This document shows, one piece after another, positions 1 through 42,528 of a stretch of DNA of 42,528 bases. The stretch lies in contig NZ_CAMFHB010000051.1 in NCBI RefSeq assembly GCF_945952055.1, forward strand, positions 1-42,528. Reading direction: 5' to 3'. How positions within the stretch are numbered: the stretch's first letter is position 1; the number at the start of each line of letters is the position of its first letter. The notes beneath the pieces are model-generated. The model had not been told where the DNA came from. It ran no database searches and worked only from the letters and a program-made list of their open reading frames with translations. The translations under genes and the position numbers were made by a program. Source of the DNA: an uncultured Alsobacter sp. (lineage in GTDB: Bacteria; Pseudomonadota; Alphaproteobacteria; Rhizobiales; Beijerinckiaceae).

Positions 1-1
1 G

Positions 2-130
2 TTCGAGGCGGCCGGGCTCGCCGCCGGAGGCCGGCCGGCGCAGGCCGCGCCGCTGCGCGCGCCGGACAGGCCGTGGGCCGGACTGACCGATCCCGCGGGC
101 CACCAAGTGGCGGCCGTCTGCGAGCCCTGA
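2..130 (+). CDS. VOC/glyoxalase-like protein, C-terminal fragment
   Basis: An open frame runs in from the left edge of the window and stops at the TGA at 128-130. Only the last 42 residues are visible. They end in a tryptophan-containing segment followed by LTDPAGHQVAAVCEP. A 'DPAGH' element close to the C-terminus is typical of VOC (glyoxalase/bleomycin-resistance) fold proteins, where the last strand carries a metal-ligand region. The family call is an inference from this short motif. Substrate and exact function cannot be judged without the missing N-terminal part. The next gene on the same strand begins about 100 bp later. Confidence 0.5.
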   Translation, partial: FEAAGLAAGGRPAQAAPLRAPDRPWAGLTDPAGHQVAAVCEP

Positions 131-227
131 GCCCCGCGCGGGGGTTGCGCTGCCGCACGACCGCGACCACACTCCAAAAGCTCGGCTTCTGCGTCGCCGC
201 GCCATGGATGGGCACGAGGAGGGACTG

Positions 228-788
228 ATGGGCGGCTGGATCATCCTGGGGATCCTGGTGGTCGGCGCACTCTGGCTGATCACCGTCTACAACGGGCTGG
301 TCTCGATGCGGCAACGCGTCTCGCAGGCTTTCGCCGACATCGACGTGCAGCTCAAGCAGCGCCATGACCTCATCCCGAACCTCGTCGAGACGGTGAAGGG
401 CTACGCCACCCACGAGAAGGGCACCCTCGAGGCCGTGGTCCAGGCCCGCAACTCGGCGCTCGCGGCCCAGGGCCCGCAGGCCCAGGCTGCCGCCGAAGGC
501 CAGCTGGGTGCCGCGCTGGGACGGCTGATCGCCTTGTCGGAGGCCTATCCGGACCTCAAGGCCAACACCAATTTCCAGCAGCTGCAGATGGACCTCTCGG
601 ACATCGAGAACAAGCTCGCCGCGGCCCGTCGCTTCTTCAACAACGCAGTCAGCGAGTACAACGCCTCGATCCAGGCCTTCCCGGCCGCGCTGTTCGCCCG
701 CAACATGGGTTTTGCCGAACGCGAGTTCTTCGACGTCGGGCAGGAGGCCCGCCAGTCGCTGGACCAGGCGCCGACCGTGAAGTTCTGA
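228..788 (+). CDS. lemA: LemA family membrane protein
   Basis: The product of 186 residues has one N-terminal hydrophobic segment (about residues 3-22). A long helical domain follows, with the LemA hallmark run VSMRQRVSQAFADIDVQLKQ and the RHDLIPNLVETVKGYA region, and then the conserved RRFFNNAVSEYNASIQAFP stretch. LemA proteins are small membrane-anchored helical-bundle proteins of uncertain biochemical role, often encoded beside M48 peptidases, as here. I chose the ATG at 228 because GAGGAGG lies just upstream; an in-frame ATG at 204 has no such site. The M48 peptidase gene starts 22 bp after the stop, so the two are probably co-transcribed. Family assignment is secure and function is not. 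Confidence 0.93.
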   Translation: MGGWIILGILVVGALWLITVYNGLVSMRQRVSQAFADIDVQLKQRHDLIPNLVETVKGYATHEKGTLEAVVQARNSALAAQGPQAQAAAEGQLGAALGRLIALSEAYPDLKANTNFQQLQMDLSDIENKLAAARRFFNNAVSEYNASIQAFPAALFARNMGFAEREFFDVGQEARQSLDQAPTVKF

Positions 789-810
789 TCCGCGGCCACG
801 GGGGCCGGTC

Positions 811-1956
811 ATGTTCACCGCCTTCGGCCTCTACAGCCACATCCGGGCGAACCGCATCCGCTCGGTGCTGCTCACGGCGGGACTGTTCCTGCTGGTGTGG
901 CTTCTCGCCTATGCCTTCACGCTGTTCTACAACGCCATTGGCCGCTCCAACTTGCCGGTGGACCTGATCGCCCGCCGGGCCGCGGGGGACTGGCTCGGCA
1001 TCGTACCCTTCGTGACCCTGGGCACCGCGGGCTGGGTCTTTGCCGCCCGCAAGTTCCACCAGGGCATCATCGATGCTGTGACGGGCTCGCACGCGGTGGA
1101 GAGGGCGGCGCAGCCCCGCCTCTACAACCTCCTGGAAAATCTCTGCATTTCCCGCGGCCTTCCCGTGCCGAAGCTGGAGATCATCGACAGCGAGGTCCTC
1201 AACGCCTACGCGACCGGCCTCACGCCGGCGCAGTACACGATCAGCGTCACCACGGGCCTGCTGGCGGCCCTGGACGATGCAGAGGTCGAAGCGGTTCTCG
1301 CGCACGAATTGACGCACATCCGCAACGAGGACGTGAAGCTGATGGTGGTCGCGGCCGTCGTGGCGGGCGCGATCTCGTTCTTCGCGGAGATGTTCTTCCG
1401 CGTGGTGATGCGCTCGCGCTGGTCCTTCGGCTCGTCCCGCTCTTCCGACGATCGCAAGGGCGGGGGCGGGGCGGTGGTCGCGATCGTCATCGCCGTGGCG
1501 CTGATCGCCGCGGCCTGGCTCTTGTCCCTGGTCATCCGCTTCGCCCTGTCGCGCTCACGCGAGTTCCTGGCCGATGCCGGGGCGGTCGAGCTGACGAAGA
1601 ACCCGGACGCCATGATCAGCGCGCTGATGAAGATCTCCGGCCGCAGCGAACTCGAGGGCGTTCCCTCGGGCATCATGGAGATGTGCATCGACAATCCGCG
1701 GTCGGGGTTCGCCGATCTCTTCGCGACCCACCCCGCCATCGAGGATCGGGTTGAGGCGCTGGTCAAGTTCGCCGGTGGCCGGCTCCCGGATCCTGCCCAG
1801 GCGCCGGCCCAGCGCCCGCTGCCCGGGGCCCCGGACGGCCGGCTCACCGGGGGGCCCGATCCCGACGGGCCGGTGAATCCGTGGGGTCGTACCGCCGGTC
1901 ATCCCGACGGAAGTGCCTCCGGTCCGCCCGGTCCATGGGGGTCGCACCAGGGGTAG
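811..1956 (+). CDS. M48 family zinc metalloprotease (HtpX-like)
   Basis: The predicted integral-membrane metallopeptidase has 381 residues. Two hydrophobic segments occur near residues 18-40 and 65-80. The zinc-binding HELTH motif is at residues 165-169 and the third ligand, Glu251, lies in SREFLADAGAVEL. Another hydrophobic segment (about 220-240) sits between the two motifs, the usual HtpX/Ste24 layout. The C-terminal 60 residues are Pro/Gly-rich and look disordered. M48 proteases of this type degrade damaged or misfolded membrane proteins. The gene follows lemA by 22 bp, and the LemA-M48 pair recurs in many bacteria, suggesting a joint envelope-stress role. The symbol htpX is withheld because the protein is longer than classical HtpX and its neighbour differs. 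Confidence 0.9.
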   Translation: MFTAFGLYSHIRANRIRSVLLTAGLFLLVWLLAYAFTLFYNAIGRSNLPVDLIARRAAGDWLGIVPFVTLGTAGWVFAARKFHQGIIDAVTGSHAVERAAQPRLYNLLENLCISRGLPVPKLEIIDSEVLNAYATGLTPAQYTISVTTGLLAALDDAEVEAVLAHELTHIRNEDVKLMVVAAVVAGAISFFAEMFFRVVMRSRWSFGSSRSSDDRKGGGGAVVAIVIAVALIAAAWLLSLVIRFALSRSREFLADAGAVELTKNPDAMISALMKISGRSELEGVPSGIMEMCIDNPRSGFADLFATHPAIEDRVEALVKFAGGRLPDPAQAPAQRPLPGAPDGRLTGGPDPDGPVNPWGRTAGHPDGSASGPPGPWGSHQG

Positions 1957-2140
1957 GACCCGGTCCGACCCCGGCGCTACAGGCAGGGGCACGACGGACG
2001 CGAAAGGGGCCGCGCCCGCCCGCACCGGGCGACCAGCCATGAGAATTTGTCAGGGCGGGTGTTGCCGCAACTCCACAGCGAAAACGGGGGCCTGTGGCTA
2101 GAGTGCGGCCTGAGACCCGTCCACCGTTTCGGCAGGCCCA

Positions 2141-3358
2141 ATGAACCGCAGCATCCCGACCACGGCCGATCCGGCGACCGACGCCGCCGGGCTGCTGCGC
2201 CGCTTCGGCTTCGCCGTCCTGGTCATCTTGGCTCCCGTCGCGGCGCTCGTGAGCCGCCGTGGCCTCGTGATCCTCATTCCCATCGGCATCGCCCTGCTCG
2301 TCCTCGCGACGTTCATCGAGAGCGAGGGACGCGAACCGCTTGGGCGCGCGCGCCGCGCCCTGCTCGCACCCGCGGGCCTGATCGCCGCGTTTCTCGTGTT
2401 CTGGGCCGGGCTGTCGCTGATGTGGACGCCCTTTCCCGCGGCCGCGTCCGAGCGCCTGGTCAACCTGGCCGGCATCTCCGCGGTCGGCATGATCGCTGCG
2501 GCCGCGCTGCCGCAGCGGATGCGGGTCAGCAATCTCTACCTGATGCCCATCGGCGCGGGTCTCGCGGCGTTGGTCGCCCTCTTCCTGGAGGTGCGGGGCG
2601 TCAGCTTCGACACGGAGCCCACGACCGACACCGCGATCCTGGACCGCGGCCTGCTGATGCTGGTGCTGGTGGCGCCGTCGGCGATCAGCTGGCTGGCCTC
2701 GAAGGACCGCTACGTCGCCTGCTTCGCGCTCGTGGCCGTCGTCACCGCGGCTCTCGTCTATGGCGGGGCCTGGCCCGCGCTCGGGGCCTTCGCCATCGGC
2801 GCGGTGGTCTACGCCATCGTCACGCTCAACGCGGCGGCCGGACGCTGGGTCGCCCTGATCCTGATCCCGGGCCTCGTCCTTGCCGCTCCGGCGCTGCCGT
2901 TCCTGCTGCGGCCGGTCTCCAAGGTGACCTTCGGCATCACCCATCCCAAGGTGGAGACGATCCGCACCTGGTCGCGCATCGTCACCGACGATCCGGCGCG
3001 GCTCATCACAGGGCACGGCCTCGACACGGCCCTGCGCGCCAAGCTCGCCGGACTGGTTCCCAACCAGGCGCCGTCCGGGATTCTCTTCGAGGTCTGGTTC
3101 GAACTGGGCTTCCTGGGCGCCATCGCGCTCGCGCTCCTCCTCGCCAAGGCGGTCAACGGTGCCTCGCGGCTCCAGGGCGGGGCGGCGCCGGGCGCCATGA
3201 TGACGCTCGCGGTCGCCTTCTCGCTCGCGGTGCTCGGGCAGGGCGCGGCGCAGGCGTGGTGGCTGATCGGATTGGCTCTCGCGGCGATCCTCGCCGTGGC
3301 CGTGGACCGGGGGCAGTACCGGACCACCCGGCCGCGGTCTTCCGGCCCGGCCCGCTGA
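2141..3358 (+). CDS. O-antigen-ligase-like polytopic membrane protein
   Basis: This 405-residue protein is mostly hydrophobic, with about ten predicted membrane segments. Between the later segments, a periplasmic loop followed by GHGLDTALRAKL and then NQAPSGILFEVWFELGFLGA resembles the Wzy/WaaL signature, in which a 'HN..L..W.E.G..G' motif sits at the end of the large loop. Here Asn-Gln replaces His-Asn. Proteins of this fold polymerise or ligate lipid-linked glycans, but many relatives have no assigned substrate. No glycosyltransferase genes lie nearby to suggest one. The gene is preceded by a 184-bp gap and converges with the ABC gene cluster 21 bp downstream, so it appears monocistronic. 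Confidence 0.6.
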   Translation: MNRSIPTTADPATDAAGLLRRFGFAVLVILAPVAALVSRRGLVILIPIGIALLVLATFIESEGREPLGRARRALLAPAGLIAAFLVFWAGLSLMWTPFPAAASERLVNLAGISAVGMIAAAALPQRMRVSNLYLMPIGAGLAALVALFLEVRGVSFDTEPTTDTAILDRGLLMLVLVAPSAISWLASKDRYVACFALVAVVTAALVYGGAWPALGAFAIGAVVYAIVTLNAAAGRWVALILIPGLVLAAPALPFLLRPVSKVTFGITHPKVETIRTWSRIVTDDPARLITGHGLDTALRAKLAGLVPNQAPSGILFEVWFELGFLGAIALALLLAKAVNGASRLQGGAAPGAMMTLAVAFSLAVLGQGAAQAWWLIGLALAAILAVAVDRGQYRTTRPRSSGPAR

Positions 3359-3379
3359 TCCGGCGGGCGCCGCGCTCCT

Positions 3380-4348
3380 TCAGTCGACCAGATGGCAGGC
3401 GACGCCGTCGCGCAGGGCGGGTGCCTGCGCGCGGCAGCGATCCGTTGCCAGGGAGCAGCGTGGGTGGAAGGCGCATCCGGCGGGCGGGTCGATCGGATTG
3501 GGGGCGTCGCCCAGCACCGCCATGCGCCGCCGCCCCGTCATGGCGAGGTCCGGCACCGCGTCGAGCAGCATGCGCGTGTAGGGGTGGCGGGGCTCGGCAA
3601 ACAGCGTGCGCGCCGGCCCGACCTCCACGAGACGGCCGAGATACATGACGCCGATGGTCGTCGCCATGTGCCGCACGACGGCCAGGTTGTGGCTGATGAG
3701 GAGGTAGGTCAGCCCCAGGGCATCCTGCAGGTCGCGCATGAGGTTCAGGATCTGCGCCTGGACCGACACGTCGAGCGCCGAAGTGGGCTCGTCGCAAACG
3801 AGAAACTCCGCTTTCGGGGCGAGCGCGCGCGCGATGGCGATGCGTTGCCGCTGCCCGCCCGAGAACTCGTGCGGGTATTTCCGGGCATCGGCGGGGTCTA
3901 GGCCCACGCGCCGGAGCAAGTCCGCGGCCTGCCGGTCCGCCTCGCGGGCATCGGCGAGGCCGAAGGCGCGGATCGGCTCGGCGATGATCGGGCCCGCCCG
4001 CCAGCGCGGGTCGAGGCTCGCGAAGGGATCCTGGAAAATCATCTGGATCCGGCGCCGCAGCTCCTTGCGCCGCGACCGATCGGCCCGGCCGGTCATGGAC
4101 ACGCCGTCGATCACGACGTCGCCCGCCGTGGGCGTGAGCAGGCCCACGACCATGCGGGCCAAGGTCGACTTGCCCGAACCCGATTCCCCGACGATCGCGA
4201 AGGTCTCGCCCCGCCGGATGGCGAAGGACACGCCATCGACAGCCTTCAGGGTTTCCCGAGGGCGGCCGCTCAGCGTGCGTTCGAGCCAGGGGCGCGAGAC
4301 GTCGAAGGAGCGATGCAGCCCGTCGACACGGACGAAGGCATCGCTCAT
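3380..4348 (-). CDS. Peptide ABC transporter ATP-binding protein (DppF/OppF type)
   Basis: The second nucleotide-binding subunit of the peptide importer has 322 residues. Walker A is GESGSGKS at residues 54-61, the ABC signature is SGGQRQR, and Walker B is FLVCDEPTSALD followed by the switch-histidine region LLISHNLAVV. The C-terminal Oligo_HPY extension includes CAFHPRC, which is typical of OppD/OppF-type ATPases. The ATG at 4348 overlaps the stop of the upstream ATPase gene by 4 bp (ATGA), implying translational coupling. It is the last gene of the five-gene operon 8979-3380. Whether the cargo is a di- or oligopeptide, or another solute of the same transporter class, cannot be told from sequence. 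Confidence 0.95.
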   Translation of the reverse strand: MSDAFVRVDGLHRSFDVSRPWLERTLSGRPRETLKAVDGVSFAIRRGETFAIVGESGSGKSTLARMVVGLLTPTAGDVVIDGVSMTGRADRSRRKELRRRIQMIFQDPFASLDPRWRAGPIIAEPIRAFGLADAREADRQAADLLRRVGLDPADARKYPHEFSGGQRQRIAIARALAPKAEFLVCDEPTSALDVSVQAQILNLMRDLQDALGLTYLLISHNLAVVRHMATTIGVMYLGRLVEVGPARTLFAEPRHPYTRMLLDAVPDLAMTGRRRMAVLGDAPNPIDPPAGCAFHPRCSLATDRCRAQAPALRDGVACHLVD

Positions 4349-5391
4349 GGGACGGCCTCCCCCGGCGCGCCGTCCATCTCCGGCGCCGGCGCGGCGCCAT
4401 CGTCTCCCGCCCGGTCGGCCAGGCCGTCGCCGTAGAGGAAGCAGGCGACGCGGTGCTCGCCGCGCGTGACCAGTTCGGGCCTCTCCACGTGGCAGTGCGC
4501 GAAATTCTCGGGGCAGCGCGGGCAGAAGGCACAGCCTCTGGGCAGGTCCTGCAGCCGGGGCATGGCGCCGGGAATCTGCGCCAGGCGCTCCCGGTCGCCA
4601 TCGAGCCGGGGAATGGCGGCCATCAGCCCGCGGGCATAGGGATGCAGCGGCGCCCCCACGAGCGCGGCGACGGGGCCGGTCTCGACGATCCGGCCCGCAT
4701 ACATCACGGCGACGCGGTCGGCCGTCTCGGCGATGACGCCCATGTCGTGGGTGATCAGCATCACCGCCATGCCGCGCTCCAGGCACAGCTTGCGGATGAG
4801 GGCGATGATCTGGGCCTGCACCGAGACGTCGAGCGCGGTGGTGGGCTCGTCGGCGATGACGAGATCGGGCTCGGCGCACAGCGCCAGCGCCAGCACCACG
4901 CGCTGGCGCATGCCGCCGGAAAATTCGTGGGGGTAGGCGTCGGCGCGCCGCTCGGCGCCCTGGATCCCGACCTCCTTCAGCAGGTCGATGGCCCGCCGGC
5001 GGGCCTCGCGGCGCGATACCGGCAGGTGGGCGAGGATCGTCTGCTCGATCTGCTGGCCCACCGTGTAGAGCGGGTTGAGGCTCGTCAGCGGGTCCTGGAA
5101 CACCATCGCGATGCGGCGGCCCCGAACGGCCCGCATCTGGCGCTCCGGCAGGGCGTCGATGCGCTCGCCGAGAAGGCGGACTTCCCCGCTCACGATGCGC
5201 CCGGGAGGCTCGAGCAGCCCGATGACGGCGGCTCCGGTCAGGGATTTTCCGGCGCCCGATTCCCCCACGAGCCCGAGCACCTCACCCCGTCCGATGTCGA
5301 ACGATACGCCGTCGAGCGCCCGCAGTACGCCGCGACGGGACGCGAACTCGACCTTCAGGTCGCGGACGGAAAGGACGGGGCCGCTCGTCAT
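4345..5391 (-). CDS. Peptide ABC transporter ATP-binding protein (DppD/OppD type)
   Basis: The first ATPase of the importer has 348 residues. Walker A is GESGAGKS at residues 43-50, the signature is SGGMRQR, Walker B is LVIADEPTTALD, and the H-loop is LITHDMGVI. The C-terminal region carries a four-cysteine CAFCPRCPENFAHC stretch of the kind that can bind an Fe-S cluster in OppD/DppD proteins. The start at 5391 overlaps the stop of the DppC-type permease gene, and its own stop overlaps the start of the DppF-type gene, so the three are tightly coupled. It pairs with the product of 3380-4348 as the heterodimeric motor. Confidence 0.95.
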   Translation of the reverse strand: MTSGPVLSVRDLKVEFASRRGVLRALDGVSFDIGRGEVLGLVGESGAGKSLTGAAVIGLLEPPGRIVSGEVRLLGERIDALPERQMRAVRGRRIAMVFQDPLTSLNPLYTVGQQIEQTILAHLPVSRREARRRAIDLLKEVGIQGAERRADAYPHEFSGGMRQRVVLALALCAEPDLVIADEPTTALDVSVQAQIIALIRKLCLERGMAVMLITHDMGVIAETADRVAVMYAGRIVETGPVAALVGAPLHPYARGLMAAIPRLDGDRERLAQIPGAMPRLQDLPRGCAFCPRCPENFAHCHVERPELVTRGEHRVACFLYGDGLADRAGDDGAAPAPEMDGAPGEAVP

Positions 5392-6326
5392 CGCAGCTTC
5401 GGGTTCAATGCGTCGCGCAGCCAGTCGCCGCACAGGTTCAGCGCGAGCACGAAGACGGCGAGCGTGGCGCCGGGGAAGGCGACGATCCACCACTCGCCGG
5501 AGAACAGGAAGTCGTTGCCGATGCGGATGAGCGTGCCGAGCGACGGCTGCGTCGCCGGCAGGCCCACGCCGAGAAAGGACAGCGTCGCCTCGGTGATGAC
5601 GGCCAGGGCGATGTTGATGGTCAGGATCACCAGGATCGGTCCGGTGACGTTCGGCAGCACGTGGCGCACGAGGATGGCGGGGGCCGACAGGCCCATCAGG
5701 CGGGCGGCCTGGACGTAGTCCTTGTTCTTCTCGACCATCGTCGAGCCCCGCACGGTACGGGCGTACTGCACCCAGAAGGACAGGCCGATCGACACGATCA
5801 GCACGGCCATGGCGGTCGTCTCGCGCTGGCTGTCCTGGACCATGGCGTGGACGACCCCGTCGACGAGCAGCGCGATCAGGATGGCGGGGAAGGTCAGCTG
5901 GACGTCGGCGATCCGCATGATCACCGCGTCGATCCGCCCGCCGGCGAACCCGGCGACGAGCCCCAGGCCGATCCCGACCACTGCCGCCAGCGCGACGCCG
6001 CTGAGCCCGACGATCAGCGACACGCGCATGCCGTAGAGGATGGCCGACCAGAGGTCGCGGCCCTGGTTGTCGGTGCCGAGCAGGAAGCGCGGGTCGCCGC
6101 CCTCCACCCAGCGGGGCGGCGTCAGGGAATCGATGAGGCTCACGGCGCCGGGGTCGAAGGGATCGGACGGGGCGATCCATGGCGCCAGGGCCGCCGCGCC
6201 GGCCATCGCCAGCACCACGCACACCGAGACGAGCGCCATCGGGGTGGCGAGGAGGCTCGCCAGGACCTCGTTGTCCCTGGCCCGGGCGGACCAGCCGTCG
6301 CGTCGCTGCGTGTCGGGCGTGGACAT
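5388..6326 (-). CDS. Peptide ABC transporter permease (DppC type)
   Basis: This inner-membrane permease has 312 residues. A charged N-terminus is followed by one membrane helix, then a periplasmic segment containing LGTDNQGRDLWSAILYGMRVSL, the DppC/OppC N-terminal signature region, and five more helices. The EAA coupling loop lies around AARLMGLSAPAILVRHVLPN. I favour the ATG at 6326 because a GGTGG lies 8 bp upstream of it. A GTG at 6338, only 3 bp after the previous stop, would add four residues. The stop overlaps the start of the downstream ATPase gene. It partners with the DppB-type permease encoded just upstream. Confidence 0.93.
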   Translation of the reverse strand: MSTPDTQRRDGWSARARDNEVLASLLATPMALVSVCVVLAMAGAAALAPWIAPSDPFDPGAVSLIDSLTPPRWVEGGDPRFLLGTDNQGRDLWSAILYGMRVSLIVGLSGVALAAVVGIGLGLVAGFAGGRIDAVIMRIADVQLTFPAILIALLVDGVVHAMVQDSQRETTAMAVLIVSIGLSFWVQYARTVRGSTMVEKNKDYVQAARLMGLSAPAILVRHVLPNVTGPILVILTINIALAVITEATLSFLGVGLPATQPSLGTLIRIGNDFLFSGEWWIVAFPGATLAVFVLALNLCGDWLRDALNPKLR

Positions 6327-6341
6327 CGGTTGCGCCACCGC

Positions 6342-7319
6342 TCAGGCCGGCCGCGCTGCGATGCGCAGGCGCGGATCGACGGCTGCGTAGAGGAGGTCGA
6401 CGACCAGGTTGATGCCCACGAAGATGGTCGCGGTCAGCATGAGGTAGGCGGCCATGACCGGAATGTCGACGTTCTGGACCGCGCCGAGGAACAGCAGTCC
6501 CATGCCCGGCCACTGGAAGACGTATTCGGTGATCAGCGCGAAGGCGATCAGGGATCCCAGCTGCAGGCCGGTGACGGTGATGAGCGGGACGAGCGTGTTC
6601 TTCAGCGCGTGCCCGAAATGGATCGTGCGGTTGCGCAGGCCCCGTGCCCGCGCGAAGCGGATGTAGTCCGTGCGCAGCACCTCGAGCATCTCCGCCCGGA
6701 CGAGGCGGGTGATGAGCGTCATCTGGAAAAGGGCGAGGGTGACGGCCGGCAGGATGAGGGCCTTCAGGCCGGAGGCCGTCAGCAGCCCCGTGCTCCAGCC
6801 AGCCAGCATCACCACGTCGCCCCGGCCATAGGACGGCAGCCAGCCGAGCTGCACCGAGAAGAGGTAGCGCAGCAGGATGGCGATGAGGAAGGTGGGCAGG
6901 GAGATCCCGACCAGCGAGACGGCCATGAAAAGGGAGGCGAGAAGGCTGTCGCGCCGCAAGGCCGTGAACACGCCCATCGGGATGCCCACCAGCAGCGCGA
7001 GCACGGCCGCGACCCCCGCCAGCTCCAGGGTTGCCGGCATCCGCTCGCCGATGAGGCCCCTCACCGGCTGGCGGAACTGGTAGGACATGCCGAAATCGAA
7101 CTGCGCGGCCCGCACGAGATAGGCCGCGAACTGGACCGGCACGGGTCGGTCGAGGCCGAGGTCCTGGCGCACGCGTTCGCGCTGCTCGCGCGGGGTGTCG
7201 ATGGAGACGATCTGGTTCACCGGATCGCCCACGAAGCGGAACATCGTGAAGGCGATCAGCCCGACGGCGATCATCACGATCACCGACTGGAACAGCCTGC
7301 GGATCACGAAGGCGATCAT
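6342..7319 (-). CDS. Peptide ABC transporter permease (DppB type)
   Basis: This permease has 325 residues and about six membrane helices. The N-terminal MIAFVIRRLFQSVIVMIAVG helix and the DLGLDRPVPVQFAAYL periplasmic element are characteristic of DppB/OppB/GsiC permeases. The EAA loop is RFARARGLRNRTIHFGHALKN. The ATG at 7319 lies 73 bp downstream of the binding-protein stop. The gene is second in the operon and forms the transmembrane heterodimer with the DppC-type subunit. Confidence 0.94.
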   Translation of the reverse strand: MIAFVIRRLFQSVIVMIAVGLIAFTMFRFVGDPVNQIVSIDTPREQRERVRQDLGLDRPVPVQFAAYLVRAAQFDFGMSYQFRQPVRGLIGERMPATLELAGVAAVLALLVGIPMGVFTALRRDSLLASLFMAVSLVGISLPTFLIAILLRYLFSVQLGWLPSYGRGDVVMLAGWSTGLLTASGLKALILPAVTLALFQMTLITRLVRAEMLEVLRTDYIRFARARGLRNRTIHFGHALKNTLVPLITVTGLQLGSLIAFALITEYVFQWPGMGLLFLGAVQNVDIPVMAAYLMLTATIFVGINLVVDLLYAAVDPRLRIAARPA

Positions 7320-7392
7320 GCGTCGTCGACCTCCGTCGGGACCCCGCCCGCGGGGAGCGGCCAGCGCGGCCGCGACCCCCCGGGCGGCAGCC

Positions 7393-8979
7393 TCATTCCT
7401 TGGTCGCCCAGTAGAACAGGAACTGGTTGTCGGCCCGCTGAACGACCTTCACCTTCTTCGACACGCCCCAGGCGAGCGACTGCTGGTGCAGGGGCACGTA
7501 GCCCACGTCCTTGTTCTGGCCGATGTCGTAGGCCTGGTAGATCAGGTCGTCGCGCTTCTTCGGGTCGTTCTCGGACAGGATCTGGTCGGCGAGCTTGTCG
7601 ATCTCGGGGTTGCAGTACCCGCCGAGGTTGGACTCGCCCCGGCCCTTCCCCTGGTCGTTCCGGCAGCCATACATCCCGTAGATGATGTTCCAGCTGTCGA
7701 ACGAGCTCGGGGTCCAGCCCAGCAGGTAGAACGAGGTGTCGAAGCTCGGCGCCAGCACCTTGCCGAAGTACTTGGCCTTGGGCTGGGCGTTCAGCGTCAC
7801 CTTGATACCGATGCGCGCCATCATGCCGACGACGGCCTGGCAGATGGCCTCGTCCGCGACGTAGCGGTCGTTCGGGCAATCGAGCGTCACCTCGAAGCCC
7901 TGCGGGTAGCCGGCCTCGGCCAGGAGCTTCTTGGCGCCCTCCACGTCATAGGGGAAGCGCTTGAACTCGCCTGCCCGGGAGTAGAGCAGCGGCGAGATCA
8001 TCAGGGGCGTCGGCGTCGCCAGCCCCCGCATGATCTTGTCGCGGATCGCGTTGATGTCGATCGACTGGTAGACGGCCTGGCGGACGCGGGCGTCCTTGAA
8101 GGGGTTCCTGCCCTTCACGTTGGAGTATTTGAGCTCGTTGCTGCGCTGGTCGAAGCCCAGGAAGATCGTGCGCAGCTCCGGCCCGGTCATCACCGTGGTC
8201 GACTGGCCCGCATTGACGCGCTGGATGTCCTGCACGGGCACCGGGTCCATCCAGTCGATCTCACCCGACAGCAGGGCGGCGACGCGCGTGGCATCCGACG
8301 CAATCGGCGTGAAGATCACCTCGGTCAGATTGTGCTCGGGCTTGCCCCACCAGGCGGGGTTCGGCTTCCAGACGGTCTTCACGCCGGCCTGGTGGCTTTC
8401 GAGACGGAAGGGGCCGGTCCCGTTGGCGTTCAGCGCGGCGTAGCCGGGCGTCTGGGCGTTCGGAGGCGTGGGCGCGACGGCGTTGTTCGCCTCCGCCCAC
8501 TTCTTCGACATGATGTACCAGGTGTCCCACTCGTAGTGCAGGATCGGGTTGGGCGCCGAGAGCACGACGTCGACGGTGTAGTCGTCCACCTTCACGAACT
8601 GCGTGTCCGCGGAGATGCGGGCCGTGAGGTTGGAGCCCGTGGCGCGCACGCGGTCGGCGGAGAACAGGACGTCGTCGGCCGTGAAGTCCTCGCCGTTGGC
8701 GAACTTCACGCCCTTGCGCAGGTAGAAGCGCCAGCGCGTCGGCTCGGCGATCTCCCAGCGTTCCGCCAGGCCCGGCAGGATCTCGAGATTGGGTCCGCGC
8801 TTCGTCAGGCCCTCGTACACGGCGCCGTGCATGGCCAGCGTGAACGTTTCGTTCAGCGTGTAGGGATCGAGCGACTTGAAATCCCCCTGCGCCGCGAACC
8901 GAAAGGTCCTCGCGCTGGCGGGTGCGCTGAGTAGCGCCAATGCGGCGATGGCCGCCATGACGACCCGACGGAGCCCCAT
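7393..8979 (-). CDS. Peptide ABC transporter substrate-binding protein (SBP family 5)
   Basis: This periplasmic receptor has 528 residues. The N-terminus is a Sec signal peptide with a likely cleavage after an Ala-x-Ala ending near residue 23. The body carries the family-5 hallmarks: FRFAAQGDFKSLDPY at the mature N-terminus, YEGLTKRG..LEILPGLAERWEI, and RFYLRKGVKFANGEDFTADDV. I start it at the ATG at 8979, preceded by AGGGGAAGG at ideal distance, rather than the ATG at 8997. It is the first gene of the importer operon, and the highly expressed receptor is separated from the permeases by 73 bp. Family members bind peptides, nickel, opines or other solutes; the nearby M20 hydrolases favour peptides or acylated amino acids. 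Confidence 0.94.
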   Translation of the reverse strand: MGLRRVVMAAIAALALLSAPASARTFRFAAQGDFKSLDPYTLNETFTLAMHGAVYEGLTKRGPNLEILPGLAERWEIAEPTRWRFYLRKGVKFANGEDFTADDVLFSADRVRATGSNLTARISADTQFVKVDDYTVDVVLSAPNPILHYEWDTWYIMSKKWAEANNAVAPTPPNAQTPGYAALNANGTGPFRLESHQAGVKTVWKPNPAWWGKPEHNLTEVIFTPIASDATRVAALLSGEIDWMDPVPVQDIQRVNAGQSTTVMTGPELRTIFLGFDQRSNELKYSNVKGRNPFKDARVRQAVYQSIDINAIRDKIMRGLATPTPLMISPLLYSRAGEFKRFPYDVEGAKKLLAEAGYPQGFEVTLDCPNDRYVADEAICQAVVGMMARIGIKVTLNAQPKAKYFGKVLAPSFDTSFYLLGWTPSSFDSWNIIYGMYGCRNDQGKGRGESNLGGYCNPEIDKLADQILSENDPKKRDDLIYQAYDIGQNKDVGYVPLHQQSLAWGVSKKVKVVQRADNQFLFYWATKE

Positions 8980-9127
8980 GACCTTCCCCTGCTTCATTCT
9001 GGTTCGCGCGGAGCGGCGCGCCGAGCCTTATAGGCCGGCATTCCTCGCCATTCAGTTAGCAACCGTGAGTTTAGCCGTGGCACCCGTCCGAGCGGGTGCC
9101 ACCATCGCCAACGCCTGGCGCGTCGAT

Positions 9128-10288
9128 TCAGTCCGAAAGCTCGGCGATCAGCCCGTGCATGAACCCGTCGATGGCGGCGAGCTGCTCGATGGTGATGTAC
9201 TCGTCGGCCTGGTGGGCCTGGGCGATGTCGCCCGGTCCGCAGATGACGGACGACCAGCCGGCCGACTGGAAGATGCCGGCCTCGGTGCCGTAGGACACGA
9301 AGCTGCGCTCGTTGTCGCCGGTGATGCGGCGGACCAGTGCTTCCGCCGCGCCGTTCTCCTCCGGCGCCAGGCCCCGCACGGCGGCGCGCGCAATGATGTC
9401 GACGCCCGATTCCGGCGCGATCGCCTTCATTTTCGGCTCGATGACCTCGCGGACGAAGCGCTCGAACCGGTTCTTCACCTCGAGCGCGTCTTCCTGCGGC
9501 AGCGCCCGGACTTCGGTGACGAAGCGGCACGAGGCGGACACGATGTTGGTGGCTGTGCCGCCGTTGATGGTGCCGCAGTGGATGGTGGTGTAGGGCGGCG
9601 CGAAGGGGTTGGATGGATCGGCCCGTTCACGGTTGGCCTGCAGCGCGTCGTCGAGCCAGGTGACCAGGCGCGCGGCGGTCATGACGGCGCTGACGCCGGT
9701 GTCGATGCGGCTCGAATGCACGCTCTTGCCGCGCACCTCGGTGAACCAGGAGAGGCCGCCCTTGTGGCCGACCACGGCCTTCATCATCGACGGCTCGCCG
9801 ACGATGACCGCGGACGGGGCCGGGATGGTGTGCGCCATCTCGTCGACCATCGAGGGGGCACCCTGGCAGCCGACCTCCTCGTCATAGGACAGCGCGATGT
9901 GTACCGGCCGCTTCAGCCCGCCGCGGACCATGGCGGGCACGGCGGCGAGCACGGCGGCGTCGAAGCCCTTCATGTCGCACGTGCCGCGGCCGAACAGCTT
10001 GCCGTCGCGCTCGGTGAGGGTGAAGGGGTCGCTGGTCCAGGCCTGCCCCTCGACGGGCACCACGTCGGTGTGCCCCGACAGGACGACCCCGCCTTCCACG
10101 CGGGGACCCACCGTCGCATAAAGGTTCGCCTTGTTGCCCTCGGGATTGTAGACGAGGTGCGATTCGACGCCCCAGCCGGCGAGCCAGTCCCGGATGAAGG
10201 CCACGCAGTCGAGGTTGGAGTCGCTGGACACGGTCGGGAAGGCCACCAGCCGCGCGAGCATGTCCCGCGTCGTCATCTCCAGCGCCAT
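9128..10288 (-). CDS. argE: M20 family deacetylase, acetylornithine deacetylase-like
   Basis: The product of 386 residues is a two-zinc M20 hydrolase. The motif LSGHTDVVP supplies His73 and Asp75, GRGTCDMKGF gives the bridging Asp105, and SYDEEVGC provides catalytic Glu137 and ligand Glu138. Length and motif spacing match alphaproteobacterial ArgE, which removes the acetyl group from N-acetylornithine; related deacylases act on other N-acyl amino acids. The ATG at 10288 was chosen because CGGGAG lies 8 bp upstream; an earlier in-frame start at 10354 gives an unusual leader. The gene stands 148 bp downstream of the peptide-importer receptor start and is divergent from the ammonia-lyase-like gene. 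The argE symbol is family-based, and substrate remains unproven. Confidence 0.85.
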   Translation of the reverse strand: MALEMTTRDMLARLVAFPTVSSDSNLDCVAFIRDWLAGWGVESHLVYNPEGNKANLYATVGPRVEGGVVLSGHTDVVPVEGQAWTSDPFTLTERDGKLFGRGTCDMKGFDAAVLAAVPAMVRGGLKRPVHIALSYDEEVGCQGAPSMVDEMAHTIPAPSAVIVGEPSMMKAVVGHKGGLSWFTEVRGKSVHSSRIDTGVSAVMTAARLVTWLDDALQANRERADPSNPFAPPYTTIHCGTINGGTATNIVSASCRFVTEVRALPQEDALEVKNRFERFVREVIEPKMKAIAPESGVDIIARAAVRGLAPEENGAAEALVRRITGDNERSFVSYGTEAGIFQSAGWSSVICGPGDIAQAHQADEYITIEQLAAIDGFMHGLIAELSD

Positions 10289-10421
10289 TTGCAGCTCCCG
10301 TGTCGGCAACCCCGAGCGGGTCCGACATTCGGCCGAGGCACGATGGCGGGTCAAGCCGGTTCGCGTTGACAGCCCCCGCGGCCTTCACGACAGTGCCGCC
10401 CCACCACCACGGAGCACCGCG

Positions 10422-11393
10422 ATGACCAGCCGTTTCGACGTCACCTTGGCCGATGTCGAGGCTGCGGCTTCACGGATCGCCGGCCACGTTCGCCGGACGC
10501 CCTCCTGGCGCAGCCCGGCGCTGAGCGAGCGGCTCGGCCGCGAGGTCGTGGTCAAGCTGGAATGCCTGCAACTCGCCGGGTCCTTCAAGGTGCGCGGGGT
10601 GGCCAACCGCCTGATGATGCGCACGCCGCAGGAGATGGGGCGCGGGGTCGTCGCCGTGTCGGGCGGCAACCACGCCATCGCCGTGGCGCGCGGCGCCGCC
10701 GCGTTCGGCGTTCCAGCCCTCGTCCTGATGCCGCGCGTCACCGCCCGCTTCAACATCGACGCCACCGCCGCCTTCGGCGCCACGATCGAGCTCGTCGAGT
10801 CCGCCGCCGAGGCCTTCGCCAAGGCCGACGCCCTGTCGCGCGAGGGCTGGATCAACCTGCATGCCTTCGACGATCCGGCCATCATCGCCGGCAACGGCAC
10901 GGTGGGGCTCGAATTCATCGACGCGCATCCCGAACTCACGCACCTGTTCGCCTCCATCGGCGGTGGTGGCTTCATCGCCGGCATCGCGGCGGCCGCGAAG
11001 GGGCGCAAGCCGACGCTGTCGGTGCATGGCGTCGAGACGGAGGGCGCCGAGACCATGACCCGGGCGCTTGCGGCCGGCGAGCCGGTGACGATCTCTCCCA
11101 CGTCGATCGCGCGCACGCTGGGCGCGCCGTTCGTGACGCACCGGACGCTGGCCGCCGCCACGGAGCTGCTGTCGGCGGTCGACGTGGTGCCGGACGCGAC
11201 CGCCGTGGTCGACATGCGCTGGCTCCTGCAGGCCGAGAAGGTGCTCTGCGAGCCGGCGGCGGCGTGCACCGTCTCCGCCGCCATGCGGCGGGCGGCCGCC
11301 TTGCCCGAGGACGCCGTGATCGGCCTCGTCCTGTGCGGCTCCAACATCGCGCTCGCGGACGTGGAGGCGCTCTGCGCCCGCTTCGCCGCATGA
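10422..11393 (+). CDS. PLP-dependent threonine/serine ammonia-lyase-like enzyme
   Basis: The product of 323 residues is a fold-type II PLP enzyme. Lys56 in LAGSFKVRG is the Schiff-base lysine. SGGNHAIAVA is the substrate loop and the glycine-rich IGGGGFIAGIA binds the PLP phosphate. It lacks the C-terminal ACT regulatory domain of biosynthetic IlvA, so a catabolic or side-chain-eliminating role is likelier. Threonine/serine dehydratase, a racemase, or an EutB-like dehydratase are all compatible with the sequence. It is divergent from the argE-like gene and is followed after 63 bp by an M20 amidohydrolase on the same strand. The three enzymes next to a peptide importer suggest amino-acid catabolism. 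Confidence 0.82.
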   Translation: MTSRFDVTLADVEAAASRIAGHVRRTPSWRSPALSERLGREVVVKLECLQLAGSFKVRGVANRLMMRTPQEMGRGVVAVSGGNHAIAVARGAAAFGVPALVLMPRVTARFNIDATAAFGATIELVESAAEAFAKADALSREGWINLHAFDDPAIIAGNGTVGLEFIDAHPELTHLFASIGGGGFIAGIAAAAKGRKPTLSVHGVETEGAETMTRALAAGEPVTISPTSIARTLGAPFVTHRTLAAATELLSAVDVVPDATAVVDMRWLLQAEKVLCEPAAACTVSAAMRRAAALPEDAVIGLVLCGSNIALADVEALCARFAA

Positions 11394-11456
11394 GCGTGTT
11401 GACCGGCTGGTCAGCTTGGGATTTGCTGGCGGCCTGCCCTGATGTCCGAGGTTCCC

Positions 11457-12620
11457 ATGCCTGTGATCAACAGCGTTTCCGCCATGGCCGACGAGGTCGC
11501 CGCGTGGAGACGCGATCTGCACACCCATCCCGAGCTTGACTTCGACGTGCACCGCACGGCGGCGATCGTCGCCGAGAAGCTCAAGGCCTTCGGGTGCGAC
11601 GAGGTCGTCCCCGGCATCGGTCGCACGGGCGTGGTGGGCGTGATCAAGGGACGCCTCCCGGGCGACAAGGTGATCGGCCTGCGCGCCGACATGGACGCCC
11701 TGCCGATCGTCGAGGCGACGGGCAAGCCCTACGCCTCGCAGACCCCCGGCAAGATGCACGCCTGCGGCCACGACGGCCACACGGCGATGCTGCTGGGCGC
11801 CGCCAAGTACCTGGCGGAGACCCGCAACTTCGCCGGCACCGCGGTCGTGATCTTCCAGCCGGCCGAGGAGGGCGGCGGCGGTGGCCGCGAGATGGTGAAC
11901 GACGGAATGATGGATCGCTTCGGCGTCCACGAGGTCTACGGCATGCACAACATGCCGGGCCTCGAGCCCGGCGCCTTCGCGCTGCGCCCCGGCCCGCTGA
12001 TGGCGGCGGCGGACCGCTTCACGATCACCATCGAGGGCAAGGGCGCCCATGCGGCCCAGCCCCACAACAGCATCGACACGGTGGTCATCGGCAGCCAGAT
12101 CGTCACGGCCCTGCAGAGCATCGTCTCGCGCGGCGTCGATCCGCTCGCCTCGGCGGTGGTCTCCGTGACGGTGTTCAAGGCCGGCGAGGCCTTCAACGTC
12201 CTGCCGCAGACCGCGGAGCTCAAGGGCACGGTGCGGACGTTCCAGCCCGAGGTCCAGGACATGATCGAGCGCCGCATGGGCGAGATCGCGTCCGGCATCG
12301 CCGCGGCCCATGGCGCGACCGCCACCCTGAACTACGAGCGCGGCTATCCCTCCACGCGCAACCACGAGGACCAGACGGCCTTCGCCGCCAAGGTGGCGGC
12401 CGAGGTGTCGGGGGCGGACAAGGTCATCACCGACACGCCGCCGGTGATGGGCGCCGAGGACTTCTCCTACATGCTGCTGGCGCGCCCCGGCGCATTCATC
12501 TTCATCGGCAACGGCGACACCGCGGGCCTGCACCATCCGGGCTACGACTTCGACGATTCGATCATCCCGGTCGGCATCAGCTACTGGGCGCGGCTCGTCG
12601 AGAACGCGATGCCGGCCTGA
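11457..12620 (+). CDS. M20 family amidohydrolase (aminoacylase/hippurate hydrolase type)
   Basis: The product of 387 residues begins PVINSV and quickly reaches WRRDLHTHPEL, the N-terminal signature of M20D peptidases. Metal-binding residues include Cys103 and His105 in HACGHDGH, Glu in FQPAEEGGGG, and His in YGMHNMPG. The dimerisation domain contains KGAHAAQPHNSID. This subfamily hydrolyses N-acyl amino acids, hippurate or indole-acetyl conjugates. The ATG at 11457, with CCGAGG upstream, matches the usual family start; an in-frame ATG at 11442 would add five residues. It follows the ammonia-lyase-like gene by 63 bp and is probably co-transcribed with it. Confidence 0.92.
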   Translation: MPVINSVSAMADEVAAWRRDLHTHPELDFDVHRTAAIVAEKLKAFGCDEVVPGIGRTGVVGVIKGRLPGDKVIGLRADMDALPIVEATGKPYASQTPGKMHACGHDGHTAMLLGAAKYLAETRNFAGTAVVIFQPAEEGGGGGREMVNDGMMDRFGVHEVYGMHNMPGLEPGAFALRPGPLMAAADRFTITIEGKGAHAAQPHNSIDTVVIGSQIVTALQSIVSRGVDPLASAVVSVTVFKAGEAFNVLPQTAELKGTVRTFQPEVQDMIERRMGEIASGIAAAHGATATLNYERGYPSTRNHEDQTAFAAKVAAEVSGADKVITDTPPVMGAEDFSYMLLARPGAFIFIGNGDTAGLHHPGYDFDDSIIPVGISYWARLVENAMPA

Positions 12621-12670
12621 GGCCCCGCGGGGTTGGGCGTGCATCGGCACGCTCGCTCCGCGCGCTGCTC

Positions 12671-12861
12671 AGAGGGTGTGGCCCTTAGCCTGAGGACTGG
12701 CCGTCCAGTTCAAACCGACCTCTCAGCCGTCATCCCCGGGCTTGGCCCGGGGCCCCACGACTTTGCCGGCGCCATTCTCAAGTCGTGGGTGGCCGGGCCA
12801 GGCCCGGCCATGACGCGGAGAGTGTGAGGCAAGCTGCACTGGCCACATTTTCACACCCTCT
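12671..12861. repeat. Outer inverted repeat enclosing the REP pair
   Basis: AGAGGGTGTG at 12671-12680 is perfectly inverted as CACACCCTCT at 12852-12861, 171 bp apart. On the inner side the left copy continues GCC. The right copy has GGCCACA interrupted by TTTTCAC, so the right arm looks like the left with a 7-bp insertion. A degenerate third copy (AGAGTGTGAGGC) occurs at 12819-12830. No obvious target-site duplication flanks the pair. It may be a small non-autonomous element or a REP-associated flank. Confidence 0.5.
12729..12814. repeat. REP pair (BIME-like) forming a three-hairpin cloverleaf
   Basis: Closing arms GTCAT (12729-12733) and ATGAC (12810-12814) enclose three perfect hairpins. 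The first is CCCCGGGC/GCCCGGGG with loop TTG (12734-12752). The second is CCCACGACTT/AAGTCGTGGG with a 16-nt loop (12754-12789). The third is GGCCGGGC/GCCCGGCC with loop CAG (12791-12809). The first and third hairpins are inverted copies of one REP type, GTCAT followed by a CCGGGC palindrome, of the kind common in alphaproteobacterial intergenic regions. Related copies in this window lie at 16268-16292 and 41939-42023. The element sits between convergent genes. Confidence 0.8.
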
Positions 12862-12933
12862 CGAGACGAGGGGGTCGTTGCCGTCACAAGATTCCTTGTG
12901 TCGAGCGCCGCAGGTTGCGTCGGTCCGGCGCTC

Positions 12934-13554
12934 CTAAAGCGTCCCCGCCTTCATCGCGCGCAGCACGGCGCGGACGACGACGGTCAGCCGCTCCTCCATG
13001 ACCCGGCGGGACAGTTCGCGGTCGAGGCGCACGGCGGCGGGGTGGACGAAGCGGAAGAGCGCGTCCAGCACGAGCGTCGTGGCCCGGTCGGTGCGCCTGA
13101 TGGCGAACACGCCCGACCCGACGCCTTCCTCCACGATCCGCTCGACGAGGCCGCGAATGCGCGAGCGGTGCTTGCGCACCACGCCGCGCATTGCGGTGTG
13201 GGCCTCGACGAAGACATCGAACACGTCGGGATCCAGCTCCAGCCGCTCGCGCAGCGCGCCGGCCCAGGCCAGCAGCAGGCGCTCGAGCTTGTCGTCGGCG
13301 GGGTCGGGCGCGTCGGCCACCACGAGCAACTGCGTTTCGAGCGGCCGCAGCCACTGCGCCGTCACGGCGTCGATGAGGGCGGCCTTGGACGGGAAGTAGC
13401 GGTAGACGTTGGCGTGGCTCATGCCCGCGGCGCGGGCCACCGAAACCACCGTGGTGCGCTCCTGCCCGTAGCGGCGCAGGTGATCCGTCGCCACCGCCAG
13501 GATCCTGGCATCGGTGGACGGCGCGTCGGAGGCTGCGGGGACGGGCGCGTTCAT
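12934..13554 (-). CDS. TetR family transcriptional regulator
   Basis: The regulator has 206 residues. The N-terminal TetR DNA-binding domain spans about residues 17-63, with the recognition-helix pattern RAAGMSHANVYRYFPSKAALI. The ligand-binding domain that follows has no family-specific motif I recognise. The ATG at 13554 leaves a 164-bp gap to the divergent Nramp-type transporter gene, so the regulator most probably controls that transporter and itself. A 7-bp inverted repeat with 10-bp spacer at 13600-13623 in the gap is a plausible operator. The inducer is unknown; metal or a small organic ligand are both possible. Confidence 0.92.
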   Translation of the reverse strand: MNAPVPAASDAPSTDARILAVATDHLRRYGQERTTVVSVARAAGMSHANVYRYFPSKAALIDAVTAQWLRPLETQLLVVADAPDPADDKLERLLLAWAGALRERLELDPDVFDVFVEAHTAMRGVVRKHRSRIRGLVERIVEEGVGSGVFAIRRTDRATTLVLDALFRFVHPAAVRLDRELSRRVMEERLTVVVRAVLRAMKAGTL

Positions 13555-13599
13555 GGCCGCGAGCCTAGACCATGTGCGGCGGATGCGGGAGCGGGTTGA

Positions 13600-13623
13600 G
13601 ACGGGCGCATAGGCCTGCCCGTC
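13600..13623. promoter_or_regulatory. Candidate operator in the TetR/Nramp divergent gap
   Basis: GACGGGC (13600-13606) is exactly inverted as GCCCGTC (13617-13623) around a 10-bp spacer. It lies between the divergent tetR and Nramp-type starts, where a TetR dimer would be expected to bind. The arm length and centre-to-centre distance suit a dimeric helix-turn-helix protein, but in GC-rich DNA such a repeat can arise by chance. Confidence 0.35.
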
Positions 13624-13718
13624 CCGCCGTGCTCTACTTGCGTCGTGACTGCATGTGTCTCGCGAAAGGCCTGCTATCCCCTTCGCGCCATGGTCCCGCC
13701 CGCCACCAGGAGCATGCC

Positions 13719-15047
13719 ATGAGCGATACCGAACGGCCGTCCCCTGCGCGGCCCGAGACGGATGGCCGCCCGCAAGCCCGGCACGGCCATGCCCGCAAGA
13801 CGCTCCTTCATCTGCTTGGGCCCGGCCTCGTGGCCGGCGCGGCCGACGACGATCCGTCCGGCATCGCCACCTATTCGCAGGCCGGCGCCCAGTTCGGCTT
13901 CGGCATGCTGTGGACGGTGGTGATCACCTATCCGTTCATGGTGGCCATCCAGATCGTCGGTGCGCGGATCGGCCGGTCCACGGGAGAGGGGATCGTCGCC
14001 AACATCCGCTCGGTGTTCCCGGGGTGGGTGGTCACCTGGCTCGTGTTCCTGGTCCTGGCCGCCAACACGATCAACATCGCCGCCGATCTCGCGGCCATGG
14101 GTGCGGCGCTCAATCTCGTCGCGGGCGGCCATCCGGCGCTGTTGGCCGTCGGTTTCGGCCTCTTCTGCCTCACGCTGGAGGTCTTCATTCCCTATCGGCG
14201 CTATGCGCCGTTCCTCAAGCTCCTGACGATGGTGCTCCTCGTCTACGTGGCCACGGCGCTCAGCGTCCACATTCCATGGGGCGAGGCGTTGCGGGGGGCC
14301 TTCCTGCCCAGCATCGCGCTGGACCAGACGACGATCGTCATGGTCGTGGCCGTCTTCGGCACCACCATCAGCCCCTACGTCTTCTTTTGGCAGGCGGCGG
14401 AGGAGGTGGAGGACATGAACCTCTCGCGCCGGCCCCACCCGCTGCGCACCCTCAAGCGGGGCACCCGGCCGACCCTCGTGCGCATCGGCATCGACACCGC
14501 CATCGGGATGGGATTTTCGAACCTCATCGCGGCCAGCATCATCGTCACGACCGCGGCGACGCTGAGCGTCGAGGGGATCACGACCATCACCACGGCGTCG
14601 GAGGCGGCCGAGGCCCTGCGGCCGCTGGCCGGTGACCTCACCTTCTACCTGTTCGCCGCGGGCATCATCGGCACGGGGCTGCTCGCGGTGCCGGTCCTGG
14701 CGGGATCGGCGGCCTACGCCGTCGCGGAGGCCCTGCACTGGCGCTCCAGCCTGGAACTCGCGCCGGCGCAGGCGAAGGGGTTCTACTCGATCGTGGCGGG
14801 GTCGACCTTCATCGGCGCGCTCATCGCGCTTTCGCCGCTCGACCCCATGCGGATGCTGTTCTGGACCGCGGTCATCAACGGCATCGTGGCCGTTCCGGTG
14901 ATGGCCGTGATGATGGTCCTCGTCTCCAGCCGGAAGGTCATGGGAAACGTTGCCGCCGGCCCTGTCCTCAGGGCCGGCGGCTGGGCGGCGACGATCGTCA
15001 TGGCAGGCGTCGTCGTCGCACTTTTCGTCACCTGGTCGGCAGGCTGA
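13719..15047 (+). CDS. Nramp-family metal transporter, non-canonical subtype
   Basis: The membrane protein has 442 residues and about eleven helices after a hydrophilic N-terminus. Helix 1 contains LLGPGLVAGAADDDPSG, so the canonical DPGN metal site reads D45-P46-S47-G48. In helix 6 the usual Met-Pro-His-Asn is replaced by S218-P219-Y220-V221, losing the methionine that selects transition metals in classical MntH/Nramp. The protein is therefore a diverged Nramp relative whose cargo should not be assumed to be manganese or iron. AGGAG precedes the ATG at 13719 by 6 bp. The divergent TetR gene is the likely regulator. Family is clear from overall pattern and substrate is open. Confidence 0.85.
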   Translation: MSDTERPSPARPETDGRPQARHGHARKTLLHLLGPGLVAGAADDDPSGIATYSQAGAQFGFGMLWTVVITYPFMVAIQIVGARIGRSTGEGIVANIRSVFPGWVVTWLVFLVLAANTINIAADLAAMGAALNLVAGGHPALLAVGFGLFCLTLEVFIPYRRYAPFLKLLTMVLLVYVATALSVHIPWGEALRGAFLPSIALDQTTIVMVVAVFGTTISPYVFFWQAAEEVEDMNLSRRPHPLRTLKRGTRPTLVRIGIDTAIGMGFSNLIAASIIVTTAATLSVEGITTITTASEAAEALRPLAGDLTFYLFAAGIIGTGLLAVPVLAGSAAYAVAEALHWRSSLELAPAQAKGFYSIVAGSTFIGALIALSPLDPMRMLFWTAVINGIVAVPVMAVMMVLVSSRKVMGNVAAGPVLRAGGWAATIVMAGVVVALFVTWSAG

Positions 15048-15059
15048 GCGGGCCGCGGC

Positions 15060-16064
15060 TCACTTTGCCTGGGCGCCGGCTTCCACCGCGGGAGCAGCGG
15101 ACCGCGTCTTCCACAGCGAGTACCCGATGCCGGCGAAGAGCAGGGCGAAGGTGACGCCGAGCGAGACGGACGGGGGCACCTTGGCGAGACCCAGCATGTC
15201 GGCCACCGCGATCTTCGTGCCGATGAAGATCAGGACCGCCGCCAGCGCGTATTTCAGGTAGGCGAAGCGGTCGATCATCGCGGCCAGGGCGAAGTAGAGG
15301 GCACGCAGGCCAAGGATCGCGAAGATGTTCGAGGTGAAGACGATGTAGGTGTCCTTGGTGATGGCGAAGATGGCCGGCACCGAGTCGACCGCGAAGATCA
15401 CGTCGGCGACGTTGACGAGCACCAGCACCAGGAACAGCGGGGTGAGGGCCCAGACCATCTTGCCGGTTGCCGGATCGGGCTGGCGCACCATGAAGGCCTC
15501 GCCATGCAGCTTGTCGGTCACGCGGAACCGGCGCCGCATCAGCTTGAGCAGCGGGTTGGATTCCACGTCGTAGGCGCTGTCGGCACCGATCAGCATCTTC
15601 ACGCCGGTGATCACGAGGAAGGCGGCGAAGACGTAGAGGATCCAGTCGAAGCGGGCGAGCAGGGCCGCGCCGGCGCCGATCATCAGGCCGCGCATGACGA
15701 TGACGGCGAGAATGCCCCAGAACAGCACCCGGTACTGCGAGCCGCGGGGAATGCCGAAATAGCCGAAGATCATCGCGATGACGAAGATGTTGTCCATCGA
15801 GAGGCTCTTCTCGATGACGAATCCCGTCCAGTACTCCACCGCGGCCTGGGGCGAGAGCGACACCCAGACCCAGCCGCCGAAGGCGAGGCCGATGGAGATG
15901 TAGAAGGCCGACAGCCAGAGGCTCTCCTTGACGGAAATCTCCTTGGAACTGTCGCGGTGCAGCACACCGAGATCGAACGCCATCAGCACGATGACGACGG
16001 TGCCGAAGATCGCCCACATCCAGATGGGCTTCGACAAGAATTCGAGCGCGACGAAGTCGAGCAT
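15060..16064 (-). CDS. TerC family integral membrane protein (Alx-like)
   Basis: The protein has 334 residues and about nine membrane helices. The two TerC signatures are present with acidic residues inside helices: EKSLSMDNIFVIAMIF and NVADVIFAVDSVPAIFAI. These proteins are implicated in metal-ion export, with Alx and its relatives linked to manganese homeostasis, and in tellurite resistance gene sets. A cytoplasmic loop (about residues 165-195) separates the two repeats. The ATG at 16064 follows a structured 115-nt leader and a sigma-70-like promoter, listed separately, suggesting RNA-level control. It converges with the Nramp-like gene, only 12 bp away. Confidence 0.92.
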   Translation of the reverse strand: MLDFVALEFLSKPIWMWAIFGTVVIVLMAFDLGVLHRDSSKEISVKESLWLSAFYISIGLAFGGWVWVSLSPQAAVEYWTGFVIEKSLSMDNIFVIAMIFGYFGIPRGSQYRVLFWGILAVIVMRGLMIGAGAALLARFDWILYVFAAFLVITGVKMLIGADSAYDVESNPLLKLMRRRFRVTDKLHGEAFMVRQPDPATGKMVWALTPLFLVLVLVNVADVIFAVDSVPAIFAITKDTYIVFTSNIFAILGLRALYFALAAMIDRFAYLKYALAAVLIFIGTKIAVADMLGLAKVPPSVSLGVTFALLFAGIGYSLWKTRSAAPAVEAGAQAK

Positions 16065-16099
16065 TCCGGGACCCCTTGGTTCGAGAGGGTGCCGACATC

Positions 16100-16162
16100 A
16101 CGGAAGAGTTGAACTTCCGTCAGAGGGGCCCGGTCACCTTCCGGCGGAAGTGGGGTGGCCCC
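16100..16162 (-). promoter_or_regulatory. Structured 5' leader of terC, candidate terC-motif RNA
   Basis: Read on the minus strand, the leader first forms a hairpin whose outer stem is GGGGCC/GGCCCC (16157-16162 with 16125-16130). Its inner stem, CACTTCC/GGAAGGTG, has one bulge and a GCC loop. It then forms a second perfect hairpin, ACGGAAG/CTTCCGT with the loop TTCAACT (16100-16120). The structure ends 35 nt before the terC start codon. A terC RNA motif upstream of terC genes in alphaproteobacteria has been described by comparative genomics; identity with that motif is inferred from position and structure, not tested. Confidence 0.5.
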
Positions 16163-16186
16163 TTGCAAGCGTCAAGCCCCCGGCCG

Positions 16187-16215
16187 ATAGTCGTCACTGA
16201 GAAAAAAACAGGCAA
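16187..16215 (-). promoter_or_regulatory. Sigma-70-like promoter of terC
   Basis: On the minus strand TTGCCT (16215-16210) and GACTAT (16192-16187) are separated by exactly 17 bp, which include a T-rich run. Transcription would begin near 16180, placing about 115 nt of leader before the terC start at 16064. Both boxes differ from consensus, so this is a moderate-confidence call. Confidence 0.45.
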
Positions 16216-16267
16216 ACTGACCGCTGAACAGGCGGCGCCATGCTGATCCCCCGCCGCTCAAGCTCAC

Positions 16268-16292
16268 GTCGCCCGGTCTGTCCCGGGATGAC
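16268..16292. repeat. Single degenerate REP copy
   Basis: Reading the minus strand, GTCAT is followed by CCCGGGACAGACCGGGC, a degenerate copy of the palindrome seen in the REP pair at 12729-12814. It lies in the divergent gap between terC and the ABC binding-protein gene, upstream of the mapped terC promoter. Confidence 0.55.
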
Positions 16293-16363
16293 ACGCGGCA
16301 TGGATGTTGCGAGGCTCCGCGCTAGATCGTTACAGCACGCCAATATTCTTGTGGAGGAATGTA

Positions 16364-17392
16364 ATGTCCAATCATGCTGCCCGGGCCCTGCGCGCCGCCG
16401 CGGTCGTCCTGGGAATCGTGGCCGGCGCGGGCTCGGCGGCCGCGCAGACCGCGATCCGTTTCACGCTGGACTGGCGCTACGAGGGCCCCGCCGCCCCGTT
16501 CGTCGTGGCCATCGACAAGGGCTACTTCAAGGCTGAGGGCCTGGATGTCACGATCGACATCGGCAACGGCTCCCGCGAGACCATCCCGCGCGTGGCGTCG
16601 GGAACCTACCAGCTTGGTTTCGGCGACGTGAACTCGCTGGTGCGATTCCGCGACGAGAACCCGGGCGTGGACGTCAAGGCCGTGCTGATGGTCTACGACA
16701 AGCCGCCCTTCGCCATCATCGGGCGCAAGAGCCGCGGGATCTCCACCGACGTGAAGAGCCTGCAGGGCAAGAAGTTCGGCGCGCCGGCGGCCGACGGCGC
16801 CTACGCCCAGTGGCCGATCTTCAAGACCGTCAACAAGCTCGACGATTCCGGCATGAAGTTCGAGAACGTGGGCTTCCCCGTGCGCGAGCCGATGCTGGCC
16901 TCGGGCGAGGTCGATGCCGTCTTCGGTTTCGCCATGTCGTCCTACATCAACGTCAAGAGCCGCGGCGTGCCGGTGGACGACATTGTCACCCTGCTGATGG
17001 CCGACTACGGCGTCGAGCTCTACGGCAACGTGATCATGGTCAACGCCGCGTTCGCCAAGGAAAAGCCCGAGGCGGTGAAGGGCTTCATCAAGGCCCTCGT
17101 GAAGGGCTTCAAGGACACGGTGGCCGACCCGTCGACCGCGGTCGACTCCGTCATCAAGCGCAACGACGTGGTGAAGAAGGACGTCGAGCTCGAGCGTCTC
17201 AAGATGGTGCTGGAGCAGAACATGCTGACGCCGTGGGTCAAGGCCAACGGCTGGGGCGGGATCGATCCGGACCGCTTCTCGCGCTCCATCGACCAGATCG
17301 GGCTGACCTTCACCTACAAGGCGAAGCCGAAGACCGAGGACATCTTCACCGACGCGTTCCTGCCGCCGGCGGCGGACCGCAAGGTGAACTGA
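16364..17392 (+). CDS. ABC transporter substrate-binding protein, NMT1/SsuA-like
   Basis: The periplasmic protein has 342 residues. Its N-terminal signal peptide ends near Ala-Ala-Ala-Gln at about residues 25-28. The mature protein opens with a short strand and FTLDWRYEGPAAPFVVAIDKGYF, and has AEGLDVTIDIGNGSRETIPRV next. This pattern is typical of NMT1/THI5-like receptors for nitrate, sulfonates, taurine or pyrimidine precursors. TGGAGGAA precedes the ATG at 16364, and a weak TTGCGA-17 bp-TTACAG promoter lies at 16307-16335. It is the first gene of a three-gene importer. The ligand cannot be assigned from sequence. Confidence 0.9.
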   Translation: MSNHAARALRAAAVVLGIVAGAGSAAAQTAIRFTLDWRYEGPAAPFVVAIDKGYFKAEGLDVTIDIGNGSRETIPRVASGTYQLGFGDVNSLVRFRDENPGVDVKAVLMVYDKPPFAIIGRKSRGISTDVKSLQGKKFGAPAADGAYAQWPIFKTVNKLDDSGMKFENVGFPVREPMLASGEVDAVFGFAMSSYINVKSRGVPVDDIVTLLMADYGVELYGNVIMVNAAFAKEKPEAVKGFIKALVKGFKDTVADPSTAVDSVIKRNDVVKKDVELERLKMVLEQNMLTPWVKANGWGGIDPDRFSRSIDQIGLTFTYKAKPKTEDIFTDAFLPPAADRKVN

Positions 17393-17426
17393 CCGCCGCC
17401 GCGCCCACGGCCCGACCGGAGTGTCC

Positions 17427-18212
17427 ATGGTTCCCTTCGTCTCCCTCACGGGCGTCACGCACGCCTATGGCGGCACGGGCGCGCCCGCCGTCGACGGCAT
17501 GACGATCGCCGTCGGCGAGGGCGAGTTCGCCGCCATCGTCGGCCCGTCGGGCTGCGGCAAGTCCACCGTCATGAAGCTGGCGACCGGCCTGCAGTTCCCG
17601 CAGGCCGGCGTCGTCACCGTCGCCGGGGCGCGCGTCGGCGCCCCGGTGAAGATCTCGGGCATGGCGTTCCAGAACCCCACGCTCCTGCCGTGGCGCACGA
17701 CGCTGGACAACCTGTTGCTGCCGCTCGAGATCGTCCAGCCGCACCGCGGGCGCCTGCGTCGCCACCGGGACGAATACGTCGCCCGCGCCGAGGCCCTGCT
17801 GGAGCAGGTGGGCCTCAAGGGCATGGGCAACAAGTTTCCCTGGCAGCTCTCCGGGGGCATGCAGCAGCGCGCCTCGCTCTGCCGGGCCCTCATCCACGAG
17901 CCCCAGCTCCTGATGCTGGACGAGCCCTTCGGGGCGCTCGACGCCTTCACGCGCGAGGAGCTGTGGTGCGTCATCCGCGACCTGCACGCCGCGCGCAAGG
18001 TCACGGTCATCCTCGTCACGCACGACCTGCGCGAGGCCGTGTTCCTGGCCGACCGCGTCTTCTGCATGAGCGCGCGCCCGGGCCGGATCATCGCGGAGCG
18101 CGAGATCGGTCTCCCGCGCCCGCGGGACCTGGAAGTCACCTACACGCCCGAGTTCAGCGACATCGTCCATGAACTGCGGGGCCATATCGCCCACGCGAGG
18201 TCCGCGGCATGA
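17427..18212 (+). CDS. ABC transporter ATP-binding protein (SsuB/TauB type)
   Basis: The ATPase has 261 residues. Walker A is GPSGCGKST at residues 39-47, the Q-loop region reads AFQNPTLLPWRTTLDN, the signature is LSGGMQQR, and Walker B is LLMLDEPFGALD with an H-loop in LVTHDLREAVFL. The Q-loop 'LLPW' form is characteristic of nitrate/sulfonate/taurine importers. The ATG at 17427 is preceded by GGAG. The stop overlaps the permease start (ATGA at 18209). It energises the importer with the products at 16364 and 18209. Confidence 0.95.
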   Translation: MVPFVSLTGVTHAYGGTGAPAVDGMTIAVGEGEFAAIVGPSGCGKSTVMKLATGLQFPQAGVVTVAGARVGAPVKISGMAFQNPTLLPWRTTLDNLLLPLEIVQPHRGRLRRHRDEYVARAEALLEQVGLKGMGNKFPWQLSGGMQQRASLCRALIHEPQLLMLDEPFGALDAFTREELWCVIRDLHAARKVTVILVTHDLREAVFLADRVFCMSARPGRIIAEREIGLPRPRDLEVTYTPEFSDIVHELRGHIAHARSAA

Positions 18213-18997
18213 GCACCGTCGCTGCGCCCGGCCCGAGCAAGATGGCCCTCGCCGTCGCGCCGTGGGTCTTCACCGTAGGCTTCTTCCTGGTCTGGGAGGC
18301 GATCTGCCGGATCTTCAAGGTGTCGTCCTTCGTGCTGCCGCCGCCGAGCGCGGTCGCCGTGGCAATGTGGGAGTATCGCGGGCCGCTGGCCTTCCACTCC
18401 GCCCACACGCTGTGGATGACACTCGCCGGCTTCGGCATCGCCGTGGTGGCCGGCATCCTCCTCGGCGTGGCGCTCGGCGCCTCGCGCCTCGTCCACGCGG
18501 GCAGCTATCCCCTGCTGGTGGCCTTCAACGCCATCCCCAAGGTCGCGGTCGTCCCGATCCTGGTGATCTGGTTCGGCGTCGGCTGGATGCCGGCGGTGCT
18601 CACCGCGTTCCTGATCTCCTTCTTTCCCATCGTCGTGAATGTGGCGACGGGCCTGGCCACCATCGAGCCCGAGGTGGAGGACGTGATGCGCGCGCTGGGC
18701 GCCTCCAAGCTCGACATCATCGCCAAGGTCGGCATCCCGCGGTCGATGCCGTACTTCTTCGGCTCGCTGAAGGTGGCGATCACGCTGGCCTATGTCGGCT
18801 CGGTCATCGCCGAGTACAACGCGTCCAACTACGGCATCGGCAACCTGATGGCGCGCGCCAGCGCCGACTTCAATGTGCCGTTGCTGTTCGCCGCACTCGT
18901 CGCTCTCGGTATCCTGGGCGTGATCATCTACGCCGCGATGGCCGTGCTGGAGCGTCGCACGACCGGCTGGGCGCAGCGCTCGAACTTCGCGGCGTGA
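18209..18997 (+). CDS. ABC transporter permease (SsuC/TauC type)
   Basis: The permease has 262 residues and about six membrane helices. A BPD_transp_1 core and the coupling loop EDVMRALGASKLDIIAKVGIPRSMPY are typical of SsuC/TauC/NrtB-type subunits. Its start overlaps the ATPase stop by 4 bp. It is the last gene of the importer; 107 bp separate it from the acyl-CoA synthetase gene. That enzyme may act on the imported compound, although a palindrome in the gap could instead mark a separate transcription unit. Confidence 0.94.
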   Translation: MSTVAAPGPSKMALAVAPWVFTVGFFLVWEAICRIFKVSSFVLPPPSAVAVAMWEYRGPLAFHSAHTLWMTLAGFGIAVVAGILLGVALGASRLVHAGSYPLLVAFNAIPKVAVVPILVIWFGVGWMPAVLTAFLISFFPIVVNVATGLATIEPEVEDVMRALGASKLDIIAKVGIPRSMPYFFGSLKVAITLAYVGSVIAEYNASNYGIGNLMARASADFNVPLLFAALVALGILGVIIYAAMAVLERRTTGWAQRSNFAA

Positions 18998-19009
18998 GCG
19001 AAGCCGCGC

Positions 19010-19029
19010 AGGTGAGCGTTCGTTCACCT
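19010..19029. promoter_or_regulatory. Palindrome upstream of the acyl-CoA synthetase gene
   Basis: GGTGAGCGTTCGTTCACC at 19011-19028 is an 18-bp dyad with one mismatched pair, and the outer pair extends it to AGGTGA/TCACCT. It sits 76 bp upstream of the acyl-CoA synthetase start and 13 bp after the permease stop. Size and symmetry suit a TetR- or GntR-type operator; a weak terminator hairpin is the alternative, but no T-run follows. Confidence 0.35.
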
Positions 19030-19104
19030 CCGCCCGAGGTCGATCTTGTGTTGCAGTGCAGCAGGCGTAGTCTCCGCCTCCCCTGAGGTGACGAGCCTGC
19101 GACC

Positions 19105-20721
19105 ATGCTGCCTGCCATCCGCGATTTCGAGGCCCTGCGCGCGTCGTTCCGCTGGCCGATCCCGGAGCGCTACAACATCGGCGTGGACGTCTGCGACCGC
19201 TGGGCCACGCTGGATCCGCAGCGCCCGGCGCTCCTCGACGTCGCCGCCGACGACGGCGTCACCGCCGTCACGTTCGGCGAGATCCGGGATGCCTCCAACC
19301 GGCTGGCCCAGGCGCTTCGCCGGCGCGGCATCGGGCGCGGCGACCGGGTGGCGATCCTCCTGCCGCAGTGCCGGGACGTCGTCGTCGCCCATGTCGCGAT
19401 CTACAAGCTCGGCGCGGTGGCCTTGCCGCTGGCGGTGCTTTTCGGCGTCGACGGACTGGCCTATCGGCTGCGCGATGCCGGCGCCAAGGGGCTTATCACC
19501 AACGCGGCCGGGGTCGAGCGACTGGCGCCGGTGCGCCGCGACCTGCCGGCGCTGGACGTGGTGCTGTGCACCGACGGCGCCGGAGGCGGGGCGGACGGCC
19601 TCGCCGCCGCCATGCAGGCCGAGAGCGCCGTCTTCACTCCCGTGGACACGGGGCCCGACGACCCGGCCATGATGATCTTCACGTCCGGCACGACGGGCCA
19701 GCCCAAGGGCGCGCTGCACGGGCACCGCGTGCTGCTGGGTCACCTGCCGGGCTTCGAACTCGTGCACGAGTTCTACCCGCAGACCGGCGACCTCATGTGG
19801 ACGCCGGCCGACTGGGCCTGGGCCGGCGGCCTCCTCAACGCGCTGCTGCCCTCCCTGCACCACGGCATGCCGGTGGTGGCCTGGAAGCAGGAGAAGTTCG
19901 ATCCCGAGCGGGTCTTCGCGATGATGGCGCGCCTGCGCGTGCGCAACACCTTCGTCCCGCCGACCGCCCTGCGGATGCTGCGCTCGGTCGCCCCGCCGAA
20001 GGGCCGCCACGACCTCGCCCTGCGCACCGTGGCCTCGGCCGGTGAGGCCCTCGGAGCCGAGACGCTCGCCTGGGGGCGCGAGGCGCTCGGCCTCACCATC
20101 AACGAGGCGTTCGGCCAGACCGAGTGCAACCTGGTCCTGGCCTCTTGCGCCACGCTGGGCGTGGTCCGGCCGGGCTCGATCGGCAAGGCCGTCCCGGGGC
20201 ACGAGGTGGCGATCATCGGGCCGGACGGCCTCGCCTGCGCGCCCGGCGAACAGGGCCAGATCGCCGTGCGCCGGCCCGACCCGGTGATGTTCCTGGAATA
20301 CTGGAACCGCCCGGAGGCGACGCGCGACAAGTTCGTCGGCGACTGGATGACGACGGGGGACCAGGGCGTCATGGACGCCGACGGCTATGTCCGCTTCGTC
20401 GGCCGGGACGACGACGTGATCACCTCGTCCGGCTACCGCATCGGGCCGACCGAGATCGAGGACTGCCTGATCCGCCATCCAGCCGTCACCAACGCCGCGG
20501 CCGTGGGCAAGCCCGATCCGCTGCGAACCGAGATCGTGAAGGCCTTCGTCGTGCTGAAGCCCGGGCATCCGTCGAGCGACGCACTGGCCGCCGACATCCA
20601 GCGGTTCGTCCGCGAGCGGCTCTCCGCCCACGAATACCCGCGCGAGGTGGCCTTCGTCGACACGCTGCCCCTCACCACCACGGGCAAGGTCATCCGGCGC
20701 GCCCTGCGGGCGGTCGCCTGA
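19105..20721 (+). CDS. AMP-dependent acyl-CoA synthetase (medium-chain type)
   Basis: The protein of 538 residues belongs to the ANL adenylate-forming superfamily. The P-loop-like motif is TSGTTGQPKG at residues 193-202 (preceded by MMIF). The adenine-binding region is NEAFGQTECN. The hinge and core motif are FVGRDDDVITSSGYRIGPTEIE, and the C-terminal catalytic lysine is Lys528 in TTTGKVIRRAL. The enzyme activates a carboxylic acid to its acyl-CoA through an acyl-adenylate. The overall pattern resembles medium-chain or acetate/propionate-like synthetases rather than FadD. It follows the ABC importer on the same strand, so an imported carboxylate is a possible substrate. Confidence 0.9.
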   Translation: MLPAIRDFEALRASFRWPIPERYNIGVDVCDRWATLDPQRPALLDVAADDGVTAVTFGEIRDASNRLAQALRRRGIGRGDRVAILLPQCRDVVVAHVAIYKLGAVALPLAVLFGVDGLAYRLRDAGAKGLITNAAGVERLAPVRRDLPALDVVLCTDGAGGGADGLAAAMQAESAVFTPVDTGPDDPAMMIFTSGTTGQPKGALHGHRVLLGHLPGFELVHEFYPQTGDLMWTPADWAWAGGLLNALLPSLHHGMPVVAWKQEKFDPERVFAMMARLRVRNTFVPPTALRMLRSVAPPKGRHDLALRTVASAGEALGAETLAWGREALGLTINEAFGQTECNLVLASCATLGVVRPGSIGKAVPGHEVAIIGPDGLACAPGEQGQIAVRRPDPVMFLEYWNRPEATRDKFVGDWMTTGDQGVMDADGYVRFVGRDDDVITSSGYRIGPTEIEDCLIRHPAVTNAAAVGKPDPLRTEIVKAFVVLKPGHPSSDALAADIQRFVRERLSAHEYPREVAFVDTLPLTTTGKVIRRALRAVA

Positions 20722-20760
20722 GCGGGTCGACGGACCCGGAGACCAGCGCGGCGGCCCTTG

Positions 20761-21753
20761 TCAGGCCGCCTCGCCGTCCTTGCCGTAGTAATAGTTGGCC
20801 TTGCGGCCGAAGAGCAGGCCGCGCAGCGCGCGCCGCATGCCTTCGCTGCGGCGCAGGGGGGCGATGACGGCCCGCATGGCGCGGTAGCCCGCGACCTTGG
20901 CGGTGTCGAGCATCGGACGCTGCCCGGGGCTGGCCTGCGGCAGGCCGAGGTGGCGCAGAAGCCCGTTCGCCTGCAGCAGCGTGTTCAGCCGGTCGGCGGC
21001 CGGGCTCTTCCAGGTGAAGGCCATGGAGATCGACAGGTCGTCGAACGTCTCGACCCAGTGCGGCCACAGGTGCGGCACGAAGCAGCCTTCGCCGCCCTCC
21101 AGGTAGAAGCTCGTCTTGCGGGTGTCGAAGGCGGGGTCGAAGGTGAGGTTGCGATGCTTGGAGGGGCTGATCTCCAGCTCCTCGTCGGAGAGGATCGAGC
21201 GGTCGCGATTGTCGTACTGGTGGAAGGCCTTTCGTCCGCGGATCTGGACGAACATGTTCTCTTCCGGGTCGTAGTGGAACGGCGTCACGGCCCGCGGCGA
21301 GGTCACGAAGATGAAGCCCTGCAGGTCGTAGAAGCCGGCCTCGTCGCAATCGGCGAAGCCCGCGCCGCGGGCGACGTCGTCCAGCATCTCGCGCAGCAGC
21401 GCGGCGTAGGCCGGATCCCGCTCCACGCGCTTCAGCACCATCCAGGCATGGCCCGACTCGATGCGGCGGACCACCTCGTCGGCGGGCGCGTCGATGATCT
21501 TCACGTCCTCGAAGCGCGTCTCCACCTTCACGGCCGCCTCGGTCATCTCGACCTGGTCGCGCGGCAGGGTGCGGGCCAGCTCGGCGAGCCGGGTGATCGT
21601 GAAAAGCGGGTGCGACGACAGCGCGTGCCCCAGGCGGAACGGCTCGTTGGGGAATCGCGACCGCATCTCGGCGCCGTCGAAGGACACGAGGCGGGCGGGC
21701 TGGCCCTTGGCGGTCGTCGCGGGGGCGCGGTCGAGTGTCGGCGCGTCGGTCAT
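20761..21753 (-). CDS. JmjC/cupin_8-like Fe(II)/2-oxoglutarate oxygenase candidate
   Basis: The product has 330 residues. A double-stranded beta-helix core carries the facial triad pattern of JmjC/cupin_8 proteins: His160 and Asp162 in TPFHYDPEEN. The distal His228 or His232 lies in FVPHLWPHW. Such enzymes hydroxylate proteins, peptides or small molecules using iron and 2-oxoglutarate. The N-terminal 100 residues contain LGHALSSHPLFTITRL and a helical region that I do not recognise as a separate domain. The ATG at 21753 overlaps the stop of the upstream GNAT gene by 4 bp, so the two proteins are translationally coupled and likely act together. The substrate is unknown. Confidence 0.8.
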   Translation of the reverse strand: MTDAPTLDRAPATTAKGQPARLVSFDGAEMRSRFPNEPFRLGHALSSHPLFTITRLAELARTLPRDQVEMTEAAVKVETRFEDVKIIDAPADEVVRRIESGHAWMVLKRVERDPAYAALLREMLDDVARGAGFADCDEAGFYDLQGFIFVTSPRAVTPFHYDPEENMFVQIRGRKAFHQYDNRDRSILSDEELEISPSKHRNLTFDPAFDTRKTSFYLEGGEGCFVPHLWPHWVETFDDLSISMAFTWKSPAADRLNTLLQANGLLRHLGLPQASPGQRPMLDTAKVAGYRAMRAVIAPLRRSEGMRRALRGLLFGRKANYYYGKDGEAA

Positions 21754-23015
21754 GGCTTCCGTCCCTTGGCGAGATGGTAGAGATTCTTGGCGGTGGATCG
21801 GATGGAGCGGCGGGCGCTCTCGCCGGCGGCCGCGAAGGCGGCCGAGGCGCTGGCGCCGCGGGCCTCGACGAACCAGTCGGCGACGGCCAGCCGGTCGGGC
21901 CAGAGCCGGTCGATCATCGGATGGTCGGCAATGGCGCAGCTGTCGGTCTCGGTCACGCCGCCTTCCAGCTGGCGGGAGGACATCTCCAGGGTGAGCTGGA
22001 CGCCGGGCGAGTAGGTCGAGAGCTCTTCGTCGAACGTGGTCTTCCAGTAGAAGGATCGCGTCGCGTCGCCAAGGATGATGCCGACGCCCGCGGCCGTGCC
22101 GCCCACCGACATCACGTCCACGCTGCATTCGCCCTGCTGGGCGAGCGAGCGGGTCACGGTCCGCAGGAACGTGGCGGCGTTGGCGTTGTCGAGGAACGCC
22201 GTCCCGTTGCGGCCCTTCCACCCCTTCGCCTCGAGCGCAAGGAAAAGCTCGGTCGCGTCGCGGACGCCGCGCGGGTCGGCATGGCGCACGACCTCCACCG
22301 CGCCGCGCTCCTCGAGCCTGCGGCGCAGGCGGCGCAGTTCCTTCACCTTCTTGCCGGGCATGGAGCGCCCGAGCGTCTCGTCGAGGGTCGCACCCCCGCG
22401 CAGCACGGCGCGCTGGTGCTCGCCGAAGCGGCGGATGCCGCGCCCGGTCGCCTCGGCGACGGAGCGAATGGCGGCCGCGGTCGGGCCGTCCTCGGTGATG
22501 AACGGAAGCAGGACACCGCCGGCGCGGCTGCTCTGGCGTGCGATCCAGTCCAGGAAGGCGGCAATGACGGCCGGGGCGTGGTCGCGGTCGACGAGCGGCG
22601 TGCCCAGCGCCAGTTGCTCGTGGCGCCAGCCGAACAGTTCCAGCGTCCCCAGCGCGCCCTTGGGCATGACCACGGGAAACAGGCCCAGCAGCCCGGACTC
22701 GGCCGGCTTGCGCGGATCGCGCACCATGGCGAAGACGGGTCGGGCGAAGTCGCGCATGTGGCGGGTCACCGCGAGCGCGAAGTCAGGCTCGTAGAAGACG
22801 TTGCGCTCCAGCGAGCGCAGGGCGAGGTCGCGCCAGGCCGGCGCGTGGTCGCCCGCCTGCATCAGGCCGCAGATGTCGACCGCCAGGGCGGCGCTGGCCG
22901 CGGATGCGGCGGCGGCCTCCCGCAGGGGGGGCGGAGCCAGGCGGAACAGGGACCGTGGACCGGCCGGGGGAAGGACCCCGGCCGAAGCGGTGGCCGGGAA
23001 GGCGGAACGCGACAT
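21750..23015 (-). CDS. GNAT acyltransferase, CelD/FemAB-like (BioF2-like)
   Basis: The product has 421 residues with two GNAT-like halves. The C-terminal half carries the pattern LFLALEAKGWKGRNGTAFLD, then a region around FYWKTTFDEELSTYSPGVQL, which is typical of Acetyltransf_6 proteins (CelD/BcsL, FemAB-like). Family members transfer acyl or aminoacyl groups in polysaccharide, capsule or lipid biosynthesis. I start it at the ATG at 23015; a TTG at 23021 would add two residues. The stop overlaps the JmjC-like gene start. The acyl donor might come from the acyl-CoA synthetase encoded 136 bp upstream on the same strand; this is inference. Confidence 0.82.
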   Translation of the reverse strand: MSRSAFPATASAGVLPPAGPRSLFRLAPPPLREAAAASAASAALAVDICGLMQAGDHAPAWRDLALRSLERNVFYEPDFALAVTRHMRDFARPVFAMVRDPRKPAESGLLGLFPVVMPKGALGTLELFGWRHEQLALGTPLVDRDHAPAVIAAFLDWIARQSSRAGGVLLPFITEDGPTAAAIRSVAEATGRGIRRFGEHQRAVLRGGATLDETLGRSMPGKKVKELRRLRRRLEERGAVEVVRHADPRGVRDATELFLALEAKGWKGRNGTAFLDNANAATFLRTVTRSLAQQGECSVDVMSVGGTAAGVGIILGDATRSFYWKTTFDEELSTYSPGVQLTLEMSSRQLEGGVTETDSCAIADHPMIDRLWPDRLAVADWFVEARGASASAAFAAAGESARRSIRSTAKNLYHLAKGRKP

Positions 23016-23151
23016 GGGCAACTCGTACGCTTTCAGGACGGTCGGCCGACGAGAACAGGACGTTAATGTCCCGAAATCGGTCGACGCGGGGGACGGGATG
23101 GCACCGACCTGCCCGTCCTCTCAATTCGCGTACCAGTTGATCTTTGAAGGG

Positions 23152-24957
23152 TTACAACCTGATCTGCCCGCCGGTGATCGCGGCGTAAAGTTCCGCGTCG
23201 AGGCGAATGAACCGTTTTTCTTTTGGGTGCAATACGAACAATGGATCGGCGATGCCGGCGGGATCGGCGCCTTCCTTCACGAGATCCACCTTGCGTTGCT
23301 TGAAGGTGCCGGTCACGTCGAGGGCCGGGCGGATCCGCAGGAAGACGGGCCTGGCATAGTCGGGAAGATGCGTGGCCAGATAGGCGTGGAAGGCGACGGT
23401 GTCGAAGTCGACGCTCGGATCGAGAACCAGGGCCGCCATTCCGGCGCGGCCTTCACAGCCCGGGACCTTGACGCCGTACACGGTGCATTCCGCGATCCCC
23501 GGGATGACCGAGATCGTCTCGGAGACCTCGGAGGTCGCGACGTTCTCGCCCTTCCAGCGGAAGGTGTCGCCGATGCGGTCCACGAAGAAGAAGTAGCCGT
23601 CGGCATCGCGCCGCATCAGGTCGCCCGAGCGGAACCACGCGTCGCCCTTCTCGAACACGTCGCGCAGGATCTTCGTTTCGGTGGCGGCGCGGTCGGCATA
23701 GCCTTCGAAGCGGTTCGCCGGCTTGGCGGGGTCGTTGATGATCTGCCCGAGGATCTCGCCCACCTCGTCCGGGGCGCAGGGCTGGCAGAAGCCGTCCGGT
23801 CCCCGGATGGGCTCGCCCCGCTCGACGTCGAAGCGGACGATCTTCACCACGAACCGCTTCTCGGCCCATTTCGGAATGCGCCCGACGGAGCCCGGCCGGC
23901 TGTCGAGGTTGAACAGCACGACGTTGCCCTCGGTGGCGGCATAGAACTCGCGCACCTGCGGGATGCCGAAGCGGGACACGAACGGCGTCCAGACGTCGGG
24001 CCTCAACCCGTTGCCGCAGATGAGCCGGATCTTGTGCGCGCGGTCCTGCGGGCCGGGCGGCGCATTGAGCAGGTATCGGCACAGCTCGCCGATGTAGAAG
24101 AACAGCGTGCACTGGTGCCGGATGATGTCGGGCCAGAAGTCGCGGGCCGAGAAGCGCTCCCGGATGACGACGCTGCCGCCTTCGATGAGCGTGCCGAGGG
24201 TGGCCAGCGTGCCGCCGTTGGAATGGTACATCGGCAGGCAGTCGTACATCCGGTCGTCCGGACCGGTGTTCATCAGGGCCGAGAAGCCCCGGGCCATCGC
24301 CATGATGCGGTAATGGTTGATGTTGGCGGCCTTGGGAAGCCCGGTGGTTCCCGACGTGTAGATGAAGACGCAGCGATCCTCGATGGTGAGCGCGGGCCGC
24401 GCCTCGGCGGGAAGGGGTCCGCCGGGCAGGGCGTCCAGCGCCGTGTCGAACCGCTGGTGGGCGCCCTCGGCCGCTCCGTGAACCCACAGGTCGGGCGTCT
24501 CGGGCAAGGCCGCGCTGGCGACCTGGAAGGCGCGCAGGTGTTCCGATCCGACGATAGCGATCTTCGCCTTCACGATGGCGATCGAGTGCGTGAGCGCGGC
24601 GCCGGTCAGGTTGGTGTTGATGAGGGCCGTCGCCGCGCCGACTCGGGCGATGCCCAGCCAGACGCAGAGGTAGTCCGGCCGGTTGCCCATCAGCAGGGCC
24701 ACCACGTCGCCCTTGCCCAGGCCTCGCGAGCGGGCCCAATGCGCCACCTTGTTCACGCGGGCGTCGAAGTCCGCGAAGGTGAGGGTCTGGCCTTCGGTGA
24801 GGAGGGCGGTGCGGTCGGCGAAGCGCGCGCAGACCTCCGGCAGGACGTCGTTGATCGTCACGCGCGGGTTGCGGGCGATCGGGGACGTCCGACGCAGGAT
24901 GCGCAGCGATCCCTTCAGATACGCAAACTCACTCGCGAGACGCTCCAGAAGCGCCAT
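23152..24957 (-). CDS. Long-chain acyl-CoA synthetase, FATP (SLC27)-like
   Basis: The protein has 601 residues. The AMP-binding motif is FIYTSGTTGLPKAANINH. LPMYHSNGG follows, then the FYAATEGNVVLFNLDSRPGSVGR region typical of fatty-acid transport proteins (FATP/very-long-chain acyl-CoA synthetases). The C-terminal motif is VDRIGDTFRWKGENVATSEV, and LDVTGTFKQRKVDLVKEG holds the conserved lysine region. It activates long-chain fatty acids. The ATG at 24957 is preceded by GGGGAG at good distance, and a GTG lies two codons earlier. The gene heads the minus-strand set FATP-GNAT-JmjC and is divergent from rsfS, with a GTTCA-4-TGAAC palindrome at 25070-25083 in the gap. Confidence 0.92.
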   Translation of the reverse strand: MALLERLASEFAYLKGSLRILRRTSPIARNPRVTINDVLPEVCARFADRTALLTEGQTLTFADFDARVNKVAHWARSRGLGKGDVVALLMGNRPDYLCVWLGIARVGAATALINTNLTGAALTHSIAIVKAKIAIVGSEHLRAFQVASAALPETPDLWVHGAAEGAHQRFDTALDALPGGPLPAEARPALTIEDRCVFIYTSGTTGLPKAANINHYRIMAMARGFSALMNTGPDDRMYDCLPMYHSNGGTLATLGTLIEGGSVVIRERFSARDFWPDIIRHQCTLFFYIGELCRYLLNAPPGPQDRAHKIRLICGNGLRPDVWTPFVSRFGIPQVREFYAATEGNVVLFNLDSRPGSVGRIPKWAEKRFVVKIVRFDVERGEPIRGPDGFCQPCAPDEVGEILGQIINDPAKPANRFEGYADRAATETKILRDVFEKGDAWFRSGDLMRRDADGYFFFVDRIGDTFRWKGENVATSEVSETISVIPGIAECTVYGVKVPGCEGRAGMAALVLDPSVDFDTVAFHAYLATHLPDYARPVFLRIRPALDVTGTFKQRKVDLVKEGADPAGIADPLFVLHPKEKRFIRLDAELYAAITGGQIRL

Positions 24958-25069
24958 ATGCACTCTCCCCCCGCATCGCGCCCGGTTCGACTCGCGTCGC
25001 CCGACGTCCGTTCATCATGCCGATCCGTCGGCCCCGGTGATAGGGGGTCGAGACCGGCCGTGCAATATC

Positions 25070-25083
25070 GTTCACATATGAAC
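25070..25083. promoter_or_regulatory. GTTCA-N4-TGAAC palindrome in the FATP/rsfS gap
   Basis: GTTCA (25070-25074) and TGAAC (25079-25083) are inverted around CATA, in a stretch that is locally AT-richer than the surroundings. It lies 113 bp upstream of the FATP-like start on the minus strand and 117 bp upstream of the rsfS start. A fatty-acid-responsive repressor site is one possibility, but the motif matches no consensus I can name with confidence. Confidence 0.3.
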
Positions 25084-25199
25084 AGTAGGAGTTGCGAGGG
25101 TCCGGAACTGCACGTGCGCGCCCGTTGTGGAACTTTTCGTCGTTTCGGCTTATATTGGAACAGTGCGCGGTGTGCGCACGGTGTCGAGAGGATACCAAG

Positions 25200-25616
25200 C
25201 TGACGAGACCTGGTCTGCGCGAAGTCGAAACCACTTCGCCCATCGCCGCCACCGGTTCGATCGAGCCGGATGCCGGCGCCTCACTCCCGCTCATTCTCGG
25301 CGTTCTCGACGATTCGAAAGCCGAAGAAACGGTCGTGATCGACCTGGCGGGCAAGACCACCCTCGCGGATGCCATGATCGTGACGTCGGGCCGCTCCAAC
25401 AGGCATGTCGGATCGATTGCCGATCACGTCATCGAGATGCTGAAGGAGCGCGGCCGCAAGGATTTGCGCGTCGAAGGCCTGCCGCATTGCGACTGGGTGC
25501 TGATCGATGCGGGCGACGTGATCGTGCACGTCTTCCGACCGGAAGTCCGCCACTTCTACAATCTCGAGAAGATGTGGGGTGGTGACCGGCCGGGCGAGCA
25601 GCGCGCCGTTTCCTGA
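25200..25616 (+). CDS. rsfS: Ribosomal silencing factor RsfS
   Basis: The RsfS/Iojap domain occupies almost the whole product. It includes AEETVVIDLAGKTTLADAMI, TSGRSNRHVGSIADHVIEML, VEGLPHCDWVLIDAGDVIVH and the terminal HVFRPEVRHFYNLEKMW. The protein binds L14 (uL14) and blocks subunit joining in stationary phase. The start is unusual. No ATG exists in the right place. A CTG at 25200 has GAGAGGA 7 bp upstream, giving 138 residues; in-frame GTG (25170) and TTG (25155, 25092) have poorer sites. rlmH follows after 18 bp. In many relatives nadD and proA lie immediately upstream, but here a divergent FATP-like gene does. Confidence 0.9.
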   Translation: MTRPGLREVETTSPIAATGSIEPDAGASLPLILGVLDDSKAEETVVIDLAGKTTLADAMIVTSGRSNRHVGSIADHVIEMLKERGRKDLRVEGLPHCDWVLIDAGDVIVHVFRPEVRHFYNLEKMWGGDRPGEQRAVS

Positions 25617-25634
25617 TCGCGCACGACCGCCGTC

Positions 25635-26114
25635 GTGCGCATCCTGATTCTGGCTGTCGGGCGTCTGAAGGACGGACCCGAGCGCGAACTGGTCGCGCGC
25701 TACGGCGAGAGGGCGGTCGCCACCGGCCGCCCCCTGGGCTTCACCGGTTTCGATAGCGTCGAACTGCCTGAGAGCCGCGCCCAGCGCCCGGTCGACCGCA
25801 AGGCCGAGGAGGCCGTCGCCCTTCGGGCGAAGGCGGGCGACTCCGGCCTCGTCGTCTTCGACGAGAAGGGCTCCTCGCCGACCAGCGAAGCCTTTGCCGG
25901 GCTATTGGCCGCGGGCCGCGATGCGGGCAGGCGCAGCATGGCGATGGTGATCGGCGGCCCGGACGGGCTCGATCCCGCGCTGGCCGGGACCGCGGAGGCC
26001 CGCATTTCCTTCGGGCGCATGACGTTGCCGCACCAGATCGTCCGCGGGCTTGTGGCCGAACAGCTCTATCGCGCCATGACAATTCTGTCCGGGCATCCCT
26101 ATCATCGGGCCTGA
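25635..26114 (+). CDS. rlmH: 23S rRNA pseudouridine-1915 N3-methyltransferase RlmH
   Basis: The SPOUT methyltransferase has 159 residues, the usual length. The SAM-binding knot includes MVIGGPDGLDPAL and the C-terminal signature is TLPHQIVRGLVAEQLYRAMT followed by SGHPYHR. It methylates pseudouridine 1915 in helix 69 of 23S rRNA on assembled 70S ribosomes. The start is GTG at 25635, 18 bp after the rsfS stop; RILILAVGR at the N-terminus fits the family. It sits between rsfS and the EnvC-like gene, the conserved alphaproteobacterial order. Confidence 0.96.
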   Translation: MRILILAVGRLKDGPERELVARYGERAVATGRPLGFTGFDSVELPESRAQRPVDRKAEEAVALRAKAGDSGLVVFDEKGSSPTSEAFAGLLAAGRDAGRRSMAMVIGGPDGLDPALAGTAEARISFGRMTLPHQIVRGLVAEQLYRAMTILSGHPYHRA

Positions 26115-26130
26115 GGAGTCACGCAGCCCC

Positions 26131-27534
26131 ATGCCCAGCCGCCGTTCCGCCGCGATGGTCCGCATGCCCGTGCTGCTGGCGGCATGCTGGGTGGCCTGCG
26201 GCCCGGCGCTCGCCCAGCAACCGCCCGGGCCGCGCCCGGCGGCGCCGTCCGCCATCCTGCCTCCCGACCGCCTGGCCGAGAAGGAGATGGAGCGCTCGAC
26301 GCGGCGCCTCGAACTGGAGGCGGCCGAGCGGCTGCTCCAGTCGTCCACGGACGTGAAGGCCAAGCTCGAGGCGGAGGTCAACGGACTGCGTGCGGACCGG
26401 GCGAGGCTCAATGCCGCCCTCGTCGACACGACGGCCCGGCTGCGCGCCACCGAGGGGCGCATCACCGCCATCGAGCAGCGCCTGGTGACGCTGTCCCAGA
26501 CGGAGGAGGCGATCCGGCGGTCCCTGTCGGCGCGGCGCAACGTCATCGTGGAGGTGCTGGCCGCGCTGCAGCGGTTGGGCCGCAGCCCTCCGCCCGCCGT
26601 GCTCGTACGCCCCGAGGACATGCTGGAGGCGGTGCGCGCGTCGATGCTGCTCGGCGCCGTGCTGCCGGAACTGCGGCAGGAGACGGAAGCGCTCGCCGGC
26701 GACCTGTCCGAACTCGTGCGCCTGCGCTCCACGGCCGTCACCGAGCGCGAGCAACTGGCCCGGGACGTCACGTCGCTCGCCGAGGACCGCCAGCGCGTCG
26801 CGGCGCTCGTCGAGGCACGCCAGCAGGAGGTGGCCTCCGCCGAGAAGAAGGCGCGGGAGGAGGGCGAGCGAATCGCCGCGATGGTTCAGTCGGCCCAAAC
26901 TCTCAAGGATTTGATCGGGCGGCTGGAAGGGGAGATCGAGGCCTCCGGCAAGGCCACCGACGAGGCGCGGCGCGCCGCCGAGCGGGCCGAGGCCGATGCC
27001 CGCAACGCCAACGACGCGCAGGCCAAGGAGACGCGCGACAAGATCGCGGCGCTCGCCTTCCGCGATCCCGCACGGCTGGCGCCGAAGGTTTCCTTCGCCG
27101 AGACGCGCGGACTGCTGCCTTTGCCCGTCGTGGGCTCGCTTTTGAAGGGATTCAACGCGTCCGACGCCGCCGGCGGAACGCTGAAGGGGGCCGCCTACGG
27201 AACCCGCCAGGGCGCCATGGTTTCGGCGCCATGTGATGGTTGGGTGGCTTATGCCGGGCCGTTCCGCAGCTATGGCCAACTCTTGATCATCAATGCGGGC
27301 GGCGGGTACTATGTCCTTCTTGCTGGCATGGAACGGATCAACGTCGCGCTCGGGCAATTCGTGCTGACCGGAGAACCGGTCGCCGTGATGGGCGAGGCGT
27401 CGCAGGCGACGGCGGCATCGGTGGGTAGCGACACGACCCAACCCGTGCTCTATGTTGAGTTTCGAAAAGACGGTGTGTCGATCGACCCGTCGCCCTGGTG
27501 GGCGGCCTCGACGAACGAGAAAGTTCGCGGATGA
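26131..27534 (+). CDS. EnvC-like murein hydrolase activator (degenerate M23/LytM)
   Basis: The exported protein has 467 residues. A signal peptide (about 1-28) is followed by Pro-rich residues and a long coiled coil (about 45-300, heptad-rich in Arg/Glu/Leu/Ala). A C-terminal LytM domain covers about 350-467. In the LytM domain the zinc ligands of active M23 peptidases are absent: the normal HxxxD and HxH positions read as GAMVSAPCDGWV, GYYVLLAGM and LYVEFR. This is the EnvC pattern, an activator of N-acetylmuramoyl-L-alanine amidases at the septum. Its stop overlaps the ctpA start (ATGA at 27531). A YibQ-like deacetylase gene downstream parallels the E. coli envC-yibQ pair. Confidence 0.9.
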   Translation: MPSRRSAAMVRMPVLLAACWVACGPALAQQPPGPRPAAPSAILPPDRLAEKEMERSTRRLELEAAERLLQSSTDVKAKLEAEVNGLRADRARLNAALVDTTARLRATEGRITAIEQRLVTLSQTEEAIRRSLSARRNVIVEVLAALQRLGRSPPPAVLVRPEDMLEAVRASMLLGAVLPELRQETEALAGDLSELVRLRSTAVTEREQLARDVTSLAEDRQRVAALVEARQQEVASAEKKAREEGERIAAMVQSAQTLKDLIGRLEGEIEASGKATDEARRAAERAEADARNANDAQAKETRDKIAALAFRDPARLAPKVSFAETRGLLPLPVVGSLLKGFNASDAAGGTLKGAAYGTRQGAMVSAPCDGWVAYAGPFRSYGQLLIINAGGGYYVLLAGMERINVALGQFVLTGEPVAVMGEASQATAASVGSDTTQPVLYVEFRKDGVSIDPSPWWAASTNEKVRG

Positions 27535-28862
27535 TGCGCAAGCTCTCACTCCTCCTGCTCGGCGCCATGCTCGGCGCCGGTACCGTGACCCTGGCGACGC
27601 AGAGCCGGCTCTTGTCGACGACGAGTGCCGTGGCCGCGGCCTCCGACACCTACCGACAGCTCAACCTGTTCGGCGACGTGTTCGAGAAGATTCGCTCGGA
27701 CTACGTGGAGAAGCCGGACGAGGGCAAGCTGATCGAGTCGGCCATCAACGGCATGCTCTCGGGTCTCGACCCGCATTCGAGCTATCTCGATTCCAAGAGC
27801 TTCCGCGACATGCAGGTGCAGACGCGCGGCGAGTTCGGCGGCCTCGGCATCGAGGTCACGATGGAAGAGGGCCTGATCAAGGTCGTGACTCCCATCGACG
27901 ACACCCCGGCGTCCCGCGCCGGCGTCATGGCCGGTGACGTGATCACCCACATCGACGACGAGCCCGTGCAGGGCCTGACGCTCAACCAGGCCGTCGAGAA
28001 GATGCGCGGCGCCGTGAACTCCTCGGTGCGCCTCAAGATCGCCCGCAAGGGAGCTTCCGACGGCCTCGAGCTGAAGCTGACCCGCGACGTGATCCGGATC
28101 CGCTCGGTGCGCTCGCGCAACGAGACCGACGTCGGATACATCCGCATCACCCAGTTCAACGAGCAGACCTTCGAAGGGCTCAAGAACTCGATCGACAGCC
28201 TCACCAAGGACATCGGCGGCGACAAGCTGAAGGGCTTCGTCATCGACCTGCGCAACAACCCGGGCGGCCTCCTCGACCAGGCCATCGCGGTGTCCGACGC
28301 CTTCCTCGAGCGCGGCGAGATCGTTTCGACCCGCGGCCGCAACGCCGACGAGACCCAGCGCTACAACGCCCGCGCCGGCGACCTGACCAAGGGCAAGCCG
28401 GTGGTCGTGCTGATCAACGGCGGTTCCGCCTCGGCGTCGGAAATCGTGGCCGGCGCCCTTCAGGACCACAAGCGCGCGACGATCATCGGCTCGCGGTCCT
28501 TCGGCAAGGGCTCGGTCCAGACGATCATTCCGCTGGGCTCGAACGGCGCCATCCGCCTCACCACGGCGCGCTACTACACGCCGTCGGGCCGCTCCATCCA
28601 GGCCAAGGGCATCGATCCCGAGATCCAGGTGCTCAACGAGGTCCCGGCCGAGCTGAAGGGCAAGGATGAGACCAAGGGCGAGGCCGCGCTCAAGGGACAC
28701 CTGAAGAACGGCGAGGACGAGCAGGGTGGTTCTTCCGCCTACGTTCCGCCGGATCCCAAGAACGACAAGCAGCTCAACTACGCGCTGGACCTGCTGCGCG
28801 GCGTCAAGGTGAACGACGCCAGCAGCGCGGCCAAGCAGCCGGACAAGACCAAGCAGAACTGA
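27531..28862 (+). CDS. ctpA: Carboxyl-terminal processing protease CtpA (S41)
   Basis: The protein has 443 residues with an N-terminal signal or anchor (about 4-28). A PDZ domain (about 85-170) contains GEFGGLGIEVTMEEGLIKVV and SRAGVMAGDVI. The S41 catalytic core carries GGSASASEIVAGALQD (Ser-rich active site, residues 297-312) and the general-base Lys326 in SFGKGSVQT. It trims C-termini of periplasmic proteins and regulates peptidoglycan hydrolases. Two adjacent ATGs occur at 27531 and 27534; the first overlaps the EnvC-like stop. A rho-independent terminator follows at 28887-28910, closing the rsfS-rlmH-envC-ctpA unit. The C-terminal 60 residues are Lys/Asp-rich and likely disordered. Confidence 0.96.
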   Translation: MMRKLSLLLLGAMLGAGTVTLATQSRLLSTTSAVAAASDTYRQLNLFGDVFEKIRSDYVEKPDEGKLIESAINGMLSGLDPHSSYLDSKSFRDMQVQTRGEFGGLGIEVTMEEGLIKVVTPIDDTPASRAGVMAGDVITHIDDEPVQGLTLNQAVEKMRGAVNSSVRLKIARKGASDGLELKLTRDVIRIRSVRSRNETDVGYIRITQFNEQTFEGLKNSIDSLTKDIGGDKLKGFVIDLRNNPGGLLDQAIAVSDAFLERGEIVSTRGRNADETQRYNARAGDLTKGKPVVVLINGGSASASEIVAGALQDHKRATIIGSRSFGKGSVQTIIPLGSNGAIRLTTARYYTPSGRSIQAKGIDPEIQVLNEVPAELKGKDETKGEAALKGHLKNGEDEQGGSSAYVPPDPKNDKQLNYALDLLRGVKVNDASSAAKQPDKTKQN

Positions 28863-28886
28863 CCCGCGACCGTCGGGACGATCGAG

Positions 28887-28910
28887 CGGCGGGGCAGGGC
28901 CCCGCCGTTT
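28887..28910 (+). terminator. Rho-independent terminator after ctpA
   Basis: CGGCGGGGC (28887-28895), loop AGG and GCCCCGCCG (28899-28907) form a perfect 9-bp GC hairpin followed by TTT and a mixed T-rich tail. It begins 24 bp after the ctpA stop. Confidence 0.75.
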
Positions 28911-29107
28911 CGATTCCAGCCGTCCCGCGTGCCGGTTCCGCGCGCGCGCCCATCCGCACAGTCCCCAGTTGCTCCGGGACCGCGACCTTGGCATGGATTT
29001 GCGCTATGATTCGCCGCAGTCGTTCGTGCGTTGCGTGAGGGGGCCATGACCGGTCCCGGTCCGGCCCGGCTCAGGTTCCGGTAGACCGATTTCGCCAAGA
29101 GGAACGC

Positions 29108-30316
29108 TTGACCATCAGCCACGACGAGTTGACCCGGCCACTGGGGCTGGAGCCCGCCACCAGGCGGCGCCGGCTTCCCGTGCTGCCGTGGAGCCAGATC
29201 GTGGTGGCGGGGTCGGGTCTCGTCTGCCTGGCGCTGGCCGGCTGGCTGGCGGTGGCCCGCGATCCCGACGGCGGCGAGCCCGTCGTGGTGAGCCGCATCG
29301 AGCGCTCGAAGCCGCAGGCGCAGCCGGTCGCTCCCCCGGCCGCGCAACCCGACACCGGTGTCCGCACCGTGACGGGCGAGGACCAGAGCACGCCGGAGCG
29401 CGCGACCGCCGCCGAGCTCGAGAGCGCCAGCGGCGTCAAGGTCGTGCGGGGCAGCGGCGAGGCGCCGCCCTCGATCGTCATTCGCGTTCCCGGCAATCCC
29501 GACAAGCTCGCGCCCGCACCCGACAAGCGCCTCATCGAGCGGGGCCGCCAGGGCATGCTGCCGAAGATCGGGCCCGACGGGGCCCGTCCGCTCGAGGTCT
29601 ATGCGCGTCCGGTCGTGCCGCCGGCGGGCAAGGTGGTGGGACGCATCGCGATCGTCATGGGTGGGATGGGGCTCAGCCAGTCCCTCACGAGCGATGCGGT
29701 GGCCAAGCTTCCCGGTCCCGTCACGCTGGCTTTCGCCCCCTATGGCACCGACATCGAGCGTCAGGTCGGCCGCGCCCGCGAGGACGGCCACGAGGTGCTG
29801 CTCCAGGTGCCGATGGAGCCGTTCGACTATCCCGACAACGACCCCGGGCCGCACACGCTCACGGCGACGGCCACGTCGGGGGAGACGCTCGACCGGCTGC
29901 AGTGGGTCATGAGCCGCTTTCCCGGCTACGTGGGCATCGTCAACTACATGGGCGGCAAGTTCACCGCGCGCGAGGCGTCGGTCGGACCCGTGCTGCGCGA
30001 GATCGCCGGCCGCGGCCTGATGGTGCTGGACGACGGCAGTTCGGCGCGCTCGCTCGTGCCCACGCTCGCGCAGAGCCTGAAGATGCCGGCGGCCAAGGCC
30101 GACGTGACCGTCGACACCGTGCCGAAGGCCGCCACGATCGACGACCAGCTCGCGCGTCTCGAGACCATCGCCCGGGACAAGGGCACGGCCGTCGGGGTCG
30201 CGAGCGGGCTGCCGGTGTCCATCGAGCGCATCGCGGCCTGGGCCAAGGGGCTGGAGAGCCGCGGCTTCCAGCTCGTGCCGGTGAGTGCCATCGTGGCGCG
30301 CGGCGACCGGGGCTGA
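29108..30316 (+). CDS. Divergent polysaccharide deacetylase family protein (YibQ-like)
   Basis: The product has 402 residues. One membrane helix (about residues 33-55) is followed by a Pro/Ala/Thr-rich linker to about 170. A divergent deacetylase domain follows (about 175-402) with GRIAIVMGGMGLSQSLTSDA, then VTLAFAPYGTDI, VLLQVPMEPFDYPDNDPGPH and NYMGGKFTAREA. The family fold resembles NodB-type deacetylases. Two positions that usually begin 'DDxG' read MGGMG here, so catalysis is doubtful. The start is TTG at 29108 with AGAGGAA 3-4 bp upstream. It is placed after a terminator, but the envC-ctpA-yibQ-like order is conserved in alphaproteobacteria. A cell-envelope role is inferred. Confidence 0.85.
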   Translation: MTISHDELTRPLGLEPATRRRRLPVLPWSQIVVAGSGLVCLALAGWLAVARDPDGGEPVVVSRIERSKPQAQPVAPPAAQPDTGVRTVTGEDQSTPERATAAELESASGVKVVRGSGEAPPSIVIRVPGNPDKLAPAPDKRLIERGRQGMLPKIGPDGARPLEVYARPVVPPAGKVVGRIAIVMGGMGLSQSLTSDAVAKLPGPVTLAFAPYGTDIERQVGRAREDGHEVLLQVPMEPFDYPDNDPGPHTLTATATSGETLDRLQWVMSRFPGYVGIVNYMGGKFTAREASVGPVLREIAGRGLMVLDDGSSARSLVPTLAQSLKMPAAKADVTVDTVPKAATIDDQLARLETIARDKGTAVGVASGLPVSIERIAAWAKGLESRGFQLVPVSAIVARGDRG

Positions 30317-30355
30317 TAGACCGGGGGGACGATCTCCTCCCGCCCGGACTGCGCC

Positions 30356-30862
30356 ATGGCCTTCGAAGACCTTCCCTATCGCCGTTGCGTCGGCGTGATG
30401 CTCCTCAACCGCGACGGCCTCGTGTTCGTGGGTCAACGCAAGGCGGCCGCCGGGCCCGAGCACGTCGATGCGAGCCACAGCTGGCAGATGCCGCAGGGCG
30501 GCATCGACGAGGGCGAGGATCCCTACGCGGCGGCCCTGCGCGAGCTCGCGGAGGAGACCAACGTCACCAGCACCTCACTCCTGGCGCAGTCGCCCGGCTG
30601 GTTCGCCTACGACCTGCCGCCGGACGTGGCGGGCAAGGCCTGGAAGGGCCGCTACCGCGGGCAGACGCAAAAGTGGTTTGCGCTTCGGTTCGAAGGGGAC
30701 GACGCGGAAATCGACATCCACGCGCCCGCCGGTGGGCACAAGCCGGAATTCCGGGCCTGGCGCTGGGAACGGATGGACCGGCTCGCCTCGCTGATCATCC
30801 CGTTCAAGCGGCCGGTCTACGAGCAGGTCGTGGCGGCCTTCGCCCATTTGGCCGGGCGCTGA
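30356..30862 (+). CDS. rppH: RNA pyrophosphohydrolase RppH (Nudix)
   Basis: The Nudix hydrolase has 168 residues. The Nudix box runs from Gly48 to about Val70 with [20 protein letters not shown]; catalytic Glu66-Glu67 are intact. WQMPQGGID and the flanking [19 protein letters not shown] are typical of RppH/InvA/IalA orthologues. It removes pyrophosphate from the 5' end of transcripts, starting RNase E-dependent decay, and in relatives also acts on dinucleoside polyphosphates. It lies 39 bp downstream of the deacetylase and is probably in the same transcript, an order common in Hyphomicrobiales. Confidence 0.95.
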
Positions 30863-30941
30863 TCGGGCCGGGTCGCCTTTGCGTGTCCGGGCGTCTTGAT
30901 GCGTCCCGCGAAAGGCCGGATGTGACCTTCGGCGGCACGCG

Positions 30942-31280
30942 CTAGCGCCGGGGCCTGCCCTGCGTCATCGGAACGGGGATCTCGACGCCGATCAGCGGCT
31001 GCTGCGGTGCCGATCGGCTCGGCAGGTCGGCGCAGTCGTTCCAGGCCTGGGCGGTGATCGGCTCGCCGCGCTTCACGGTCGGGCCGACGACCACGAAGGA
31101 GCCCGTGTCGGGGCATCGGGCCGCATCGGGCGCCGGCGCGGGCGGGAGCTGGATCTGCAGCCGCATCTGCGGATCCGACGAGGGTTGCTGGAGCACCTGC
31201 CCCACGGCGGGAGCAGCCAGGAGAGCCGCGCCCGTGGCAAGCGCGGTGGCCATGGCACGGCCGTGAGATTTCGGGCTCAT
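30942..31280 (-). CDS. Small secreted hypothetical protein
   Basis: The product has 112 residues. An N-terminal signal peptide of about 27 residues ends near Ala-Val-Gly-Gln. The mature part is Pro/Gln-rich and contains two cysteines (in ARCPDTGSF and WNDCADLP) that could form one disulphide. I recognise no domain. The gene is convergent with rppH (79 bp) and follows the OYE-family reductase gene by 52 bp on the same strand, so it may be co-transcribed. The clean signal peptide and codon use make it a likely real gene of unknown function. Confidence 0.65.
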   Translation of the reverse strand: MSPKSHGRAMATALATGAALLAAPAVGQVLQQPSSDPQMRLQIQLPPAPAPDAARCPDTGSFVVVGPTVKRGEPITAQAWNDCADLPSRSAPQQPLIGVEIPVPMTQGRPRR

Positions 31281-31332
31281 GGCGCGAGCCTCGCACGGGC
31301 CGGTTAACAGGCCGCCAAGCCGTGGTGGGGCG

Positions 31333-32802
31333 TCAGTCCACCTTGGCGGGCTTCTTGATCGCGGCCAGCGCCTTGAACTCCGGCGACTTCTTGTAGTGCT
31401 GGTCCAGCGGATAGCAGCCCGAGACGATGCCGTTGCGCGGCGCCGTGGTGCAGTCGCTGAAGGTGCGGCACAGGCGCTTGCGCTGGCTCGGGCGGCCGGC
31501 GAGCGTGTCGGCGGCCAGTTCGGGATAGGACAGCATCATGCGGCCGAGGCCCACGCTGTCGGTCCAGCCCTCGCGCACGACGGCCTGGGCGACATGGCCG
31601 AAGAAGTCCTGCAGGTAGGTGTAGCCGCTGCCGACGAAGACCATGTCGGGGAACAGCCTCTTGAGATCGCGCACGACCTCCAGGTGCCGCATGACGCCGG
31701 CGAGCGGCTCCTCGGGAGGGGCGTAGCCGTCGGACGGGGGATAGATGGCCGGGCGGATGAGATGCGGCGTATAATAGGGGCTGCCCAGCGTGACGTTGAC
31801 GAAAACAATTCCCAGCTCGCGCATGATCGTCATCATCGCCGCGGGTTCGGCCAGGTCGACGCGGGTCGGATCCTGGGGATCGGCGCCGAAGGCGTAGGGG
31901 TAGGGCAGGGCCACGGTCTCGGGGATGCCCGGGCCGAGAGCGCCGGGGGTCGATTGCTCCGGGTCGGGCTTGAACGGCACGAAATCGGCGGCGCTCAGGC
32001 GGACGCCGATCTCCAGGCCGGGGGCCTCGGCGCGGATGCCGGCCGTGATCTCCCGCAGGAAGCGCGTGCGGTTCTCCAGGCTGCCGCCGAAGGGGCCGGG
32101 CCGGTCGACGGCCGTCAGCAGCTCGTGGGCGAGATAGCCGTGGCAATGCTTCAGGTCGACGAAGTCGTAGCCACAGGCCAGGGCCTGCTTCGAGGCGCGC
32201 ACGAAATCGTCGATCAGGCGCTTCAGGTCGTCGTCGCTCATCACCGCGTCGTCGGAGGTGATCCCGAACTTCCGGTCCAGCACGGGGTGCCGGTAGGCAA
32301 TCATCGGCTTGAAGCGCTTGTGGTCGTCCGGCTTGCAGAAGCGGCCGGAATGGGTGAGCTGCAGGCCGACGACGAGCCCGTCGTCGTTGCCGAAGGCCTC
32401 CCGGTGGGCCTTCACCAGCGTGTCGCGGAGTCCCGCGATGTCGCCCTGGGTCGCGTCCGTCAGCATGAGCTGGTTGGGATTCGCCCGTCCGTCGGCCCGC
32501 ACGGCCACGGCTTCGCCGCCCCAGATGAGTTTTGCCCCGCTGAGGCCGAAATGCCGCCAGCGCCGGATGGTATTGGCCGAGGGGCGACCGTCGGTCTGGC
32601 CGTCCCAGCCTTCCATGGGATTGACGGCGAGGCGATTGCCGATGCGCATCCGCCCAACGGACAGGGGCTGTGCCAGGGGTGAGGAGGGACCTGCCTCGAT
32701 GACGTCGTCGAACGGCATCGCAAGGCCCTGGGCCTGCAGATAAGCCTTGAAGCCCTCGCCGGTCGCGAGCGACGCGACCTTGGGATAGTCACCGAACTTC
32801 AT
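31333..32802 (-). CDS. NADH:flavin oxidoreductase, OYE family, with relic Fe-S motif
   Basis: The product has 489 residues and a TIM-barrel fold. Recognisable elements are [17 protein letters not shown] at the FMN-binding N-terminus, [10 protein letters not shown], the catalytic His pair in [11 protein letters not shown], and [10 protein letters not shown]. The barrel is followed by a stub with Cys445, Cys451 and Cys463. This resembles the C-x2-C-x3-C-x11-C cluster site of 2,4-dienoyl-CoA reductases with one cysteine lost and one residue deleted. The protein then ends, with no FAD/NADPH domain. AGGGGAAGAA precedes the ATG at 32802. The substrate is likely an activated alkene, but this is family inference. 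Confidence 0.88.
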
Positions 32803-32887
32803 GCGTTTCTTCCCCTGCGGACCCGATCGGCGGTCGCGCTAATTCACCAAACGGTTACACGCGCAGCGGACGGTGTCAACGCGCCAG

Positions 32888-32912
32888 GGAACCTTTGGCG
32901 TGGCAGCGCGTT
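32888..32912 (+). promoter_or_regulatory. EcfG-type (general stress response) promoter of the HWE kinase gene
   Basis: GGAAC at 32888-32892 and CGTT at 32909-32912 are separated by 16 bp, an exact match to the alphaproteobacterial sigma-EcfG consensus GGAAC-N16/17-CGTT. Transcription would start around 32918-32920, only a few bases before the ATG at 32922. The gene it serves encodes an HWE kinase, a class known to feed the PhyR-NepR-EcfG stress pathway. Confidence 0.55.
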
Positions 32913-32921
32913 GACCGGACC

Positions 32922-34289
32922 ATGGGCTCAGCTCGCATTGGCCGCGGCTCGTCCGACCCGAATGGTTGGTTCGAGCGGCTCGTCGCACCCCGGTCACTGC
33001 TCCGCGCCTGTGTCGAGGCCGGGGCAGGCATTGCCGTGGCGACCGGTTTGCGCTGGCAGCTGGGCGCCTACGCCGCGCTCGTCGTGCCCTTCGCCTTGTA
33101 TTTCCCCGTCGTCACCTGGGCCGCCTTCACGGGGGGAACGCTGCCCGCGCTCGCCACCACGGCGGCCGCGACGGGGCTTGCCGTATGGCTGTTCATGCCG
33201 CCCGGCCAGCCGCCGGCGGACATGGCCCTCAACGCCGCGCTGTTCGTGGCCTCCTGCGGCGTCCTGTCGGTGCTGGCCGTGGGTCTCAGGCGCTCGCGTG
33301 CGGACCTGCGCGAGCTGGAGGACCTGTACGGCGTCGTCCAGCACGTCGCGCTGGACGGCATCGTCATCTACGAGGCGATCAGGGACGGCGCAGGAAAGGT
33401 CGTCGACCTGCGCAGGATCGCCATGAACGCGGCGGCCGAGCGCGTGCTGGGCCCCGCGCGGCAGCTCGTCGGCCAGAGCTACCTGGACAGCTCTCCCACG
33501 GTGAGCCGGGAGGCCCTGTTCACCCGCTACGTCACCGTGCTCGAGACCGGCATTCCGGCGGCCGACGAGTTCATGCTCGAGGCCGGCCGCCGCTGGTTCT
33601 ACAACTTCGCCACGCGCGCCGGCGGCGACCGCATCGCCGTCACGTTTCGCGACATCACCGACACCCGGGCGACCATCGAGAAGCAAAAGTTTCTCATGCG
33701 CGAGCTCAATCACCGCGTGAAGAACGTGCTGACGTCGGCGCTGTCCCTGGCGCGTCAGACCGCCACGTCCGGGACGGCCGCACAGTACCGGGACGCCCTG
33801 ACGGCACGGATCACGGCGATGGCGCGGGCTCACGACCTGCTGATGACGGAATCGTGGGAAGGCGCCCTGCTGTCGGACGTGGTGACGCAGACGCTCGCGC
33901 CCTACGACCGCGTCTTCGTCGAAGGACCGAGCGTGGCCATCGCGGCCGACCTCGCGCTCGCCCTGAACATGGCGCTGCACGAACTGGCCACCAATGCGGT
34001 CAAGTATGGCGCGCTCTCGACCGCCGACGGCCATGTCTCGATCCGCTGGCGCCTGGCCGATCCCGCGGCGCGGCGCGTCCACCTGGCCTGGGTGGAGGAG
34101 GGTGGGCCAACGGTGTCGCAGCCGACCCATTCCGGCTTCGGATCGCGGCTGCTCGGCCGCGGCTTTGCCACGGCGAACCGCTCGATCGATATCGCGTGGC
34201 ACGCGACGGGTCTCGTCTGCGAGATGACGTTCCTGGCGTCGGACGACGAGGGCGATGGCGACCAGGCCCATCCGCCCGGCACCTTCTGA
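32922..34289 (+). CDS. HWE-family sensor histidine kinase with DUF4118 membrane domain
   Basis: The protein has 455 residues. An N-terminal hydrophobic DUF4118-like domain (about 20-120, including YFPVVTWAAFTGGTLPA) is followed by a PAS-like domain (about 135-245). The kinase core comes next. The phosphoacceptor is His264 in MRELNHRVKN. The HWE-type N-box reads ALHELATNAVKYGALS and the family-defining Trp-x-Glu is in WVEEGG. HWE kinases phosphorylate single-domain or PhyR-type regulators. ATG at 32922 was chosen; a TTG at 32895 would overlap the EcfG promoter. No response regulator lies next to it, so it is an orphan. It is divergent from the OYE-family gene. Confidence 0.9.
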   Translation: MGSARIGRGSSDPNGWFERLVAPRSLLRACVEAGAGIAVATGLRWQLGAYAALVVPFALYFPVVTWAAFTGGTLPALATTAAATGLAVWLFMPPGQPPADMALNAALFVASCGVLSVLAVGLRRSRADLRELEDLYGVVQHVALDGIVIYEAIRDGAGKVVDLRRIAMNAAAERVLGPARQLVGQSYLDSSPTVSREALFTRYVTVLETGIPAADEFMLEAGRRWFYNFATRAGGDRIAVTFRDITDTRATIEKQKFLMRELNHRVKNVLTSALSLARQTATSGTAAQYRDALTARITAMARAHDLLMTESWEGALLSDVVTQTLAPYDRVFVEGPSVAIAADLALALNMALHELATNAVKYGALSTADGHVSIRWRLADPAARRVHLAWVEEGGPTVSQPTHSGFGSRLLGRGFATANRSIDIAWHATGLVCEMTFLASDDEGDGDQAHPPGTF

Positions 34290-34330
34290 ACGGTAAGTAC
34301 CCGCGGGACTGCCGAGGAGGAGAGATTGTT

Positions 34331-34415
34331 TGGTGCCCCTGGCCGGGATCGAACCAGCACTCCTTGCGGAACTCGATTTTGAGTCGAGCGCGTCTACCAG
34401 TTCCGCCACAGGGGC
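34331..34415 (-). tRNA. tRNA-Leu (anticodon CAA)
   Basis: Read on the minus strand, the acceptor arms GCCCCTG (34415-34409) and CAGGGGC (34341-34335) pair fully, and the 3' ACCA is encoded at 34334-34331. The anticodon arm is CTCGA-CTCAAAA-TCGAG, giving anticodon CAA for UUG leucine codons. A long variable arm and the T-arm GGTTCGATCC confirm a class II tRNA of 85 nt. It lies between the HWE kinase (convergent) and the carD terminator. Confidence 0.97.
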
Positions 34416-34514
34416 ATGCCCCGAGGGCAGCGGGCGGATCATAGCCGCCGGGACTCGCAGGTCAACGTGGCAGGCGGGGAAATCGTCGGCGTCAAGGCAA
34501 AAGGCCCGCAAAGC

Positions 34515-34538
34515 AAAAGGCCCGGCGTGAGCCGGGCC
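34515..34538 (-). terminator. Rho-independent terminator after carD
   Basis: On the minus strand GGCCCGGC (34538-34531), loop TCAC and GCCGGGCC (34526-34519) form an 8-bp hairpin followed by TTTTGCTTT. It begins 29 bp after the carD stop. Confidence 0.85.
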
Positions 34539-34566
34539 TTTGCAATCAGGGGCAAGAGGTGGCGGT

Positions 34567-35163
34567 TCAGGCCGCCTCTTCCTCGACTTCGTCGATGTCG
34601 GAGGCCGATTCCGCATCGGCGTCGGCGTCGGCCGGCTTCGCCCGCTTCGGGGACTTGGCGAGCTGCGCCTCGATGAGCTTCAGGGCCTCGCCCTCGTGCA
34701 GCTTGTTCACGGCCGCGACCTCGCGCGCCATGCGGTCGAGGGCCGCCTCGTAGAGCTGACGCTCGGAATAGGACTGCTCGGGCTGGGCGTCGGAGCGATG
34801 CAGATCGCGCACGACTTCAGCGATGGCGATCAGGTCGCCGGAATTGATCTTCGCCTCGTATTCCTGGGCGCGGCGCGACCACATGGTGCGCTTGACGCGG
34901 GCGCGGCCGGTGATGGTTTCGAGCGCCTTGGTGACGAGCGCGTTCTCGGCGAGCTTGCGCATGCCCACGGCCGCGGCCTTCGCGGTCGGGACGCGCAGCG
35001 TCATCTTGTCCTTCTCGAACGAGATCACGAACAGCTCGAGCTTGAAGCCAGCGACCTCCTGCTCCTCGATCGCCGTGATCTGCCCCACGCCGTGGGCCGG
35101 ATAAACGACATACTCGCCGGTCCGATAACCCTGGCGGTGGGAATTCTTCTTGGCGTTCGTCAT
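34567..35163 (-). CDS. carD: CarD family RNA polymerase-binding transcription factor
   Basis: The protein has 198 residues. The N-terminal CarD_CdnL/TRCF RNA-polymerase-interaction domain (about 10-75) has GEYVVYPAHGVGQITAIEEQ. The helical C-terminal domain (about 80-170) includes RTMWSRRAQEYEAKINSGD, with the conserved tryptophan that stabilises the open complex, and ARAVKR-type basic residues. An acidic low-complexity tail ends the protein. CarD binds the beta subunit and stabilises open promoter complexes, notably at rRNA promoters. The ATG at 35163 has GGAGAA upstream. A good promoter at 35434-35462 implies a leader of about 265 nt. A terminator follows at 34515-34538. Confidence 0.96.
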   Translation of the reverse strand: MTNAKKNSHRQGYRTGEYVVYPAHGVGQITAIEEQEVAGFKLELFVISFEKDKMTLRVPTAKAAAVGMRKLAENALVTKALETITGRARVKRTMWSRRAQEYEAKINSGDLIAIAEVVRDLHRSDAQPEQSYSERQLYEAALDRMAREVAAVNKLHEGEALKLIEAQLAKSPKRAKPADADADAESASDIDEVEEEAA

Positions 35164-35545
35164 GATCCAGTTCTTCTCCCGTGCCGGCGCGCAGGCCGGC
35201 TCATCACGCAAGGCCGGGTCCTCCCCGGCACGACAACACCACGGCCCGGACCGATCGATACAGTCCACGCCGCGGAGATTCACCGAGCCGAATGACGAAA
35301 CCGCAAGCCTGCTATCCCAATGACCGGGCGACCCCGTCGCCGTTTCGGGTACTCCCGCCACGGCATCAGGCCGCAGCCAAGGGGAGAGGTGGGATGGTTC
35401 AGGATCTGCCGGGCGCGATCGACCACAACAGAGATACTACCTCAAAACGGGCACTAAATCAAAGGCTTTCGTCCGCGCGGGCCATCTGACCCGCACGGCA
35501 ACCCTTACGTTAACTCCAGCTTGACACAGCCGGAGGCCGGATCGT
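35164..35545. other. carD leader and fdxA-carD intergenic region
   Basis: The 382 bp between carD and fdxA hold the probable carD promoter (listed separately) and about 265 nt of transcribed leader with no convincing open frame. An in-frame extension of carD to a GTG at 35361 exists, but it would add a Pro/Cys-rich segment unlike CarD proteins. I see no clear terminator for fdxA, so read-through into carD remains possible. Confidence 0.6.
35434..35462 (-). promoter_or_regulatory. Sigma-70-like promoter of carD
   Basis: On the minus strand TTGATT (35462-35457) and TAGTAT (35439-35434) are spaced by exactly 17 bp in an AT-richer patch. Transcription would start near 35427, about 265 nt before the carD ATG. 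Confidence 0.6.
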
Positions 35546-35884
35546 TCAGTCGCCCTCACCCGGGTTCGGGGAGAAATACTTCTCGAGCTTGCCCTCTTCA
35601 CCGTCGTGCTCCTTGGCGTCGCCGGGGGCGTCACGCTTGACGGTGATGTTGGGCCAGCCCTTGGCGTACTCGGCATTGAGCTTCAGCCACTTGTCGAGAC
35701 CCGGCTCGGTGTCGGGCTTGATCGCCTCGGCCGGGCATTCGGGTTCGCAGACGCCGCAATCGATGCATTCGTCGGGGTGGATGACGAGCATGTTCTCGCC
35801 CTCGTAGAAGCAGTCCACCGGACACACTTCAACGCAGTCCATGTACTTGCACTTGATGCAGTTCTCGACGACGACATACGTCAT
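35546..35884 (-). CDS. fdxA: Seven-iron ferredoxin FdxA
   Basis: The ferredoxin has 112 residues. Cysteines match the Azotobacter FdI pattern: Cys9, Cys17 and Cys50 for the 3Fe-4S cluster; Cys21, Cys40, Cys43 and Cys46 for the 4Fe-4S cluster. Cys12 and Cys25 are extra. The C-terminal half (about 55-112) is the usual FdxA extension with a conserved WP motif and an acidic end. It is a low-potential soluble electron carrier; its partner is not apparent here. The order helicase-S4 protein-fdxA-carD on one strand is common in Hyphomicrobiales. Confidence 0.97.
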
Positions 35885-35984
35885 GTGGTGCTTCCGGCCC
35901 CCAGCGGCCGGTCCTTCTCAAGGACAGGGTCGACAGCCTCCGTAGCGGAGATGCGCCGCGCTGGCAAGGCAACGCCGCCGCGCA

Positions 35985-36305
35985 TCAGGTCCGCTCGTTT
36001 CCCGATCCCAAGTCCTCGTAGAGCTGCTGCGCGTCCGGGAAGGAGCCCCTGCGCTCGGCGGCCCCCAGGATGCGGACGACCTTGGTCGCATGCGGCAAGG
36101 CCATGGTCAGAACGTCCCCCGGGCCGACCAGGCGGCTCGTGTTCGTGACGCGCTGCCCGTTCACGCGGACCCGCCCGCCCTCAACCAGGTCGGTGGCCAT
36201 CGACCGGGTGCGGGCGAACCGGGCATAGACCAGCCACTTGTCGAGCCGCTGGCGCTCCGCGGGATCCGGTGCATCCTCGTCCCGCGGTTCGCGCTGGCGG
36301 GCCAC
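35985..36305 (-). CDS. S4 domain RNA-binding protein (HslR-like)
   Basis: The product has 106 residues. The S4 domain spans about residues 18-65 with QRLDKWLVYARFARTRSMAT and GGRVRVNGQRVTNTSRLV, the typical RNA-binding hairpin. E. coli Hsp15/HslR, its best-known relative, rescues stalled 50S subunits carrying peptidyl-tRNA. The start is GTG at 36305, only 6 bp after the helicase stop, so the two are very likely coupled. An alternative is a general rRNA-binding role for the same fold. Confidence 0.92.
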   Translation of the reverse strand: MARQREPRDEDAPDPAERQRLDKWLVYARFARTRSMATDLVEGGRVRVNGQRVTNTSRLVGPGDVLTMALPHATKVVRILGAAERRGSFPDAQQLYEDLGSGNERT

Positions 36306-36311
36306 CAGGCG

Positions 36312-39300
36312 TCAGTCCTTGCCCTGCTTGGCTTCCAGCTCCGCCTTCAGCGCCAACAGCTTGGCGAAGGGCGAATTCGGGTCGGGTGCCCGGTCGCGCG
36401 ACGGGCGCTCGCTGCTCCACGACCGATCCTGCCGGTCTCCACGGTCGCGATCGGGACGCGGACCTCCCGGCCTGCCACCCTGCGGGCGCGGACCGCGCCC
36501 CCCGTCGGGACGGTCGTCGCGGCGCGGCGGGCGCTGGTCGCGGCGCTCTCCGCGGTCTTGGCGGCCCTCGCCCTGCGGACGTGCCGGCCTGTCCTGGCGT
36601 CCCTGGCCGCCGGAGCGGTCCTGTCCACCGGGACGGTCCTGGCGATCGGGCCGCGGAGCCCGCTCGGCGGTCGCCTCGGTCGAGGCACCCTGCGCCGCTG
36701 CCGGACGCTCGCCACCGGCGGGACGATCCTGACGCGGTCCACGGTCGCGGCGCTGGCCGTCGCGCGGCCCACGCTCGCGGCCCTCGGCAGGACCGGTTCC
36801 CTCGCCACGGCGGGGCTGCGGACGCCGGTTGTTCTGGTGCCGCCCACCCTGGTGGCGGTGCTGCCGCCACACCTCGATCAGCGGCACTTCGGCCGGGGCT
36901 TCTTCCGCGGGGGCATCCGTGGCCGGGGCCTCGGCAGACGCCTCGGTCGCGGCCGGCTGCTCCGTCACGCTCTCCTGAGCTGCGCTGTCCTGCGCCACGC
37001 TTTCAGGGGCTGCGACGTCTTGCGCCACCACGTCTTGGGCCACGACGTCTTGGGCCGGCGCTTCGGCCGCCGGGGTCGCGTCGGCGGCAGGCGTTTCCGT
37101 GGCCGCCTCGGCCGGCGGCGTGCCGTCCTCGGTTGCCATGGCGCCCTCGGACGCGGCCTCGGGCTGCGCCTCGCCGGCGGCCGGGGTCTCGGCCGCGGCA
37201 GGTGCGGCGGGGGCGGTCGGGGCCGCCTTCAGCAGCGGAACGGTGATCGCGGGGCCGGCACGCCGGTCCATCACGTAGCCCAGCGAGCGCAGGATGGACG
37301 CGAAATCCTCGCCGGCGCAGCCGCAGAGCGAGGTCATCGACGTCGTCACCACGAAGCCCTCGCCGTCGGCTGTTCCGGGCGGCGGTTCGCCCGGCGTGGC
37401 GCCGGGGCGGTAGTGGATCGCGGGCCGGATCAGGTCGGCCAGGCGCTCCAGGATGTCGACGCGCACGGCGCGCTCGCCGCAGACGCGGAAGCCCGCCGCG
37501 CGGTAGAGGCCCTTGTGGACCTCCTTGTCCACCGGGATCGAGGTCCGGCCGGACGCGGCGAGATGCAGGATGTCGCTGAGGCCATGCACCTCGGGGCCGC
37601 CGTGCTTCAGGGCCCAGAGCTGCGCGGCCAGCGACCGCGGTGCCGGCTTGAGGAGGGCTGGCACGGTGAGGTGGTAGGCGCCGAAGCGCACGCCGAGATT
37701 GCGCAGCGCGGCGCGGGCCTCCTGGTCGAGCCCCTTCACCTCGTCGGCGACGCGGGAGCGTTCCAGCACGCCCAGCGCCTCGGCGATCTGGAAGCCGAGC
37801 CCCCGGGCGATGCCGGACAGCGATGCCGGATCCTCGAGCTTGAGCAGGCCGCCCAGCAGACGCTCGACATGCGCCTTGATCCAGGCGTCGAGCCGGCCCT
37901 GGACCTGCTCGCGTGCGCCGCCGGTCAGCTGCTCGTCGGCCAGCAGCCGAAGCCGTGGTTCGAGAAGCTTGTCGCCGGCCACGAGCCGGGCCACCGCCTC
38001 GCCCTGCCAGCGCAGCGCGCCGTCGTTGGACAGCACGAAGGCATCGTCCCCGGCGCCGGCGAGCCGCGCCGCGCGCGTCTCGATCTCGCCTGCGAGAGCC
38101 TTCATTGCGGCATTGCGCAGGGCCTTGGCATCCGGACCGCCGGCCTGCGGATCGGGCGCGAACTGGAAGCCCTGCAGGCGGCCGATGGGATGACCTTCGA
38201 CAAGCACATCGCCCGCCGCCGTGATTTCCGCCTCGAGCATCGCGTTTTCTCTCAGTCGACGCAGCAGCACGCTGGTGCGCCGATCCACGAACCGTTGCGT
38301 CAGGCGCTCGTGCAGAGCATCCGACAGCCTGTCCTCTACCTGACGGGTGACGCCCTGCCAATGCTCAGGATCGCGGAGCCAGTCGGGCCGGTTGGCCACG
38401 AAGGTCCAGGTGCGAACCTGGGCTATGCGGTTTGAGAGGGTGTCGATGTCTCCGTCCGTCCTGTCGATCTCGGCGACCTGGCGGGCGAACCAGTCGTTTG
38501 CGACCCGTCCCTGGCGCATCAGCTGCCGGAACAGGGTGGCCACGAGGTCGGCATGGGCCTGGGGCGCCACGCGGCGATAGTCGGGCACCTGGCAGACTTC
38601 CCACAGTCTTTCCACCGTCGCCGGGGTCGAGGCGAATCCGGCCAGCTCGGGATCGCGTGCCGCGATCTCCAGGGCGACGAGATCCTCGCCGGCAATCGCC
38701 CGCGTCAGCCCGGGCTCGGTCGGCAGCTGTTCCAGGGAGGTGACGAGACGGGCCACCGATCCGAAGTCGAGGTCGACGTTGCGCCACTGCAGCACGTTCA
38801 TCGCATCGAAGTTGTGATCCTCGAGGCGCTCCACCAGTTCCGGCTCGAACGGCTCGCAACGTCCCGTCGTCCCGAACGTCCCGTCGCGCAGGTGGCGGCC
38901 GGCGCGGCCGGCGATCTGGCCGAACTCGCCGGGCGTGAGCCGGCGGTGCATGGCGCCGTCGAACTTGCGATCCGCGGCGAAGGCGACGTGATCGAGGTCC
39001 AGGTTCAGGCCCATGCCGATGGCGTCGGTCGCAATCAGGAAGTCCACGTCGCCAGACTGGTACAGGGCGACCTGGGCGTTGCGGGTGCGGGGCGAGAGCG
39101 CGCCCAGCACCACGGCGGCCCCGCCGCGCTGGCGGCGGATCACCTCGGCGATGGCGTAGACCTCGTCGGCGGAGAAGGCGACGATGGCCGAGCGCCGCGG
39201 CAGGCGCGTGATCTTCTTCTCGCCCGCGAAGCTCAGCGTGGAGAGGCGGGGGCGCGAGACGATCGCCACGCCGGGCAGCAGCTGCTCGATGAGCGGGCGC

Positions 39301-39710
39301 ATGGTGGCGGCGCCGATCAGCAGGGTCTCGGCCCGGCCGCGCATGTTGAGCAGCCGGTCCGTGAAGACGTGGCCCCGGTCCCTGTCGGCCGCGAGCTGGA
39401 TCTCGTCGATGGCGACGAACGGCACCTGGATGTCGCGCGGCATCGCCTCGACGGTCGCCACCCAGAACTTCGCATCCGGCGGCTTGATCTTCTCCTCGCC
39501 GGTGACGAGCGCCACGGCGGACGGACCCACGCGATCGACGACCCGCTGGTAGACCTCGCGGGCCAGGAGCCGGAGGGGCAGCCCGATCATCCCGGAGCCG
39601 TGCCCGATCATCCGCTCGATGGCGAGGTGTGTCTTGCCGGTGTTGGTCGGACCCAGGACTGCCGTGACGCCGCGGGATCTGATCGAGGAAGGAAGCGAGC
39701 GAGGAAACAT
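36312..39710 (-). CDS. SUV3-like ATP-dependent RNA helicase with long disordered tail
   Basis: The protein has 1132 residues. The helicase core begins at the N-terminus: Walker A is GPTNTGKTH (about residues 18-26), Walker B is the SUV3-type DEIQ in VAIDEIQLAADRDRGHVFTD, and motif VI is GQIAGRAGRHL. This is the mitochondrial SUV3/SUPV3L1 arrangement, an RNA helicase of degradosome type. From about residue 830 the protein becomes an Ala/Glu-rich acidic region to about 960. An Arg/Gly/Asp/Gln-rich region follows to about 1105 and ends in a distinctive PNSPFAKLLALKAELEAKQG. The tail probably binds RNA or partners. The ATG at 39710 begins MFPRSLPSSI. S4 and helicase genes are adjacent, pointing to RNA metabolism. 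Confidence 0.9.
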   Translation of the reverse strand: MFPRSLPSSIRSRGVTAVLGPTNTGKTHLAIERMIGHGSGMIGLPLRLLAREVYQRVVDRVGPSAVALVTGEEKIKPPDAKFWVATVEAMPRDIQVPFVAIDEIQLAADRDRGHVFTDRLLNMRGRAETLLIGAATMRPLIEQLLPGVAIVSRPRLSTLSFAGEKKITRLPRRSAIVAFSADEVYAIAEVIRRQRGGAAVVLGALSPRTRNAQVALYQSGDVDFLIATDAIGMGLNLDLDHVAFAADRKFDGAMHRRLTPGEFGQIAGRAGRHLRDGTFGTTGRCEPFEPELVERLEDHNFDAMNVLQWRNVDLDFGSVARLVTSLEQLPTEPGLTRAIAGEDLVALEIAARDPELAGFASTPATVERLWEVCQVPDYRRVAPQAHADLVATLFRQLMRQGRVANDWFARQVAEIDRTDGDIDTLSNRIAQVRTWTFVANRPDWLRDPEHWQGVTRQVEDRLSDALHERLTQRFVDRRTSVLLRRLRENAMLEAEITAAGDVLVEGHPIGRLQGFQFAPDPQAGGPDAKALRNAAMKALAGEIETRAARLAGAGDDAFVLSNDGALRWQGEAVARLVAGDKLLEPRLRLLADEQLTGGAREQVQGRLDAWIKAHVERLLGGLLKLEDPASLSGIARGLGFQIAEALGVLERSRVADEVKGLDQEARAALRNLGVRFGAYHLTVPALLKPAPRSLAAQLWALKHGGPEVHGLSDILHLAASGRTSIPVDKEVHKGLYRAAGFRVCGERAVRVDILERLADLIRPAIHYRPGATPGEPPPGTADGEGFVVTTSMTSLCGCAGEDFASILRSLGYVMDRRAGPAITVPLLKAAPTAPAAPAAAETPAAGEAQPEAASEGAMATEDGTPPAEAATETPAADATPAAEAPAQDVVAQDVVAQDVAAPESVAQDSAAQESVTEQPAATEASAEAPATDAPAEEAPAEVPLIEVWRQHRHQGGRHQNNRRPQPRRGEGTGPAEGRERGPRDGQRRDRGPRQDRPAGGERPAAAQGASTEATAERAPRPDRQDRPGGQDRSGGQGRQDRPARPQGEGRQDRGERRDQRPPRRDDRPDGGRGPRPQGGRPGGPRPDRDRGDRQDRSWSSERPSRDRAPDPNSPFAKLLALKAELEAKQGKD
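37014..37056. repeat. Tandem 15-bp repeat within the helicase tail
   Basis: Nearly three copies of a 15-bp unit (GACGTCTTGNGCCAC) lie in frame in the helicase gene and encode a repeated five-residue VAQDV element in the acidic linker. Degenerate copies precede it. The repeat is coding and suggests a linker that varies in length between strains. Confidence 0.7.
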
Positions 39711-39825
39711 CGACACCTGACGTCCGGCCGTGCGCCGCCCCCGGGGGACGGCTGTCACGCACCCCTGTGTACCACGTCGGCACGCCGGGGCGGCACCCCG
39801 TTTACGGACAGAACGGTGTGGGAAC

Positions 39826-40038
39826 GAATCGCGCCCGAATCGCTGACTCGGGCAGAGTCTTCGTTCGTTCTCCACAAGATCTGGGCCTGCGGCTCGTCGG
39901 TGCCACCAGAGTCTTGGGGGTGCTTTTGCATAGGGGGACGATTCGCGGTGATTCGTCGTTTACCGCCGATGACTCGTAACGACTCACGAGGCGCGCGTGA
40001 AAACTGTAACCGTCAGCGATACAACTCTGCCAAGACTC
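39826..40038. promoter_or_regulatory. Cluster of ten GANTC (CcrM) sites
   Basis: GANTC starts at 39826, 39837, 39845, 39855, 39909, 39940, 39950, 39971, 39981 and 40034. The steps are 11, 8, 10, 54, 31, 10, 21, 10 and 53 bp, mostly near whole multiples of a helical turn. GANTC is the target of the alphaproteobacterial cell-cycle methyltransferase CcrM and occurs about once in 256 bp by chance. TTCTCCACA at 39868-39876 is one mismatch from the E. coli DnaA box. The cluster lies 116-328 bp upstream of the helicase start. Confidence 0.75.
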
Positions 40039-40450
40039 GGCCCGTCTTAAGCTTTGCCGCAGGCGGGCGTGCGGAAGTGGCACAGTGGGCGGCCGATCAT
40101 TGACGGGTGGTAAACACGAGCGCGCAATTCGCAGTGGTGCCGTTCATGAATGGTGCGGGGCGGGAACAGGCCGTGCACGAATCACTGTCGGCGGCGCCGG
40201 GGCCTTGGCCCGCCTCGGGCCGTCGCCGGCGCGAGCGGTTCGGCGGGGGCGCCGGAGTGGTTCGCGCGTTCACACTCTCGTCCCGGCACGACGCATTCCG
40301 CGCGACGGCGGCGGGACGGATCTTGCCGAAACGTGAAGGACGTCCGCCCCGGGATCGCTTCGGGCGTTCACGTCTGGCGCCAAAGGTGAACAGGACCGGC
40401 ACGAATCGGGAGATCGGCGATTCGCGGGTCCGGGGCATGTCCCAAAACGC

Positions 40451-40481
40451 AAAAGGCCCGGGGCGCAGCGCGCCCCGGGCC
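40451..40481 (-). terminator. Rho-independent terminator after lpdA
   Basis: On the minus strand GGCCCGGGGCGC (40481-40470), loop GCT and GCGCCCCGGGCC (40466-40455) form a 12-bp hairpin, followed by TTTTGCGTTTT. It begins about 40 bp after the lpdA stop. Confidence 0.9.
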
Positions 40482-40520
40482 TTCGTTGGGTCCCGTCGTG
40501 AGAAGGTCGGGTCCGCCGCC

Positions 40521-41918
40521 TCAGATGTGAATGGCGCGCTTGTCGACCGCCAGAGCGGCTTCCTTGACGGCTTCGCTCATCGTGGGATGGGCGTGGCAGG
40601 TGCGGGCCAGGTCCTCCGACGAGCCGCCGAACTCCATGAGCACGGCGGCCTCGTGGATCATCTCGCCCGCGCCCGCGGCGACGATGTGGACGCCGAGGAC
40701 GCGATCGGTGTTGGCGTCGGCCAGCACCTTCACGAACCCGTCCGAGTGGCGCATGGCGCGCGCCCGGCCATTGGCCGTGAAGGGGAACTTGCCGACGGTG
40801 TAGGCGATGCCGGCCGCCTTGAGCTCTTCCTCGGTCTTACCGACGGTGGCGATCTCCGGCATCGTGTAGACCACGCCCGGGATCACGTCGTAGTTCACGT
40901 GGCCCGCCTTGCCGGCCAGGATCTCGGCGACCGCGATGCCCTCGTCCTCGGCCTTGTGGGCCAGCATCGGGCCGCGCACCACGTCGCCAATGGCGAAGAT
41001 GCCGGGCACGTTGGTCTGGAAGTGGTTGTCGATGACGACGCGTCCGCGCTCCATCGTGACGCCCACCGTGTCGAGCCCGAGGCCCTCGGTGTAGGGACGA
41101 CGGCCGATGGCGACGAGCACCACGTCGGCGTCGAGCGTCTTGGCTTCGCCGCCGGCCGCCGGCTCCACGGTGACCTTTGCGCCGCCCTTGCCGGTCTTCA
41201 CGCCCGTGACCTTGGAGCCCAAGTGGAAGGCGAAGCCCTGCTTCTGCAGCATGCGCTGGAACTGCTTGGCGACCTCGTCGTCCATGCCGGGCAGGATGCG
41301 GTCGAGATACTCGACCACGGTGACCTCCGCGCCCAGGCGCCGCCACACGGAGCCGAGCTCGAGGCCGATCACGCCGGCGCCCACCACGACGAGCTTGCCC
41401 GGGACCTTCTCGAGCGCGATCGCGCCGGTGGACGAGACCACCACCTTCTCGTCGATCGTGACGCCCGGCAGCGGGGCGACGTCCGAACCGGTGGCGATGA
41501 CGATCGCCTTCGTCTCCAGCGTCTGCGTCGTGCCGTCCTCGGCCGTGACCTTCACCTGGCCGGGGGCCACGATGGTGCCCGTGCCCAGGAAGGCCTCGAC
41601 CTTGTTCTTCTTGAGGAGGAAGCCGACGCCGTTCACGTTCGCGGCGACGGTGTCGTCCTTGTGCTTCATCATGCCCTTGATGTCGAGCTTGGGCGCGGGC
41701 ACCGAGATGCCCAGCGCCTCGAAGCCGTGTCCGGCTTCGTCGAACATCTCGGAGGCGTGCAGCAGGGCCTTGGAGGGAATGCAGCCGACGTTCAGGCAGG
41801 TGCCGCCGTGCGTCTTGCGCTTCTCGACGACGGCCGTCTTGAGGCCGAGCTGGGCCGCGCGGATGGCGCAGACATAGCCACCCGGTCCGGTGCCGATGAC
41901 GATGAGGTCGTAGGACAT
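40521..41918 (-). CDS. lpdA: Dihydrolipoyl dehydrogenase (E3)
   Basis: The flavoprotein has 465 residues. The FAD-binding GTGPGG is at residues 9-14 and the redox disulphide Cys41/Cys46 is in [13 protein letters not shown]. The NAD-binding motif is [12 protein letters not shown]. The second FAD element is [20 protein letters not shown], and the C-terminal catalytic His-Glu pair is in HAHPTMSEA. It reoxidises lipoyl groups of the 2-oxoglutarate and related dehydrogenase complexes. It lies 116 bp downstream of the E2 gene on the same strand, with a REP pair in between, and ends at a strong terminator. Confidence 0.97.
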
Positions 41919-41938
41919 GGTCTCGCTCTCCGGGGCCC

Positions 41939-42023
41939 GTCACGGCCGGGCTTGGCCCGGCCATCCACGGCTGTGGCGCTGCGGGCGAAAGGCGGGGATG
42001 CCCGGGCGTGGCCCGGGCACGAC
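41939..42023. repeat. REP pair between odhB and lpdA
   Basis: GTCAC (41939-41943) is followed by the hairpin GGCCGGGC-TTG-GCCCGGCC (41944-41962). An inverted second copy ends the element with hairpin GCCCGGGC-GTG-GCCCGGGC (42000-42018) and ACGAC. A short CCAC/GTGG hairpin lies between them at 41965-41976. The same REP type occurs at 12729-12814. Its place inside an E2-E3 transcript suggests effects on mRNA stability or on the ratio of the two products. Confidence 0.75.
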
Positions 42024-42034
42024 GCTAGGGGGAC

Positions 42035-42528
<494 letters not shown>

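Follow-up and report, generated by a model that had tools for sequence, protein, structure and literature searches.

A conserved 84-bp GANTC element of Alphaproteobacteria and its possible role as a GcrA docking array upstream of a Suv3-like helicase gene in Alsobacter

A dense cluster of GANTC methylation sites in the genome of an uncultured Alsobacter sp. begins with one copy of a deeply conserved non-coding element, which occupies the first 84 bp of the cluster. This element is ancient non-coding DNA common to many alphaproteobacteria. We propose that the cluster is an array of docking sites for GcrA, a cell-cycle regulator acting together with sigma70 RNA polymerase, and that docking depends on CcrM methylation; we give this reading a probability of about 0.6. 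The window referred to below is the whole stretch of DNA that was analysed (42,528 bp).

GANTC density and layout of the element

A sequence-only reading of the window had pointed to ten GANTC sites within 213 bp in a gene-free block, and both observations hold. The sites start at 39826, 39837, 39845, 39855, 39909, 39940, 39950, 39971, 39981 and 40034, and three further GANTC (40179, 40403 and 40419) follow past the cluster. Across the window GANTC is depleted, with 61 sites in 42,528 bp against 204 expected from shuffles, and the second-densest separate 213-bp stretch, counted from each GANTC, holds four. A sliding-window density check in the same genome, made on 40 stretches of 20 kb (800,000 of 6,623,063 bases), gave a maximum of 5 GANTC per 213 bp compared to the 10 of the cluster; this sample contained 815 GANTC in total, or 0.22 per 213 bp. 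Its top cluster (L223 14344, on contig 15 of the window's own genome, G000) has five sites in 16-17 bp steps without helical phase. Homology places the helicase start near 39710 and the end of lpd at 40521, both on the minus strand, and the intergenic block containing the cluster measures 821 bp; mechanical open reading frames do run across the cluster block. On the 3' side of lpd lies a strong intrinsic terminator (40452-40484, minus strand) with a 15-pair stem and a T-rich tail. The features of the region are as follows, where A3 is the alignment of the window with 24 relatives in helicase direction and positions of GANTC sites are relative to the core.

36312..39710, minus strand: Suv3-like DEXQ helicase gene, directly downstream, start codon by homology
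39802..39885, minus strand: main copy of the conserved element (84 bp), oriented to the helicase, from model hits and alignments A3-A5
39811..39825, minus strand: GTTC-N7-GTTC, an SOS-box-like direct repeat with an 11-bp step, exact in 25/25 A3 rows and 39/78 A5 rows
39826..39830, minus strand: GANTC at +11, in 81/157 loci
39837..39841, minus strand: core GATTC within CGATTCGG, invariant in A3 and A4
39845..39849, minus strand: GANTC at -8, in 63/157 loci
39855..39859, minus strand: GANTC at -18, in 93/157 loci
39867..39870, minus strand: GAAC, invariant in A3 (25 rows) and A4 (50 rows)
39874..39882, minus strand: AGATCTTGT box, from alignment A4, class-wide about CnATnTTGT
39909..40038, no strand: six further phased GANTC (39909, 39940, 39950, 39971, 39981 and 40034), from site count and phase test

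Alignment with the helicase-upstream regions of relatives, a comparison that the sequence-only reading had proposed, reveals that the 84-bp element of the cluster is conserved in the window and 24 relatives. It follows the formula GAAC-RAA...GA...GTCAGYGATTCGG...TTCGTTC-N7-GTTC. In order, its parts are CnATnTTGT, GAAC-RAA, GA, GTCAGYGATTCGGnC and TTCGTTC-N7-GTTC, often then GTnAA, with near-fixed internal spacing. In A3 the GAAC, the GATTC and the GTTC-N7-GTTC are all invariant; in A4 invariant bases are limited to GAAC, the core GATTC and one further G. A single GANTC is all that 25 of the 78 A5 rows carry, and among the GANTC sites the core GATTC alone is invariant. In Caulobacterales the AGATCTTGT box occupies the place of a sigma70-like -10 box. 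A profile of 166 copies has right-hand half-sites (GTC, GGnC, GTTC, GTTC) at 11-column steps, similar to direct-repeat operators.

The enrichment of GANTC extends beyond the core. It was analysed in 157 homologous loci, a set from which nine redundant loci were dropped (L001, L002, L053, L058 and L203-L207) and in which 10 of the 167 remaining loci lacked the anchor pattern; three pairs of loci from the same contigs (L007/L178, L068/L099 and L081/L174) count twice. All 157 have a GANTC at core position 0, as the anchor demands. Beyond the core, GANTC density is 0.0083 per bp upstream (5.5x) and 0.0058 per bp downstream (3.9x), relative to a background of 0.0015 per bp further from the element that includes coding sequence. 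For such bacteria, a more than 1.5-fold enrichment of intergenic GANTC is reported in the available text of PMC3973325.

The sites had also been described as lying mostly on one face of the helix. In the window this is clearly so: the best Rayleigh R was 0.886 at 10.4 bp (periods of 10.0-11.0 tried), which 0 of 5,000 random placements matched, and the six GANTC outside the conserved core reach R 0.979 on their own, with 1 of 5,000 random placements as good. The sequence-only reading had asked for phasing to be kept in close relatives; among three congeners, G001 and G002 are phased (10 and 34 of 5,000 random placements as good) and G003 is not significantly so (521 of 5,000). The locus of G081 also has ten GANTC in 213 bp, yet it is unphased (4,200 of 5,000). 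Over the 157 loci, upstream GANTC are in phase with the core at 10.4-10.6 bp with R about 0.22 and a nominal p of about 1e-6, a value that is optimistic because related and a few duplicate loci were kept unthinned; other periods likewise reach R 0.12 or so. Loci L003-L031 taken by themselves give R 0.33 for the upstream sites. Given these mixed outcomes for congeners, G081 and the 157 loci, helical phasing is strong in the window and a mere tendency elsewhere.

Occurrence and copies of the element

A blastn search with the 821-bp intergenic block against 99 genomes (own genome included) matched 33, mostly in the same short piece. Two models were used for wider searches; both match the main copy, and the window is a training row of both. 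R1, a sequence-only model of the 25 A3 rows, matches 40 of 385 class genomes at E<=0.001, and 37 of these lie outside its training set. The wider R2, with 78 rows, has matches at E<=0.001 in 69 of 99 relatives, 60 of which reach E<1e-6, and at E<=0.01 in 49 of the 385 class genomes, 40 of which reach E<=3e-8; many of the genomes matched are R2 training rows, and strict filters lose weak matches. A scan of named genomes gave at least 120 matching stretches, and among the matches listed are Caulobacter, Phenylobacterium, Brevundimonas, Bradyrhizobium, Nitrobacter, Bosea, Stappia, Roseibium and others. L131 and L148 lie outside the class, and these two as well as L121 look like chance matches; all three were kept out of the profile and of A5, as was L116 (Phreatobacter), which was judged doubtful. 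L116 later scored E 8.6e-13, its exclusion thus being mistaken, and it counts among the 157 loci only if it passed the anchor pattern. A plasmid or phage element was considered and rejected: a Caulobacter copy taken together with its flanks (201 bp) had no blastn match at E<=1e-5 in either collection. No description of the element as a conserved, tandem, class-wide feature was found in the open-licence literature consulted, which includes the available text of PMC3667746, PMC7987155, PMC5172544 and PMC3973325 and likewise PMC4287350, PMC5988900 and PMC1839093.

Copies often come in tandem. Scanned with the profile, 39 loci (L007 and L178 are one contig) have a second hit at E<=1 on the same strand and no more than 600 bp away; there are 40 such hits in all, and 27 of them are spaced at 214-229 bp. 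At L142 and L170 the likeness between tandem copies is mainly the element itself; at L155 the flanks are alike too. In the window, two decayed copies lie beyond the cluster.

40142..40187, minus strand: degenerate second copy, right half, a weak profile hit (E 1.1) and repeat D1
40388..40407, minus strand: degenerate third copy, right half, 224 bp past the second, repeat D1 only

The congener G002 (L250, 1654-2499) carries five partial copies with E from 5.8e-7 to 0.19, spread over about 850 bp upstream of the helicase, and this series suggests an expanding and decaying array. Elsewhere, the secondary loci L252 (G077), L256 (G085) and L257 (G035) hold two or three tandem copies each. One MAG (L155, positions 6230-6538, and L158) has a second, tandem-duplicated element beside a DUF1003 gene, with longer repeated flanks, in addition to its helicase-linked copy.

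The GcrA and CcrM connection

The sequence-only reading had guessed at a GcrA- or CcrM-dependent element, and this guess appears well supported by comparison, through the kept YGATTCG core, the co-occurrence of GcrA and CcrM-like proteins and the presumed identity with a known GcrA target. The extended GcrA motif is given as YGAKTCG in the available text of PMC7987155. The window core CGATTCG fits it, likewise 24 of the 25 A3 rows. YGAKTCG is present in 72 of the 78 A5 rows and the pattern missed five others; those A5 rows that come from the named-genome scan had been selected on the motif. A GcrA match was found in all 40 class genomes with a strong element against 245 of 385 overall, in raw counts that ignore kinship; 205 of the 245 GcrA-bearing genomes are without a strong element hit, and two (G151 and G387) of the nine genomes with weak R2 matches have no GcrA match. 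A RAMA/CcrM-like protein, similar in size to CcrM, was found in 40 of 41 genomes tested, the miss being G298; the 41 comprise 38 of the 40 strong-element genomes (all except G004 and G028) plus G002, G012 and G077. The own genome of the window has a GcrA match at 1.1e-52 and one RAMA protein (395 aa, 2.0e-16), assigned to CcrM by domain and size. We infer that the GANTC sites of the cluster are methylated and that GcrA binds there.

Of seven Caulobacter loci, six carry three GANTC in their copy of the element and one (L180) carries two; the copy adjoins ogt in four of the seven. We take tipF to be CC0710 in C. crescentus. The available text of PMC3667746 equates tipF with CCNA_00747, and the ogt genes of this species are CC0659 and CC0689 (PMC1839093, Table 5). 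The resulting locus-tag offset, if it holds, would put CC0659 at about CCNA_00696. In C. crescentus, the most GcrA ChIP-seq reads were found at CCNA_00697, a locus with three GAnTC, which was also the best-bound EMSA probe and where binding of GcrA needs CcrM (PMC3667746, available text). Gene order and site count suggest that CCNA_00697 is probably the C. crescentus copy of the element. The locus shares with the window the GcrA/CcrM system and, as the Caulobacter copies do, it would lie beside ogt; however, the cluster in the window has ten GANTC instead of three and a helicase downstream. In the available text of PMC3667746, CCNA_00697 is described without mention of conservation across the class, of tandem copies or helical phasing, or of any connection to the Suv3-like helicase. 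According to the same source, a CCNA_00697 reporter kept full activity after mutation of GAnTC to GCnTC and lost 31% on GcrA depletion. Binding at this locus is therefore not needed for transcription. The GcrA-CcrM activated promoters of mipZ and podJ are crippled by mutation of their GANTC sites (PMC3667746, available text). These promoters resemble the element in having methylatable GANTC near a promoter; they differ from it in serving one gene each, while the element is a gene-independent unit of about 84 bp that frequently occurs in tandem and combines an invariant GAAC with conserved GTTC blocks.

Competing explanations and a possible role

An obvious alternative is that the element is an ordinary GcrA/CcrM-activated promoter of the Suv3-like helicase, kept since the helicase is cell-cycle regulated. 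We regard this as possible, though unlikely. Of the 24 aligned relatives, 23 have the helicase as the next gene downstream of the element, as do 28 of 30 class loci (three of these 30 belong to the window or to genomes of the set of 24), and it is found within 900 bp of the element in 72 of 120 named loci, among the matches listed, many of which are cut pieces; at L009, L066 and L070 the piece examined has no helicase. The placement upstream of an RNA helicase, as the sequence-only reading had it, is valid for the window and most loci examined, but it fails as the defining association. At five Caulobacter-type loci (four Caulobacter and one MAG) the element has the end of a DUF3617 gene on one side and a converging ogt on the other, with the helicase 3.4 kb (L127) or 4.7 kb (L180) further on or absent from the piece examined (L102, L107 and L188). 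Secondary copies on six pieces of 5-6 kb (L252-L257) and the one at L155 have no helicase in the piece examined; those of L252, L253 and L257 lie between converging genes, and L202, a second copy in G093, lies past the end of a glutathione S-transferase gene. The constant adjacency expected of a helicase promoter is therefore missing at the Caulobacter-type loci and at L252-L257, and a position between converging DUF3617 and ogt genes in five loci argues against a plain helicase promoter. Promoter activity at the presumed C. crescentus site, moreover, does not depend on its GANTC sites. The element is not tied to one gene. A promoter with the 5' part of an unannotated non-coding RNA is another idea, which we consider improbable. 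In its favour, some loci are convergent intergenic regions, copies occur in tandem, and 46 of 157 loci have a sigma70-like pair before GAAC in its stricter form (TTGnnn, 15-18 bases, TACnAT), compared to 6 of 3,140 control windows. The pair occurs chiefly in Caulobacterales, where the GANTC sites would consequently fall just downstream of the start; in the window itself a standard promoter scan finds no promoter. Against an RNA speaks that RNAalifold found no conserved fold (0 pairs in 50 sequences), that single-sequence folds are mildly stable at best (z -1.0 to -2.5 for six) and that terminator-like signals follow in 2 of 154 loci compared to 2 to 4 of 154 controls. Rfam gave no match at gathering score on 39000-41000; its one match there, at E 0.64, is no better than chance. 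Among 14 Caulobacterales loci, a TTGTG-to-GTTC block is conserved with nothing comparable beyond, and the downstream gene varies. A structured RNA is not supported by the Rfam, RNAalifold and terminator results.

The GTTC-N7-GTTC repeat, which we take to be the alphaproteobacterial SOS box, suggests instead a LexA-regulated promoter in which the GANTC sites are secondary. The box is exact in the window and in all 25 A3 rows. However, the exact form is found in only 39 of the 78 class-wide rows, in Caulobacterales the box is degenerate (GTTT-N7-GTTC) although GAAC and GATTCGG stay, and LexA leaves the central GTCAGYGATTCGG unexplained. The SOS box is thus identical in sequence to a part of the window copy and accounts for that part only; LexA as the sole reading was dropped because the box is not kept class-wide, and LexA control in any form seems rather improbable to us. 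A presumptive NrdR-like reading of the CnATnTTGT box was also considered. A role as a chromosomal replication origin, which the sequence-only reading had called weakly supported, is considered here together with that of an origin-like sequestration site. In E. coli, oriC contains a dense, helically phased GATC cluster bound by SeqA, and the cluster in the window resembles it in being a dense and phased group of adenine-methylation sites; it differs in the methylase and in being without origin signs, and a SeqA-like sequestration protein acting on it would be conjectural. The element does lie within 550 kb of a parS-like site in 13 of 14 relatives that have both on one contig, but this distance spreads from 46 to 1,358 kb. 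GC skew was computed for the relative G012 (0.5-1.28 Mb, every other 20 kb) and has no lasting switch at the element: four of five tiles before 700 kb are negative, the sign switches next to hemE and parS (about 704-706 kb), some 408 kb away from the element, and between this point and 1,280 kb 14 of 15 tiles have positive skew. The lone negative tile (1,140-1,160 kb, -0.008) comes just after the element, and the tiles beyond are positive again. A DnaA-box-like TTCTCCACA is indeed present in the window at 39868-39876; it coincides in part with conserved element bases without being preserved as a DnaA box, and TTWTNCACA occurs near only 5 of 157 homologous loci compared to 1 of 143 control stretches. 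The element lies in the origin half of the chromosome but does not look like an origin in its behaviour, and we consider an origin role extremely improbable.

The docking array that we favour would have the 84-bp element at its helicase-proximal end, extended by phased GANTC and by decayed tandem copies. GcrA, alone or on RNA polymerase at the promoter-like box, would bind the phased methylated sites on one face of the DNA. Passage of the replication fork would leave the GANTC sites hemimethylated until CcrM acts, and this hemimethylation would change the occupancy by GcrA and polymerase once per cycle. The nearest output in this genome would be the Suv3-like helicase, and candidate end uses of the occupancy change are the helicase, a short transcript or the GcrA pool. 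In general, the element may hold or gate GcrA and polymerase rather than switch on one gene; such holding is favoured over plain activation by the CCNA_00697 reporter, which proved insensitive, and by a placement that is not bound to any single gene. More tentatively, and with doubt on our side, the element could have been a dedicated, gene-independent site since early alphaproteobacterial evolution, at which GcrA, with RNA polymerase, is held in a methylation-dependent manner and fork passage releases or re-sets the pool. Such a holding site would be the GcrA counterpart of datA-type titration loci. In E. coli, datA and DARS are short non-coding stretches of the chromosome that work through the binding of a cell-cycle regulator. 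The likeness is an analogy only, as both are short non-coding sites for such a regulator; DnaA boxes are rare near the element, and its regulator would be GcrA. If our reading is right, one of the strongest sites of a master cell-cycle regulator would be an ancient non-coding element and not the promoter of one gene. The sequence model of the element can also be used to search other genomes for such arrays.

Downstream of the helicase, the window encodes a CarD-like regulator (34567-35361, minus strand) and a ferredoxin with DUF3470 (35546-35884, minus strand), and this gene order is familiar from other alphaproteobacteria.
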